A stretch of DNA of 64,000 nucleotides from Perkinsus marinus ATCC 50983 (Eukaryota > Perkinsozoa > Perkinsida > Perkinsidae): the NCBI RefSeq assembly GCF_000006405.1, contig NW_003215453.1, positions 250,662 through 314,661 on the forward strand. Direction: 5' to 3'. The translations under genes and the position numbers were made by a program. Below the pieces are notes generated by a model. That model was not told where the DNA came from, searched no databases, and saw only the letters and a program-made list of their open reading frames with translations. Of this stretch, positions 1-64,000 are shown piece after piece. Each line of letters opens with the position of its first letter. Positions within the stretch are counted from its first letter, which is position 1.

Positions 1-359
<359 letters not shown>

Positions 360-362
<3 letters not shown>

Positions 363-1945
363 CTCTCCAGCGTCCTTCAACTCTTCATAGACTATATGAT
401 CTGCCAGGAACTTAGCGCAAGCTTCAGCGTCGTATAATTCTGGATAGGCCTGTGGATACATACCAAGTATATCACCGTAAAATTACGTCATATATCAGAG
501 TTTCACAACCCGTTTTACGCGAAGTGCATTGAAAGCACTTACCGTGAATAACACCGGGACGCTCTCCCCACTCAACGTGAAAAACTACGTCATTCAGCAT
601 CGTACGCCCATGAGTTGATAAAAGTATAATTTCATAATCAATATATATAACAACGACGATGCTGGTCTTAATAGTAATTATTGGAGTTTCACAAACCCCT
701 TCGAAAGTGGCGTAATATATAGATGGGCAGAATTACGTTACGGACCGTTACGGTTCACTTTTACGGTTACGATTCAAGCCCCGTACCGCAAAATTACGGC
801 GCCGTAACGGGTCTTACGGAGATGCAGAATACAAAACGAGGATATATCATTCATGTCGCCTAAATCTATTCCATGTAAATGCGAGTCCGTGGATGAGGCC
901 AGCTTGGCAGTTCCAGGCCAGCCTGGGAGTAAGACGGACGCAATTTGCAAATGAGACGAGTGGCAAATGCGAAACCAAATGTTACTCTCTCATCGGTTCG
1001 GCTGAATCCGAGCCACAAAAAACGAGTTCAATAACTATTTGAGCTATCGTGGAGTGCATTACAGTGAATTTCTCTATCACAATTCTGAAGAAGCAGTTCA
1101 GCACCAACCGTAGAGTCGTAAGGCCTTTCCGTAACCGTAAACTGCTCGCGTCACGCACGCCGTAACGTAAACCGTAAGAAAACGTTACGCTGCCCATCTA
1201 TAGCGTAATACTGCATGTGAAAAACGCTGAAGTGATTTGAAAACTCCTCGCAGTCCACGTGAAACACATCCGATGATCTACACGTTATTCACTGCGCACA
1301 TGCGTTTTCCACTAGATGAAATGCGATATGTGTTTTTTCGATATCACGGCTGAAACTCCGATAAACATCATCAAATCGCATACACTCAAAAGTCTTGATA
1401 TACAAAAAACACAAGTGGAAAAAAATTAACATTTCACTTCGCGAAAACCGGGTAAACTCTAACAAATACTTTCACGCGAGTTTCAGAGTTTCGCAACGCG
1501 TTTTACGTAAAGTGGCAAAAAACCGGATATTCGCAGTGATATGCAGTAGTCGTGAAATATATTTTTCGTATCGCAGCCGCCCGTGAAACTCCATTATTAC
1601 GAATAAAACTCACAAAATAATGGAGTTTCACAACCCGTTTAAGGTGAAGTGGTGAAAAACGCGATATTATTCGCGGTGATATGTAGTAGTCGTGAAATAT
1701 ATTTTTCATATCACGGAAACTCCAATCACTACCAATTTGAACGGCCGAATCGTCGTTGGGAGAAACTTCGCAACTCCAATTTCATTCAATGGGCATAAAT
1801 AAAGTTTCCTTTCCCCTCCATACGTCCGCCGAAATTTAATCTCAAATTCTCTGAAAAAACGATCATCACCAGAAAATATTCCAAAAATGCTCATCTCACT
1901 GGAGGTAGTCCATGAGTCGTTCCTCGCGCTTACAAGTGCTGCCAT
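360..1945 (-). CDS. Three-exon gene of unknown function, about 138 aa
   Basis: Proposed exons, 5' to 3' on minus: 1733-1945 (start ATG at 1945), 543-666 and 360-439 (stop TAA at 360-362). All junctions are GT-AG (GTAGTG, GTAAGTG donors) and the phases agree: 213 nt phase 0, 124 nt phase 1, then 80 nt. The spliced product is about 138 residues and ends in an acidic helix-like segment (LYDAEACAKFLADHIVYEEL). I recognise no family. Intron 1 is about 1.1 kb and holds family A MITEs plus a nested element; intron 2 is 103 bp and begins inside a family A end. The first exon could be internal, with more exons upstream, because no promoter or upstream boundary is visible. Splicing is inferred, not observed. 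Confidence 0.5.
718..1202. mobile_element. 485-bp nested non-autonomous element with 8-bp target duplication
   Basis: The ends are perfect 13-bp inverted repeats (TATAGATGGGCAG at 718, CTGCCCATCTATA ending at 1202). They are flanked by the 8-bp direct repeat GCGTAATA (710-717 and 1203-1210). Subterminal sequence is rich in repeated GTTACGG/CCGTAAC. No transposase is encoded. An 8-bp duplication is typical of hAT elements. It is inserted in a family A MITE whose two arms lie at about 681-709 and 1211-1362. Confidence 0.8.
1484..1593 (+). mobile_element. Family A MITE copy
   Basis: Ends resemble GAGTTTC...GTGAAACTCC. The body carries the family landmarks: CGTTTTACGT, GCAGTAGTCGTGAAATAT and the CCGCCCGTGAAACTCC end. 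It lies in intron 1 of the 360-1945 gene. Confidence 0.8.
1621..1726 (+). mobile_element. Family A MITE copy
   Basis: Runs from GGAGTTTCACAACCCGTTT to ATCACGGAAACTCC. It is about 30 bp from the previous copy, in the same orientation, and ends just before the intron 1 donor of the 360-1945 gene. Confidence 0.8.
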
Positions 1946-2073
1946 AGGAACGTAAAAATGGCGGCAGACCGGTCGTACCCGTCTAAGAGAAAAAACGGAG
2001 AATATTCTCGCAGTGTGGAAAACGCGTTATTATTCGCGGTGATATGCAGTAGTCGTGGAATATATACTATTCA

Positions 2074-2971
2074 CAAACTCCAGTGTTGGGAAATGAGCTC
2101 ATTAATTATAAAAGATTACATACGAATTCGGGTAGAAGTGTACAGAAAAACCAACAAGAATTTCCTCACAATTTTCATATCGTCACAAACACATGTGTTG
2201 GAGTAGGAATATATGTAATCGCTTTCCTCAGCTGAGCTCGGGAGTTTCCTATACAGTGTTGGAGTAGGAATATATGTAATCGCTTTCCTCAGCTGCTGAG
2301 CTCAGGAGTTTCCTATACAGTGTTGGAGTAGGAATATATGTAATCGCTTTCCTCAGCTGTTGAGCTCAGGAGTTTCCTATACAGTGTTGGAGTAGGAATA
2401 TATGTAATCGCTTTCCTCAGCTGCTGAGCTCAGGAGTTTCCTATACAGTGTTGGAGTAGGAATATATGTAATCGCTTTCCTCAGCTGCTGAGCTCAGGAG
2501 TTTCCTATACAGTGTTGGAGTAGGAATATATGTAATCGCTTTCCTCAGCTGCTGAGCTCAGGAGTTTCCTATACAGTGTTGGAGTAGGAATATATGTAAT
2601 CGCTTTCCTCAGCTGCTGAGCTCAGGAGTTTCCTATACAGTGTTGGAGTAGGAATATATGTAATCGCTGTCCTCAGCTGCTGAGCTCAGGAGTTTCCTAT
2701 ACAGTGTTGGAGTAGGAATATATGTAATCACTTTCCTCAGCTGCTGAGCTCAGGAGTTTCCTATACAGTGTTGGAGTAGGAATATATGTAATCACTTTCC
2801 TCAGCTGCTGAGCTCAGGAGTTTCCTATACAGTGTTGGAGTAGGAATATATGTAATCGCTTTCCTCAGCTGATCATACGAATTCGAGTAGAAGTGTACAA
2901 AAAAAACAGCAGAAATTTATCAAAATTGTCACCAACACATAATGTAGCTGACCATGTGCATATTTTTCAAC
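2074..2971 (+). mobile_element. Family B element expanded by an internal satellite array
   Basis: Both flanks are family B body sequence: 'GAATTCGGGTAGAAGTGTAC', a run of AATTTCCTCA, then the 'CACCAACACAT...GACCATGTGCATATTTT...ACACT' end. Between 2193 and 2870 the element's own left end is repeated about 11 times. It reads as a family B insertion whose first ~64 bp was tandemly amplified. Confidence 0.75.
2193..2870 (+). repeat. Satellite array, about 11 units of ~63 bp
   Basis: The unit starts TGTTGGAGTAGGAATATATG, continues TAATCGCTTTCCTCAGCTG(CTG)AGCTCAG, and ends GAGTTTCCTATACAG. Units are almost identical. They differ mainly in a CTG insertion/deletion in the palindromic core (CAGCTG, CTGAGCTCAG) and single substitutions, so amplification or homogenisation is recent. 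Confidence 0.97.
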
Positions 2972-2994
2972 ACTCTTATGAGTGATAAACTCAC

Positions 2995-3191
2995 CTTAGG
3001 AATGATCGCATTGCCGTCACCAACAGCAGCAGATGACGATAACAGCGAAGCCACTTTATGAGAGAACCTGCCACAGCAATCTGGTGTCAATGCGACATAA
3101 TTCTGATCGCAGTCAATGCGATTCCCATCATCATTATGAAAATATCGGTTTTTTTTCGTAATCAGGATTATAATAGCAAAACCACGCATCG
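2995..3191 (-). CDS. Possible orphan coding exon
   Basis: A frame open for 65 codons is bounded by an acceptor-like GGTGTCAG and a donor AAG|GTGAGT. The encoded segment has clustered cysteines (PDCCGRF) and a serine/alanine-rich end. It lies between a satellite array and a family A MITE on the same strand as the gene at 360-1945, but its phase does not join cleanly to that gene's first exon. I do not recognise it. Confidence 0.25.
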
Positions 3192-3288
3192 CTGACACCA
3201 GAAATTATGAAAATGATCAGATTGAACCTTTTTCCAGACTCTATTGCACTTCATGTATAGATATATTCTCTATATGTTATTATACAAT

Positions 3289-3405
3289 GGAGTTTCACAG
3301 CCCGTTTTACGCGAAGTGGCGGCGTAAAACTCGGTGAAAAACGCGATATTCACGGTGATATGTAGTAGTCGTAAAATATGTTTTTCACTGGAAACAGCGA
3401 AACTG
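3289..3405 (+). mobile_element. Family A MITE copy
   Basis: GGAGTTTCACAGCCCGTTTT at the left, then the usual GGTGATATGTAGTAGTCGT core. The right end is degraded (GAAACTGTATT). Confidence 0.7.
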
Positions 3406-3469
3406 TATTGTAGTATTTCGTATAAATTTGCAGAAATTCTAAATTAACTCCAATAATTTCCCTCGTCAC

Positions 3470-3648
3470 CTTCTGCATCTGATTTCTTTCAAAGTGAGGG
3501 TATCGTCATCATCATCAACAACAACTTCAGCATTCAGGGTTGCTGCTTCCAAAGGCTCGTTGCTCGACAGGGGCTCTTCTGGTACCACTCCTTCCTCAAT
3601 TTCTGCTGCTGTTGTTATCATGGATTCAACACTATCACTGAGAACAAC
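3470..3648 (-). CDS. Possible acidic orphan exon
   Basis: Acceptor-like ACAATACAG precedes a 59-codon frame ending at a GTGAC donor in phase 2. The peptide is acidic, with a GAG-rich EEGVVPEEP stretch and a run of five aspartates from a GTC/ATC trinucleotide tract. The plus strand is also open here, so coding status is uncertain. Adjoining sequence shifts to a more GC-rich composition. Confidence 0.3.
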
Positions 3649-3649
3649 C

Positions 3650-4219
3650 TGTATTGTCAACGGCTGTTTTACACGGGGGCAAAATATCCGAAAATATTCC
3701 CATAAAAGTTCACGCTTTCAAAGGGTGGGGGCTTTGGAGGTGTCTCCCAATTCCCATGATAGCAAACGCAGTGTCGCGTGAGTAAAACCTGAGCGGACAC
3801 AGGGAGTGTCCCCCCTCCTTCTACACGCAATTATTACGCGTGCGTCTCGCACGCAGAAGACAAATGGCTGTGCGCGTTCGTGCAAATCGTAACAATCTGC
3901 TGCGGTATAGGTTAACGTGATACAGCTAAGGAACCTTCTAGTTCCTCTCTCCCAACCCTCCCGACCCGGGAGATGTGTGACGGTTTTGGCACCTTCACAC
4001 AACAATCACGTCGCGGTAACGCAGTGCCAACAATACGGAGCACGCTAGCGCGGGGTTTCGTGTTGGTGCTTCTCTACCGTTACGTGATTCCTCAACCACA
4101 CACCCGTGTCACAAGGGTTATACTGTTGAATAGTAATACAAGTGGTATCACAGCGCTCATGCCAAGCGCAGTTCCGATAAGAACGACCTGATGTCGACTT
4201 TATACAATTTTCAACACGT
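3650..4219. other. No convincing gene; start of GC-richer segment
   Basis: Several short ORFs overlap on both strands with no splice-site support or recognisable product. This is where AT-rich, MITE-rich DNA gives way to roughly 50 percent GC sequence that continues to about 12.9 kb. Confidence 0.5.
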
Positions 4220-4288
4220 TCCTATGGTGAAATGGTAACACATTCGACTGCACATTAGGAGGTATCCGGTTCAATTCCCATCGAAGGA
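4220..4288 (+). tRNA. Degenerate tRNA-like sequence, possibly tRNA-Cys(GCA) relic
   Basis: A possible acceptor stem pairs TCCTATG with CGAAGGA with one mismatch and one wobble. An A-box-like TGGTGAAATGGTAACAC and a B-box-like GGTTCAATTCC are present. The region that should be the anticodon loop reads CTGCACA, which would place GCA as anticodon. The anticodon and T stems pair poorly, so it is probably a pseudogene or tRNA-derived fragment. Confidence 0.35.
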
Positions 4289-4942
4289 TATGAAATTAAT
4301 ATCGTAATATATACTTGGCACTTATTGGTGGTATTTAGTTAATACAAGATCGAATTCACTAAGAAGGCTGAGGGGATACTACAAGTGCATATTAACAAAC
4401 ACAACGAACTCAATTTTCGGCAAAAATAACTCAAACACTTAGAAACATTCAAAGTTTCAAAAGAAATATGCGCTGTTGAATGAGTGTCAGTAAAAACATC
4501 GTCACTGCGGATCGAACACGAGTACATTGAAATTTCCAATTTGGAAATGGGCGACGCATTTTTTTGTGTGCGTCGATATTCTAGCGCGGGACATCAAGGA
4601 TTTACCACGCAGTATGAAGATTTCCTCACATCCTACGTTAAGGAGTGGAGACGTGTACGGCGACAAATCACATTGTGACGTCGCCGCTTACGCCTCCTCG
4701 TAAGGGCCTTGGTGATGTTGGTATGCAATGTTGGGACTTACTTCGATCAGCCGGCGCGCGCGGTGAATTGTGCGTTAAGATTCCACCACCTGTCTCCGTG
4801 TTCACCAGCCCTCCGAAGTTCCCGGGGGCTTGCTGGGTGAAGGTCAACTTCGTATCTGCTCAATCTATTGTTCATCCGAAGGTTCGAGTGACTTGTCCAT
4901 GGCTTGAATGGGGTATATATTCGCTTGTTTGGCATTCGTGAG

Positions 4943-6145
4943 TCACAAATCTTCAAACTGAGCGAATGAGCATTCCAGTGGAAGAGGATGAGGGTCCAGA
5001 CAGGTTCGCACTGCGCCTCTCCCAGACGAGTCGTTATGAAGTATCCCTTCAATGAAGGGATATGCAGCAAGGATATGTCTAGTGTGAGCTCGCTCCTCAC
5101 GGATGAGGTCGTTGGTGCGGTAGATATGTTCATGCTTGCTCTTGCTGGTCGTGCTTTCATCTGTGCTGCCTTCGCCACAGACGAGCCTCCCGGCGATCTC
5201 ATCTTGAGGAGGAATGTTTGCTAGCCTTGGGTCTTTAATGATAACGTTCAACTCTACAGATGAAATTCCAAGTAGCTCGGTGACCCTTCAATGTATTCAT
5301 TTTTCGGCACGGCCATTTCAGTCTTTCTAACGATGAGATTCCACAACGTTTGTATTGGTATCACTCTAATAGCTGTGGTCGAGGCGGAGTATAAATATTA
5401 CTGCGAATTTCAACTTCCTCTCCTTGCCATGTGCGTTGGCAGGGAGGCGGGCGGGCCATGGAGGAGCTTATCAATGCATGGCGCCTTGATCAATCCACGG
5501 CAGCCACATCATATTCGCTACAGGGATGATGAATGCATTGTCAAGGACTCCTCCAAGAGCGCAGCTGGAGGGTCTATTCGTGTGGACCCTCATTTGCCGT
5601 GTTCAATCGAGGGCATGCAAGGGAAGAAGATGTGTTACACAAAGAAGGTCGCTGCTCGTAGACCCACGATGCTTCAACTGACGGATTCGCACGGATACGA
5701 TCTACTTAATGAACTCGAGAAACTGGAGCCCATTCACCTTCAACATCTGCGAGTTCCGGAATGCCAGTCAGCAGGCGAAAGTGTGGCGACTTTTGTAAGC
5801 CACGAGCCTCAGCATTGGAAGGTTGAGGTCCAGGAGGAAGACTGCCCGCTTCCTCGATGGAGGTTGGGTAGATCTCTTGGTGGGAACCGTCACGTTCGAC
5901 GGCTGAAGGCAATCTTCAGTATCGAAAAAAGCGATGGTACATCACAGGTGGTGCCCATATTGAGAACAGTGAACAATGTTATGGAATTGGGTCCTAGAGA
6001 AGGCGCATCGAGAACTGAGGCATTCTTCTTCGGAGTTGAAACACGACGAGTACTACATCAGGGTGTTATGATTACCTTTCGAGGGAAACCCAGGATGTTA
6101 TTTAATACGACGATACGACCCTCGTTCATCCTTGAGTCTGAGTAA
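4943..6145. other. Unresolved ORF region: 284-codon plus-strand ORF and overlapping minus ORF
   Basis: The plus strand is open from an ATG at 5291 to a stop at 6145 (284 codons). It has a hydrophobic N-terminus (residues 1-30) and a charged remainder. The minus strand is open at 4943-5251 with a hydrophilic frame (VIIKDPRLANIPPQDEIAG). Neither resembles a family I know. Neighbouring DNA is decayed mobile-element sequence, so either could be a remnant. The length of the plus ORF at this GC content is the only positive evidence. Confidence 0.3.
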
Positions 6146-7079
6146 GCACCCAGTTAGTCGTTGGTTTGGATGGACATCATTCAGTTACTATCCGTCTATG
6201 CGATATCCAAGTCGGTATCGACACACTGTGAGGTGAGCTGTGCCTCATCTGTCGCAATAGTGCGTTCCCGGATCTTTTAGGGCTCAGCTGGCTTCTCCTA
6301 CGCCGGGACCTATACACGCAACACCTCCCGCGTAAGATGATCATTTCATCACTGAAGTGATGGGCTCATGTTCTTCTGGTCAGGTATGATGAGCTCGAAC
6401 ACACTGCCGAGAGCAGGGCCCGGGCGTTCGGCTTGGATGATACATTGCCGACTTACGAAGAGGCCGTGGGGCTGGAACGACTCGGCCATAGAAGGCGGAG
6501 AAGCATCTAATACACTACACTCTTTCCCTCCAGTCAGACGATTCACGCGTTAGATTCCGATGCCCAACTGAGCTCGGTTTTCATGTTGATGTATGCTGCT
6601 GTGTCGATAGAGGATGCTGTTCAAATAAGAAGGGCGAGTTGTGTTACTCAGTAGGAGGCAACATCGGAGATGCACTCGTGGGATGGTAGACGTGAAACGA
6701 TCACCATTTCGCGGAAATAGAAAGATGTCGACAGTACCAGCGATCTCGAAACTATACCACATCACCATGGTCATCGCGGTACCCTACCGTCATACCGACA
6801 AAGAGTCTCCGTCATGCTGCGGATGCTGTTACTCTGCCCTACATGAAGAAGGACGAAACGGCAAAGACATCACGAACTGGACATGAGTAGTTAATGTCCA
6901 GTTGATGATCAAACCTTCGAGATGATACCCTCGAGGTACTGCCTCGGATGTTAATCAGTCGCGTCGCAACAAACGTAGAAACAGGGGTGGTGCAATGATT
7001 TGCATGTACAGGGATGTGGGGGCGGATGCATGTGACGAAGTAGGCCGAGTACTACTCGTATGATGTGAGTAGCACTCGG
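6146..7079. other. No gene recognised; probable decayed 5' part of the hAT element
   Basis: Only short ORFs in conflicting frames. The segment directly precedes the transposase remains at about 7.1 kb and has the same base composition. It contains the left arm of a long hairpin that straddles the boundary at 7037-7090. Confidence 0.35.
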
Positions 7080-7990
7080 CCTACTTCGACTGGAGCAAGA
7101 TTGAGGAGAAGGGACAGTCAGTGGTCGCCGCACTCAACGAGCAGAATTAGGAGGCGATCCGCGGGAATCGCCATTACTTCGAGGTCATCCGACAATGCAT
7201 AATCTTCTGTTGTGAATGGGGTTTTGCTCTGCGTCGCCACGGGGAGAACATCTTCGACGAGAATGGTGAAGTTAAGAACTCCGGGAACTTCCTAGGGCTA
7301 ACTAGACTCGTGGCTAGTTCCGACGATGGGATGATCTCAGGGGCCAAAGACGCTAGGTATCTGCATCATAGCATTCAGGATGAGCTCATGAACTGCGCAG
7401 CAGCCCTGATTTGCCAGAAAAATAGCTGCGGCTGAGCGCGGATCCTTCAGTCTGATATGTCATGTGGTTCGGGAGTCCCGAATCGAGACACAGCCCATAC
7501 GGCAAAGTCATCATTGTGCATGATAGTAGAATAAAGGGAGAATTCCTTGGGTTTGTCCGCTGCGAGAAGCTAGATGCTGCCAGTTTGACAGAACGCATAG
7601 TCACGACTTTCGGATCGATGAATATTCAGCCTTCTCTCATGGCGAGCCAATGTTATGAGGGTTCGGTAAGCGGTGTTGCCCAACGTGCCAGAGAACAGGC
7701 GAACCCACCCAGACCAGCCATGTATATCTACATTGTTTCGCTCACCGAGTGAACTTGATGGTCATACAGGTCTCCAAGGCTGAAAGGTTCCCTGAGCTCT
7801 TCCAGACTCACAGCACTTTCTGGCGACTTCGGTGGTGAAGCCTATCTCCAGGAAGAAGCACTACCCGGTCAGCAGCTGAGGATAGTTCCTGAGAGGCCAT
7901 GAGAGGCGTTGGACATGTCAGTTTCGTGCTCTTGGTCGTGACTATGCCCGCTCTCTTTGACAGCGTTCGAAACGCCTAGTGATACACTCT
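7080..7990 (+). pseudogene. Broken hAT-type transposase (DUF4371-like)
   Basis: Translation in shifting frames gives the N-terminal hAT/DUF4371 pattern: a 'GNRHYFEVIRQ...GFALRRHGE' stretch, then 'NSGNFLGLTRL', then 'YLHHSIQDEL' (about 7150-7440). After a frame change comes 'IKGEFLGFVRCEKLDAASL' followed by a degenerate form of the G-Q-G-Y-D-G-A motif (about 7505-7740). The expected D-E-T-T-D region is lost and the G-x-x-Y-D-G motif reads QCYEG. Stops and frame changes between blocks, and loss of recognisable sequence after about 7.9 kb, show it is not functional. Identification rests on remembered family patterns; confidence is good for the family, low for exact limits. Confidence 0.7.
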
Positions 7991-8731
7991 CTGCCTGAGC
8001 TGGCCACCGGGATGAGGATGCGTCTCCGAAGAACGCTCACTAGTTGGTCTACTGGTGGAGGTCCTGCACTAGTAGACCAACTGGTAGACTCCACTGGAGG
8101 GAACATTGTTCAATGAAATTGTTCCATTGTCAATGAGAGGGAGGGAAGATGCCAAACCCGCAAGGCTAAAACGATGTACCGGAGGTAGGGAAAACACATT
8201 GGAAGCACGGCAAAGAACGACAATAATTATCGACGATTCCACACAACATACAAGAACGACCAGGAAAGTCGACTTGATCATGCAGATCAGAGACACTCTT
8301 GGATAACCAGATCAAGCGCACTTCATAGTGCATAGCATCGAGGCTCTCCAATTTCTCCGCCAAATTGATAGAAAGTGGACCATAGGCAAATAGAATTATG
8401 TCAAGCATCGTCAACTGTTCTTCCGGATCTCATCCTGTCTCACGGTGTGCGTGCGTGCATTATATGTCAACCAAATGGAACGATCTCACAGCTAGCATGT
8501 TTTCCCGAACGGACTCCGATCACTAGCCTTGACAATATGCATCTTCTTCCGAACCACACGCAACATTATGTTAATTCGAGACACTGCAACACTGTGATGA
8601 CGCTACACTGGTCTTATGGGAATCAGCGATATCGTGTGGCTCGCTCCGCCTGGCCAGATGAAAAGCGAGAGTACAGCAATGGCAATGATCAAACGACTCG
8701 TGAGTCAAACACAGCGTGGCTCGATACTTAC

Positions 8732-11700
8732 GTTCTCCGCACGAGGCTGAATGCCACTCGATTCTGTGGCGAGGGAATCCTCGGAGGCACGGCTTCTAGC
8801 AGTGTTGGAGGCGGATGACGTTACAGCAGCACTGTTCTTCCGCTCGCTGGCTAGCTCGGCCCGGATCTGCTGTACTTTACCACCAGCTATGCAGCAGTAA
8901 ACTCCTAGACGAATATACAATGGGTCCGTATAGATGGTTGATGGCTTGCTGGTCGACTTCCGCAACGGGTAGGTGTCCTTTAGAGATCACAAACAGTGTT
9001 CTATTATGATCGAGATGCTTGGATACGAGGCTTACCATCATCTCATCGTCATCAGCGGCTTGTGTAGGATTCCTTGTCTGACGGTTTGTCACTCGGATAA
9101 ACTCCGTCCTCCCGAGTTCTTCTTGACGACATGGCTCGCCCTGTGCCGTCCTCCACACACATGTCACCTGAAGGGCGCGGTATTAGCCAAGACTAACAGG
9201 TGGTTGAGAACTCACATCCACTGTGAAAGTCATTCCCTCAGTATAAGGCAGAAACAGCACTCGGCCTTTCCAGTCGCCTCGTTCAGCTCCCTGAAATCTC
9301 CTTTGATGATCGTACACATTTCTTGGCCGTCCGACCTGGGAATCTACGCTTCCGGAAGAATCGGGAGTGTTTAGCTGTGCGTAAAACATCTCGAGACCCC
9401 AGCCAGCGTTCGGCGGTGTTGGTGATAGCGAGTGCAGCTTGACAGCTACGTAGGAGTACGATAACGACTTGTGTAACAAATATTCCAACGTCGCTATCCT
9501 CTCAGCATTTCTGTTAGATTTCTCTGTCTGAGACGACAGCACCATTACAGTGATGGTGATCTCAGTAGAATGGATCACCTCATGCTGTGCCCTTCGCTCA
9601 TCCATGTTTTGCTGCGACTGATGTTCGGAAGCCAAGCGTTCCATTATAACGTCCCTCTCCCTCCTGTGTTTCTCCTTGTCGGCTCTTATCTGATAGGGCC
9701 ACCGGAGACTTGTCATTGAATCAACGAATCGTAAGAGAGGTTGGTGTTGTACATGAGTGAGTTCACTCTCGAGGGCCTTCTTCACTTTCTTATCGTGAGT
9801 AACACGCTGAGCGGCCCTTACTGCTGCCTCGAGCTCACGTTCGAGGTGGACAACCCTGCCAGGCGAGCATGGCGAACTAGGACGGTTTCCACACGATGAA
9901 ACAATAGCCACAAGCCTCCCTCAAGATGTTAGATTCCTTCCAACGTAGACCTAACCTCTGCTGTTCTCGTCGTAGTGCGGCCTCCACCTCGGTAACATAC
10001 TCCCGATCAACCTCATCCCTGCTGCTACTCCCACTTTCCGCTGAGTCCCTCGCGCGTTCAGCCTAGTGAGCACCGAAGACGTCAACGGATGCATTAAGCG
10101 GCAATGATTATACCTCTCGGCGGGCCTCCGATAATTCTTCTTCTAATTTGTCGTTCCTTCGAAGTGCGGCTTTGAGTTGCCGGCGAAGGTCGCCCAGAAG
10201 TTCAGCATTTTCATCTAACGGATCTTTCCTGTTCAACGTTAAAGCATTGTAGCGTTGTTATCTACTCATGGATGGTCTGTGAGCAATCGCCACCTCAGCA
10301 GGTGGTTCGCGTGACCTTCCCTCTTCTGACCTCTTGGTTTCCAACGAGGCCAGTCTCGTGAGGATCGCCTCGGCCAAACCTTGAGGGATTCTCTTCCGAC
10401 TGGAGCCTTTCAGTTGGCTTACCAATAGGTTTGAAGGTTATCCGTTGGCTATACTCGTAAAGCCAATCGTTGCTGGTCCACATCGTATGAGTTGGGTCCT
10501 TCCCAGACTCAGTGATGTTGATGAGTAAGTCGATGCCCGACAAAGCCGAGGGATCGTCAATGTCCGCAACGCACAATGTCATGACAATTACCTAGTAAAG
10601 ACACCCTCATAGGATGAGGAGCTTTTCGACGTTTACCCGGCCTTTCCTGATGTCAGTCTCGAGCTCTCGTATGCGTTGAGGATGGACGTTAAAGAAGTCC
10701 GACAGCGCCGACGGAATGTTCTCTCGAGCTCCTGTGATATCGAGAGGTTCATCTGGCGCTGTCGCTATCTGCATGAATAGATGCGTTTCGATATTGTGAT
10801 ACACGACAAACGATCTACCCAGGCTTCCACTAGCCAGTAGTCTCTCGAGAATGAACTCGTCAGGGCGAAGTTCTGAAGACCTCTTTGAAATTCCGGGCCT
10901 TCTGGCTCGTAATGCCCATGGAAGTGAGTTGTCGTCTGATTCGGCGGGCATGGTGGGGGCGGTATCTGTCACGCATTCCTGACCTACACTCCAAGCACGG
11001 AATTCGATATGATCATCGTGGGGCCCACAGAGAGCGAGGCTAGTACAGGAGGCTTATACAGGATCTGTTATCATCCGCGGTGCGAACTCGCGCGTCGATG
11101 GGCTATATCGAAGGGAGCTCCAATACTTTCCCTATCATCAAGCTGTTAAGTGCAATACACGACAATTTGCAATGACCTCATACCCAGTCGCTTCAACCTA
11201 ACCATGTCTTTCTCTTTCCCCTCGATGCCATGGAAGATCTGTGTTCGCAGATGTGTACGTATGTTAGCAGGTGTAGTGATGCTGACATACGTACAATAAC
11301 TAAGTAATGGCTGATGGTTCGGATGATACTATAAGTCATGGTTGAATAGCCCGGGCTGCTCCTGTTTGGCAAAGGAGTCCGACGGCTCGATTTGTTTCGT
11401 GTTAACTGATTCTGACTCCCGAATTCGAGCCACTACGCATCGTATGCCGTAGACTACCGATTCCATGAGGACAGAGCATTTTCGAGTATCGTACAGATGT
11501 ACAGTATGCGGAACAACCTCTGAAGGAACGATGCGCGCAGATGTTTGTATCAACATGGAGCTGCACCGAAACTCATCTTGAAATCAATGATCGAGGAAAT
11601 TCAGCGGAATGATATAGAGTACTCTATAGTGCAATTCTTCTCATCATCACTGTTGCAACTCACGGAAGCTATCGTTTCCCGATACACGAGAGAGGAGAAA

Positions 11701-12268
11701 GAAAGCTCACCTTAGGCGCAGGGGCAAGTTGATGTCCGTCGAGTGCTGACTGCCAATCGCTCGATTTCGCCTCTGTGAAAGACAAGTCACCTCTGTAGTA
11801 AAAGTGACTCCACATGTCCAGTAGAGCCTCGCTAGCCTGCCTCACTGGTGTGATATAATCTAATATTATTGCAATCGCTCTGTTGGTCAGCGACAGACCC
11901 TTCTGTCCCCGGCCGGTATCCCCGGAAGCCACCTCTTGAATGAGTCGGTAAAATAGCATACAAATGGCCGTCAAGCTCTGCGCTGTCGACTTCAGCTGCC
12001 GTTGAGCTGCACTGTATCGGGCCTCAATCTCGGACACTTGATTCTCCAACGCAGAAGCTCTTCCCTCCGCGCGAGTTAGCAAAAATGAATCATTTCTTTC
12101 TCTTCGCACATCCGGAGTCCGGGCACGAGTGGGACTGTTATAAGCAGGGTGATCCTGTAGGTACGCCTTTCCATTGGTGTTGTTGATACTTTCTGCACGG
12201 ATGAGGCGTTCCATCGATGGTGACATTCCGGACCTCTTTCTAACCGCATATACTTCTTCACCGGACAT
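8732..12268 (-). CDS. Multi-exon coiled-coil protein, function unknown
   Basis: On minus, the first exon runs from ATG at 12268 to a donor at 11711 (186 codons, AAG|GTGAGC). It is rich in A/E/R heptads (ALENQVSEIEARYSAAQRQL). Further probable coding blocks: 10607-10972 (FILERLLASGSLGRSF); 10295-10582; about 10115-10230 (LLGDLRRQLKAALRRNDKLE); about 9950-10062; 9183-9911, interrupted by likely 50-63 nt introns (one between RRAQHE and TEKSNRN); 9042-9171; and 8732-8886 (phase 1 in, phase 0 out, donor GTAAGT). The middle is strongly predicted coiled coil, suggesting a structural or scaffold role. Short introns and no MITE insertions set it apart from the other genes. Start, end and several junctions are not settled; no family recognised. 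Confidence 0.5.
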
Positions 12269-12789
12269 GCCAATACGATCGAGAAATCCTAGACGATGGG
12301 ATCAGAATGAGTGTTGATCAATAAGTATGTGTTCAAACGCAACGTTAAGTTTCCATCACGGATTAACACGGGGAATTAGAGGAGGGCGTGGGGAAGACTA
12401 CATCAAGCTCCGTACCCTCGGTGATGGAACGGAGGTTCCTCGGCGTTGATGGGTGTCTTAACTCTGCCTGAACATCATGTGGCCGATACGATGGCTAATT
12501 GACCAACTATGTGTGGTTCGTGAATATTTCAGTTGGCGTACATTCAACTTGAATGATTCGAGTTACGACAGTGATTCTTGTGGAACAGTTTTGCCCGCGA
12601 ATGTCAACACGCTTTAAACGATGGAGGATGATTTGGAAAGTAAGATTGCAGTTTAGTGAAACGCTCGGCTAGTCCAATTAGAGATGTAGTAGGACTTAAC
12701 TCATTCAGTAGGGGGAACGAGGAACTCCCCTCACTAATACGGCCAACTAGTGTTGAAATTGAAGTTCCTATTATCGCCGTTTGTCGATA

Positions 12790-12830
12790 CTTCAGTTAGG
12801 CGCAGGTTCGAATCCCACGGACGTCATTTT
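12790..12830 (+). other. tRNA-like 3' fragment
   Basis: B-box GGTTCGAATCC at 12805-12815 is followed by a possible acceptor strand and TTTTT. No matching 5' half lies within 90 bp upstream, so this is a fragment rather than a gene. Confidence 0.45.
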
Positions 12831-13198
12831 TAACGCATTTATTTTTTGCTGACATTCCACACATTACTAACCCGCAGTAATTGATCTTGTTCAAGACTTC
12901 AGTTGTTCTCGCGTGAACGATGACTGCTCCTCTCGATGTCCATGGTGTATTCATTGGCATTGATGGTTTTGAGATAAGAAACACGTTAATGAAGATGCTC
13001 AAAGTGAGGCTTTGACGAACATCCTTTTCTCGGCAAAGTCGATTATAAAGAAACTTTTAAGGCCAAAAAAAGTTTTTTTTTTCTCGGGAGAGCAAAAAAT
13101 TTTTTGAGAGATTTTTTTCGGGGAAAAAATTCTTATTGTCTGGCGTGGTCGATGAATTCGGTAATTAATTTTGCATCTACGCAGTGTGATAAAATATG

Positions 13199-13355
13199 GA
13201 CATAGTCGACCACATGTGTTGCTGACAATATCAAGGAAATTTTGGATAGTTCTTGTTAGTTTCTGTACACTACTAGTGTATTCTCCCGACTCGTATATAA
13301 ACATCTATGAGGAACTATTAAGCTCAACTGAGGAAAGCGAACGTTTTTTTCCAAC
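13199..13355 (-). mobile_element. Family B element copy
   Basis: Family B read on minus: the right-hand end (GACCACATGTGTTG at 13208) through TTTCTGTACACT to a degraded left end (TTCCAACACTG). A poly-T/A-rich tract precedes it. Confidence 0.6.
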
Positions 13356-13479
13356 ACTGCATCTGCGTGCTAATTTCGTACGCAGACCCAAATTATGGAT
13401 ATATACTTTATTTATATTTTATGGGGTATTTATACCTCAAGTGAAACGGGAGGAGCTTCGTTGAATTGAGTACATTGGC

Positions 13480-13608
13480 GTTTCACAGCTCGTTTTACGT
13501 GAAGTGGCGTCGAAATACGCGATATTATTCGCGGTGATATGCAGTAGTCGTGAAATATATTTCCCACTGGTATTTTTCATATCACTAGGGCCGCCCGTGA
13601 AACTACAT
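13480..13608 (+). mobile_element. Family A MITE copy
   Basis: GCGTTTCACAGCTCGTTTTAC to CCGCCCGTGAAACTACATT. One inverted-repeat arm has diverged at two positions. Confidence 0.75.
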
Positions 13609-13655
13609 TAAATCAATTATATTGAATATTCATGCATATTCATTTAATATCATTA

Positions 13656-13795
13656 TCGGAGTTTCGCGGCCCGTTTTACGTGAAGTGGTGTAAAACTCGG
13701 TGAAAAACGCGGTGATGTTTGCGGTGATATGCAGTAGTCGTGAAATACGTTTTTCACTAGTGTTTTTCATATCACTAGGGTGGTGAAACTCCATT
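13656..13795 (+). mobile_element. Family A MITE copy
   Basis: Full-length copy with GGAGTTTCGCGGCCCGTTTT at the left and GGTGGTGAAACTCC at the right. It shows the complete internal order: CGTTTTACGTG, GTAAAACTCGGTGAAAAACG, GCAGTAGTCGTGAAATA, TTTTTCATATCACTAGGG. Confidence 0.85.
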
Positions 13796-13982
13796 GTATT
13801 CAGGAGTTCCCAGGGGGTATTGCCGGGCGTAGACTCCTGAGCTTTTTCGAGAGTATTGAGCACGAGAACTGGATGCTAAGGTGAATCGTCTATTATCATA
13901 TTCGATATGAACGAATTGCGCTCTTTACGGTACGGCCTTTACCGTTGCAGAACTCAAAAAGTGACTTTGGTTTCGATATTAT

Positions 13983-16900
13983 ATGGTCCTTGTTATTAGA
14001 GCCAAACTGAGATGGTTAATGCGGGGCTCGGGGGAGGAGGAGGAGGAGGAGCGACAGACGAATATTTTAGTGACAAGAGTCTGGGAACGGGATGAAGACC
14101 TCGGTAAGAATGATGATATGTTGTTAGAGTGTTGGAGTAGGAATATATGTAATCACTTTCCTCAGCTGCTGAGCTCATTGACTACTGAGAAGAGCTTATA
14201 TGCGAATTCGGGTAGAAGTGTGCAAAAACTAAGATGAATTTCCTCAAAATTTTCATATTATCATCGACACATGTAGTTGGCCATATGCATATCACCTTGT
14301 ACTGATTTCTCATATTTAGGACTAAAATAAATATCGTTAGTAAACACATTAATAGTAACTATCTTTATACGTTGGTAGAATCATATAACATTTTTGTCGT
14401 ATGGAGGTAAATCAGTAATAGTTGATCATGCAGTTTATCAATGGAGTTTTACGGGCGGCCCTAGTGATATGAAAAACACTGGTGAAAAATATATTCCACG
14501 ACTACTGCGAATATCGAGCTCTTCACGGAGTTTTACACCACTTCGCGTGAAATGGGTTGTGAAACTCCACTATAATGTGATTAATAGTATTATCAGCGAT
14601 TACATCTATTCATAATACTTTTATATTATTAATGTTATGGTTTTCCCTTTATCCTCTTACTTTGGTAACAGCTGTATTCACAGCTGAACTCAAATTTCGT
14701 ATTATCACCGACACATGTAGTTGACCATGTGCATATGTCCTTCCCCCGAAATTAGGGTGAAGTATAGCATGTGAAAGAGGTGAAGTTTTTGAGAAGTCAC
14801 ATTTTTGGAGTATATTCAAAATCAATTTGAAATACTGTATGAACAGCTGTTTTGATACTCTCTTTGAAGGTTTCGATAGATAGCGCTCTATTACTACTAG
14901 TAGGTGTGTGGTCAGCCACATATGTTGGTGCTAATACGAAAATTCGGAGGAAATTCTCGGGAAAATTATTGGTGGTTTCTGTACATTTCTACACTAGTTT
15001 GTATATAATGTAGCTCTGGAAATTCCTAGACTCAGCTGAGGAAAGCGAACATATGTATATTTCTCCAATAACTGTGTTTACTATAGGAAACGTGAAGGGA
15101 ACTCAAACGGAAAATGAGGAGGAAAAGCGGAACGTGTTTGACGTCTCTGTGGAGACCAACAGTGAAGAAGTTGAGGAAATTTTATATGCGGAAAAAAGAA
15201 GGTTGGTATAATTTTTCACGCAAGTGGATGGATTATTTTGAGGTGTTTTCAGAGTTGAGTTTCCTGGGAGAATGATCGACAGCGTAACGCAAACGGAAGA
15301 TAATAAGATGGTGAGTTGGGAGAGGTGTGGTATGTGGAGGTGTTGGAGTAGGAATATATGTAATCGCTTTCCTCAGCTGAGCTCAGGAGTTTCCTATACA
15401 GTGTTGGAGTAGGAATATATGTAATCGCTTTCCTCAGCTGAGCTCAGGAGTAACTACAGCTAATTGTAGAAGTAGGGTAGAAGTGTACAGAAACCAATAT
15501 GGATTCCCTCAGAGTTTTCATATTGTCATCAACACATGTACTTGATCACAGTGTTGGAGTAGGAATATATATGTGGTTTTTTCGATAGCTGAGCTGAGGA
15601 GTTTCCAAAGCTAATTATAGAACTAGGGTAGAAGTGTATAGAAAACCAATAAGAATTTGAATCTATTTTTTTTCAGAATTTTTACGTTGATACCAACAAA
15701 TGTATTAGAATATATGTTCGCTCTCCTCAGCTGAGTTCAGGTGTTTTTACACGATTCATAAAGTGTACAGAAAGCGATGAAAATTTGGCGAATTTTTTCT
15801 TCTGAATTTTCAACACATGTAGTTGATCATGTGCGTATTCTCATATACTGGTGGGAAACTGGTTTTAGGATGGTAACATTTTGGAAGAAAAACTAGAGGG
15901 AAAGGGAAAGGAAAAAAACAAAATTGAGCTGATGAAAAATGACATGGAAATTGAAGGAATTATGGTTGAGCTCGGGAGCGCCGAGAAATTGGAAAAAATT
16001 AACGCGGAAATGACAAAAGAATTGGAAAAAAATCGGAAAAAATTAGAAGAAGAATGTCGGCTGAACGCAGAGCTGAGGGAACGACTTGCGAGATGTGAAG
16101 TGGAGGTGGAGTCGGCAGAAGTTGAGGAAAGTGCGGTATGTATTGATGGCGAAAATAACGATTTTGAGGAGAAAACTGTGGCTGATTATGGAAAAATTGA
16201 GAAAAAATGTTGTTGTTGTGAAGATGAGCTATGGCGAGAATTGGAGAATGCTCGGGCGCAGTTGAGAAGTTATGAAAAGGAAATTGAGAGATTAAATTTC
16301 GCACTAGGAAGGAGTGACAAGATGGGAATTAATCGCGGATTGAAAACACGATGGAGATCTGGAGAAGGGCGCGATGTGTGGTCGAGGTTGTATTGCAATG
16401 CTAAAGAGCGTGAGGAAAAATTGAAAAAATCACAGGAAAAATCGAAAAAAAGATATAATGAATATTGGGCGCGCGCTTTTTACATATCGGATGATGGCGA
16501 TGATTCGGATGGAAGTATTTGGGTTGATTCGAGGTGAGTTGGGTGAGGTGTGGTATGTGGTGGTGTTGGAGTAGGAATATATGTAATCGCTTTCCTCAGC
16601 TGCTGAGATCAGGAGTTTCCTATACAGTGTTGGAGTAGGAATATATGTAATCGCTTTCCTCAGCTGAGCTCAGGAGTTTCCTATACAGTGTTGGAGTAGG
16701 AATATATGTAATCGCTTTCCTCAGCTACTGAGCTCAGGAGTTTCCTATACAGTGTTGGAGTAGGAATATATGTAATCGCTTTCCTCAGCTACTGAGCTCA
16801 GGAGTTTCCTATACAGTGTTGGAGTAGGAATATATGTAATCGCTTTCCTCAGCTACTGAGCTCAGGAGTTTCCTATACAGTGTTGGAGTAGGAATATATG

Positions 16901-17520
16901 TATCGCTTTCCTCAGCTACTGAGCTCAGGAGTTTCCTATACAGTGTTGGAGTAGGAATATGTGTTCGCTTTCCTCAGCTACTGAGCTCAGGAGTTTACAT
17001 ATGAATTCGGTAGAAGTGTATATAAACTAGGAAGAATTTCGCAGAAAACATTCCTCGGAATTTTCATATTGTCATCAACACATGTAGTTGACCACAGTTT
17101 TGGAGTAGGAATAAATTTTGGGGATCCTCAGCTGAGCTCAGAAATTTCCGAGTTCACATGCGAATTTGGGTAGAAATACACAGAGAATATTCTGCCGTTT
17201 TTTCATCACCAACACATGTGGTTGACCATGTGCGTATTCAGGTTGAAGCCGTCGTTCCTTGATCGAACTCGTGGGAGGAAGGTGAGGTCGTGGTGTGTTG
17301 TGAAAAAGTCGAATTATGGTATGGCTCGCAGAGATGTAAAGTGATGTCCCTCCTCGGATACGCAAAAGTATATTGGATTTTCACGGGCGGCTGGGATATG
17401 AAAAACACTAGTGAAAAATATATTTCACGACTACTGCATATCACCGCGAAAAATGTCGCGTTTTTCACAAAGTTTTACGACGCCACTAATGACAATCTTA
17501 AACTATATGCGCTTTGATTA
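13983..17520 (+). CDS. Multi-exon coiled-coil protein of unknown function
   Basis: Phase-consistent exons: 13983-14103 (ATG 13983; glutamate run), 15087-15201, 15253-15310, 15869-16533 and 17242-17281. A possible last exon from 17331 reads through a family A MITE to a stop at 17515-17517. Donors are GTAAGA, GTTGGT, GTGAGT, GTGAGT and GTGAGG. The long fourth exon encodes about 220 residues of K/E-rich coiled coil, then a four-cysteine run (KKCCCCED), then an acidic DDGDDSDGS end. Total is about 400 residues. Introns are filled by family B elements and satellite arrays. No enzymatic domain is visible; a structural or adaptor role is a guess. Whether the MITE-encoded tail is used is unknown. Confidence 0.55.
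14110..14300 (+). mobile_element. Family B element copy
   Basis: Left end GTGTTGGAGTAGGAATATAT, CAGCTGCTGAGCTCA core, GAATTCGGGTAGAAGTGTGC, then the CATGTAGTTGGCCATATGCA right part. It lies directly after the first donor of the 13983 gene. Confidence 0.8.
14440..14573 (-). mobile_element. Family A MITE copy
   Basis: Read on minus it is full length. On plus it starts GGAGTTTTACGGGCGGCCC and ends TGTGAAACTCC. It lies in intron 1 of the 13983 gene. Confidence 0.8.
14920..15080 (-). mobile_element. Family B element copy
   Basis: Begins with the right-hand end (GGTCAGCCACATATGTTGG) and ends near TTTCTCCAATAACTGTG just before the acceptor at 15086. The exon starts only a few bases beyond the element. 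Confidence 0.65.
15343..15840 (+). repeat. Short satellite block and three family B copies
   Basis: Two tandem 63-bp units (15343-15450) continue into a family B body ending about 15550. Second and third copies follow at about 15551-15710 and 15715-15840, each with the GGTAGAAGTGTA and ACACATGTA landmarks. All lie in one intron of the 13983 gene. Confidence 0.75.
16562..17095 (+). repeat. Satellite array (about 7 units) inside a family B element
   Basis: Seven units of about 63 bp, with CAGCTACTGAGCTC as a local variant. The last unit passes into family B body sequence ending ACATGTAGTTGACCACAG. It fills the intron between exons ending 16533 and starting 17242. Confidence 0.95.
17372..17480 (-). 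mobile_element. Family A MITE copy, possibly coding
   Basis: TTTTCACGGGCGGCTGGGAT at the left; GCGTTTTTCACAAAGTTTTA near the right. Its reading frame is open on plus and may supply the C-terminus of the 13983 gene. Confidence 0.65.
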
Positions 17521-18461
17521 TTAGAAGTCTTCAGAGTCGTAGGAATTTACGTCTAGCAATGTTCCTGTTGTGTGTATAGGAAGATTTCTTTGTTAGTTAC
17601 CACGTGGAGCTTTGCTACCTCCGACGAACTCACTTGGCACGAGTACGAGGTGGCATTCGTCATCGAGTGGCATGTGGGACTCAATAGACTCGTGAGCTGA
17701 CTGTTTGAGCTGTGGTGTAGATGGAAATATTCAGATTTGTTGTGACGTCACGAAGGTGATGAAGAATGAGAATTGTTCATGTTATGGTTTTTGTTGTGAT
17801 AAGAGAATTATACACGAAGTGTAGATTGTACGAGTCACAAGTGAAAACGTTATTGACTTTAATTAGTCAAGGCTTGAATCAGTTAAGTTATGGTAGAGTT
17901 CATGATGAAAAATGATTGTGGTGAAGCTGTGGTGAGTTGTTGTTGTTGTTGTTGCACACGGAAGGATATTTAGTTGATGTAAAAGTGTTATATGGCCATA
18001 TGGGGGAGTCGATCTCGGGGTCTTTGGGTTGTGGATATGTCGCACTAACTATTACACCAAAATTACTGGTAAGGTTGTGGTGTCCTGTGTTGGAGGGGAG
18101 AGTGATAGGGATGTATGTTGGAGGGGATTGGTGGAGCAAGTGAGGCGTTAGGGAATTGTAAGTATGCGAGATTCTAGATGTTGTGTTGGCGAGTTTGTCA
18201 TCATGCATCCTCAATCGAGTTTTTGGTAGTTTATGAGTTCCGTTGTAAGCTACTGCCACTTTGGTGTAGTTTCGTTGGCCAACTACATGTGTTGGTGACA
18301 ATATGAAAATTTGAGAAGTTATTGTTGGTTTATGTATACTTGTATACGAATGAGGAAAGCGAACATATATTCCTTTAACACTGGAACTGTTGGTTTTGAA
18401 TAATGAGATAAGGCTAGTTATGGATAGTAACAATCTGGTATTATTCTGGTTTGTGTAAAGT
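17521..18461. other. No confident gene; family B remnant
   Basis: A plus-strand stretch at about 17950-18065 is open and followed by GTAAGG. A minus-strand ORF overlaps it. Neither can be tied to neighbouring exons. A reverse family B copy lies at about 18278-18392 (CCAACTACATGTGTTGGTGA to TTCCTTTAACACTG). Confidence 0.4.
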
Positions 18462-18497
18462 GGGTGAATAATTACTTGCTGTTTTTGTATATGTTGT

Positions 18498-18509
18498 TTA
18501 TGTTGTTTC

Positions 18510-18552
<43 letters not shown>

Positions 18553-18584
18553 GGTGTTGTTGTTGTTGTTGTTGTTGTTGATGT

Positions 18585-18669
<85 letters not shown>

Positions 18670-18700
18670 GCTGTTGTTGTTGTCATTGTTGTTGTTGTTG
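18498..18700 (+). repeat. (TTG)n(ATG)n(TTG)n compound microsatellite
   Basis: About 200 bp of TGT/TTG triplets with a central ATG/TGA block, about 60 bp upstream of the helicase start codon. Long poly-Leu/Met and poly-Thr/Ser frames here are artefacts of the repeat. Confidence 0.97.
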
Positions 18701-18761
18701 GGCGATTTTACGGTTTTTCTATTAGTTTGTTGGTGGTTGTTATTCTTCCTCCTCCTCGTGT

Positions 18762-25820
<7,059 letters not shown>

Positions 25821-26756
25821 TAATTTTTATGTCTCAATATTCTAGATAACTATTGTATGAAATTTACGAAAATAGTAAAACTATTCTCATTTGAAACGTT
25901 AATGGATAAAGGGGAGAAAAATTCGGGGAAGGATTTGTAATGGTAACAGTTACAACGATTATTAACGATTTCTCAAATTGGATGCCAAAGTTTTGCATTT
26001 TTACGGTTTTTGTATTGTAAAAATCAAAAAGTGTAGCATTGTGTGTATCATTGGAGTTTCACTGGCGATATGAAAAACATATTTCACAGTTCACGTCGTG
26101 TAAGTTGGGTGAAGTCGTTTTCGGGCCCAGCGAGTTTGAAGTCTTGTTTATCGATTTTTTTCGTCGTTGATCGTAGTGTGATAGAATTTTTGATTTCATA
26201 TTTCGATGGTGTAAATATGTAAATTTAGACTGATTTTTGTATTGTAGAAATCAAAAGATGTTTTGAGGGATGTAGCATTGGATGGTGTATTACTGGAGTT
26301 TCACCGGCGATATGAAAAAATATATTTTAGAGTTCACGTCAGGAACCCATTTAGCTTTCGGAGATAACGTTCCCCAGGGTTTGATAACAATGGGGAAGAA
26401 TATTTCTGACGTGATGACATTTACATGGGAAACTGATTGAAGAATAGGATCCTAGCCATACGCGGAAAATTGAAAATGAGTTTCACCCGAGAACATTATA
26501 GGTTTCTGGATGATTTCCTGGTTCACGTCGCGTAAAATGGGTGAAGTCGAACTCTCGTTTATCGATTTCCTCCTTCGTCGTAGATTGTAGTATGGTAGAA
26601 TTTTAGATTTTGTTTATATGTCGATGGTGAATATATATGAATTTTTATACAGATTTTTTTGTGAGCTTCCCATATGTAGGTAATTATGGATCCTCTCGAA
26701 GTACGTGGCAGTGATTCTGTCGTTTTGGTGATCGATAGGAAATAATTTAGGACGCG

Positions 26757-26921
26757 ATGGCTACTTTCTGCGAGTTGTTACAAAGCTGTGAGTCTCTGAT
26801 TGTTTATGAAGATGGAGTTGTGTTGGTTGGGCGGAGTAATGGGCTTCATGCGGAAGTGATATTCATGGAAAGGAGAATTTTATTCTGGATGATTGGAAAT
26901 TCAGAGCGTTGGATAGGTTAG
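26757..26921 (+). CDS. Small ORF or exon, 54 aa, unknown
   Basis: ATG at 26757, TAG at 26919-26921, with the pattern MATFCELLQSCESLIVYEDG at the start. The end overlaps a GTTAGT donor-like site, so it may instead be a first exon spliced in phase 1. No family recognised. Confidence 0.25.
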   Translation: MATFCELLQSCESLIVYEDGVVLVGRSNGLHAEVIFMERRILFWMIGNSERWIG

Positions 26922-26984
26922 TTTGCAGAAATTTTTTTCTTTTAATCGTCAGTATACTCAACTGAATGTCTAGGACAGAATGTC

Positions 26985-27140
26985 ACATTCAGGCGTTATA
27001 CAGCGCAAACCAAACCGGTCTGTAGGTCACTGTCTTGAAGTTGGGAGAATGGAAGAGTTTATCAGCGAGTCTTAAAGTTCAAGAGGTATGTAGTTATCGT
27101 AGTAACGATCGATTGACAACATTTCTGAAGCATTCATTAT
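26985..27140 (+). repeat. Repeat C copy 1
   Basis: Shares with 40470-40600 and 43395-43520 an 'AGTGCGAACCAAACCGTTATG'-like left block (here GCGCAAACCAAACCGGTCTG) and a right block CGATTGACAACNTTTCTGAA. All three copies are on plus. Confidence 0.5.
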
Positions 27141-27699
27141 CATATACTGGAGCTTCATCCGTGATATGAAAATGCTAGTGAAGAACACATTTCACATCGC
27201 GTAATACGCGTTTCAACAGCGAAAAACACGTGTGAAATGCTTCTGTTATACTATAACACATGTGGTGTTTTGCGCGTGTATAACGCGAAATGACTTTGCC
27301 TTTTTCGCTAGAATGGGAAGGCGATTCAGATTGAACGCGGAGACACTCGGCAAGGAGACACAGTTAGTTGGCTACGCCCGTATCGGTCTGTTGATGATAT
27401 AGGAAATCAGAATTGATTAGAATTCGACGGCAGGTCACCAGCTTGCAAACGCAACATCGGCATGTTGTTTACAGAGAACCGAAGCGCCTAGGAAAACCCG
27501 ATGCACGTTCGACAATGCTGTGCAGAGAAGTGCTGCTCTGGCTGAAGATGATTTCCGCGTCACCCAGAACGGCGGGTACGCTTGTGAGTCGTCGAGTGAA
27601 GAGGAATTAAGCGGGCGAAGGAAATTGATCTAAAATGTTAATTTTGCAGCAACCACAGTTTGTGGAACAGCAGCATGAGGTTCGTGACGCTCCCAGAAC

Positions 27700-28055
27700 C
27701 ATATTTTTCGTTCGTTCATCAGAAACTTCGGTCCCCGCTTAAATACAGGCCCACATTGATCCTGAGCCTTCACTACTCGACTCACCGTAGCTTGGTTGAC
27801 CTGCTGAGCTCGAGCAATCTCCTCTTGGGTGTAGCGTCGACGACCGTCTGTGCCTCTCTCCGCATGCATCGCGCGGATACGCGCCCTATCTGCTGAAGTC
27901 AGGTTTTTGTTCTTCGACATAACCCAAAGTAATGAGTCATTACTAATGACAGGACGTGGGTGGTCATGGTGGTTGACGGCGGGGCAATTTGGGTGCTTCA
28001 ATGGTGCCCTATGACCAAAATCCTAGGGTGTTTCAAGAATATGCTAAGAATATGT
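27700..28055 (-). pseudogene. Truncated Tc1/mariner transposase (N-terminal HTH region)
   Basis: Nearly identical to the N-terminal third of the intact transposase at 53573-54592: start MSKNKNLTSADRARIRAMHA, the ARAQQVNQATVSRV helix-turn-helix, through RGPKFLMNER. It also carries the inner copy of the terminal repeat (TATGCTAAGAATATGTG at 28038). Similarity ends at about 27708, after which unrelated DNA continues, so the whole DDE catalytic domain is gone. Confidence 0.85.
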
Positions 28056-28556
28056 GTATACACTGAAAAACTTGCAGTACAACTCAGTTATTGCTTTTCA
28101 GCATTCCCAACATAAGTTATTAACTACGGCTGTAGTGCTGTCGACACTCCTACACATACTACTCCTTCCACATATTTTTCCACTTGTAGTCACTTTGTGC
28201 GTCTGTTTTGAATTTGTCGTTGGCTAAAGCCACAATATATAATGCAATGTAACATGATTTCTACGCTTTCTAAACATTTGTTTATCTTATTGTAAGATCG
28301 CCTCATTTGTTTCCTTGTAATCATATACATGTTTAGATTCAAACACTCGCGAGTCTGCACCTTCAACACCTTTGCATATCTTGCAGGATAACAACGAAGA
28401 GTATGAGACAACGGAAGTAAACTCAATCAACGACAGGGAAAACACTTATTCTCCACGGACCAGTGACACGTCGTTCGTTTTCTACTTATTTCGATGCAGA
28501 TACTTTGTTAACACAAGTTGTTAATGGTATTTGTGCTTACTACATCGTGACTATTC

Positions 28557-28838
28557 ATGGTGTCAGATAATTTACGAAATACAAAGATATTGAGTGGTCC
28601 ACAAACGAAAGAGATGCATAATTCTCTTCATCACATCTACGGTGTTGGGGAAATTTGCGATAATATAGACGACATAGATATGACTCAGTTACCTCCTCCA
28701 AATTTACCAAGTACGATTAATCTTTGTCGTTCGTTTATTTGCTACGTACATATTCTCCTTTTACTAGGTGGGGTCAAACAGAAAAGCACGAGTTTCGAAC
28801 GCAGTAAGCTGAAATTATCTCAAGGTGATATGATATAG
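28557..28838 (+). CDS. Small two-exon gene, unknown
   Basis: ATG at 28557; likely 57-nt intron 28711-28767 (CAA|GTACG...ACTAG|GTGGGG) whose removal keeps frame; stop TAG at 28836-28838. The intron-free product is about 74 residues, hydrophilic, with a proline-rich LPPPNLPS segment. The unspliced frame is also open. Alternatively a further donor exists at CAAG|GTGATA. Confidence 0.35.
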   Translation: MVSDNLRNTKILSGPQTKEMHNSLHHIYGVGEICDNIDDIDMTQLPPPNLPSTINLCRSFICYVHILLLLGGVKQKSTSFERSKLKLSQGDMI

Positions 28839-29196
28839 CCCGTCTCTCAAGTAATGTTGACGTTGAATTTTTCCTAGCTCTCGTATAGCGCAAGAAGTGC
28901 AAAAACCCTACGAAAGAGGAATATCCTGAACGATTTCCCCATGGAAAATACATGAAGAAAGGTTATCTTCATATTTTTGAAATGAACCATTTACATGGTG
29001 AATCTATTTCGGTGTAGGTTTGGCACTTCTTTTGATATATATTTTCGGACCATTAAGACAAATATTTACTACGTCATGCGACTATGGATACACTTATTAG
29101 AGAATAGATCGTACGTTTTTTGATCAAAGTCCTCATCGGTGGACGCAGGAAGTTATTTGGGTTGTTCAGATAGCTGCGGAGAAATACCTGGAACGT

Positions 29197-29487
29197 GTGT
29201 ATCAAACGTGCTCGTTTTGTTTACATTGTCTTGACTGTGACACTTTGACTCCATCTGTATTCCTACCCTCAACTTACCTTGTGGGTGACGAAAAAGTCAA
29301 TAGTCTATTTCGTTATCGTACTTTCGATTTATTGGGCTACAACGTAACGTTCCCTACTACAGTAGCTAATCGTACTCAGTACGAAGCAGAAGGTCTACGT
29401 GCAGCTGAATATACGTATCTGGGAGAAGGCAGTAGCAGATCACATCAGTCTCTGGGAAATCAAGAAAAAAAGGAAGTCACCAACTAA
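29197..29487 (+). CDS. ORF of unknown function
   Basis: 96 open codons with clustered cysteines near the start (CSFCLHCLDCD) followed by a mixed segment (LFRYRTFDLLGYNVTF). The frame is open upstream of the first listed start to about 29120. No relative recognised; AT-rich composition fits the neighbouring ORFs to 31.76 kb. Confidence 0.25.
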   Translation: MYQTCSFCLHCLDCDTLTPSVFLPSTYLVGDEKVNSLFRYRTFDLLGYNVTFPTTVANRTQYEAEGLRAAEYTYLGEGSSRSHQSLGNQEKKEVTN

Positions 29488-29602
29488 GAGAAGACTTACG
29501 AAACGCAATCTTGGAGTAAAAATGCATTTTAGACTTTCATGTTTATCACATTTTCTTCCAGATTATTTTTTCTGCAATTTTTTACTACTTGGTGAGTACC
29601 GC

Positions 29603-29755
29603 ATGTCAGGACCGCATGCCAATTCTAACATCAGGGAGGCTTTGACTCGTCTTGCCAGGACCGTTTATGCCGCGTTCGCTAGCCAGACTGCTGCTGATGA
29701 TTACACCATGCTAGTGCAGGAGTACGAGGCTGCCAAGGCTAACCCACTTGCCTAA
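29603..29755 (+). CDS. 50-aa ORF with GC-rich codons
   Basis: ATG at 29603, TAA at 29753-29755. The peptide (MSGPHANSNIREALTRLART... ending AKANPLA) looks like one amphipathic helix. Its codons are markedly GC-richer than flanking AT-rich DNA, which suggests selection or separate origin. A polypyrimidine tract (TTTTTTCTGCAATTTTTTAC) precedes it, so it could be a terminal exon. Confidence 0.35.
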   Translation: MSGPHANSNIREALTRLARTVYAAFASQTAADDYTMLVQEYEAAKANPLA

Positions 29756-30971
29756 TGACTAGGGATGTCAAGAACAACTGTCTGTGCTCGCAAGGTACAG
29801 CATGTTATTCTCTTTTCATGTACTTTGTTGTATTTCAGACTTATATTTCTGGCTGAAATTGGATGCCGATATGCGAGGGTTTCTCTTGTATCCGAGCTGT
29901 TTTCTCGATTCCTGTACACTTATTGATCAAAGTGTAACCCAAGCTATTAAAGGTGGTATTGAGACGTTATCTAGATCGCTTAAATTATGTACTTATGAAT
30001 CATAAGTTACGATGAAGTCGCTGATGCGTTTGTGTATTGGATCCAATGTAAGTCAACATGTCTGATTTAGTGATCACATCTTGTAGGTATTTTCAACTAC
30101 GATGAATCTTGCTTGCACATTCTTCTGCAGTTATCTAACACTGTCTGGTCTGTTGTAAACTCCATGACGGATTTCTGGGGGTAAGATTAATTATCAATTC
30201 CAACAGATATGTCTAACATTGGCGTGACATACCTTCGACGTATTTTACCTTACCTGTATATCTTTTAATTAAATTGCACGTCTACAGTTCGTACTCTTCA
30301 CTTTGTACATGTATAGTTCAATATGCATAGATCAGTATTAGTCCACATCGCAAATAGATGTGCTGTAAACAAGATATTCCTGTGAACATCATACTTATTT
30401 GCAATAGAAGTAGCAGCGTCGTTAAAAGGAAGCATACTCGGACAAGTGTATCCAGCGTTTAGCCTCGTGGTACCTTCGATTAAAACAGTAGCTTGCGTAA
30501 ACACTGTTTACTAAACAGAGATAAGACATCAGGTGCTCTATACAATATACATAACATAGGTTGAATTTCGAAAAAATCACCTAAAACTTCGCGTGCAATT
30601 AAATTTGGAGCGTGTTAAATTGTATATAAAATGTGACACATAGCAGGAGACAAAGACGTACCCAGCTAGCCATGTATAAGTATCGTTGTGGATATTTAAA
30701 GCAGCCCCGTCTTCACACATATAAAATGTTACTTGCAGAGTATCACTTATTGAACCGCTCTAGTAATCACCCAACGAATGAGGCACACTTTTACGAGCTT
30801 CAGCTTTTCCTTATCCTCTACTCAAGTTCAGACCAAAATCAGCAGCACCGTGATTAAGATCGTCTGCATACAAAAAACCTCGTATGAGGAATCTATCACA
30901 TGGAACGTTACGTCGTAGAAAATCGTATAGTTTATCATCCAGCCTTGACAAATCTACGTAATTATTAATCA

Positions 30972-31226
30972 CTAATCAGTAAAAGTCCAGTCTAATAAGG
31001 TATTACGATCAGTTGAAGGATATTGTTGAGATATAGCAGTGAACGTTCTTTGCAACAATGTAATGTAACATGTAAAAGAAGTCTGGTCTAATGCATCATG
31101 AGGCTTAAATAAATACTTATGGAGAGGAGAAGCAACGTTAGTGTCGTAAAAAGCAGCACGACCGAAAAATAAATGAGTGTTTATCCATACTAGTCGATTA
31201 AGCTTCTCATTATTATCAAACGACAA
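30972..31226 (-). CDS. 84-aa ORF paired with the next upstream ORF, unknown
   Basis: Starts 7 bp after the stop of the 31233-31757 ORF, same strand, no intron signals. Hydrophilic with aromatic clusters (HLFFGRAAFYDTN). Tight spacing of two intronless ORFs is unlike the spliced genes elsewhere in the window and recalls viral or plasmid-like insertions, but I recognise no protein. Confidence 0.3.
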   Translation of the reverse strand: MSFDNNEKLNRLVWINTHLFFGRAAFYDTNVASPLHKYLFKPHDALDQTSFTCYITLLQRTFTAISQQYPSTDRNTLLDWTFTD

Positions 31227-31232
31227 GTTTAC

Positions 31233-31757
31233 TTAATACACATCGTTATCTTGAGGAATGCCACTTAGATCATCTTTTGGTCTCTTCGTATCATTGTAAA
31301 AGTCTCGAGTTGCAAAGACAATGTTATGATCATCATAGTTAAGGAATACTGGCGGGATGTTAACAGGAGTTGTCAACAAGAAATTCCAAAACTTAGACAT
31401 ATGAGTTGTATCATGGTTGAACTTGCCACCCGCAGGAAGGCACAAGGAATCATTAGTCCAAAATTCCTTGTCCACAAGCACTCGTATAAACGGCTGTTTA
31501 TATCTTCTTAGAGGATAAAAGATTCTTCTATCCTCGTCGACAATGTCAGCACGATTGAGTTTCAACAGCATGCTGCTTTCAACGTATTTACGAAACTCTT
31601 TAGCTATAATACAATAAGCAATTCCAGACTTCAAACCCATTTCTTGCGGTAAATTGAGATAATCTACGTTCAAAGAATTGCTGATGTACAACCGTTTGCA
31701 TACTTTCAGCCGTAGATTTTTCACTCGCCTGATTGACGACCTAATATACCAAAACAT
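31233..31757 (-). CDS. 174-aa intronless ORF, unknown
   Basis: Complete ORF from ATG at 31757 to stop at 31233. Basic N-terminus (RSSIRRVKNLRLKVCKRLY), then mixed sequence with RRIFYPLRRYKQPFIRVLVD and an acidic tail (QDNDVY). No membrane segment or signal peptide. Compact arrangement with the ORF at 30972-31226 suggests one inserted unit; an endogenous viral origin is possible but unproved. Confidence 0.4.
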   Translation of the reverse strand: MFWYIRSSIRRVKNLRLKVCKRLYISNSLNVDYLNLPQEMGLKSGIAYCIIAKEFRKYVESSMLLKLNRADIVDEDRRIFYPLRRYKQPFIRVLVDKEFWTNDSLCLPAGGKFNHDTTHMSKFWNFLLTTPVNIPPVFLNYDDHNIVFATRDFYNDTKRPKDDLSGIPQDNDVY

Positions 31758-31759
31758 TG

Positions 31760-33346
31760 TATATGCGATGAGAAAAAAATAAGTACGGTACGCTGAGGAG
31801 TTATTTCACGGTTCCGTAATTCGCTTAATCGTTCGCCCTTTGTTGCACACCTTGCATAATGCGATAAACTTTGGACCAACTTTCTAAGGAAAACCGAATC
31901 GACAAGTAGGCCGTAGTATTTGATAATTTTGGTGACTTGTTGTGATCAGACGAGGCCCGTGTTTGTCCAAATTTGGTGGACGCAAGAGGACAGTGACCTA
32001 TTTTGAAATATTTGGTTTCCTGGGAAAATAGTATTTAAAATACTGTATTTTCCCAGGAAGAAAAACCCATGGAATTGAAATTAGTACCATTTGGTTAGTA
32101 ACAAATTCTTAGGTTTCGACAGGATAATCCTGTCAGGATTGGCCTCGTTAAGGTTATAGTAGTCTTGCTGAGATTGGGAAACCGTAAATGTCGTTGTCGC
32201 ATAACTCTCCGCCGGTGTTGAGGAACTCCTCGCCGACATGCGGTGACCAATAACACGACACTAAGATCTTGAGCCAAGATGGCTACGGAACCTCAATGCT
32301 AGAGGCTTACTACGAGAAGCGTAGATGAAAACGTAAATACGTCAAAATACGTCACAGTCGTCGGTATCTTAACTTGCTGAGGAGGTGGCTCGAACTTGCG
32401 GGGGATATATTGGCGCTATTATCATGGTAAAAATGGAGACCGTTTTCTAACTAGGATTTACCTGGTAAACCCTAGTTAGATTTGTTTCTTTAGTTTACCA
32501 ACATAAGGTTGGTAAACTTTACCAACCTTATGTATACAGACGCGAGAATCTTTCAAGAAATTTATTTTATCCTATCTCATTATTGTCCGGTTCTATTACC
32601 TCGGAGGGGCTTTTGGACAATTTCAATGTCTCGTTGACTCAATAGGTTTTAGTTTTCGCGAATGGCCGACTATGACTTGTGTGGAGGAGGAAAGTAATGG
32701 TAATAATCGGATTGGGAGTGTTGGTTTCTGGCTTAGCAAGTCGATGATGAGATAGTATTTCCCTCTTTGTGGTAGAGACATGAGTACAGTACGAGTAACT
32801 TGGGAAGTGAGGAAGCTTATGAACCTGTTGGCGCAGTTATGACGTGGAAAAAAATTATGACTTGCTCAGTTATGATGTTGATTTATAACAACATATGTCG
32901 TATTAGAAGTATAAATTTTATAATGAATATATATGATATAGTGGAAGTAGTGTTTCTTTTCGTGGTGGAGACTCCACCGTGGAGTTCAATCGGTTCAATC
33001 ACCATGTTGTTATATAACATTATGTGTTATATAATTGGTATGAGTTACATGTGATATAAGTTATGTTATGAACTATAAGAATATCAATATATTCATGTTA
33101 CATAAGATTTGCGATAAAAATATATGTTACATGAGTTCTGTAACATATTTTTATATATTAGTGCCCTTTTCATCACGCTGATAGCAGTTCAGTATAGAAG
33201 TATTACTGTGAACTTGGTAGTTACGGAATAAGCCGCCACGCTCTGGTATATGTAGGGAAACAAATTCACATATATAGTCTCTGTATAAATTCGGCCGGAA
33301 ATGTCTCAAACACATGTAACATAAGAACTATGTTACATATAGTTAT
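31760..33346. other. No gene; hairpins, AT-rich inverted repeats and an SL relic
   Basis: Holds a long imperfect hairpin at 32018-32060 (CCTGGGAAAATA arms), nested palindromes at 32486-32535 (GTTTACCAAC/GTTGGTAAAC and AACATAAGGTTGGT/ACCAACCTTATG), the minus-strand SL relic, and repeated TATAACATTATG/GTTACAT motifs at 32880-33350. Confidence 0.6.
32193..32322 (-). other. Spliced-leader relic, copy 1
   Basis: On minus, CCTCTAGCATTGAGGTTC leads into C+CGTAGCCATCTTGGCTCAAG (32268-32288), then ATCTTAGTGTCGTG. The 21-mer matches the dinoflagellate/perkinsid spliced leader with C for U at one position. It is followed by AT, not the GT donor of an SL RNA gene, so it looks like a retroposed trans-spliced mRNA end or a dead gene. 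About 130 bp is shared with 34803-34934 in inverse orientation. Confidence 0.7.
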
Positions 33347-35551
33347 ATGTTCTCTTATTTTGATTTCCCATTAGGTTTGAGCTCGTCATTCGCTACTCTA
33401 GATGAGCTTATCACCAGCAATTCATCGTTTGGGTCGTATCGGGATTTTTTGAAACACTTGCATTTCCTCAATGCAGTTTGGGTGGGATTCTGTATAGCTC
33501 TGCCACCACTGGTGTATCACGGCATGCCTCTTTCTACGGAGGTGAAATTGGCTGTATGTGTGATATCGATCACCTGGGCGAGCGCTCTTTACGTTCGGTA
33601 TGAGCTGATGGTATCAAGGAGGTTTATGGGCGACTCGGCGGCGGAGAATTTGTGGAATTCGTTGGCGTTGGTTGGGTTACGTATTGAGCTTCCGTTCGAC
33701 TGTCTTTTCATTACTGTGTGTTACGAGATCCACAGTGGATTGTGTATGGCTGGTGCAGCGGGGATGGGGATGAGTCTAGTGGTGGGTATACGGAAGGTCG
33801 CGGGTTCGAATCGCACACGTTTTTATGATGGCGTATCATTCGCCACAAATTTCAGTAACGGTTGTGACGTGTTTTGACGTATATTCTAGAGTATTGAGAT
33901 CGTTGAGCACGTAGTCTCGTAGTAAGTCTCGAGTATTGAGGTTCCGTCCAAGTATGTGGGATTTAGTCTCATCACTAGCTCCACGGCGTGGAGTCCACGC
34001 AGGCTAAAGCGTCGATATGTGAGTAATTTCGAGCAGTGCAAGAAGTTGGGCATAAAGAATGGTTTCGCTCTTGAGAACGAAGGACACTTAGTGCCATGGG
34101 AGGATATTGGTATGTTGTTCTCTCGCTTCCACGAGTCGTCTATTACACTATAAGAGAAGTATAGGTGGCAAGCTATTGCTAATGAGTTCAATGAGTTATT
34201 GCCAAATTTCTTCTTAAAGAACTTGTTTGTACTCTTTTCTATATACTCACACTGCATGTACGGAAATACATTGAAGAAGCTATTTGCAACGGCACCGTGG
34301 TGATATACGGGTCTGGTAAAGTACAAGCTTCTGATCTTCTAAAGGCTGTTGGTGATGCTGTGAGGTATTCACCACACAACGGCCTATATGGTACTCTAAC
34401 GCGGTGGAAACAGTCAAATATTAGTTACATGGTATTTGCTATTGGACGTTCTGCTGGTCACTTCAACAAGGAGGAGATAGCCAGTAGAACAAAAGATGTC
34501 GACTTTCTAACATTCCCTGCTGACTCAACTTTTGGGCTATGGCCTCATCATGCTTTCTTGAGCAAAGTGCGCGAGAAGATAGATCAGTTATTTGATATGC
34601 TGAACTTCTCATATGATCTACGTACATATTGGACTGAGCGTGCATTGTGGGAATCTGCGGGCTATGGTGATAGGAAAGTTACTCAACACTTCAGAAGTGG
34701 TAACACTGAAGAGGTCAGGACACGCAGGTGCACATCAATGGAGTCACTCCATTGATGTTCTCGCTTTTCCCTATAGAGCGAAGCGTATGGTTCTTGGAAC
34801 CTGCGCTTCTCGTAGTAAGTCTCTAGCATTGAGGTTCTGTAGCCATCTTGGCTCAAGATCTTAGTGTCGTGTTATTGGTCACCGCATGTCGGCGAGGGGT
34901 TCCTCAACACCGGCTGAGAGTCATGCGACAACGGTGTCAGTCGAATTCATCATCCATAAGAATACGTTTGTTCGTGGTGAAATATCTCTCACCCCAATCG
35001 CCGATTCGGATACGATTATCAGGTTCATTATTTGGTATTGAATTGTTGTTTGGCGCGTTCGGATTTCGACGGTCAACTACCAAAAGGGTTGGGTTTTGTG
35101 GCGATGGATCAGTTTATTATAGCAGAGGCAGTGTGGAGGAAATATGAGACTAACGCAACGACTAGAATACACCAATGTCCGGGGTTAAGGAAGGCTACAA
35201 TATCTCCCAACGGGGTAATAAGGCGCAAAAAATCGAAAATGAAAAACCGAAAACTCTCCAATTTTTCCGGGGATTTTTCGGAAAGTTTCCGATTTGGAAT
35301 TCCTAGACATTCATCTGGAGTATGACAAGAGTTTATAAATACGTTCTAGGTGTTGGATCTGAAGGTGGTGACGCGGATGATGTTGTTGACCACTCCTCAA
35401 CTTGCCGTTCAGCTACTCTTCCTCTCACAGAATCACACATCTGCAACGCCTTCTATTCGCATGGCTGTGGTGGTCATTACGATCATTGGGATTGGTAGTA
35501 TCTTGCTTGGGTGCTGGAAAATGTTCTTACGACTACCGTATTTCTTCTATG
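33347..35551 (+). CDS. Multi-pass membrane protein split by a 1.57-kb intron
   Basis: Exon 1 is 33347-33781 (145 codons), ending CTAGTG|GTGGGT in phase 0. Exon 2 is 35350-35551, from TTCTAG|GTG, ending TATG|GTGAGG in phase 1. Exon 1 has three or four hydrophobic segments (LNAVWVGFCIALPPLVYHG, LAVCVISITWASALYV, FDCLFITVCYEI). Exon 2 has two more (TPQLAVQLLFL, AVVVITIIGIGSILLGC). No family recognised. The gene must continue past 35551. The intron holds a tRNA-like fragment at its start, two nested ORFs and an SL relic, so an insertion probably enlarged it. Alternatively exon 1 alone is a gene: it stays open to 33877. Confidence 0.45.
33790..33821 (+). other. tRNA-like 3' fragment at intron start
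   Basis: CGGAAGGTCGCGGGTTCGAA (B box GGTTCGAATC at 33803-33812) then CACACG and TTTTT, beginning 8 bp after the donor at 33782. The block CGGAAGGTCG-GGGTTCGA also occurs in the intron at 55088-55148. Confidence 0.55.
33913..33946 (+). other. Partial copy of the SL-upstream sequence
   Basis: CTCGTAGTAAGTCTCGAGTA then TTGAGGTTCCGTCCAAG. It matches the sequence upstream of both SL relics, but AGCCATCTTGGCT is missing, leaving CCGT joined to CCAAG. Confidence 0.55.
33956..34755 (+). CDS. Possible nested gene or insert, two ORF blocks
   Basis: A block at 33956-34153 (RRYVSNFEQCKKLGIKNGFA) is followed, after a frame break that may be an intron, by 34160-34260 (EKYRWQAIANEFNELLPNFF). Then comes 34297-34755, a 150-codon frame (VVIYGSGKVQASDLLKAVGD). 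The whole lies between a partial SL-upstream repeat and SL relic copy 2, on the same strand. It may be a retroposed or mobile gene. No family recognised. Confidence 0.35.
34803..34934 (+). other. Spliced-leader relic, copy 2
   Basis: CTCTAGCATTGAGGTTC then C+TGTAGCCATCTTGGCTCAAG (34837-34857) and ATCTTAGTGTCGTGTTATTG. It differs from copy 1 by T for C in CCGT and a few changes downstream. Again no GT follows CAAG. Confidence 0.7.
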
Positions 35552-36960
35552 GTGAGGGGCGGAGCGAAGCATTGCGGGAATTGCCGATTTTGGATGCTGG
35601 ATTGCCGAAGGTTGTTATTGGCAGGAGAGGTAGTAGTATCATTTTATCATTTTGTGCCACGTGCTGTGAGGCTTGAAATCTAACTTGTGATTACGGCGCG
35701 CGAAATCTGTGAGCCAAATTTAGGAACTCCGTCAGCGAGTGAACGGCGAGATGAGGAGGGGCTGATGGACTTCAGTGCTTTTGACAGTTTCCCTGCATGA
35801 TTTCGTCGTGAAATATAAGAGTGTTGGGTTGAGTGTTGTCATAGGAGCATTCAAAACTGTTCCAAAGTTCATTCAAAACTGCGCAGTGCGCACATTGTAG
35901 GATACCCGAGGATACCATTCCCATGCTCGGTCACCCTATCAGCAAAAGGCGACGAAAAAAATGTCACGTACGTCGTACTCGTCGAGTAAATGTGGAAGTA
36001 CGGTAGGCTGCTAGCCTATCGTGCTTCCACAGACTCACTCTTTTCTTGGTCTAGGATAGTTTATCGTGGCCAAAGTTCGTTTTAAACGACTGTATTTTAC
36101 CGCGTGAGTGTCATAAATATTGGCAATATTGATAGCATCAAATTGATACCAGCTGCATACAGTATGAGTTATACTGGATCGGAGCCCGACCACTCCTACA
36201 CCACGGCGAGGAGCCAGGACCTCTGGGAGGCTTTTATTCAACTCAATCCGACTCAAGAGGTAGGATGAGAAACTGGAAAAAGTGCAAACCGATAAATCGA
36301 AGCCGGACAATGACAATCATTTCCGACAATGAATTGAATTTCAATGCAATTCTAATGTGAATTTCACATTTCAGGAACGGTGTTGCAATTTCATCGATAA
36401 CCCTGCAGCTAGACCACTTTTGGTCCGAACGAGACGATGTTGCAGATGCTGAATGTTCGAGTGAGTCGAACAGTCATTGCTCATGAGATCGTCCGATCAA
36501 TTTCCTGATACCGCAGGGGATTTCCTACCATGTCGGTTTGCCAGTACGTGAAGTGAACCTGCGTAATTACTAGTAGTAATTTACTACAGGTTGCGGGTCT
36601 CGACGTCAATGAGGGCGTGTGATGATCTCAGATCGTCATGATCTGATCATTGATCCGCCTTGCACCCGCGAACACCAAGACATCATAAGTTATGATTCAT
36701 AGTGTCTGTTCAAGCGTGACGGCTCAGATATACAAGTTACCAACTCCGGAGTTTACCAATTAACATGCACTGTTAGAGCTCAAGTCAGGAGCGTCTGATG
36801 ATTGTTGGTTGGCTATCAAGGCTCAGCTATAAGTGATCCATGAGAATCACAGCTGAGAACAACCTTCCCAAAAACTCAATATTTTCCACCCGAGAGCAAG
36901 TCGCTTCCGTCACACTCGATGAAAATCAAGCGTGAAATCTGCGAGGATGCCTGGGAATGA
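35552..36960. other. No gene recognised; one long hairpin
   Basis: Only short ORFs. At 36003-36044 a hairpin pairs TGTGGAAG-ACG-TAGGCT with AGCCTA-CGTGCTTCCACA around a 3-base loop. A minus-strand ORF at 36035-36316 has no support. Confidence 0.5.
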
Positions 36961-37110
36961 TCGAAAGATGATAAGAGATTGTACGAACGAATGAGTAATG
37001 GATAATTCGTCAAAGCTCTAAAATACTCACTGAGAAGACCAATGATGATATGCGTAACCATTGAGGTGTCGACGGCACCATATCGTCGAGGTTTCCACAG
37101 CTAAAGGAGA
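36961..37110 (-). CDS. Exon duplicated at 39850-39990
   Basis: On minus, GGAAACCTCGACGATATGGT encodes GNLDDMVPSTPQWLRISSLVFS, ending at CTTCTCAG before TGAGTA. The block at 39850-39990 encodes GNLGDMVSPTAQLLYLSFFS. Protein conservation exceeds that of surrounding DNA. It may be a 3' part of a gene beginning with the secreted ORF at 37201-37617, or a separate family. Function unknown. Confidence 0.35.
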
Positions 37111-37200
37111 AGCGTCAAGGAGTATCAGACACCCTCTTCTAAATAGTATTAAGCTGAAGCAAATCGTAGGACGAGAGTTCCGGGACTTGCTGAGTGCACA

Positions 37201-37617
37201 TTATTCGTGTTTCAGCGTCATATCTATTCCGGAGACCGTCACCAACACAGTCTTCTTCGCTTCATCGTAGTCCATTTGTACGAGATCCGTTCCCTCGAGA
37301 TTCGCGTATTTCGGGCATCTTTGTGTGAAGGAGTTTAGGAATGCTTTCCATTTGGGTGTTGGAGTCAAACTCCCCGGTACAGTAGCCTGCACTTCGTAGT
37401 ACGTCGCCTCCTTCTTTGTGACAGGGAAAGTCCTCTCAGTCGGTCTCGCGCCCGACCCACAAGAAAAACCAATCTTCACCTTTTCAGCACCGTTGGAGAA
37501 TGTATACACCAACTTCAGATAACCATAGGACTGCTCGGTCCCAGAGTATGAACCATGCGGATCTTGGGCTAGGGCAAGGCATGAGATGAAGATGGATTGG
37601 AGATAACGGATCAGCAT
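37201..37617 (-). CDS. Secreted protein, 138 aa, unknown family
   Basis: Start ATG at 37617 chosen because it opens a classical signal peptide (MLIRYLQSIFISCLALA, cleavage before QDPHG). The longer upstream frame adds only non-typical residues. The mature part of about 120 residues has two cysteines (GFSCGSG and TQRCPKY), which could form one disulfide, beta-prone segments and a lysine-rich end (DEAKKTVLVTV). Stop TAA at 37201-37203. No intron. A perfect 10-bp hairpin (GGATGGTATA/TATACCATCC) lies about 40 bp upstream and may be promoter-associated. An extracellular or parasitophorous role is only a guess. Confidence 0.6.
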   Translation of the reverse strand: MLIRYLQSIFISCLALAQDPHGSYSGTEQSYGYLKLVYTFSNGAEKVKIGFSCGSGARPTERTFPVTKKEATYYEVQATVPGSLTPTPKWKAFLNSFTQRCPKYANLEGTDLVQMDYDEAKKTVLVTVSGIDMTLKHE

Positions 37618-37790
37618 GTATGTTGGAGAAAAAACTCTGAGTAGCGAGGTATAGGATGGTATAGTATACCATCCAAGGAGAAGACTGATGCCACAGGCTG
37701 CAACAGTCAATCCCCTCCTTGCGGCTCATAAGGACTAAAATTCAGATGCACGCCAGCGGCGCGGCGTGACGCCGCGCCACACGCGCCATG

Positions 37791-37922
37791 TGTTAGGTTA
37801 CTAGCCATATGGAACGCAATAGGTAACAGCTTGAGAGGGTTGCATAATAACTATGGTTGCTCATTGCACCAAATAGCGTAATCGATAAGCTACAGCTATA
37901 ACAGGGCGGGCGAACCTTAACA
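37791..37922 (-). repeat. 3' LTR of the integrase-only element
   Basis: 132 bp, one difference from the partner at 39418-39549 (GCTATAAC versus GATATAAC). Confidence 0.92.
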
Positions 37923-38042
37923 CTTGCCCCCCCCCCCTCGAGAACAAGAAAAGAAAAAAAAAGAAAAAAACGGAAGGACGAAGATTCCAGAATAAGAGAT
38001 TAGCGGGATAATACTGCAACCCAATGAGATAGTATCGACAGC

Positions 38043-39435
38043 CTAAAGCAGTGAGTAATGCTCGCTGAGTAGGATGTGATAGGTAATGCACATACTAGAA
38101 TTTCTGTACTCTAGGCAACCCTGGTAATAGTTTAAGGCGATCTGCTTTGAGTTGTATAGGGACAGCGTTGACACCAGTACCACCAAATTGGTGGCACCAA
38201 TACGTCGGATAGAGAAGACATCGGGTCTAACTTCCTCTAGAACCTCATAATGGCCTTCATATGCCGGATCCAACTTGCCAGCTCTCTCCGATCTGCGCGC
38301 CACAACCGAGCCTTGCTGAAAACGTGGGGAATGATCGGGCGGGAAAGGGTAGACAAAGGAGTCCAAGGACTTGTAGTCGTTGCGTAAGGGGCAATGATGT
38401 TGAACCTTGAATAAGACATCATAAGGAGCAGTTTTAGTTGTAGAATTAGGGACATGGTTAATGCGATTAACGACTTGGTCGTAATGGGCAGTCCAATCCA
38501 GTACACCAGTAGAAGCAATGCAGGCTCTCAACCCATCGTGAAATGTTCGATTGTGACGCTCAATAGCCGAGTTGGACTCAGGTGCATAAAGAGGTACCGC
38601 AGCTTGCACAATATTACGTTGCATGCACCAAGAAGTGAATTGTAGCTGGAAGGCTTTATCATTGTCATGCATAATTATTCGTGGGTACATTCCATAGCTT
38701 CTCGCCCAATCTTCCAGCGCAGAGCATGCAGCAATAGTAGAAGGAGAAATGATAGGATATACCCGAAAGAACCGGCTATGTAAGCATGTAATGGTAACAG
38801 CATAAGGATAAGCAGTATCCAGTTCCTGGTAAACTCGATCCACACTGTTGGTAATGTTCCAGCGATGGTTAAACCATAGTTCGGTGAACCTTAGTTTATC
38901 GGCGATCGATAGTCCAGCACCATGATTAGCCTCTAGATAACTTAGTAGCTCTCTGGTATGGCGCTCTTGTAGGCATACTTGCGTGAGAAACCTCCACGTG
39001 TTGATCTCAGATAAAGCGGTAAGGCGAGCAGCGGCTGCAACCTTATATAAGAAGGCTTTCGCTGGGCGTAGATCAGAGGAGCCTTTCCACTTAGCCGAAT
39101 CTGGGGGTTGAAGTCGAAGAACACCAGCAAGAGCTCTACCATCTTCATCATCGTTGTCCAGAGCGGCGTCGAGCAGAACGGGGGGCTACCGGACACAGAG
39201 GCAACTGAGCTTAATGCACGCTGTGAGTGATGGGCTTGCTTAAGGAGGCGTAGTAAGTCCACCTTCTGTTGAAGTGTGGCCTCACGTGGCAATGCTGAGG
39301 TAACGTCGGCAGCAGTGACAAATTCAAGGTCTGAACTTCAGACTCTGAAGGATCACGTAATTGCAGAGCTTGCAGCAGTGGGGCAAAGGGTTCTTGAAGC
39401 ACGGGTTCTTCACCACTTGTTAGGTTACTAGCCAT
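38043..39435 (-). pseudogene. Gag-start/integrase remnant of the LTR element
   Basis: The ORF 38043-38843 contains the integrase core: an N-terminal region with LDTAYPYAVTITCLHSRFF in place of the usual first-aspartate strand, IIMHDNDKAFQ for the second aspartate, and APESNSAIERHNRTFHDGLR for the glutamate. A chromodomain-less C-terminus follows. Upstream, frames shift at about 39211-39292 and 38942. The HHCC finger is not seen. The product is a fusion of gag N-terminus and integrase after deletion of most of pol. Confidence 0.8.
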
Positions 39436-39549
39436 ATGGAACGCAATAGGTAACAGCTTGAGAGGGTTGCATAATAACTATGGTTGCTCATTGCACCAAA
39501 TAGCGTAATCGATAAGCTACAGATATAACAGGGCGGGCGAACCTTAACA
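39418..39549 (-). repeat. 5' LTR of the integrase-only element
   Basis: 132 bp, includes the gag-like ATG near its internal edge. Confidence 0.92.
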
Positions 39550-39699
39550 CCATGCGCCCCACTTCACGCCGTGGTGACGTGGGTCTTCAAAGCGAGGACA
39601 AAATTTCCAACATTGTTGACACATAAGTAAAGCAAGATTCGACAAAGTACGGCACCTCCCGAATACTCAGTTTTTTCTGAAGAGCCATTTGCTTTTGTC

Positions 39700-40046
39700 A
39701 AGCTTGAGAGGGAAAACAAGCAGTGGAATCTCCAAGAATGCCTGGGAGTAATCGAGAGATGAACGAGAGACTGCACCGTACAGTATCTCATATAATTTGT
39801 ACGGATAACTGGAACGATTTACATTACCATGAACGGATCAACAAGACACTGAAAATACTTACTGAAAAAACTTAAGTATAGCAATTGAGCAGTCGGCGAC
39901 ACCATATCGCCAAGGTTACCAAACAATGACACGACATAGGGAACCGTTTTGCCCCGAGCTTGTCCAGTTCGTTTATCGGCTCTGCGGAATAGAGTACTTC
40001 TATAGCCAGCTTGCCTCAAGCTCAAGTTATTTATTGTGATCCACAA
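39700..40046 (-). CDS. Second copy of the exon block at 36961-37110
   Basis: Shares with 36870-37110 both the exon (GNLGDMVSPTAQLLYLSFF) and downstream sequence (AATGCCTGGGAGTAATCGAGAGAT versus AATGATCGAAAGAT). The copies flank the secreted gene and the LTR element, in the same orientation. The upstream frame here is RSTLFRRADKRTGQARGKTV. Probably a degenerate tandem duplicate. Confidence 0.35.
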
Positions 40047-40059
40047 TGCCTTGCGATTC

Positions 40060-41602
40060 CTCGAGTTCTCCCCCAGTGTCCTGACGAGTCGGCAGCGACG
40101 ATACCATCACTAAACTACGATTTCCCATCATTCACTGTTAGTATCATTCTCACCGGCTCTGAGGTGTTTCACAAATTGTGAATCACAATGCTGCTGTTAT
40201 CCCAGACTGGGATTCCCAGTAACAATAGATATTGGTTCGGTCTTATGATTAACCCCATAAAAGAGGCTCTTCGAACGATCGCTGTGTGTTAAGCTGTTCA
40301 ACTTGAATATATTCTATCACGATCCATGAGTAATTGCCGTTCAACTCGATCACGGCGGTCATCGTCATGCAACACTCGACAGCTACTTCCAACTGGATGA
40401 TTACGAATCGTAGTCATCGTCCAGTCGGTCGTAGTCTACGGTCGAATGTTACATTCATGCGGTTCATTCACACAGTGCGAACTAAGCCGTTATGCAATTC
40501 ACGTTTCTGCGATAACTCGGAAGAGTCACTAATGACCTTTTTTTGAGGGACAAAATGATAAAAATAGTAAAGAGCGATTGACAACGTTTCAGAACCGTTT
40601 CGTCACTGTTGAGAGCTCATATGAGCTTCAGGTTGACACAATATATTTCATATCGTCTTACCAACACACGCATCGGATCTCATCGGGATTTCAACTAACA
40701 AATCTCTCACCTGCTTCCTGGAATTCGCTGAAACTTTCGAAAATTCCACGAAATTTACTGAAATTTTCTGAACCCAAGTTCGGAGAAATGAGAGAATTTC
40801 AGCTCTAACCTTGATCTGATACTTCAAAACCACATAAAAATTTTCCTGGAATTTTTCAACACAACAACCCTCCGCGAATATTCCATACCGCAATTCCACC
40901 ACTTCAAACCCGTCCTCTTCACCATTTTCACATTCTCATTTGACACACATAAGCATCCTTCAACTCTTTATTCGCTCTTCCTTGTTACGCCGAATTCCCA
41001 TACGGCTAGACAAGCATTTATTTTCCCAGCCACTGAGGCCAACATTCGATCATTGTCGTCATCATCAACAGTGTTCCACGAAATGGAGATATCAATTATT
41101 GGGAAATACGATATCACATATTCAGTGAATTAGATATATTTAGCCTGATCATGTGAGATGCAAAATAGCAGTGTTGGAATAGGAATATGTGTTCGCTCTC
41201 CTCAGCTGAGCACAGGAGTTCCCAAAGCTAATTATAGAAGTGTACATTAACCAATGAGAATGTCCAAAATTTCATGAAAATTTCCATATTGTCACCAACA
41301 CACGCAGTTAACCATGTGCATATTTCACCCCACACTGCAAAATGAACCACGGCATAGATCGATCCCATCGCAACGCAACGCTGGGATTTCGCCATCTCCA
41401 TTTCCTCTGAAAAACTTGCAAATCTTGAACCATCTTGCATTTCCTCAACGTCACTATGCTAAGGCTACAGAACTATGAAACCTATAGAGAACGCTCCCCC
41501 TTTTCTATCTCGTGCATCGTATAAGTCGTTTTGGTATTCTCCCCGGTTCGCCCTCGATTATCTTTGTATCAGTCAGTGTTTTACTTGCATTCAAATAACA
41601 GC
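40060..41602. other. Intergenic; repeat C, family B copy
   Basis: Repeat C copy 2 at about 40470-40600. A diverged family B-like stretch at about 40640-40930 with many AAATTTTC runs. A clear family B copy at 41171-41335 (GTGTTGGAATAGGAATATGT to CATGTGCATATTTCACC). No gene supported. Confidence 0.55.
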
Positions 41603-41950
41603 ATGTCAACCACTTCTCGCCGAAGTAAGCTCAAAGACCTGTGCGCCCTTCCCGTCTTATTTCTATCATTTTCAGCTGCTGAGGTCCTATTGATGATCGC
41701 CTTGGTCATCTTCACCTGTGGTGCCTGGTCTAACAACGGTCCGGCTCTTGAATGGCTCACCGTCCTCATTTTCTTCTTCTCCATCTACATCACTGGTGAG
41801 CGCTACGATGATGGGGAATTTCCCTCTGTGGAATTGTCATCATCAGATTTGGTCTTCTTCCCCGTGGATAAGGCCTTCATTCACGACCCTTTCTATTCGA
41901 CATATGCCAAGCTCACAGATCCCCACTACGAGACCAATCCCTACAACTAA
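41603..41950 (+). CDS. Small membrane protein, 115 aa, unknown
   Basis: ATG at 41603, TAA at 41948-41950, no intron needed. Basic N-terminus (STTSRRSKLKD), then two hydrophobic segments (residues about 14-40, LPVLFLSFSAAEVLLMIALV, and about 50-64, WLTVLIFFFSIYITG). A tyrosine/proline-rich hydrophilic tail ends YETNPYN. Cytosine-rich codons differ from surrounding AT-rich repeats, supporting coding status. A GTGAGC inside the second segment could be a donor but the frame is open through it. Confidence 0.55.
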   Translation: MSTTSRRSKLKDLCALPVLFLSFSAAEVLLMIALVIFTCGAWSNNGPALEWLTVLIFFFSIYITGERYDDGEFPSVELSSSDLVFFPVDKAFIHDPFYSTYAKLTDPHYETNPYN

Positions 41951-42279
41951 GTAAGTCTCAAAATCTTCGGTGTGCGCGCAGTGGTATCTTTCAGGTACTA
42001 AGTGCTTTCGAGGGCATGGCTCCTTAGTTGAACCTTTGTGAAGCTTCCCCCCTCGCCGGTCTCAGCCTCCTTCAGCTGTTAATATGCGACTTTTTTGATT
42101 CATTTACCATAGTTGGCGATGGAAAAGTCGTTGTTGTTGACAGTGTTGTTGGTTTGCAGACCCCGTGGTGGGGTTGCGCGATTTTTTCGCTACTTCGTCG
42201 TCGTATTCCTGTACCCTTGCTGAGAAGGAGAGTTCGTGTGACCGCTGTATAGCATCTTACGCGTTAATCCGTAGATTCA

Positions 42280-42585
42280 CATTCTCTGTTGAGTTAATGC
42301 TAGTGTGAGTATTGAGAGTTTGTGACTATCAGTCTGACGTACTGGGTCATTGGCTAGTGTAATGTAGTTGTCTTATAGGATAGGAACTCTAGCAAAAGGA
42401 TGTGGGGGGGTGAATGCTTTGCATTTCTCATTGATCACATTGTTGAGTTGCTGTTAGTGTGAGTATTGGGTTGGCACACTTTGACGGGTGGCTTCTGCAA
42501 CTTTCCACTGTGTGTGACGTATTTCGTAGTGTAGCTATTTCATAGGTTATGAACTCAAGCAAAAGGATGTGGGAGTAGGTCTACG
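42280..42585 (+). repeat. Degenerate tandem duplication, about 165 bp
   Basis: Two copies share GTTGAGTTNNTGNTAGTGTG AGTATTG, a GTAGTGTA/TAGTTGTCTTATAGGAT stretch and AACTC(A/T)AGCAAAAGGATG. The region 41951-42765 otherwise shows no gene. Confidence 0.55.
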
Positions 42586-42765
42586 GTTATGTATTTCTCA
42601 ATTACAGTGAGCGTTATACTTTCATCATCAGAAGTACAATACTGAAAGGTTTTGTAGTTCATACTGTTGATGATATTCCTCTATAACATTCTAGAGAACA
42701 TGTGGGCGTGTAATTCTGGAATTTCCAACCATCATTGATATAGACGTAGTCTGTTGTGACGCAAA

Positions 42766-42841
42766 AGTTCTAGGTGCGAGGATCGAACCAGGAATCTACT
42801 TCTGAAAAGGGTAGCCTTTTAACCATTAGACCAGTAGAACT
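42766..42841 (-). tRNA. tRNA-Glu(TTC)-like sequence, imperfect
   Basis: 76 nt on minus with a perfect 7-bp acceptor stem (AGTTCTA/TAGAACT), A-box-like TGGTCTAATGGTTAA, B-box GGTTCGATCC and a downstream TTTT. The anticodon-loop position reads TTTTCAG, giving anticodon TTC. Outer anticodon-stem pairs (CTAC/GTAG) form but the inner two do not. The T stem has two mismatches and the T-to-acceptor spacing is about 3 nt too long. Either a decaying tRNA gene or a tRNA-derived repeat. Confidence 0.45.
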
Positions 42842-43888
42842 ACTGGTTTGTGCCGTGGGTCGTCGATGGAGGTAATTGCTCCAGACTTACTCCCTCACCA
42901 GGTTGAAACAGTCTTACTCTACTGCAATGTGCTCGTCAATTCAATCGCTATGATGGCCTTCTATGCGCAATGACCAAGTGATTATTTGATGTTGTAGTAG
43001 TGACTATCTCGTAGCTTTAATACTCATCGCCGTAGACATCAAGAAAGCTACAAGCATTTCCCATGATGCTTGGTGTAATCCGCTAAGAGTTTTAGAGAGG
43101 CGCCATGCATGTGCCGGAGACAGAACGAACCCAGCGCAGGAAATCAGCCCACGAAAAGATCTTCCAAAATGCACCTTCAGGTTGACGCTTACCAACGTGT
43201 TCATCATTTTGTCCTGCTGGTGCAAAGTACACTACTCACTGGTTCGATTAGCATCCTACAGTATACGCGAAGTTGTGACCATCTCGTGTCTTCACAATTC
43301 ACGCCGTAACCGTCAGGAAATGCTACAAACGTTTTACATCATGCATTGTCACCAATCCTTCGTGCTATTTGCGAACGAATTTCAAGCAACTTCATATACA
43401 GTGCGAACCAAACCGTTATGCAAATGACTTTTTTTGAGGTTACTAGGGGAGTTCACCCATGACCTTAGGAAGGCATGATGACATTTAGTGAAAATCGATT
43501 TATAACGTTCCTGAATCGTAGAGACTCCCAGAATGATTTTTCATTCCCATTTTCAATCCTGCAATGGTTTAGCATTTTCAAGCCGTGCTATTCTTAACAG
43601 AACATTCTCTCTCGCACATGTACGTGCCGCTAATCTCACAATCTTTCTCAATAACAGTAACCCCGCGGGTCGCACATGCAAGCCCCTTAGATGCGCAGCC
43701 CCAACTTAATACTCACATTAAAAACCTTTAGCCGATCGCACAGCTCGAAATTACACGTTATTTCCCCCTGAACTCAGAATAGGCCCTAGACGGGCCTCAG
43801 ACCCTCGTTGTATATACCCGTATGGATGCCTCACTGACTGTTAACACAAAGCAGACCTCTTCAGTGCAGAAACGAAAATGAAGAAACA
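42842..43888. other. Intergenic; repeat C
   Basis: Repeat C copy 3 at about 43395-43520 (GTGCGAACCAAACCGTTATG). Short ORFs on both strands at 43004-43427 lack support. Confidence 0.5.
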
Positions 43889-46800
43889 CTAGACAGTGGC
43901 CGTACCGCTGGGACGTTTGCTGCCCTCTTTCTTCTGATTATCCTACAAACAGTGAAAATTGAACCTCATCCGTATCTTACCATGACAACCTCAAGATTCT
44001 TCCGACCCGTACTCACCCAAAACATTTGCGAGACCGATTTCTGTTCGTAAATTCGCAACATCACTTCAGCTAAAACTTGGCCCAAAGAAAGCACCTGTGA
44101 ATATCCAACTACAAATCGATCACCTGATCGATTCCAACTTACTCTGATTTTTTCACATTTCCGAGCCTGCTCCGGGAACGGTAACGAGTTAGTAATAACC
44201 ACCTCGGTCACTCCTCTGCGGTTGATGCGCTCCATCGCGGCCGGCGACAGCACGCCGTGCGTGGCATACATATAAATCCTGAGACATAACAAAAGTAGAT
44301 TTACATAGATAGAAACATAGATATATACACTAAAGTGAGAATTTTTTTCTGGGAAAAATCAAATCTCGGCATGAAAATTTTCGTCAATACAAGACGTTTT
44401 TTCCGTTTTTTACAAAACCTCCTATAGATTTTTTTCTTCCAATTATTAATATTTTCTGGAAAAAAATCTCGAGATGATAAATTTCCCGATAATTAACCTA
44501 ACAAAAACCACGTGTGATGGTTACCTTCTAGCACCATGTTGTCGCAGTTCTTCCACCGTGCGTGACATCCGCTTGCCGCTGTCGATGATGTCATCAACGA
44601 TAATGCAATCACGACCTTCAACTGAAATACAAAAGGCAGTGTTGGAGTAGGAATATATGTTCGCTTTCCTCAGCTGCTGAGCTCAGGAGTTTCCTATACA
44701 GTGTTGGAGTAGGAATATATGTTTGCTTTCCTCAGCTGAGCTCAGGAGTTCCCTATACAGTGTTGGAGTAGGAATATATGTTCGCTTTCCTCAGCTGCTG
44801 AGCTCAGGAGTTTCCTATACAGTGTTGGAGTGGGAATATATGTTTGCTTTCCTCAGCTGAGCTCAGGAGTTTCCAAAAATGATTATTGAATTAGGGTAGA
44901 AGTGTACAGAAACCAACAAGAATTTCCCAAAATTTTCCTCTCAGAATTTTCATATTGTCACCAACACATGTAGTTGACCATGTGCATATTTTCCCACACT
45001 GCCTCAAGGGGACCTAATCCGTATCATCCTCGCTTGAACCTAAGATTCCCTCACCATCGCCAACGAGCCAATCTTTCGTCACCAAAGTCGCTATAGACTT
45101 CTTCCATCCAGACGGCATGATCACTTGCTGAAAAATGACAAACATGCATCATTTTTCTAGCGGAGCGAAGCACTCACAGTCCCATCTGCAGATAAGTGCG
45201 GTTTCCCCGATATCAGTGGCTCATTAGAAACACTCCCTCTACCAACCATGGTAACCCCTTCATCGGGCGAACGCTCTGCTAATTGTGATTTACCTTAACA
45301 AATTGAAACCAGATCATTGGAGTTTCACCCGTTTCACGTGAAAAGGAAAACGCGATTTCGCGCTAGTCGTGAAATGTGTTTTTCACCAGTGTTTTCCATA
45401 TCACGCTTGAAGCTCCATTTTTATGATTGCATTGTTTATTGTGATGATTATATAGTCACAGATTAATACACTAATAGATACCTATAGTATATAATACAAC
45501 CGAGTTTCACGAGCGGCCGTGATATGAAAAACACGAGCGGAAAAACATATTTCACGACTACTGCATACCACCGCGAATATCGCGTAGAGTATTTCGCCAC
45601 TTTACATAGAACGGGTTAAACTCAGGATGTTTCTCCACCAGGATAGATTGAATCATTGAAATTTCACAACCGGTTTTACGTAAAATGGCGTCGTAAAACT
45701 CGGTGAAAAACCCGATATTCGCGGTGATATGCAGTAGTCGTGAAATATATTTTTCACTAGTGTTTTTCAAACGTCTTAAATCAAATCACAATTTCCCCAA
45801 CTTACGATTCGAAACCATCGTGGCCAGCCCACAGTTGACACCATGATTCTGAAGTCGCCGCCAAAACAAAAATGCTCTGATTCCACCACGAAAAAAAACT
45901 TCGCTCCGCTAACAATTTCTTTCTCACCTGTCGCTTGCTGTGTTGTCGGGAGAAACCACAACAGGATTATGAAGGTCTTTACTGAGGAAATATTTCAGAG
46001 GAAGCCCCAGGGGGTCTATGTTGGTAACAGGAACATCAAAACACCTAAAAATGCCCGAGGGAATCATCCAGGAACCTATAATATTCCCGGGGGTGAAACT
46101 CATTTTCGATTTTCCACGTATGGCTAGGAACACATTTTTCAATCAGTTTGCTATGTAAATATCATCACATTAAAAACAACATCCTGGGAAACGTTATTTG
46201 TAAAACTAAATGCTCCTACAAAGATTCGAACCAGATACCTTTCGCTTACCCTTCCAAACTGCCCTCGTGCAAATCCACTGCGACAACTCGATCGACACCC
46301 ATCGCCTCATACATAAGTGCGATATCGCTGGCCGCCAGAGGGGTCGCTGGTTGCGTTACTGCTGGATCCCCTGCTACACCTTCAGATTCCATGTGCCTGA
46401 ACAAAAAAACCTATGTGAAAAACGCAATATGAAGTGAATTATGACATATGTTTTTCACTAGTGTTTTCCATATCAAAGATGAAATTCAATTCTATGCATA
46501 TCAATAACATTACAAGAGAGTCTCACCCGTTTAACGTGAAGTGGTGTAATACTCCATGTGAATTTCCGATGATACAATTATTTTTCGCCAAGTGAAATGT
46601 GAGTTTTTTCGTATTACGGTTGAAACTCCAATGATATCAAATACTCAAACAAAAGAAACCCGAAAACCCGAAACCCGAATATGAAAACCCGAAACCCGAA
46701 CTCCTACCACAACTTCGTCTACACTCACCTTCCATATGCAAAGTACGGCGTAATCAACGTAATACTCTTCGCACTCGCACGACGTAACGCTGAAATCTGA

Positions 46801-48412
46801 ATAGCAATGGAGTTTAACGTGAAGTGACATAATGCTTATGTGAATCGTAAGACGTATATATTTACGCGACCGGTAATACGTTCGTTTTTCGCCAAGTGAA
46901 ATGCGAAATATGTTTTTCATATATCGCGAAAATTCCAATATTACTTATTATTGGAATTTCACCCGTTTTACGTGAATCACCGTGACATTCACGGTGATAT
47001 GCAGTAGTCGTGAAATATATTTTTCACTACTGTTTCACGACCGCCCGTGAAACTCTACCACACAAACGGAAAAAATAACTCACCATTAAACACGATTCCA
47101 TAATTGCATCATGGAGGCACCTACTGCGAGAGACCCCACTCTTCTTGCTAATAGGAAATTGCTGAAAAAGGAAACATAAACCTTCTCCTGATGACACACT
47201 TATAAATTCAGTCACTGAACATTTCTAAAAAAAATTAATTTTTATATAACGATTATCCACAAAATCGAATTTAAGTGTGGGAAAATAATATGCACATTGC
47301 CAACTTCATATGTCGGTGACATCAATAGGATTTTTCTCATAAATTCCAAAATTTTATATACGAATTTGAGAATATGAAAACTATGATGATTTTTTTGGGG
47401 GGAAAAATTTTTGAACACTGGAGTTTCATCCTAGTGATATGAAAAACACTAGTGAAAAACATATTTCACGACTACTACAGGGCGCGAATATCACCGCGTT
47501 TTTCACCGAGTTTTACGCCACTTCACGTAAAACGGGTGAAACTCCACTTTTAATCAAATTAGTATATAAATTTCTGTAATTCACGAGAAAATCCTGAGCT
47601 CAGCTGAGAAAAGGAAATATATATATTCCAACAACAAATACCCCCAGTACGAGAGATATGCACATGGTCATTCTACACATGTCGTGAAAATACGAAAATT
47701 CTGATTATTTTCCGTGAAAAAGTGTAAACATTTCTTTACTACTTGGTCGTGAAAGTCTTGAGCTCAGCTGAGAAAAGAAAACGTTTATCCCAACAAAACT
47801 CACTTGTATGATGAAACAATCCTGGCCTCGCACTTCATCCACAATATCAACTATGATTTCACCATCAGCAAACCTGAGCAAAAAAATGATGAAAATTCAA
47901 TGAAGAGAGTTTCACCCGCGAGAAGTGAGAAACACTAATACTAGTGTTTTTCACGTGAGTGAAAATTCCCACATTTCTTTATTCACAAGACGTTTTAGTT
48001 TTCGCGTTTGCGATATGAAAAAACACTAGTGAAAAAATATATATGTTACATTTAGTTTTGCTAAAAAACGCATGAAAGCAGCGAATAACGCGTAAAACAC
48101 ATAATGTGTTCTACGTGCTATGGGCTAATTTCTCTACTGTAGTTCGCCGAGTGTTTTCATATCACCGCGAATATCGCGTTTTTCACATGGAGTATCACAC
48201 CACTTCTCGTAAAACGGGCTGTGAAACTCCAGTATTGCTTGCGCCCATCAAACAAGGATTCGTAATCGATCAACATGGCGAGCGCTAAATACATGCATGC
48301 TACACAACCGCGTCACTCACTTTCCCGTATACGCCCTCCCTTCTGTGGTGCCCAAATTCGCACATATTTCCGAAGCCAATTGCTCCGAATCAGAGCAAGC
48401 GAATACTTTCAT
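43889..48412 (-). CDS. PRPS: Ribose-phosphate pyrophosphokinase (PRPP synthetase)
   Basis: Makes PRPP from ribose 5-phosphate and ATP for nucleotide, His and Trp synthesis; cytosolic. Exons on minus: 48321-48412 (ATG 48412, MKVFACSDSEQLASEI), 47804-47873 (KFADGEIIVDIVDEVRG), 47084-47161, 46729-46796 (LRRASAKSITLITPYFAYGR), 46250-46396 (EAMGVDRVVAVDLHEG), 45928-46044 (LHNPVVVSPDN), about 45806-45890 or more (GGIRAFLFWRRLQNHGVNCG), 45178-45275, 45055-45127, 44525-44621 (PRPP loop IIVDDIIDSGK), 44143-44278, 44017-44094 and 43889-43942 (stop TAG). Phases agree at all junctions but one: the joint between SPDN and GGIRAF has no canonical solution. Total is about 390 aa, longer than the usual 315, mainly from an insertion near 45178-45275. 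Introns carry family A and B elements. Confidence 0.92.
44638..45003 (+). repeat. Four-unit satellite inside a family B element (PRPS intron)
   Basis: Four units (44638-44880), alternating CAGCTGCTGAGCTC and CAGCTGAGCTC. They pass into a complete family B body ending CATGTAGTTGACCATGTGCA and CCCACACTG at 45003. This copy shows most clearly how the array grows from the element's left end. Confidence 0.95.
45317..45418 (+). mobile_element. Family A MITE copy (PRPS intron)
   Basis: GGAGTTTCACCCGTTTCACG to CACGCTTGAAGCTCC. Confidence 0.8.
45500..45775. mobile_element. Two adjacent, opposed family A copies (PRPS intron)
   Basis: A reversed copy at 45500-45618 (GAGTTTCACGAGCGGCCGTG) and a forward copy at about 45655-45775, whose right end is cut off in the TTTTTCA tract. 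Head-to-head arrangement can fold into a long hairpin. Confidence 0.8.
46511..46632 (+). mobile_element. Family A MITE copy (PRPS intron)
   Basis: GAGTCTCACCCGTTTAACGT to CGGTTGAAACTCC; diverged centre lacks GCAGTAGTCG. Confidence 0.7.
46806..47058 (+). mobile_element. Two consecutive family A copies (PRPS intron)
   Basis: Copy 1 at 46806-46937 (ATGGAGTTTAACGTGAAGTG to CGCGAAAATTCC). Copy 2 at 46950-47057 (GGAATTTCACCCGTTTTACG to CCGCCCGTGAAACTC). Both in the intron before the exon 46729-46796. Confidence 0.75.
47270..47800 (-). mobile_element. Two reversed family B copies with a family A copy inside the first
   Basis: Family B runs 47270-47640 and 47644-47800 (AGTGTGGGAAAATAATATGC; GTACGAGAGATATGCACATG). 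A full reversed family A MITE lies at 47419-47551 inside the first, so family A inserted after family B. Confidence 0.75.
48139..48232 (-). mobile_element. Partial family A copy (PRPS intron 1)
   Basis: The right two thirds in reverse orientation, ending AAAACGGGCTGTGAAACTCC. Confidence 0.65.
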
Positions 48413-48558
48413 ATCTGATTAAAGAACCGGTAAAACACAATTTCCATATACGGCATATGCAACGCATAGATATGAAAAACACGTGTGAAAAATTTATTTT
48501 ATATTTCACTTTCTTTTCATGCCACTTCACGTAAAACGGATGAAACTCTATTATATAA

Positions 48559-48797
48559 ACCTTAACAAAGTTTCACCCGTGATATGAAAAACACTAATGA
48601 GAAACATATTTCATATATCACTTCGCGTGAAACGCACATCAGCAGTGAATAACACGTGAAATTCTGCCAGTTTCTCACGTTCAACGGAATGATATTTCTG
48701 ATGCAATTCGCCAAGTGTTTTCATATCACCGCGAATAATATCGCGTTTTCACAGAGTATTACGCCACTTCACGTAAAACGAGTTCAACTCCATTACA
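48559..48797 (-). mobile_element. Family A copies between PRPS and the 48759-51103 gene
   Basis: A reversed copy from about 48565 with internal divergence ends at 48797 (CACTTCACGTAAAACGAGTTC). Its last 40 bp overlap the apparent 3' end of the next gene. Confidence 0.65.
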
Positions 48798-51103
48798 TAC
48801 CCTATGGATACTATACGATGAACAATACCCACATTCATGCTTTCCAGGATCAACATAATATTCCTCCGTTTCCTCCGACTCCAATTCCTCATCATCAACC
48901 GCCTTTCTCAACGATTCTTCTTGCGGTCTCGGAGGGCCTACACACGCAGGTTCGATTCCTGGTAGAGGCATTTTAAAAACACTTACCACTCTCGTTATCA
49001 GCAGTAGCACTAGCATATTCATCTGCTGCTGGAGAAGGAGAGGACGTAACTAACGACAAAAATCACCTAAGATTTGCAAATCTTGCTCTCTTGCATTTCC
49101 TCAACGCTATCAATATACCCAACTACAATGTATCGATAACAATACGAAGAAAAGTCGATATTCCCCCCATCGCATGATCAGCTTTGGAAACTCCTGAGCT
49201 CAGGTGAGGAAATCAAATGTATATTCCTACATAGTATACATGTAATGCATACAAACATATATTCCTACTCCAACACTCGCACTCACTTAGTCCACGAATG
49301 TAACTCGACCACTTCTCTTTTTTTTTCTCTTCAAGACAAGCTGTTCCCATCGGTGTTGCTAACAATCCCATCGCTACAGCTACTCCGAAAATACCTAACA
49401 GTTAACAAGATGTGCGTAAATGGGCCTCATTTAATGAAGCATCCGACAGAATTTCTGACTTCCCCTCTTAAAATCACGAAATTTTAAAAGTGTATAATAT
49501 TCACTATTAGATATCATCTAATGAGCATATAAACAGACAGTAATAATGTCGGGTATAAACCAGATAGTGAAAATGAAGTTTCACGGGCGGCCCTAGTGAT
49601 ATGAAAAACACTAGTGGAAAATATATTTCACGAGAATATCGGCTGTTCACAGAGTTCTCACGTCACTTCACGTAGAATGGGTGAAACTCCATCATAGTAT
49701 TATATATATTCATATATACAAGACTATGTTTTTATGGTGTTATGATCTTCTCATCACTTTTATCGCATCCATGGGAGACGCCACTCAAGCTTGTTGCATT
49801 ATAAGCCCTGATGATGGGCGCGCACTCTCAAGCTCCACGGCCAGAGTCTTGAAAGTTTTCCGCATATTTTCCTATTGCGTTCGACTGAGACAGCCGCATC
49901 GGCTAGTAACTATTTACGTTCATCAGAGAATCGAATACCCTGGTTATAGATTCCAGAATTAATGATACCGGTGGGTACTATGTTAGAATGAGAACATAGC
50001 GAATACCCCCATCGTGCAGACATGCGGGTGTTCCCGCAGAGTTGTAATATATGTAATCGCTTTCCTCAGTTGACCCTAGGAGTCTCCTCACTAACTACAG
50101 GAGTTCATATACAAACTAGGGTAGAAATGCACAGGAACCCGCAAGAATTTCGGAAATTTTCCTCAGAATTTCCATATTGTCACCAACATATGTGGTCAAC
50201 CATGAGCATATTTTCCCACACTGTGTTCCCGATGCCCCTGGAACGGCAGTGTCGTAATATATGTAATCAGCTAACCCTAGGAGTTTCCTCACTCGTAATA
50301 GGAGTCCATATATACAAGCTTGGGTAGAAATGTACAGAAACCAACAAGAATTTTGCAAAATTTCCTCCAAATGTAAAAACCATGTGCATATCTTCCCACA
50401 CTGGTGAGCAGCAATGGTATGATGGTTCAGCGGACCGCAAGCAGCTCTGACGGATGAGTGCCAGTTTGAAATTTCGAGTTTCAACGATCGTCGAAAAGTT
50501 CACTATGTGGAACTCTGATAAACAAGTTCTTCCAGCAATAAGCTACTTCACGTAAAATCGTAAAGCGGTAGCAGTCAACTACAAAGTATCAGTAATCTTC
50601 AACCTCATCGTTACAGATGTTAAGTGGCCATGACTAGCCTCAAGTGCTGCATGTGTAGCCGCACTCATTCTCCTCCTTGATTCACTCACTTCCAAAGTGA
50701 CTACAGTTCATGATGGTTACTAAAATCCATATATTATGGACCATAACTTCTTCGAATAATGTAGATATTCATTATTCCTTACATATTGCACGATCAGCTG
50801 ATGTCATCACCGCGTTGATTCAACAACAGCCATATCACTGCGATGATCGATTGTGTGAAACTCGCGCAGTGTGAGCCCCTCAAACTCATAGTTTTTTCGA
50901 GCGCCCCATGATTTCCAGCGCGTTAGGTCGCAGGTTAACATTAAGCTAACTTTTTCGCGCTAATCAAATGAGTACCCACTCTCACCTGTACCAGCCTCAG
51001 CAAACTTCTTCCTTCCTGCCAACCGTTTCCACAACGCCACTTTACTCGAAGTCCGCAAACTCCCTCTCACCGAAGCCATCGCTCGTGTCATCCACGGCAG
51101 CAT
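48759..51103 (-). CDS. Small membrane protein with mitochondrial-type N-terminus, 155 aa
   Basis: Exons on minus: 50986-51103 (ATG 51103), 49287-49394, 48987-49049 and 48759-48937. Every junction is phase 1 with GT-AG ends (GTGAGA, GTGAGT, GTAAGT). The first exon encodes a basic presequence (MTRAMASVRGSLRTSSKVAL) typical of mitochondrial import. The second encodes a hydrophobic segment (IFGVAVAMGLLATPMGTACL) followed by KEKW. The rest is acidic (DDEELESEETEEYYVD) with a CxxC-like end (HECGYC). No family recognised; perhaps a respiratory-complex or import accessory subunit. The last 13 codons and stop lie in a family A MITE. Its third intron (48938-48986) is antisense tRNA-like. Confidence 0.6.
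48938..48986 (-). other. 49-bp intron consisting of an antisense tRNA-like 3' half
   Basis: On plus the intron reads CTACACACGCAGGTTCGATT (B box 48949-48959) then CCTGGTAGAGGCATTTTAAA. This is tRNA-like T-arm and acceptor sequence followed by a T-run. On minus it supplies GTAAGTG and GTGTGTAG splice ends. Confidence 0.65.
49160..49275 (-). mobile_element. Family B copy, reversed
   Basis: TTGGAAACTCCTGAGCTCAG then ATATATTCCTACTCCAACAC; truncated at the right-hand side. Confidence 0.6.
49572..49692 (-). mobile_element. Family A copy in intron 1 of the 48759-51103 gene
   Basis: AGTTTCACGGGCGGCCCTAG to AATGGGTGAAACTCC. Confidence 0.8.
50035..50402 (+). mobile_element. Two family B copies in tandem
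   Basis: Copy 1 about 50040-50222, copy 2 about 50250-50402. Both keep GGGTAGAAATG(C/T)ACAG and CATGTGCATAT(C/T)TTCCCACACTG ends. About 28 bp of unrelated sequence separates them. Confidence 0.8.
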
Positions 51104-52034
51104 TTTCACCCAGTTAGTTTCGCGAGAGCAACTCAACGCAAAAAAAAAATCTCAATCCTGAAGTCTCAAACAGATCGATGCCGACTAAACGCAATTGATG
51201 TTATTTGGTGAAAACATAATTGTACTACTCCAACGTGGCAGATTATACGACTCACAAGTGAAACGGTCATCAACCGTAACCAGTCCAACAGCTAAAATTC
51301 ATCCGATTTCTAATAAACCGGTAGACTTTATAATAAGTTATAATAATTTAATAATAATAGTTATAATAAGTTTAAAGTTTATAATAACTTTATAATAAGT
51401 TTTCTAATAAACACAACTGGTAGACACAACAATAGTACGCAACATTCCCTCAACTACATGGGCATTTCGCCTCCTCCTATTTCCGAACGGCAACAAAACT
51501 CAAATCCAATTGACATGAAACGATTCAGAATTTCAAAAACTTATGAATTCGCGTATGAATATTTTTTCTACAACATCAACGTTTTCCTATTGCCTAATAT
51601 TCGTGGCGCTAGAAACAGTCACCGTTATCGGAGGCTTCCTATTACTCCTCGATACCCATGGCCGTCCGTCCGAATCTGAACGGGGAAAATGCAGAAAATT
51701 TTTTTTCCGAAAAAAAGTGAAAATTCCCGAATTTTTCGACAATTTAATACTGATGATAACTAGACCCTAAAAAAATTCTCTCAAGAATAAGAAGAATTCT
51801 TAAGAATTCACCTTAGCATTCAACACTGGACTGCATAATAGGCTCGCCTTTGAAAACTACGGAGCTGTATTCTCACCCAATATCAATTCCGCAACTCTTG
51901 AGAAAACTTCTCGCCTCGAGCTGCTATAAAATAATATTTCGCCATGAACTCCTTCCGATATCCAATAAACTGACAGCGGAGCGAAGCGCCTGAAAATTAA
52001 CAAAAATTCGCAAAAAACAGAAAAAATCATAAAT
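51104..52034. other. Intergenic between two minus-strand genes
   Basis: TTATAATAA-rich stretch at 51320-51400, one plus-strand ORF (51555-51770) and a GCGGAGCGAAGC motif at 51976. A minus-strand frame at about 51886-51973 (FIGYRKEFMAKYYF) follows an acceptor-like GTCAG and could be an alternative last exon of the hydrolase. Confidence 0.5.
51555..51770 (+). CDS. Small membrane ORF, 71 aa
   Basis: ATG at 51555. Hydrophobic segment (SYCLIFVALETVTVIGGFLL) then a basic tail rich in K and F. The pattern resembles loosely the first membrane segment of the protein at 41603-41950 (SAAEVLLMIALV). Coding is not supported beyond the ORF itself. Confidence 0.25.
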   Translation: MNIFSTTSTFSYCLIFVALETVTVIGGFLLLLDTHGRPSESERGKCRKFFFRKKVKIPEFFDNLILMITRP

Positions 52035-55000
52035 TTACTCTTCTATCGATTCCCCCGCAGTTTCTGCTATTTCCGAGCGTTCCAACCTAGAAAGCAGAAA
52101 CATCATCAACCCCAGTTCGAACCGCAGTTAAGGCACTTTACTTTTCAACACCAAGTAAGTTCCTAGTGGAGTGAACTGGGGCGATGAAATCACCGCCACA
52201 CAGAGTGATGTGAGTTGGCACTTCACGAAGGTCTTCAGGCCACAGAATATTCTGCGAGAGTAAAAATAAAAAACAAAAATACAAACAGCCATTGGTGCAG
52301 CAAAGTTATCAACAATGAAGTTTCACCCACTTAACGTGAAGTGGTGTAATACTCCATGTAGATTATAAAAACATATACGTTTCCGCGACCGAAAACACAA
52401 TTGTTTTCCGCGAATTGAACTGTGGAGTATGTTTACAATTGGTTTTTCTCATATCACGGGTTGCGGGTCCCATTACATCAGCATTTATCACAGAGCGCAC
52501 GCCACGGTGATCGATTTTTACACATCTCAAACGATCACCAATAACGTATTCCAAAACGAAGAGTTCATCTTGATCAATATGGTTTCTCGAAGTTGTATGA
52601 AGAACAAGTTCACAACAAGTTCAGAGCAAGTTCTGAAGTTGACAACTTGAAGTTGTTCAGAAGTTCAAAATAAAAATACAAGCAGTTGTTGGTTTTTGCG
52701 AAAAATTAACTATTTTCTTATTCCACAAGTTTCGGACAAAAGTTTTATAAAAAAACTTTTATGAACTTTGATGGAACTTCAATTAATTTTTTTTCAAAAA
52801 GTTTTACAGTTTTATCATGAAACTTAAAAAAAATAAATAATCTCAGGTCACATCAGTATGAGAAATAATATTCCCTGAACAACATCGAAGTAAATTCACA
52901 AAAAAGACAAAAAATTCTCAAAAAATTAAAAAACCCAAAATCACTAGATACACACGCGCGTCTCGAAAATTCTGCCAAAATTTTTCCCCAAAAAATTCTC
53001 ACCTCTTCCCAGAAAAAATTTCTGCAAAATGTGTGCACCGTGTAGAGCTCTCTCAATGAGAAATAAGTCGCCAGTGTGCCGAACGGATCAGCATGGTCCT
53101 GAGAAGTCACAATATTGGAGTTTCACCACCCTAGTGATATGAACAACAGTAGTGAAAAAATCACCGCGAATATCGCGTTTTTCACATGAAGTTTTACACC
53201 ACTTCACGTAAAACGGGTAGTTGTGAAACTCCAATATACTTTTTCGTAATTGACGAATATCGCGTAAGACCGGTAAAACTCCGTCGTCATCATTCGCTAC
53301 GAAAATACACCCCTCCACATATTCTTAGCATACATGGTGTGCAGCTCATAATTCATCAAAGAAGTCGAGTTTCACCCTGATATTTGAACATGATAGCTTT
53401 AGTAACACTATCACTAACCTGGCAAGGTTTCAGACTTCCATTCTACTGCTACTCTGATTTACGCACTCGACGCACTTGGAGACCTCCACATATTCTTAGC
53501 ATACTAGTTATGTCACTTATTCAAAAAGTAAAGTACGATGATAATATCAGACTAGAGTTACTCAATAGATGCTCAATAACTTGTTTTCCTCCCCTGCAAT
53601 GCCAGGACGTCAGTGAGTCGCTTCGGAAGGGAGCTTGTACAGCTTGTTATGACCTCAGGAGGAATTTGGGTCCATGCTCGAAAGACAGCCGTCCTGAGTT
53701 CCCCCAGAGTCCGAAAAATCGGTTTGTTCGGGCCATACAGAGTCTTTACCATGTAGGCCCATATATTTTCTATGGGGCTGAGGTCGGGGCTTAAGGCTGG
53801 CCAACAAGGTGGGATCACATTTCTTTCACGGAGCCAGTCGATAGTGCTCCTGCTCCCATGACAGGGAGCATTATCTTGCTGAAACGTGAGACCCTCCTCT
53901 CTAAACTCTTCCCAGTATGGTAACAGATGACGAGAGAGGACTTCTTGATAGACTTCGCTGTTCATACGGACCGTAACCTCTGCTAGAGCGACCGTATGGT
54001 CGTCTCTAATCGCACCCCATACCATGATACCACCGCCATTGAAGGCTCTCTTGCTCTTGAGCTGCTCGGCACTAGAAGGAAGGCTCCAGGTATGGTAGAG
54101 CCCATCTGGGCCATCCAGGCAGAACCGCTTCTCGTCGCTCCATATCCATTTACGAAAATTGGTGTAACCCTGGAGATGGTGCCGTGCGAAGCTCATGCGA
54201 GCAGCCTTGTGTCTGTCAGTCAGCGGCGGAGTGGTCTTCAGCTTGACGTATTGTGCCCCCTCATTCCGAATGAACCTGCGCACTGTCTCTGGTGAGACTT
54301 TTAGATCGAGCTCCGTAACTGCATCACCGGCAGACACCCCGCAGTTGTCAAAGAAATAGCGCACAACACGACGTCGGGTTCGTTCATCCATCAGAAACTT
54401 CGGTCCCCGCTTACATACAGGCCCACATTGATCCTGAGCCTTCACTACTCGACTCACCGTAGCTTGGTTGACCTGCTGAGCTCGAGCAATCTCCTTTTGG
54501 GTGTAGCGTCGACGACCGTCTGTGCCTCTCTCCGCATGCATCGCGCGGATACGCGCCCTATCTGCTGAAGTCAGGTTTTTGTTCTTCGACATAACCCAAA
54601 GTAATGACAGGACGTGGGTGGTCATGGTGGTTGACGGCGGGGCAATTTGGGTGCTTCAATGGTGCCCTATGACCAAAATCCTAGGGTGTTTCAAGAATAT
54701 GCTAAGAATATGTGGAGGTCTCCAAGTGCGTCGAGTGCGTAAATCAGAGTAGCAGTAGAATGGAAGTCTGAAACCTTGCCAGGTTAGTGATAGTGTTACT
54801 AAAGCTATCATGTTCAAATATCAGGGTGAAACTCGACTTCTTTGATGAATTATGAGCTGCACACCATGTATGCTAAGAATATGTGGAGGGGTGTACTCTT
54901 ACGATTTTCAGTGCATTGTGTAAGAGGTCGCTCTTCACCAGCAGAAAATTCACTGGGTCCACCAGCGACAGCGATCGAACTATCGATGGTTGGTACGCCT

Positions 55001-58000
55001 GAAAAATAAATTATCAAAAAATATAAAACTTTTTCACTTTTTTACCAACACCCACTTGCTAAGAATACAACCAAAACTGTGACCGATCTAAAATGCAACA
55101 ACCAGGGATCGAACCCACGACCTTCCGGATGACAACCCGGACCCTTACCACGTGGCACTGACTATACCGCCACGCTCTCAGCATATCAATAACGCACGCG
55201 CTCATCTCTCGAGCTGAGGGGAGATTCACGAAGGGTCGACACGCAATCTGAAGGGAAGGACTATTCTCAGCCATTCGCGAACGCTTTACAATTTTACGAT
55301 AATTTCCTGCTGTTGGAGTAGGAATATATATGTAATCGCTTCCCTCAGCTGCTGAGCTCAGGAGTTTCCTATACAGTGTTGGAGTAGGAATATATGTAAT
55401 CGCTTCCCTCAGCTGCTGAGCTCAGGAGTTTCCTATACAGTGTTGGAGTAGGAATATATGTAATCGCTTTCCTCAGCTGCTGAGCTCAGGAGTTTCCTAT
55501 ACAGTGTTGGAGTAGGAATATATGTAATCGCTTTCCTCAGCTGCTGAGCTCGGGAGTTTCCTATACAGTGTTGGAGTAGGAATATATGTAATCGCTTTCC
55601 TCAGCTGAGCTCAGGAGTTTCATCAACAACTATGACACAGATCTACACACGACTTCGAGTAGAAGTGTCCAAAAATCAATTGTGAAAATTTCCCCCCAAA
55701 ACTCTCATATCATCACCGACAAACGCCCATTCGGCAACACTCTCCAGAGAAAATTTGGTGACATATTTTCGTGAATTTAGTGACACCTCACAATGCCACG
55801 TCATAATTCGGGCATGAAATGAATCTTACATGTGGCATATCCACGCAAAAGATATCTCTATCGGGGAATCGTTTCGAGATGTCATACACCACTGGTATGT
55901 ATGGTAATAAACCAAGACCAATACCATGACAAAACCTGAATCAAATTCGCGCGATTTACGGTATATAATAAAATAAATTCTAAAAATACTTATAAATAAA
56001 CACCGACAACACTTCCTTATTTATCGTACAGTACTCGAGAAATTTTTTGAAAAATTTCAGTCAATTTCCCATCAATTCGCATTTAACTTGTATAATAACA
56101 AAAATATAATCTTATGGTTACCCCCAAGGCTAGTGCGCGAACTAAATTATACAATTTTTCACCATTTCTCAGTTTTTTCCCAATTTTTCATAACTTTATG
56201 AATGTCCTCAGCCTTTTACACCCAAAAATATTGCAAAAACCGGTAGCCTCCATCGTCACATACTCACTACACTTTCCAGACTTCTAAAATCTACACGAAT
56301 AATTCTCCACATCTCATCGTTCTGAACTATTCATAACCGAACGATCATTAAACTGGGGGAATTATTCCGCCAGGGGAATTCTCACACAATAGGCATCTTC
56401 CTCTGATCATTGAACTCGTCAAATCTTCTCAAAAAATGCACATCTCCGCTTCGCCCCATTCCCGGCCGATAATAATACTCCAACGATCCCGCCCGATATT
56501 TACTAATAACAACAACAACATCCCCTCCCCCAAATCGATCATCTGGGCGCGCGCTAACTCACCTGAAGCCCATACCCACCACAGGCCCCGTCATAGCTAG
56601 ATTGGTCACAGCCGGAATCGCCATATGCGTCATTGCATAGCAAATTGCTGGGCGATGACTGAGAACATATAAAAAATAATTTTCTCGCTCGCCCGAATCG
56701 AAACACCATTACTTACAGGCTCGGTAGCGCATCTTTAGTGAGTCGGAAAACCTTCACATTTTCATTGATACCATCTGAACAGAGAAACTCAATTTTTCCA
56801 TATACGGACGAAGAGTCGGAAAATTTCACCCACGAAAAAACGTTGAAAAACATAGCTGTTATTGAAATGGGATCAGTGTTAGAAGAATATATATTCTCTT
56901 TCCTCAGCTGAGCTCAGGAGCTCTTCTCCCGTTATCGACGTCAACACGTGTGATTGATTCGAACTGCAAACAATTGTGGAAATTTTCAGGAAAAAAAGAC
57001 GAAAAAACTCGGAAAATTTACGGAAAAATATAATCATGTAACTGGAGTAAACAATCGCCCTCTCGTAAAACAATCACAAAAGTCGTGATTCATTTTCCTA
57101 CGAAAAATACGACCGAACAGAATCCCTCCAAAATAGTACCCTCCCATTTAGCGCGCGCCCATTTCTCCATGTAATCCACCATAGCCTGAGGAGTGATAAA
57201 GAGATTAAAATAATAGGAAAAAAAATATATGAAAAAATTTAAAAATAATAAAAAAATGATAGAAAATAGTAAAAAAATTTAAAAAGGATCGAAAATATTT
57301 GGAAATATTATCGAATAACTGAAAACGAATATAAAATAATAAAAAAAATCAGAAAAAAAATAGAAAATAATACAAAATGATAGGAAGAAATAGAAAAAAT
57401 GGAAAATGATATCAAATAATAATAATAAGGGAATAATAGAAAAAAATGAAAAAAATAGAAAAAAATCGATAAATTTTTTTTTAAAAAATATCCATCACAT
57501 CACAAGCATCCCCCACTACCTCCATTTCCTCCTGCTCCGACGGCGTGAGTTGATCAACCTGAAAATACCCCAACATATATTCGAACCTCCGCGGAATACG
57601 ACCGATAAATCTCTTACACCCACGCTCATCCACTCCACCATACTTACTTCATATCCTTCAAAGAAATACTCTGCCATCCATATTTTCACATTCCCTCTTT
57701 TCAAAGCTTCCACAGGAGCACCACTAAACCAACTGATACAAAAAAGGAAAGATATGCACTGTTGGTGACAATATTTATATGCAATAAAAATGGAGTTTCA
57801 CCCGTGATATGAAAAAACACATTTCACATTTCACTTCGCGAAAAACGCATGTGAGCAGCGAAAAACGCGTAAAACACGTGATGTGTTTTTCATACGATAT
57901 GATGTACTTGGCCAAGTATTTTCAATTCACTTCATATCGTATTTTTCACATGGAGTATTAAACTACGCGAGTAACTAAAAAACCAAACGATTTTCTCGAT

Positions 58001-61000
58001 ATTTTTTTTGTATAATCGTTCGGGTAAAATCGCGCGCCCAAATAGTACCTCGAAATCTCCGCTCGCTGTAAAGCACGAACTCGGACGGCCTTTTCTTCGC
58101 TTGTCTCTGAACACAAAATTCATCACAAATACCCACCAATAATCGTTCATACCCTTATCGGAATAAATAACCCACCATAAAACGTTAGCATCTCATCATA
58201 ATGTACCACAATGAAATTTTCGCGCGCCACAATATTTCAAACTCTCTAAAACAAGTTCACGACCGTATTAGATTCTCGCTTTCTCCAAAATCAACTCCCA
58301 AATTCACGGTTACTTCCTTTTCAAACAGATACGATTTCATTCATGCCATACCACTCTTTCACCAAATCGCTCAATGACACATACGCATTACCCTATATCA
58401 TAAATGCAAAAATATATTATTTCTCCAGGGACATTCATTTAACAGCAAAACACCAACTCTAGTAAACCACGTCTACTATCAGCAGCGAACGGAATAACTT
58501 CCATCAAGTTTCACGAGCAGCCCTAGTGATATGAAAAATAACTTCAATATTTCACGACTACTGCATATCACCGCGTTTTTCACATGGAGTATCAACCCAT
58601 TTCACATGAAACAGGTGAAACTCCATTGTTATCTATATTATTAGAATTTCACGGGCGGCCCTAGTGATATGAAAAACATATTTCACAACTACTGCATATC
58701 ACCGCGAATATCGCCTTTTTCACCGAGTTTTACACCACTTTACGTAAAACGGGCGATTTAACGAATTTATTTACACCATACCACCTTTCCACCAATTCCC
58801 CTACTACTACTACCCTCCTCTCCATCATCTCCTGCACTATCCGAGAACCAACTTTGCACGCGTACCATCAGAGAGGCCGATCCTCTTCTACCAGGTACTC
58901 TCGGTGATACTAAAGATATGCAACACCAGTATGGGAAAATATGAAAATTTTCAGGAAATTTTTCGAGAAAAATTTACATAGATTTCTGTACGTTTCTACC
59001 CGAATTCGTATGTAAACTCCTGATCTCAGCTGAGAAAAGCGGACATATATTCCTACTCCAACACTGTGGTCCACCACATCTGTTGGTGATGATAAAATGA
59101 AAATTCTGTGGAAATTTTTGAGCAGAAATTCACATTGGAGTGTCACCCGTTTTACGTGAAGTGGCGTAAAACTCGGTGAAAAACGCGATATTCGCGGTAA
59201 GCAGTAGGGAAAGTATGTATTTCACTACTGTTTTTCACATTACGGTCCATGAAACAGCAGTATATTCCCAAACCATAACATGCACCACATACGAAACCAC
59301 TCACCCTCTCCAGAAGGTAAGAGTAGTCGGCGACCGCGTTTTCGACTTTGGTCGTTCTCCCACAACTTTACCAGATTCTCACTAGATGCATATCGTGTAC
59401 CGCACCGTCGTGCACCTGAGAAATGAATCCAATAACAAACATGTGTATGGGAAAATATGCACATGGTCAACTACAATGCATCGGTAACACTACTAAAATT
59501 ATGGTTTCTGTATCACACTTCTACCCAAATTCGTATATAAACTCCTGAGCTTAGCTGAGGAAAGCGAACATATATTCCTACTCCAACACTGTATAGGAAA
59601 CTCCTGAGCTCAGCTGAGAAAAGCGAACATATATTCCTACTCCAACACTGTATAGGAAACTCCTGAGCTCAGCAGCTGAGGAAAGCGATTACATATATTC
59701 CTACTCCAACACTGTATAGGAAACTCCTGAGCTCAGCAGCTGAGGAAAGCGATTACATATATTCCTACTCCAACACTGTATAGGAAACTCCTGAGCTCAG
59801 CAGCTGAAGAAAGCGATTACATATATTCCTACTCCAACACTGTATAGGAAACTCCTGAGCTCAGCAGCTGAGGAAAGCGATTACATATATTCCTACTCCA
59901 ACACTGTATAGGAAACTCCTGAGCTCAGCTGAGGAAAGCGATTACATATATTCCTACTCCAACACTGTATAGGAAACTCCTGAGCTCAGCTGAGGAAAGC
60001 GATTACATATATTCCTACTCCAACACTGTATAGGAAACTCCTGAGCTCAGCTGAGGAAAGCGATTACATATATTCCTACTCCAACACTGTATAGGAAACT
60101 CCTGAGCTCAGCTGAGGAAAGCGATTACATATATTCCTACTCCAACACTGTATAGGAAACTCCTGAGCTCAGCTGAGGAAAGCGATTACATATATTCCTA
60201 CTCCAACACTGTATAGGAAACTCCTGAGCTCAGCTGAGGAAAGCGATTACATATATTCCTACTCCAACACTGTATAGGAAACTCCTGAGCTCAGCTGAGG
60301 AAAGCGATTACATATATTCCTACTCCAACACTGTATAGGAAACTCCTGAGCTCAGCTATTGAGGAAAGCGATTACATATATTCCTACTCCAACACTGTAT
60401 AGGAAACTCCTGAGCTCAGCTGAGGAAAGCGATTACATATATTCCTACTCCAACACTGTATAGGAAACTCCTGAGCTCAGCTGAGGAAAGCGATTACATA
60501 TATTCCTACTCCAACACTGTATAGGAAACTCCTGAGCTCAGCTGAGGAAAGCGATTACATATATTCCTACTCCAACACTGTATAGGAAACTCCTGAGCTC
60601 AGCTGAGGAAAGCGATTACATATATTCCTACTCCAACACTGTATAGGAAACTCCTGAGCTCAGCTATTGAGGAAAGCGATTACATATATTCCTACTCCAA
60701 CACTGTATAGGAAACTCCTGAGCTCAGCTGAGGAAAGCGATTACATATATTCCTACTCCAACACTAGGCAGGAGTAAAACACATTTCGATTTACACGTTA
60801 CTTAACACCATTTAAAATCAACGGCATGGGATTCGACCCCACGCCCTCTGGAATGACAAACAACCCTCCATCCTACTCCACTACCTTCATTTAGTAAATT
60901 TTGCGCGCTTTTATTCAGACCATGTACTCCTCCATCTTCCATCGAATCAACCTCATGGAACATCTGAAATTTCACAAGTTCTCTTAGCGGAGCGAAGCTA

Positions 61001-63127
61001 CCATTTCCTATTCATCGCGGCAATCCCATCAAAATACAAAACGCACATACTACGCGAAATCCAAGACCCAATTTTCCAACTACTATTCATATCAGCTTGG
61101 AATTTTCTCTATAAACACTTTTAATATGACCATCACACTGGAGCTCCGCCCGTGATTCGGATTTTGCACGTGTGGGTGCGAATCGGAGTAATAATCCTGA
61201 CGGGTCGGATATTCGCATGCAGTTGGTCGGAAATAACAATGCGAAAGTCGGAAACATAACCGAGAAATGTTGTAGTCTATATAAACTCTCAGAACATGAT
61301 TATGCCAAATACCAATCATTACCGAACGTTTTTCCCCGGGGTAAAACGTCACATCTACCTACCTCCCTCATTGCATCATCCTCATACACATCAATGTGAT
61401 CAGCATTCACAGCAGCATGTATCTACCACAAACCCGCACGTATATATCAACTCACAGACCTCAGATCAGCGCTCGCTGTTTAGAATTAATAGGTAGGAAG
61501 TAACGTATAAGTACGGGAGTATGTAATTAGAATTTGTGGAAGAAATCCCGAAATGTGAAATATTAACGCACGATTATATCCACCTAAAAGTACTAATATA
61601 TTACAATTTCGAGTGTGCGTGCGTGCATACCAATTATTTCTCCCCCCACCACAAAGAAACAGCACAAAATGAAAAACACTAGTGAAAAATATATTTCACG
61701 ACTACTACATATCACCGCGAATAATATCGCGTTTTTCACCACTCCACGTAAAACGTTGTGAAGCCCCACTTCTACCGAGCCAGGTCCACCTACATGTATT
61801 TGTCTCAGCCCTCGTAAAGAGCGCTTCAATTTTGCCATCCTCTTTTCTCGCGTTATATTCAAATCCCGCGGAACCAGATGAACCTGCACGCGTGCGCATA
61901 AGATACTATTCAGCATAGCATGCGGATAAACATAAAACTCAACACACGAGAAGGGTGTCTCAAATCGTCTCATCTCGAGCACAGCGGAGCGAAGCGTTCC
62001 ACGATGTGCATTTACATGATGTGATTTTTTTTGAAAATTTACATTGATTTTTCTACACTTCTACCCGAATTCGCATATAAACTCCTGAGCTCAGCTATAA
62101 CAAGCGAGCATATATTTCTAAGAAATATACGTTTGCTTTCCTCAGCTGAGCTCAGGAGTTTCCAAAGCTAATTATACAAGTTTTCATATTTATTCGGAAA
62201 AAAAGTGTACGCAAACCCAAAAATTTTCATATTGTCACAAAAACATGTAGTTGACCATATGCATATTTCCCCCCACACTAACTTTATATTGGAGTTTCAC
62301 GGGCGGCCCCAGTGATATGAGAAATATATTTCACGACTACCGCATATCACCGCGAATAATATCGCCCTTTTCACCACTTCACCACCCAATAATACAAAAA
62401 ACGGAGAAAACTTACATTCACTTTATTAAGTTTCCAATACTTCCACAAATACACAAAATAAAAGTATATTTCGAATGTCACATACGCCCGGAACGCGTGT
62501 CTTCCTATTAAACCTAAAATACAAACAACATCATTTCTTCGCGAATTCATATGAGAAACTTTCCTTCAAAAAATTGCATAAAATTCCCAAAATGAAATTG
62601 TCGCTGACGATATGAAAATTCTGAAAAAATTAGGCAAATTCTGTGAGCGCGCCCAAATTCGTATATAAACTTCTATAACTACTAAGGGAACTCCCAAGCT
62701 CAGTTGAGGAAAACGAATATATATTCCTTCAACACTGCAGCGTCAGATGTCGGGATATATTAACGGCACCATATGAACTCGGGAAAAAACCAGAACCGTA
62801 ATTTCCTCGATTCACATTACGTCAAATAAGCATGAATGACAAAGGCAGTATCCTTTCTCATACGCTAGAGAAAATCTCGGAAAACGTAAGGCAATTTCTC
62901 CTTTTTCATTTTATTTCACTTCCGTTTTTGAGTACTTTTACCATTTTTCTATTTTTTTTCCATTTTTTCCATTTTTGTCCTTTTTTTTCCATTTTTTTCA
63001 ATTTTTTTCCAATTTTACTATGAAAAGGTTCCCATTGATATTATTCCACCCGTTTTGGACAAAACACCACTCACGTATCGCATCCGACATTCCTCGTACA
63101 CTGCCCGATTCCAATTTCAATTTCCAT
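52035..63127 (-). CDS. Alpha/beta-hydrolase fold protein, at least 20 exons
   Basis: Exons on minus: 63075-63127, 62416-62504, 61794-61883, 60885-60963, 59305-59415, 58785-58909, 58333-58392, 58049-58104, 57648-57732, 57520-57558, 57140-57185, 56717-56774, 56563-56658, 55830-55935, 55149-55247, 55052-55087, 54903-54998, 53003-53098, 52142-52251 and 52035-52086 (stop). About 527 aa, 5' end open; phases agree throughout apart from possible missing exons near 61 kb. Signatures: N-terminal aromatic membrane segment (VTFEIYFYFVYLW), NVKIWMAEYFF, KVFRLTKDALPSLHRP, oxyanion HGIGLGLLPYIP, nucleophile elbow GHSFG, SLSLVDPVNFLL, and acid strand CGGDFIAP. Pattern fits membrane-associated hydrolases seen in fungi, oomycetes and algae. 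The expected catalytic His is not visible before the stop. Introns hold satellites, MITEs and a Tc1 element. Substrate unknown. Confidence 0.82.
53115..53236 (-). mobile_element. Family A MITE copy (hydrolase intron)
   Basis: GGAGTTTCACCACCCTAGTG to CGGGTAGTTGTGAAACTCC, about 15 bp from the exon 53003-53098 acceptor. Confidence 0.85.
53308..54893 (-). mobile_element. Complete Tc1/mariner element, 1586 bp, TA target site
   Basis: Flanked by TA (53306-53307 and 54894-54895). Inverted repeats of about 200 bp (53308-53505 and 54697-54893) begin CACCCCTCCACATATTCTTA. Each repeat contains the block CCTCCACATATTCTTAGCAT twice, at its outer and inner ends. This is the IR/DR organisation of some Tc1-like elements, where direct repeats are transposase-binding sites. 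Arms appear nearly identical, and the transposase is intact, so the copy is young. It sits 7 bp inside the donor of the intron after exon 54903-54998. Confidence 0.92.
53573..54592 (-). CDS. Tc1/mariner-family transposase, DD34E, intact
   Basis: Cut-and-paste transposase. Start ATG at 54592 (MSKNKNLTSADRARI) chosen because the truncated copy at 27.7 kb shares this start; the frame is open 11 codons further upstream. 339 aa, normal for the family. Two N-terminal helix-turn-helix units (KEIARAQQVNQATVSRV; AGDAVTELDLKVSPETVRRF), then catalytic residues in IWSDEKRF (D), TFQQDNAPCH (D) and SPDLSPIENIW (E). There are 34 residues between the second D and the E. GC-richer than its AT-rich surroundings, consistent with arrival as a mobile unit. 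No internal stops. Confidence 0.93.
   Translation of the reverse strand: MSKNKNLTSADRARIRAMHAERGTDGRRRYTQKEIARAQQVNQATVSRVVKAQDQCGPVCKRGPKFLMDERTRRRVVRYFFDNCGVSAGDAVTELDLKVSPETVRRFIRNEGAQYVKLKTTPPLTDRHKAARMSFARHHLQGYTNFRKWIWSDEKRFCLDGPDGLYHTWSLPSSAEQLKSKRAFNGGGIMVWGAIRDDHTVALAEVTVRMNSEVYQEVLSRHLLPYWEEFREEGLTFQQDNAPCHGSRSTIDWLRERNVIPPCWPALSPDLSPIENIWAYMVKTLYGPNKPIFRTLGELRTAVFRAWTQIPPEVITSCTSSLPKRLTDVLALQGRKTSY
55088..55148 (-). other. 61-bp hydrolase intron made of a tRNA-Asp-like 3' portion
   Basis: From the donor: GTAAGGGTCCGGGTTGTCAT, then CCGGAAGGTCGTGGGTTCGA, then TCCCTGGTTGTTGCATTTTAG. It contains an anticodon-arm-like TCCGGGTTGTCATCCGGA (GTC), a B box GGTTCGATCCC and a TTTT run merging with the acceptor TTTTAG. 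The flanking exons (SQCHV and IGHSFG) join perfectly as an alpha/beta-hydrolase nucleophile elbow. Confidence 0.8.
55313..55735 (+). repeat. Five-unit satellite inside a family B element (hydrolase intron)
   Basis: Five units at 55313-55625, then family B body (GTAGAAGTGTCC, CATATCATCACC). The right-hand end is degraded. Confidence 0.92.
57789..57960 (-). mobile_element. Family A copy, diverged (hydrolase intron)
   Basis: GGAGTTTCACCCGTGATATG at left, TTTTTCACATGGAGTATTA at right; centre carries AACACGTGATGTG instead of the usual core. Confidence 0.65.
58507..58752 (-). mobile_element. Two consecutive family A copies (hydrolase intron)
   Basis: Copy 1 58507-58624 (GTTTCACGAGCAGCCCTAGT to AACAGGTGAAACTCC). 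Copy 2 58648-58752 (GAATTTCACGGGCGGCCCTA, right end TACGTAAAACGGG). Confidence 0.8.
58920..59070 (-). mobile_element. Family B copy, reversed (hydrolase intron)
   Basis: CAGTATGGGAAAATATGAAA to ATATATTCCTACTCCAACACTG. Confidence 0.8.
59131..59254 (+). mobile_element. Family A copy (hydrolase intron)
   Basis: GGAGTGTCACCCGTTTTACG; right end altered (TTACGGTCCATGAAAC). Confidence 0.7.
59448..60770 (-). repeat. Largest satellite array, about 20 units, in a hydrolase intron
   Basis: Begins at 59448 with family B right-end sequence (GTATGGGAAAATATGCACATG). From about 59565 it becomes some 20 reverse-oriented units (GTATAGGAAACTCCTGAGCT CAGCTGAGGAAAGCGATTACATATATTCC...). Two units carry CAGCTATTGAGG. 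The array occupies most of the 1.47-kb intron between exons 60885-60963 and 59305-59415. Confidence 0.97.
60822..60884 (-). other. tRNA-like segment at the start of a hydrolase intron
   Basis: Directly after the donor (AATGAAG|GTAGTGG) minus reads GGAGGGTTGTTTGTCATTCC, AGAGGGCGTGGGGTCGAATC, CCATGCCG, then TTGATTTTAAA. It resembles the 55088 intron (GGGTTGTCATCCGGAAGGTCGTGGGTTCGATCCC) with insertions. Confidence 0.6.
61672..61770 (-). mobile_element. Family A copy, left end missing (hydrolase intron)
   Basis: AAAACACTAGTGAAAAATAT to CACGTAAAACGTTGTGAAGCCCC. Confidence 0.7.
62030..62280. mobile_element. Two opposed partial family B copies (hydrolase intron)
   Basis: Reversed fragment 62030-62120 (TTCTACACTTCTACCCGAAT, CTCCTGAGCTCAGCTATAAC) and forward copy 62110-62280 ending GACCATATGCATATTTCCCC. 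Confidence 0.65.
62288..62390 (-). mobile_element. Family A copy (hydrolase intron)
   Basis: GGAGTTTCACGGGCGGCCCC; right arm lost after TTTTCACCACTTCACC. Confidence 0.75.
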
Positions 63128-63474
63128 CTGAAATCCAAAAAAAATGGTTAACGTTTTCTTTTCAGTTTTAATATGGTTTTTCACAAGCTAGCTCTACCCT
63201 TACTCACTGAAATTTCTCACGATTTAAATCACGTTGTGTCAATGTATTCATATAGCTACAGCGAAATTTCCACGAACTGGTAAAAGGTCATTCATCGCGA
63301 ATACATTTTCATATCGTCTAACCCCTAACGACAGCTACGTGTTATGTAATTTCAATAACATATCCAAACAAATTCATATCAGCGCAAGTGAGTACTACTC
63401 TAAAAATTAATATAAACATAATTATAAAACGAAATTGGAAACTACGTGTCTTCAGTTGATTGGTAGAGATTAAC

Positions 63475-63560
63475 AGAGTTTCACTGGCGGCCCTAGTGAT
63501 ATGAAAAAACACTAGTGAAAAATATATTTCACGACTACTACATATCGCGTTTTACGCCAC
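63475..63560 (-). mobile_element. Family A copy near the window end
   Basis: CAGAGTTTCACTGGCGGCCC to ATCGCGTTTTACGCCAC; right end missing. Confidence 0.7.
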
Positions 63561-63589
63561 TACACATACACCCCTCAACCTACTTAGCC

Positions 63590-63690
63590 GTCGTATATAC
63601 TACCATCGCTGGGAGTACCAACCGAACAGGCATCACCAACAGCCATTTCGTCAGCAAGCCTTGAAACGACCGCTCTCGCAGAACTGAATT
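63590..63690 (-). CDS. Possible upstream exon of the hydrolase gene
   Basis: After acceptor AATTCAG at about 63682, one frame gives a hydrophobic segment (QGLLTKWLLVMPVRLVLPAM) and another a hydrophilic one. Both end at GATG|GTAGTA. A membrane-like segment would fit the N-terminus of this hydrolase type, but the frame cannot be fixed from here. Confidence 0.3.
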
Positions 63691-63855
63691 GTTGCGCATG
63701 CGTGCAAAAATATGAAAATTTCAAAGAATTTTTTTGGGAATATCTCGCCAATTTCTGAACACTTCTACCCGAATTCGTATGTAAACTCCTATAACGAGTG
63801 AGCGAACGCTGAGCTCAACTGAAAAAGCAAACATATATTCCTCCAAAACACTGAC
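63690..63855 (-). mobile_element. Family B copy, reversed
   Basis: AATATGAAAATTTCAAAGAA to ACATATATTCCTCCAAAACACTG. Confidence 0.7.
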
Positions 63856-64000
63856 AAACTTTTCCGCCGAAAATCTCACTTCGAGAGATTCTCCGAATAA
63901 ATAAAACTCCTAATGCTACGAATATTGCCGATTTGATCTTTCTACCTGAGGCATTTACAAATCGATCAGAATGGCGCGCGCTTTTTACACGAGATGAAAC

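What the first reader, a model, noticed from the sequence alone, without database searches (positions are those of the whole stretch)
55088..55148. A complete 61-bp spliceosomal intron looks like a tRNA 3' portion
The intron between SQCHV and IGHSFG runs from GTAAGG to TTTTAG. It contains an anticodon-arm-like hairpin with GTC, a B-box GGTTCGATCCC, and a TTTT run that doubles as the acceptor tract. The exon join restores the hydrolase nucleophile elbow exactly, so the intron limits are well supported. Formation of an intron from a tRNA-derived sequence would be a novel intron source.
Basis: partly seen in the sequence, partly recalled or inferred. Interest (0 to 1): 0.85.

Follow-up and report, generated by a model that had tools for sequence, protein, structure and literature searches.

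The report
Introns built from tRNA ends
A 61-base intron in an oyster-parasite gene looks like the back part of a transfer RNA, and it is one of many introns in that genome that seem to have been built from transfer-RNA pieces, which would be an unusual source of new introns.

Summary
The window comes from Perkinsus marinus or a near-identical genome. On the minus strand, 55088-55148 is a 61-nt GT-AG intron of an alpha/beta hydrolase gene: a spliced alignment of P. olseni proteins, made without tRNA information, puts it exactly there, and relatives as far as dinoflagellates read straight across the join. From its first base it aligns to tRNA-Thr, D-loop to T-loop, then has A and TTTT at tRNA spacing. 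The element's 18-mer (at most 2 mismatches) occurs 391 times, reversed control 0. Nine further tRNA-like introns have protein support (NHP2, DHX15 x4, dynein-2, CARNMT1, an AAA ATPase, PRPS), in both orientations. In gene models, 5 of 25 short introns not chosen for the motif score as tRNA 3' ends (expected 0.25). Between old gene copies these introns are kept better than neighbours, clearest in NHP2. Against: no Rfam tRNA match, no cloverleaf, no general target-site duplication, no empty site, no RNA-seq. Best reading: an old, partly constrained class of introns that arose from inserted tRNA 3' portions. Insertion as the origin, and what keeps them, are inferred.

The parts
55088..55148 (-). 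the finding: 61-nt GT-AG intron, tRNA 3' portion in sense orientation
55143..55148 (-). 5' splice site GTAAGG; its GT lies 34 nt before the G preceding TTCGA, as the D-loop GT does in tRNA-Thr, Lys, Gln and Cys
55105..55115 (-). B-box-like GGTTCGATCCC (T-loop)
55088..55093 (-). TTTTAG: T-run at the place of a tRNA terminator, then the 3' splice site
55149..55247 (-). exon before the intron, ...YSQCHV
55046..55087 (-). exon after the intron, IGHSFGCILSKWVL (nucleophile elbow)
54903..54998 (-). next exon of the hydrolase gene
55830..55935 (-). earlier exon, FCHGIGLG...DMPH
   Evidence: introns 55936-56385 and 55248-55829
48938..48986 (-). 49-nt intron in the PRPS part of the same gene model, made of an antisense tRNA 3' end
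   Evidence: p 0.002; p 0.007; gene model from one predicted P. olseni protein, P0005
52087..52141 (-). 55-nt intron, possible antisense tRNA 3' end
   Evidence: matrix p 0.004; not supported by local alignment (p 0.561)
57559..57647 (-). 89-nt intron with GGAGGTTCGAATAT...GTATTTTCAG, borderline
   Evidence: p 0.014

Best explanation
The feature is a spliceosomal intron descended from a tRNA-derived sequence. 3' portions of tRNAs, beginning in the D-loop, the anticodon loop or nearer the variable loop and ending with the discriminator base and the terminator T-run, were inserted into genes of a Perkinsus ancestor in either orientation. In sense copies, tRNA sequence supplied or lay beside a GT that became the 5' splice site (GGTAAG-like in the D-loop, TAA at anticodon-loop positions 36-38), and the T-run became the pyrimidine tract before an AG. 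Splicing removes the insert. Shown: the intron and its limits, its tRNA relatedness, the dispersed family, and further short introns made largely of the element. Inferred: that insertion created these introns, and the route (retroposition of tRNA fragments or of a tRNA-derived SINE). Suggested by two gene pairs: the tRNA-like part is kept better than other introns, so something may constrain it.
For: Intron limits from P. olseni proteins without tRNA information and gap-free relatives at the join (10 aligned of 33). Alignment of intron bases 1-44 to tRNA-Thr 18-61. 391 and 369 genome matches to two element patterns, reversed controls 0. Genuine-tRNA matrix: 12 hits in 202,588 bases against 2, 1, 0, 1, 1, 0 in shuffles; 2 of the 12 are genuine tRNAs and 2 are copies of one locus. 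Protein-supported tRNA-like introns in NHP2 (P0001 aligns 140 of 140 residues), DHX15 x4, dynein-2, CARNMT1, an AAA ATPase (two-residue gap beside the join) and PRPS. Of 25 short introns not chosen for the motif, 5 pass p 0.01. Seven sense introns of 43-57 nt are 68-84% tRNA position 49 onward, tail included.
Against: No Rfam tRNA match in the window or in eight element loci; no cloverleaf or unusual fold in the 4 introns folded. No general target-site duplication. All 13 DHX15 intron positions are shared by its three copies, so no empty site. AG straight after TTTT only mildly favoured: 18 against 38. The 7-mer GGTTCGA is not enriched (33 against 31.7). DHX15 introns were called with a protein that I spliced by eye from the same DNA; only the PDB alignment checks them. 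One of the 5 unselected introns (52087-52141) fails local alignment. No RNA-seq.
Confidence: 0.7

Rival explanations
1. tRNA pseudogene pieces or a tRNA-derived SINE landed inside introns that already existed, and the rest of the old intron was then lost.
For: tRNA-like sequences are dispersed in the genome; an intron at the same position in the C343 paralogue is 181 nt with a tRNA-like stretch near its 5' end; no empty site shows the original state.
Against: tRNA-like short introns are no longer than the others (median 52.5 nt of 8 against 50 nt of 17), and seven of 43-57 nt are mostly element, so nearly all of the old intron would have had to go each time.
Confidence: 0.18
2. The motif is not of tRNA descent: it is an intronic signal (branch-site-like, enhancer, or a TFIIIC/B-box binding site) that has come to look like a T-arm, and selection keeps it.
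For: Better conservation between old gene copies; a second, unrelated dispersed motif in introns is also kept; TTCGAA is nearly its own reverse complement, so both orientations could serve; poor T-stem pairing by eye.
Against: Likeness reaches beyond the B box: D-loop to T-loop in the window and in L021, A-box region in DHX15 intron 212, discriminator A and T-run at tRNA spacing; ARAGORN calls a tRNA in L002 and L003. 17 of the 25 short introns do not pass the matrix test.
Confidence: 0.08
3. The resemblance is chance.
For: The bare 7-mer GGTTCGA is not enriched in 202.6 kb; Rfam is silent.
Against: p at the floor of two shuffle tests; 391 and 369 dispersed matches with control 0; 5 of 25 unselected introns.
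Confidence: 0.02
4. The intron holds a working tRNA gene or a mobile insertion into a tRNA gene (Dada-type).
For: P. marinus has many tRNA copies and Dada elements in tRNA genes (passages of PMC3706591).
Against: No tRNA model match; only the 3' portion is present; no transposon end was looked for or seen in the 61 nt.
Confidence: 0.02

Closest known systems
Introners (introner elements), e.g. the survey PMC9860276 and those of Amoebophrya, PMC7789003
   Same: Many similar introns at unrelated sites, some families short and dispersed; a mobile source of introns.
   Different: Those papers (word search and passages only) describe DNA-transposon-like marks, inverted and direct repeats; here the likeness is to tRNA 3' ends and no such marks were seen.
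tRNA-derived SINEs
   Same: tRNA-related, B box kept, many dispersed copies.
   Different: No shared body or tail after the T-run, and the A-box half is missing in most copies seen; copies are introns.
tRNA halves and tRNA fragments (recalled, not from a call)
   Same: Start points in the D-loop or anticodon loop and a 3' end kept.
   Different: Those are RNAs; here the sequence is fixed in the genome as introns.
Dada DNA transposons that target tRNA genes, including in P. marinus (PMC3706591, passages)
   Same: Same genome, tied to tRNA genes.
   Different: Dada inserts into tRNA genes; here tRNA-like pieces sit in protein genes. Dada ends were not searched for here.

Membership tests
Spliceosomal intron | GT-AG limits and removal that restores a conserved protein | tested here: met
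Spliceosomal intron | spliced in vivo (RNA-seq) | not testable with these tools
   no reads available
Introner | similar introns at many unrelated gene positions | tested here: met
Introner | target-site duplication or terminal inverted repeats (named for some families only) | tested here: not met
   no general boundary repeat in the 13 DHX15 introns; a 5-bp repeat at L022 by eye only
Introner | presence/absence difference with an empty site | tested here: inconclusive
   only DHX15 (three copies), NHP2 and the hydrolase pair compared; no empty site at a tRNA-like intron position shown
Functional tRNA gene | covariance-model match and cloverleaf | tested here: not met
tRNA-derived sequence | significant likeness to genuine tRNAs of the same genome | tested here: met
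tRNA-derived SINE | B box with conserved spacing and many copies | tested here: met
tRNA-derived SINE | A box in front of the B box | tested here: inconclusive
   seen in L021 and DHX15 intron 212, not in the short introns or in the window intron itself
tRNA-derived SINE | shared body and 3' tail after the tRNA head | tested here: not met
   no shared sequence after the T-run among the 30 loci (columns 33-39)

The most novel reading that the evidence does not exclude
Perkinsus holds a genome-scale class, on the order of two thousand elements, of tRNA 3' portions, many of which became introns. The tRNA's own loops and terminator served as splice signals, and the tRNA-like core has since been kept by selection, in either orientation, at sites older than gene duplications.
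Probability: 0.4. Interest if true: 0.88.

Novelty: new variant of a known kind. Interest (0 to 1): 0.75.

Why it matters
Where new spliceosomal introns come from is a long-standing question, and the best-known bursts are put down to DNA transposons. A tRNA source would tie intron gain to a sequence that every cell makes in bulk. It would explain ready-made splice signals (a GT in the D-loop or anticodon loop, a T-run at the end), and it can be tested at once in public Perkinsus genomes and RNA-seq. The better conservation of these introns raises a second question: what reads a tRNA-like core inside an intron.

Tried and rejected
Rejected: a working tRNA gene nested in the intron. Rejected: a 34-nt intron starting at GTCGTG in the window; it is in frame, but P. 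olseni and dinoflagellate proteins support the 61-nt form. Rejected: that most introns are of this kind (17 of 25 do not pass). Not found: empty sites at tRNA-like introns, general boundary repeats, a strong TTTTAG preference. My codon-usage test of coding context was too weak to use. Not counted as supported: L006, L007, L012, L017, L020, L021, L022, L034, which are plausible by reading frame; L007's Pfam MFS_1_like match reaches past its join, and L022 has no good PDB match. Of the 30 loci, one is the finding (L018), one a tRNA-Lys gene (L032), some are copies of each other, and the rest not named in this report were not assigned. The TRF4-like gene of L066 gave one doubtful intron, not counted; with it and the three other short introns of L023 the unselected share would be 5 of 29. 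Dropping 52087-52141, which fails local alignment, it would be 4 of 25.

Full report
What is there. The finding lies on the minus strand. ARAGORN and Rfam report no tRNA in the window, nor does Rfam at E 5 around the intron. A search of the window's own genome (54,459,702 bases, 347 contigs) with the 248-nt context found itself and three other places, which match only the tRNA-like core.

Which organism. The NHP2-like protein is identical to a Perkinsus marinus ATCC 50983 protein over the matched 67% of the query, and the contig length listed for that protein, 189,896, equals contig C227 here. A TRF4/5 piece is also identical to a P. marinus protein over the matched 84%, but there the contig lengths differ (1,800,699 against 1,787,292 for C137). 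I treat the genome as P. marinus or nearly so.

The intron. I wrote a small spliced aligner (GT-AG introns, three phases) and aligned P. olseni proteins P0005 and P0006 to the minus strand. It placed an intron at 55088-55148, phase 0, between SQCHV and IGHSFG, with exons 55149-55247 and 55046-55087. The joined protein is an alpha/beta hydrolase (PF00561, E 2.3e-7). In an alignment of 10 of the 33 relatives found, from P. olseni and P. chesapeaki to dinoflagellates, none has a gap or insert at the join. The Perkinsus relatives are gene predictions; P0014 carries a Trinity transcript name.

tRNA likeness. Among 16 tRNA sequences that ARAGORN recovered from held loci (they cover only some isoacceptors) the best local match is tRNA-Thr: intron bases 1-44 to tRNA 18-61, p 0.003, the floor of 300 dinucleotide shuffles. 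The intron's GT lies 34 nt before the G preceding TTCGA, as does the D-loop GT of the Thr, Lys, Gln and Cys tRNAs. After the T-loop come twelve bases, an A and TTTT, the spacing of tRNA positions 61-73 and a terminator (read from the sequence). T-stem pairing is poor by eye, the fold is no cloverleaf (z -1.13), and Rfam does not see a tRNA. It is a decayed relative of a tRNA 3' portion, not a tRNA gene.

The family. GGTCGTGGGTTCGATCCC with at most two mismatches occurs 391 times, the reversed pattern 0 times. GGTTCRANNC, nine free bases, GCATTT occurs 369 times, control 0. Some matches are genuine tRNA genes, for example L032. A matrix of tRNA positions 49-73 made from 11 distinct genuine tRNA sequences gave 12 hits at score 16 or more in 202,588 bases not chosen for the motif apart from the window itself, against 2, 1, 0, 1, 1, 0 in six shuffles. 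Two of the 12 are genuine tRNAs, two are near-identical copies of one locus, one is the finding. Eight others per 202.6 kb would mean roughly two thousand in the genome; the sample is small and partly next to tRNA genes. The bare 7-mer GGTTCGA is not enriched (33 against 31.7 expected).

Other introns. Thirty loci were fetched by the 18-mer. Introns of 43-52 nt built around it are supported by PDB alignments in a dynein-2 heavy chain (L013) and CARNMT1 (L025), without a gap at the join, and in an AAA ATPase (L033), with a two-residue gap beside the join. In NHP2 the P. marinus protein P0001 aligns over 140 of 140 residues with four introns, one of them the 46-nt tRNA-like one. DHX15, read because it holds two listed elements, has 13 introns in my model; four are tRNA-like (44, 99, 50 and 57 nt; the 50-nt one antisense). 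I spliced that protein by eye and used it to call the introns, so the check is the PDB alignment: E 9e-252 to DHX15, without a gap at the four tRNA-like joins, with gaps elsewhere. The PRPS part of the window gene model has an antisense copy as intron 48938-48986, resting on one predicted P. olseni protein. Other loci are plausible by reading frame only.

How common. Among 25 introns under 130 nt in these gene models (PRPS and hydrolase, DHX15, one NHP2 copy), 8 reach p 0.01 or less with the genuine-tRNA matrix. Four of the 8 had brought their locus in. Of the other 21, four pass: DHX15 intron 212 (sense), DHX15 375, 48938-48986 and 52087-52141 (antisense); the last is not supported by local alignment (p 0.561). 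In the C343 hydrolase paralogue, not chosen for the motif, 1 of 4 introns under 130 nt passes. So 5 of 25 unselected short introns pass, expected 0.25. Lengths do not differ: median 52.5 nt for the 8 against 50 nt for the 17.

Age and constraint. DHX15 copies C69 and C263 (162 of 288 fourfold sites identical) share all 13 intron positions. For the 12 introns under 300 nt, similarity z-scores are 12.0, 7.8, 7.7, 7.8 (tRNA-like), 10.0 (an intron with a second dispersed motif) and 4.1, 2.3, 7.6, 4.2, 4.7, 5.7, 1.6 (the rest). Percent identity alone separates them less: 79-86% against 64-85%. NHP2 copies L015 and L023 (30 of 66 fourfold sites) share 41 of 44 aligned bases of the tRNA-like intron (z 10.3) and a block of the second-motif intron (z 7.0), while the other two introns do not align (z 1.1 and 1.0). 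The C343 paralogue (20 of 59 fourfold sites) has a 181-nt intron at the finding's own position with a tRNA-like stretch (p 0.01), but its direct similarity to the 61-nt intron is not significant (p 0.09). Local gene conversion is not excluded.

Origin. That these introns are tRNA-derived follows from likeness beyond the B box and from the family. That insertion made them is inferred from introns that are mostly element: in seven sense introns of 43-57 nt, 68-84% of the length lies from tRNA position 49 to the intron end, tail included; in the longer ones, the window's among them, 40-58%. Several matches begin at intron base 1 or 2: D-loop in the window, anticodon position 36 in both NHP2 copies, tRNA-Ile in DHX15 intron 129. 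This suggests 3' fragments as the inserted form. Boundary repeats in DHX15 are 0-4 bp and no longer in tRNA-like introns; no empty site was found; AG straight after TTTT is only mildly favoured, 18 against 38.

Literature. P. marinus introns range from 39 to 1622 bp, most under 100 bp (passages of PMC3101222). P. marinus has more than 500 copies of five tRNA types and Dada transposons inside tRNA genes (passages of PMC3706591). A word search of PMC9860276 finds no tRNA, SINE or Perkins- in the main text. In PMC7789003, 12 of 23 matching places were shown and none names tRNA as an intron source. Searches listed no paper whose title or abstract start reports tRNA-derived spliceosomal introns; most listed papers, among them reviews on transposed elements and intronization, were not read, and the library holds only open-licence papers.

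Verdict. Membership among introners is met for similar introns at unrelated sites and open for insertion marks.

Noticed in passing
L079 DHX15 intron 511; L028:1626-1675; NHP2 intron 128 of L015 and L023: A second dispersed motif, CACGCGCCAYGAAATTAT (367 places with at most one mismatch, reversed control 0), also sits in introns and is kept between old gene copies. It is not tRNA-like.
   Followed up: partly
L002 and L003 (C52 and C69): ARAGORN calls a 93-nt tRNA (Pro or Ser) that runs into GGTATTTTAG and looks like the 3' part of an intron.
   Followed up: no
53576-54655, minus strand: A 360-codon open frame that looks like a Tc1/mariner-type transposase (recalled likeness, no family search) lies inside the 1804-nt hydrolase intron 53099-54902.
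   Followed up: no
55262-55645: Direct repeats of a 64-nt period (five copies of a 128-nt unit in register, 63-99% alike) inside the hydrolase intron 55248-55829.
   Followed up: no
window 46249-56441: A predicted P. olseni protein (P0005) joins the hydrolase and the ribose-phosphate pyrophosphokinase into one model; both lie in the same order here, as a fusion, neighbours or a joined prediction.
   Followed up: no
C52 and C69 (L002/L003, L062/L063, L079/L080): Two contigs that look like haplotype or duplicate copies of one region, 96-97% identical where aligned.
   Followed up: partly
12802-12832, plus strand: A further tRNA 3'-end-like element (score 20.1) outside the gene models.
   Followed up: no
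L014 and L027: The 18-mer can be read in frame as NGRGFDPGS inside an open frame (by eye), perhaps an insert kept as coding sequence.
   Followed up: no
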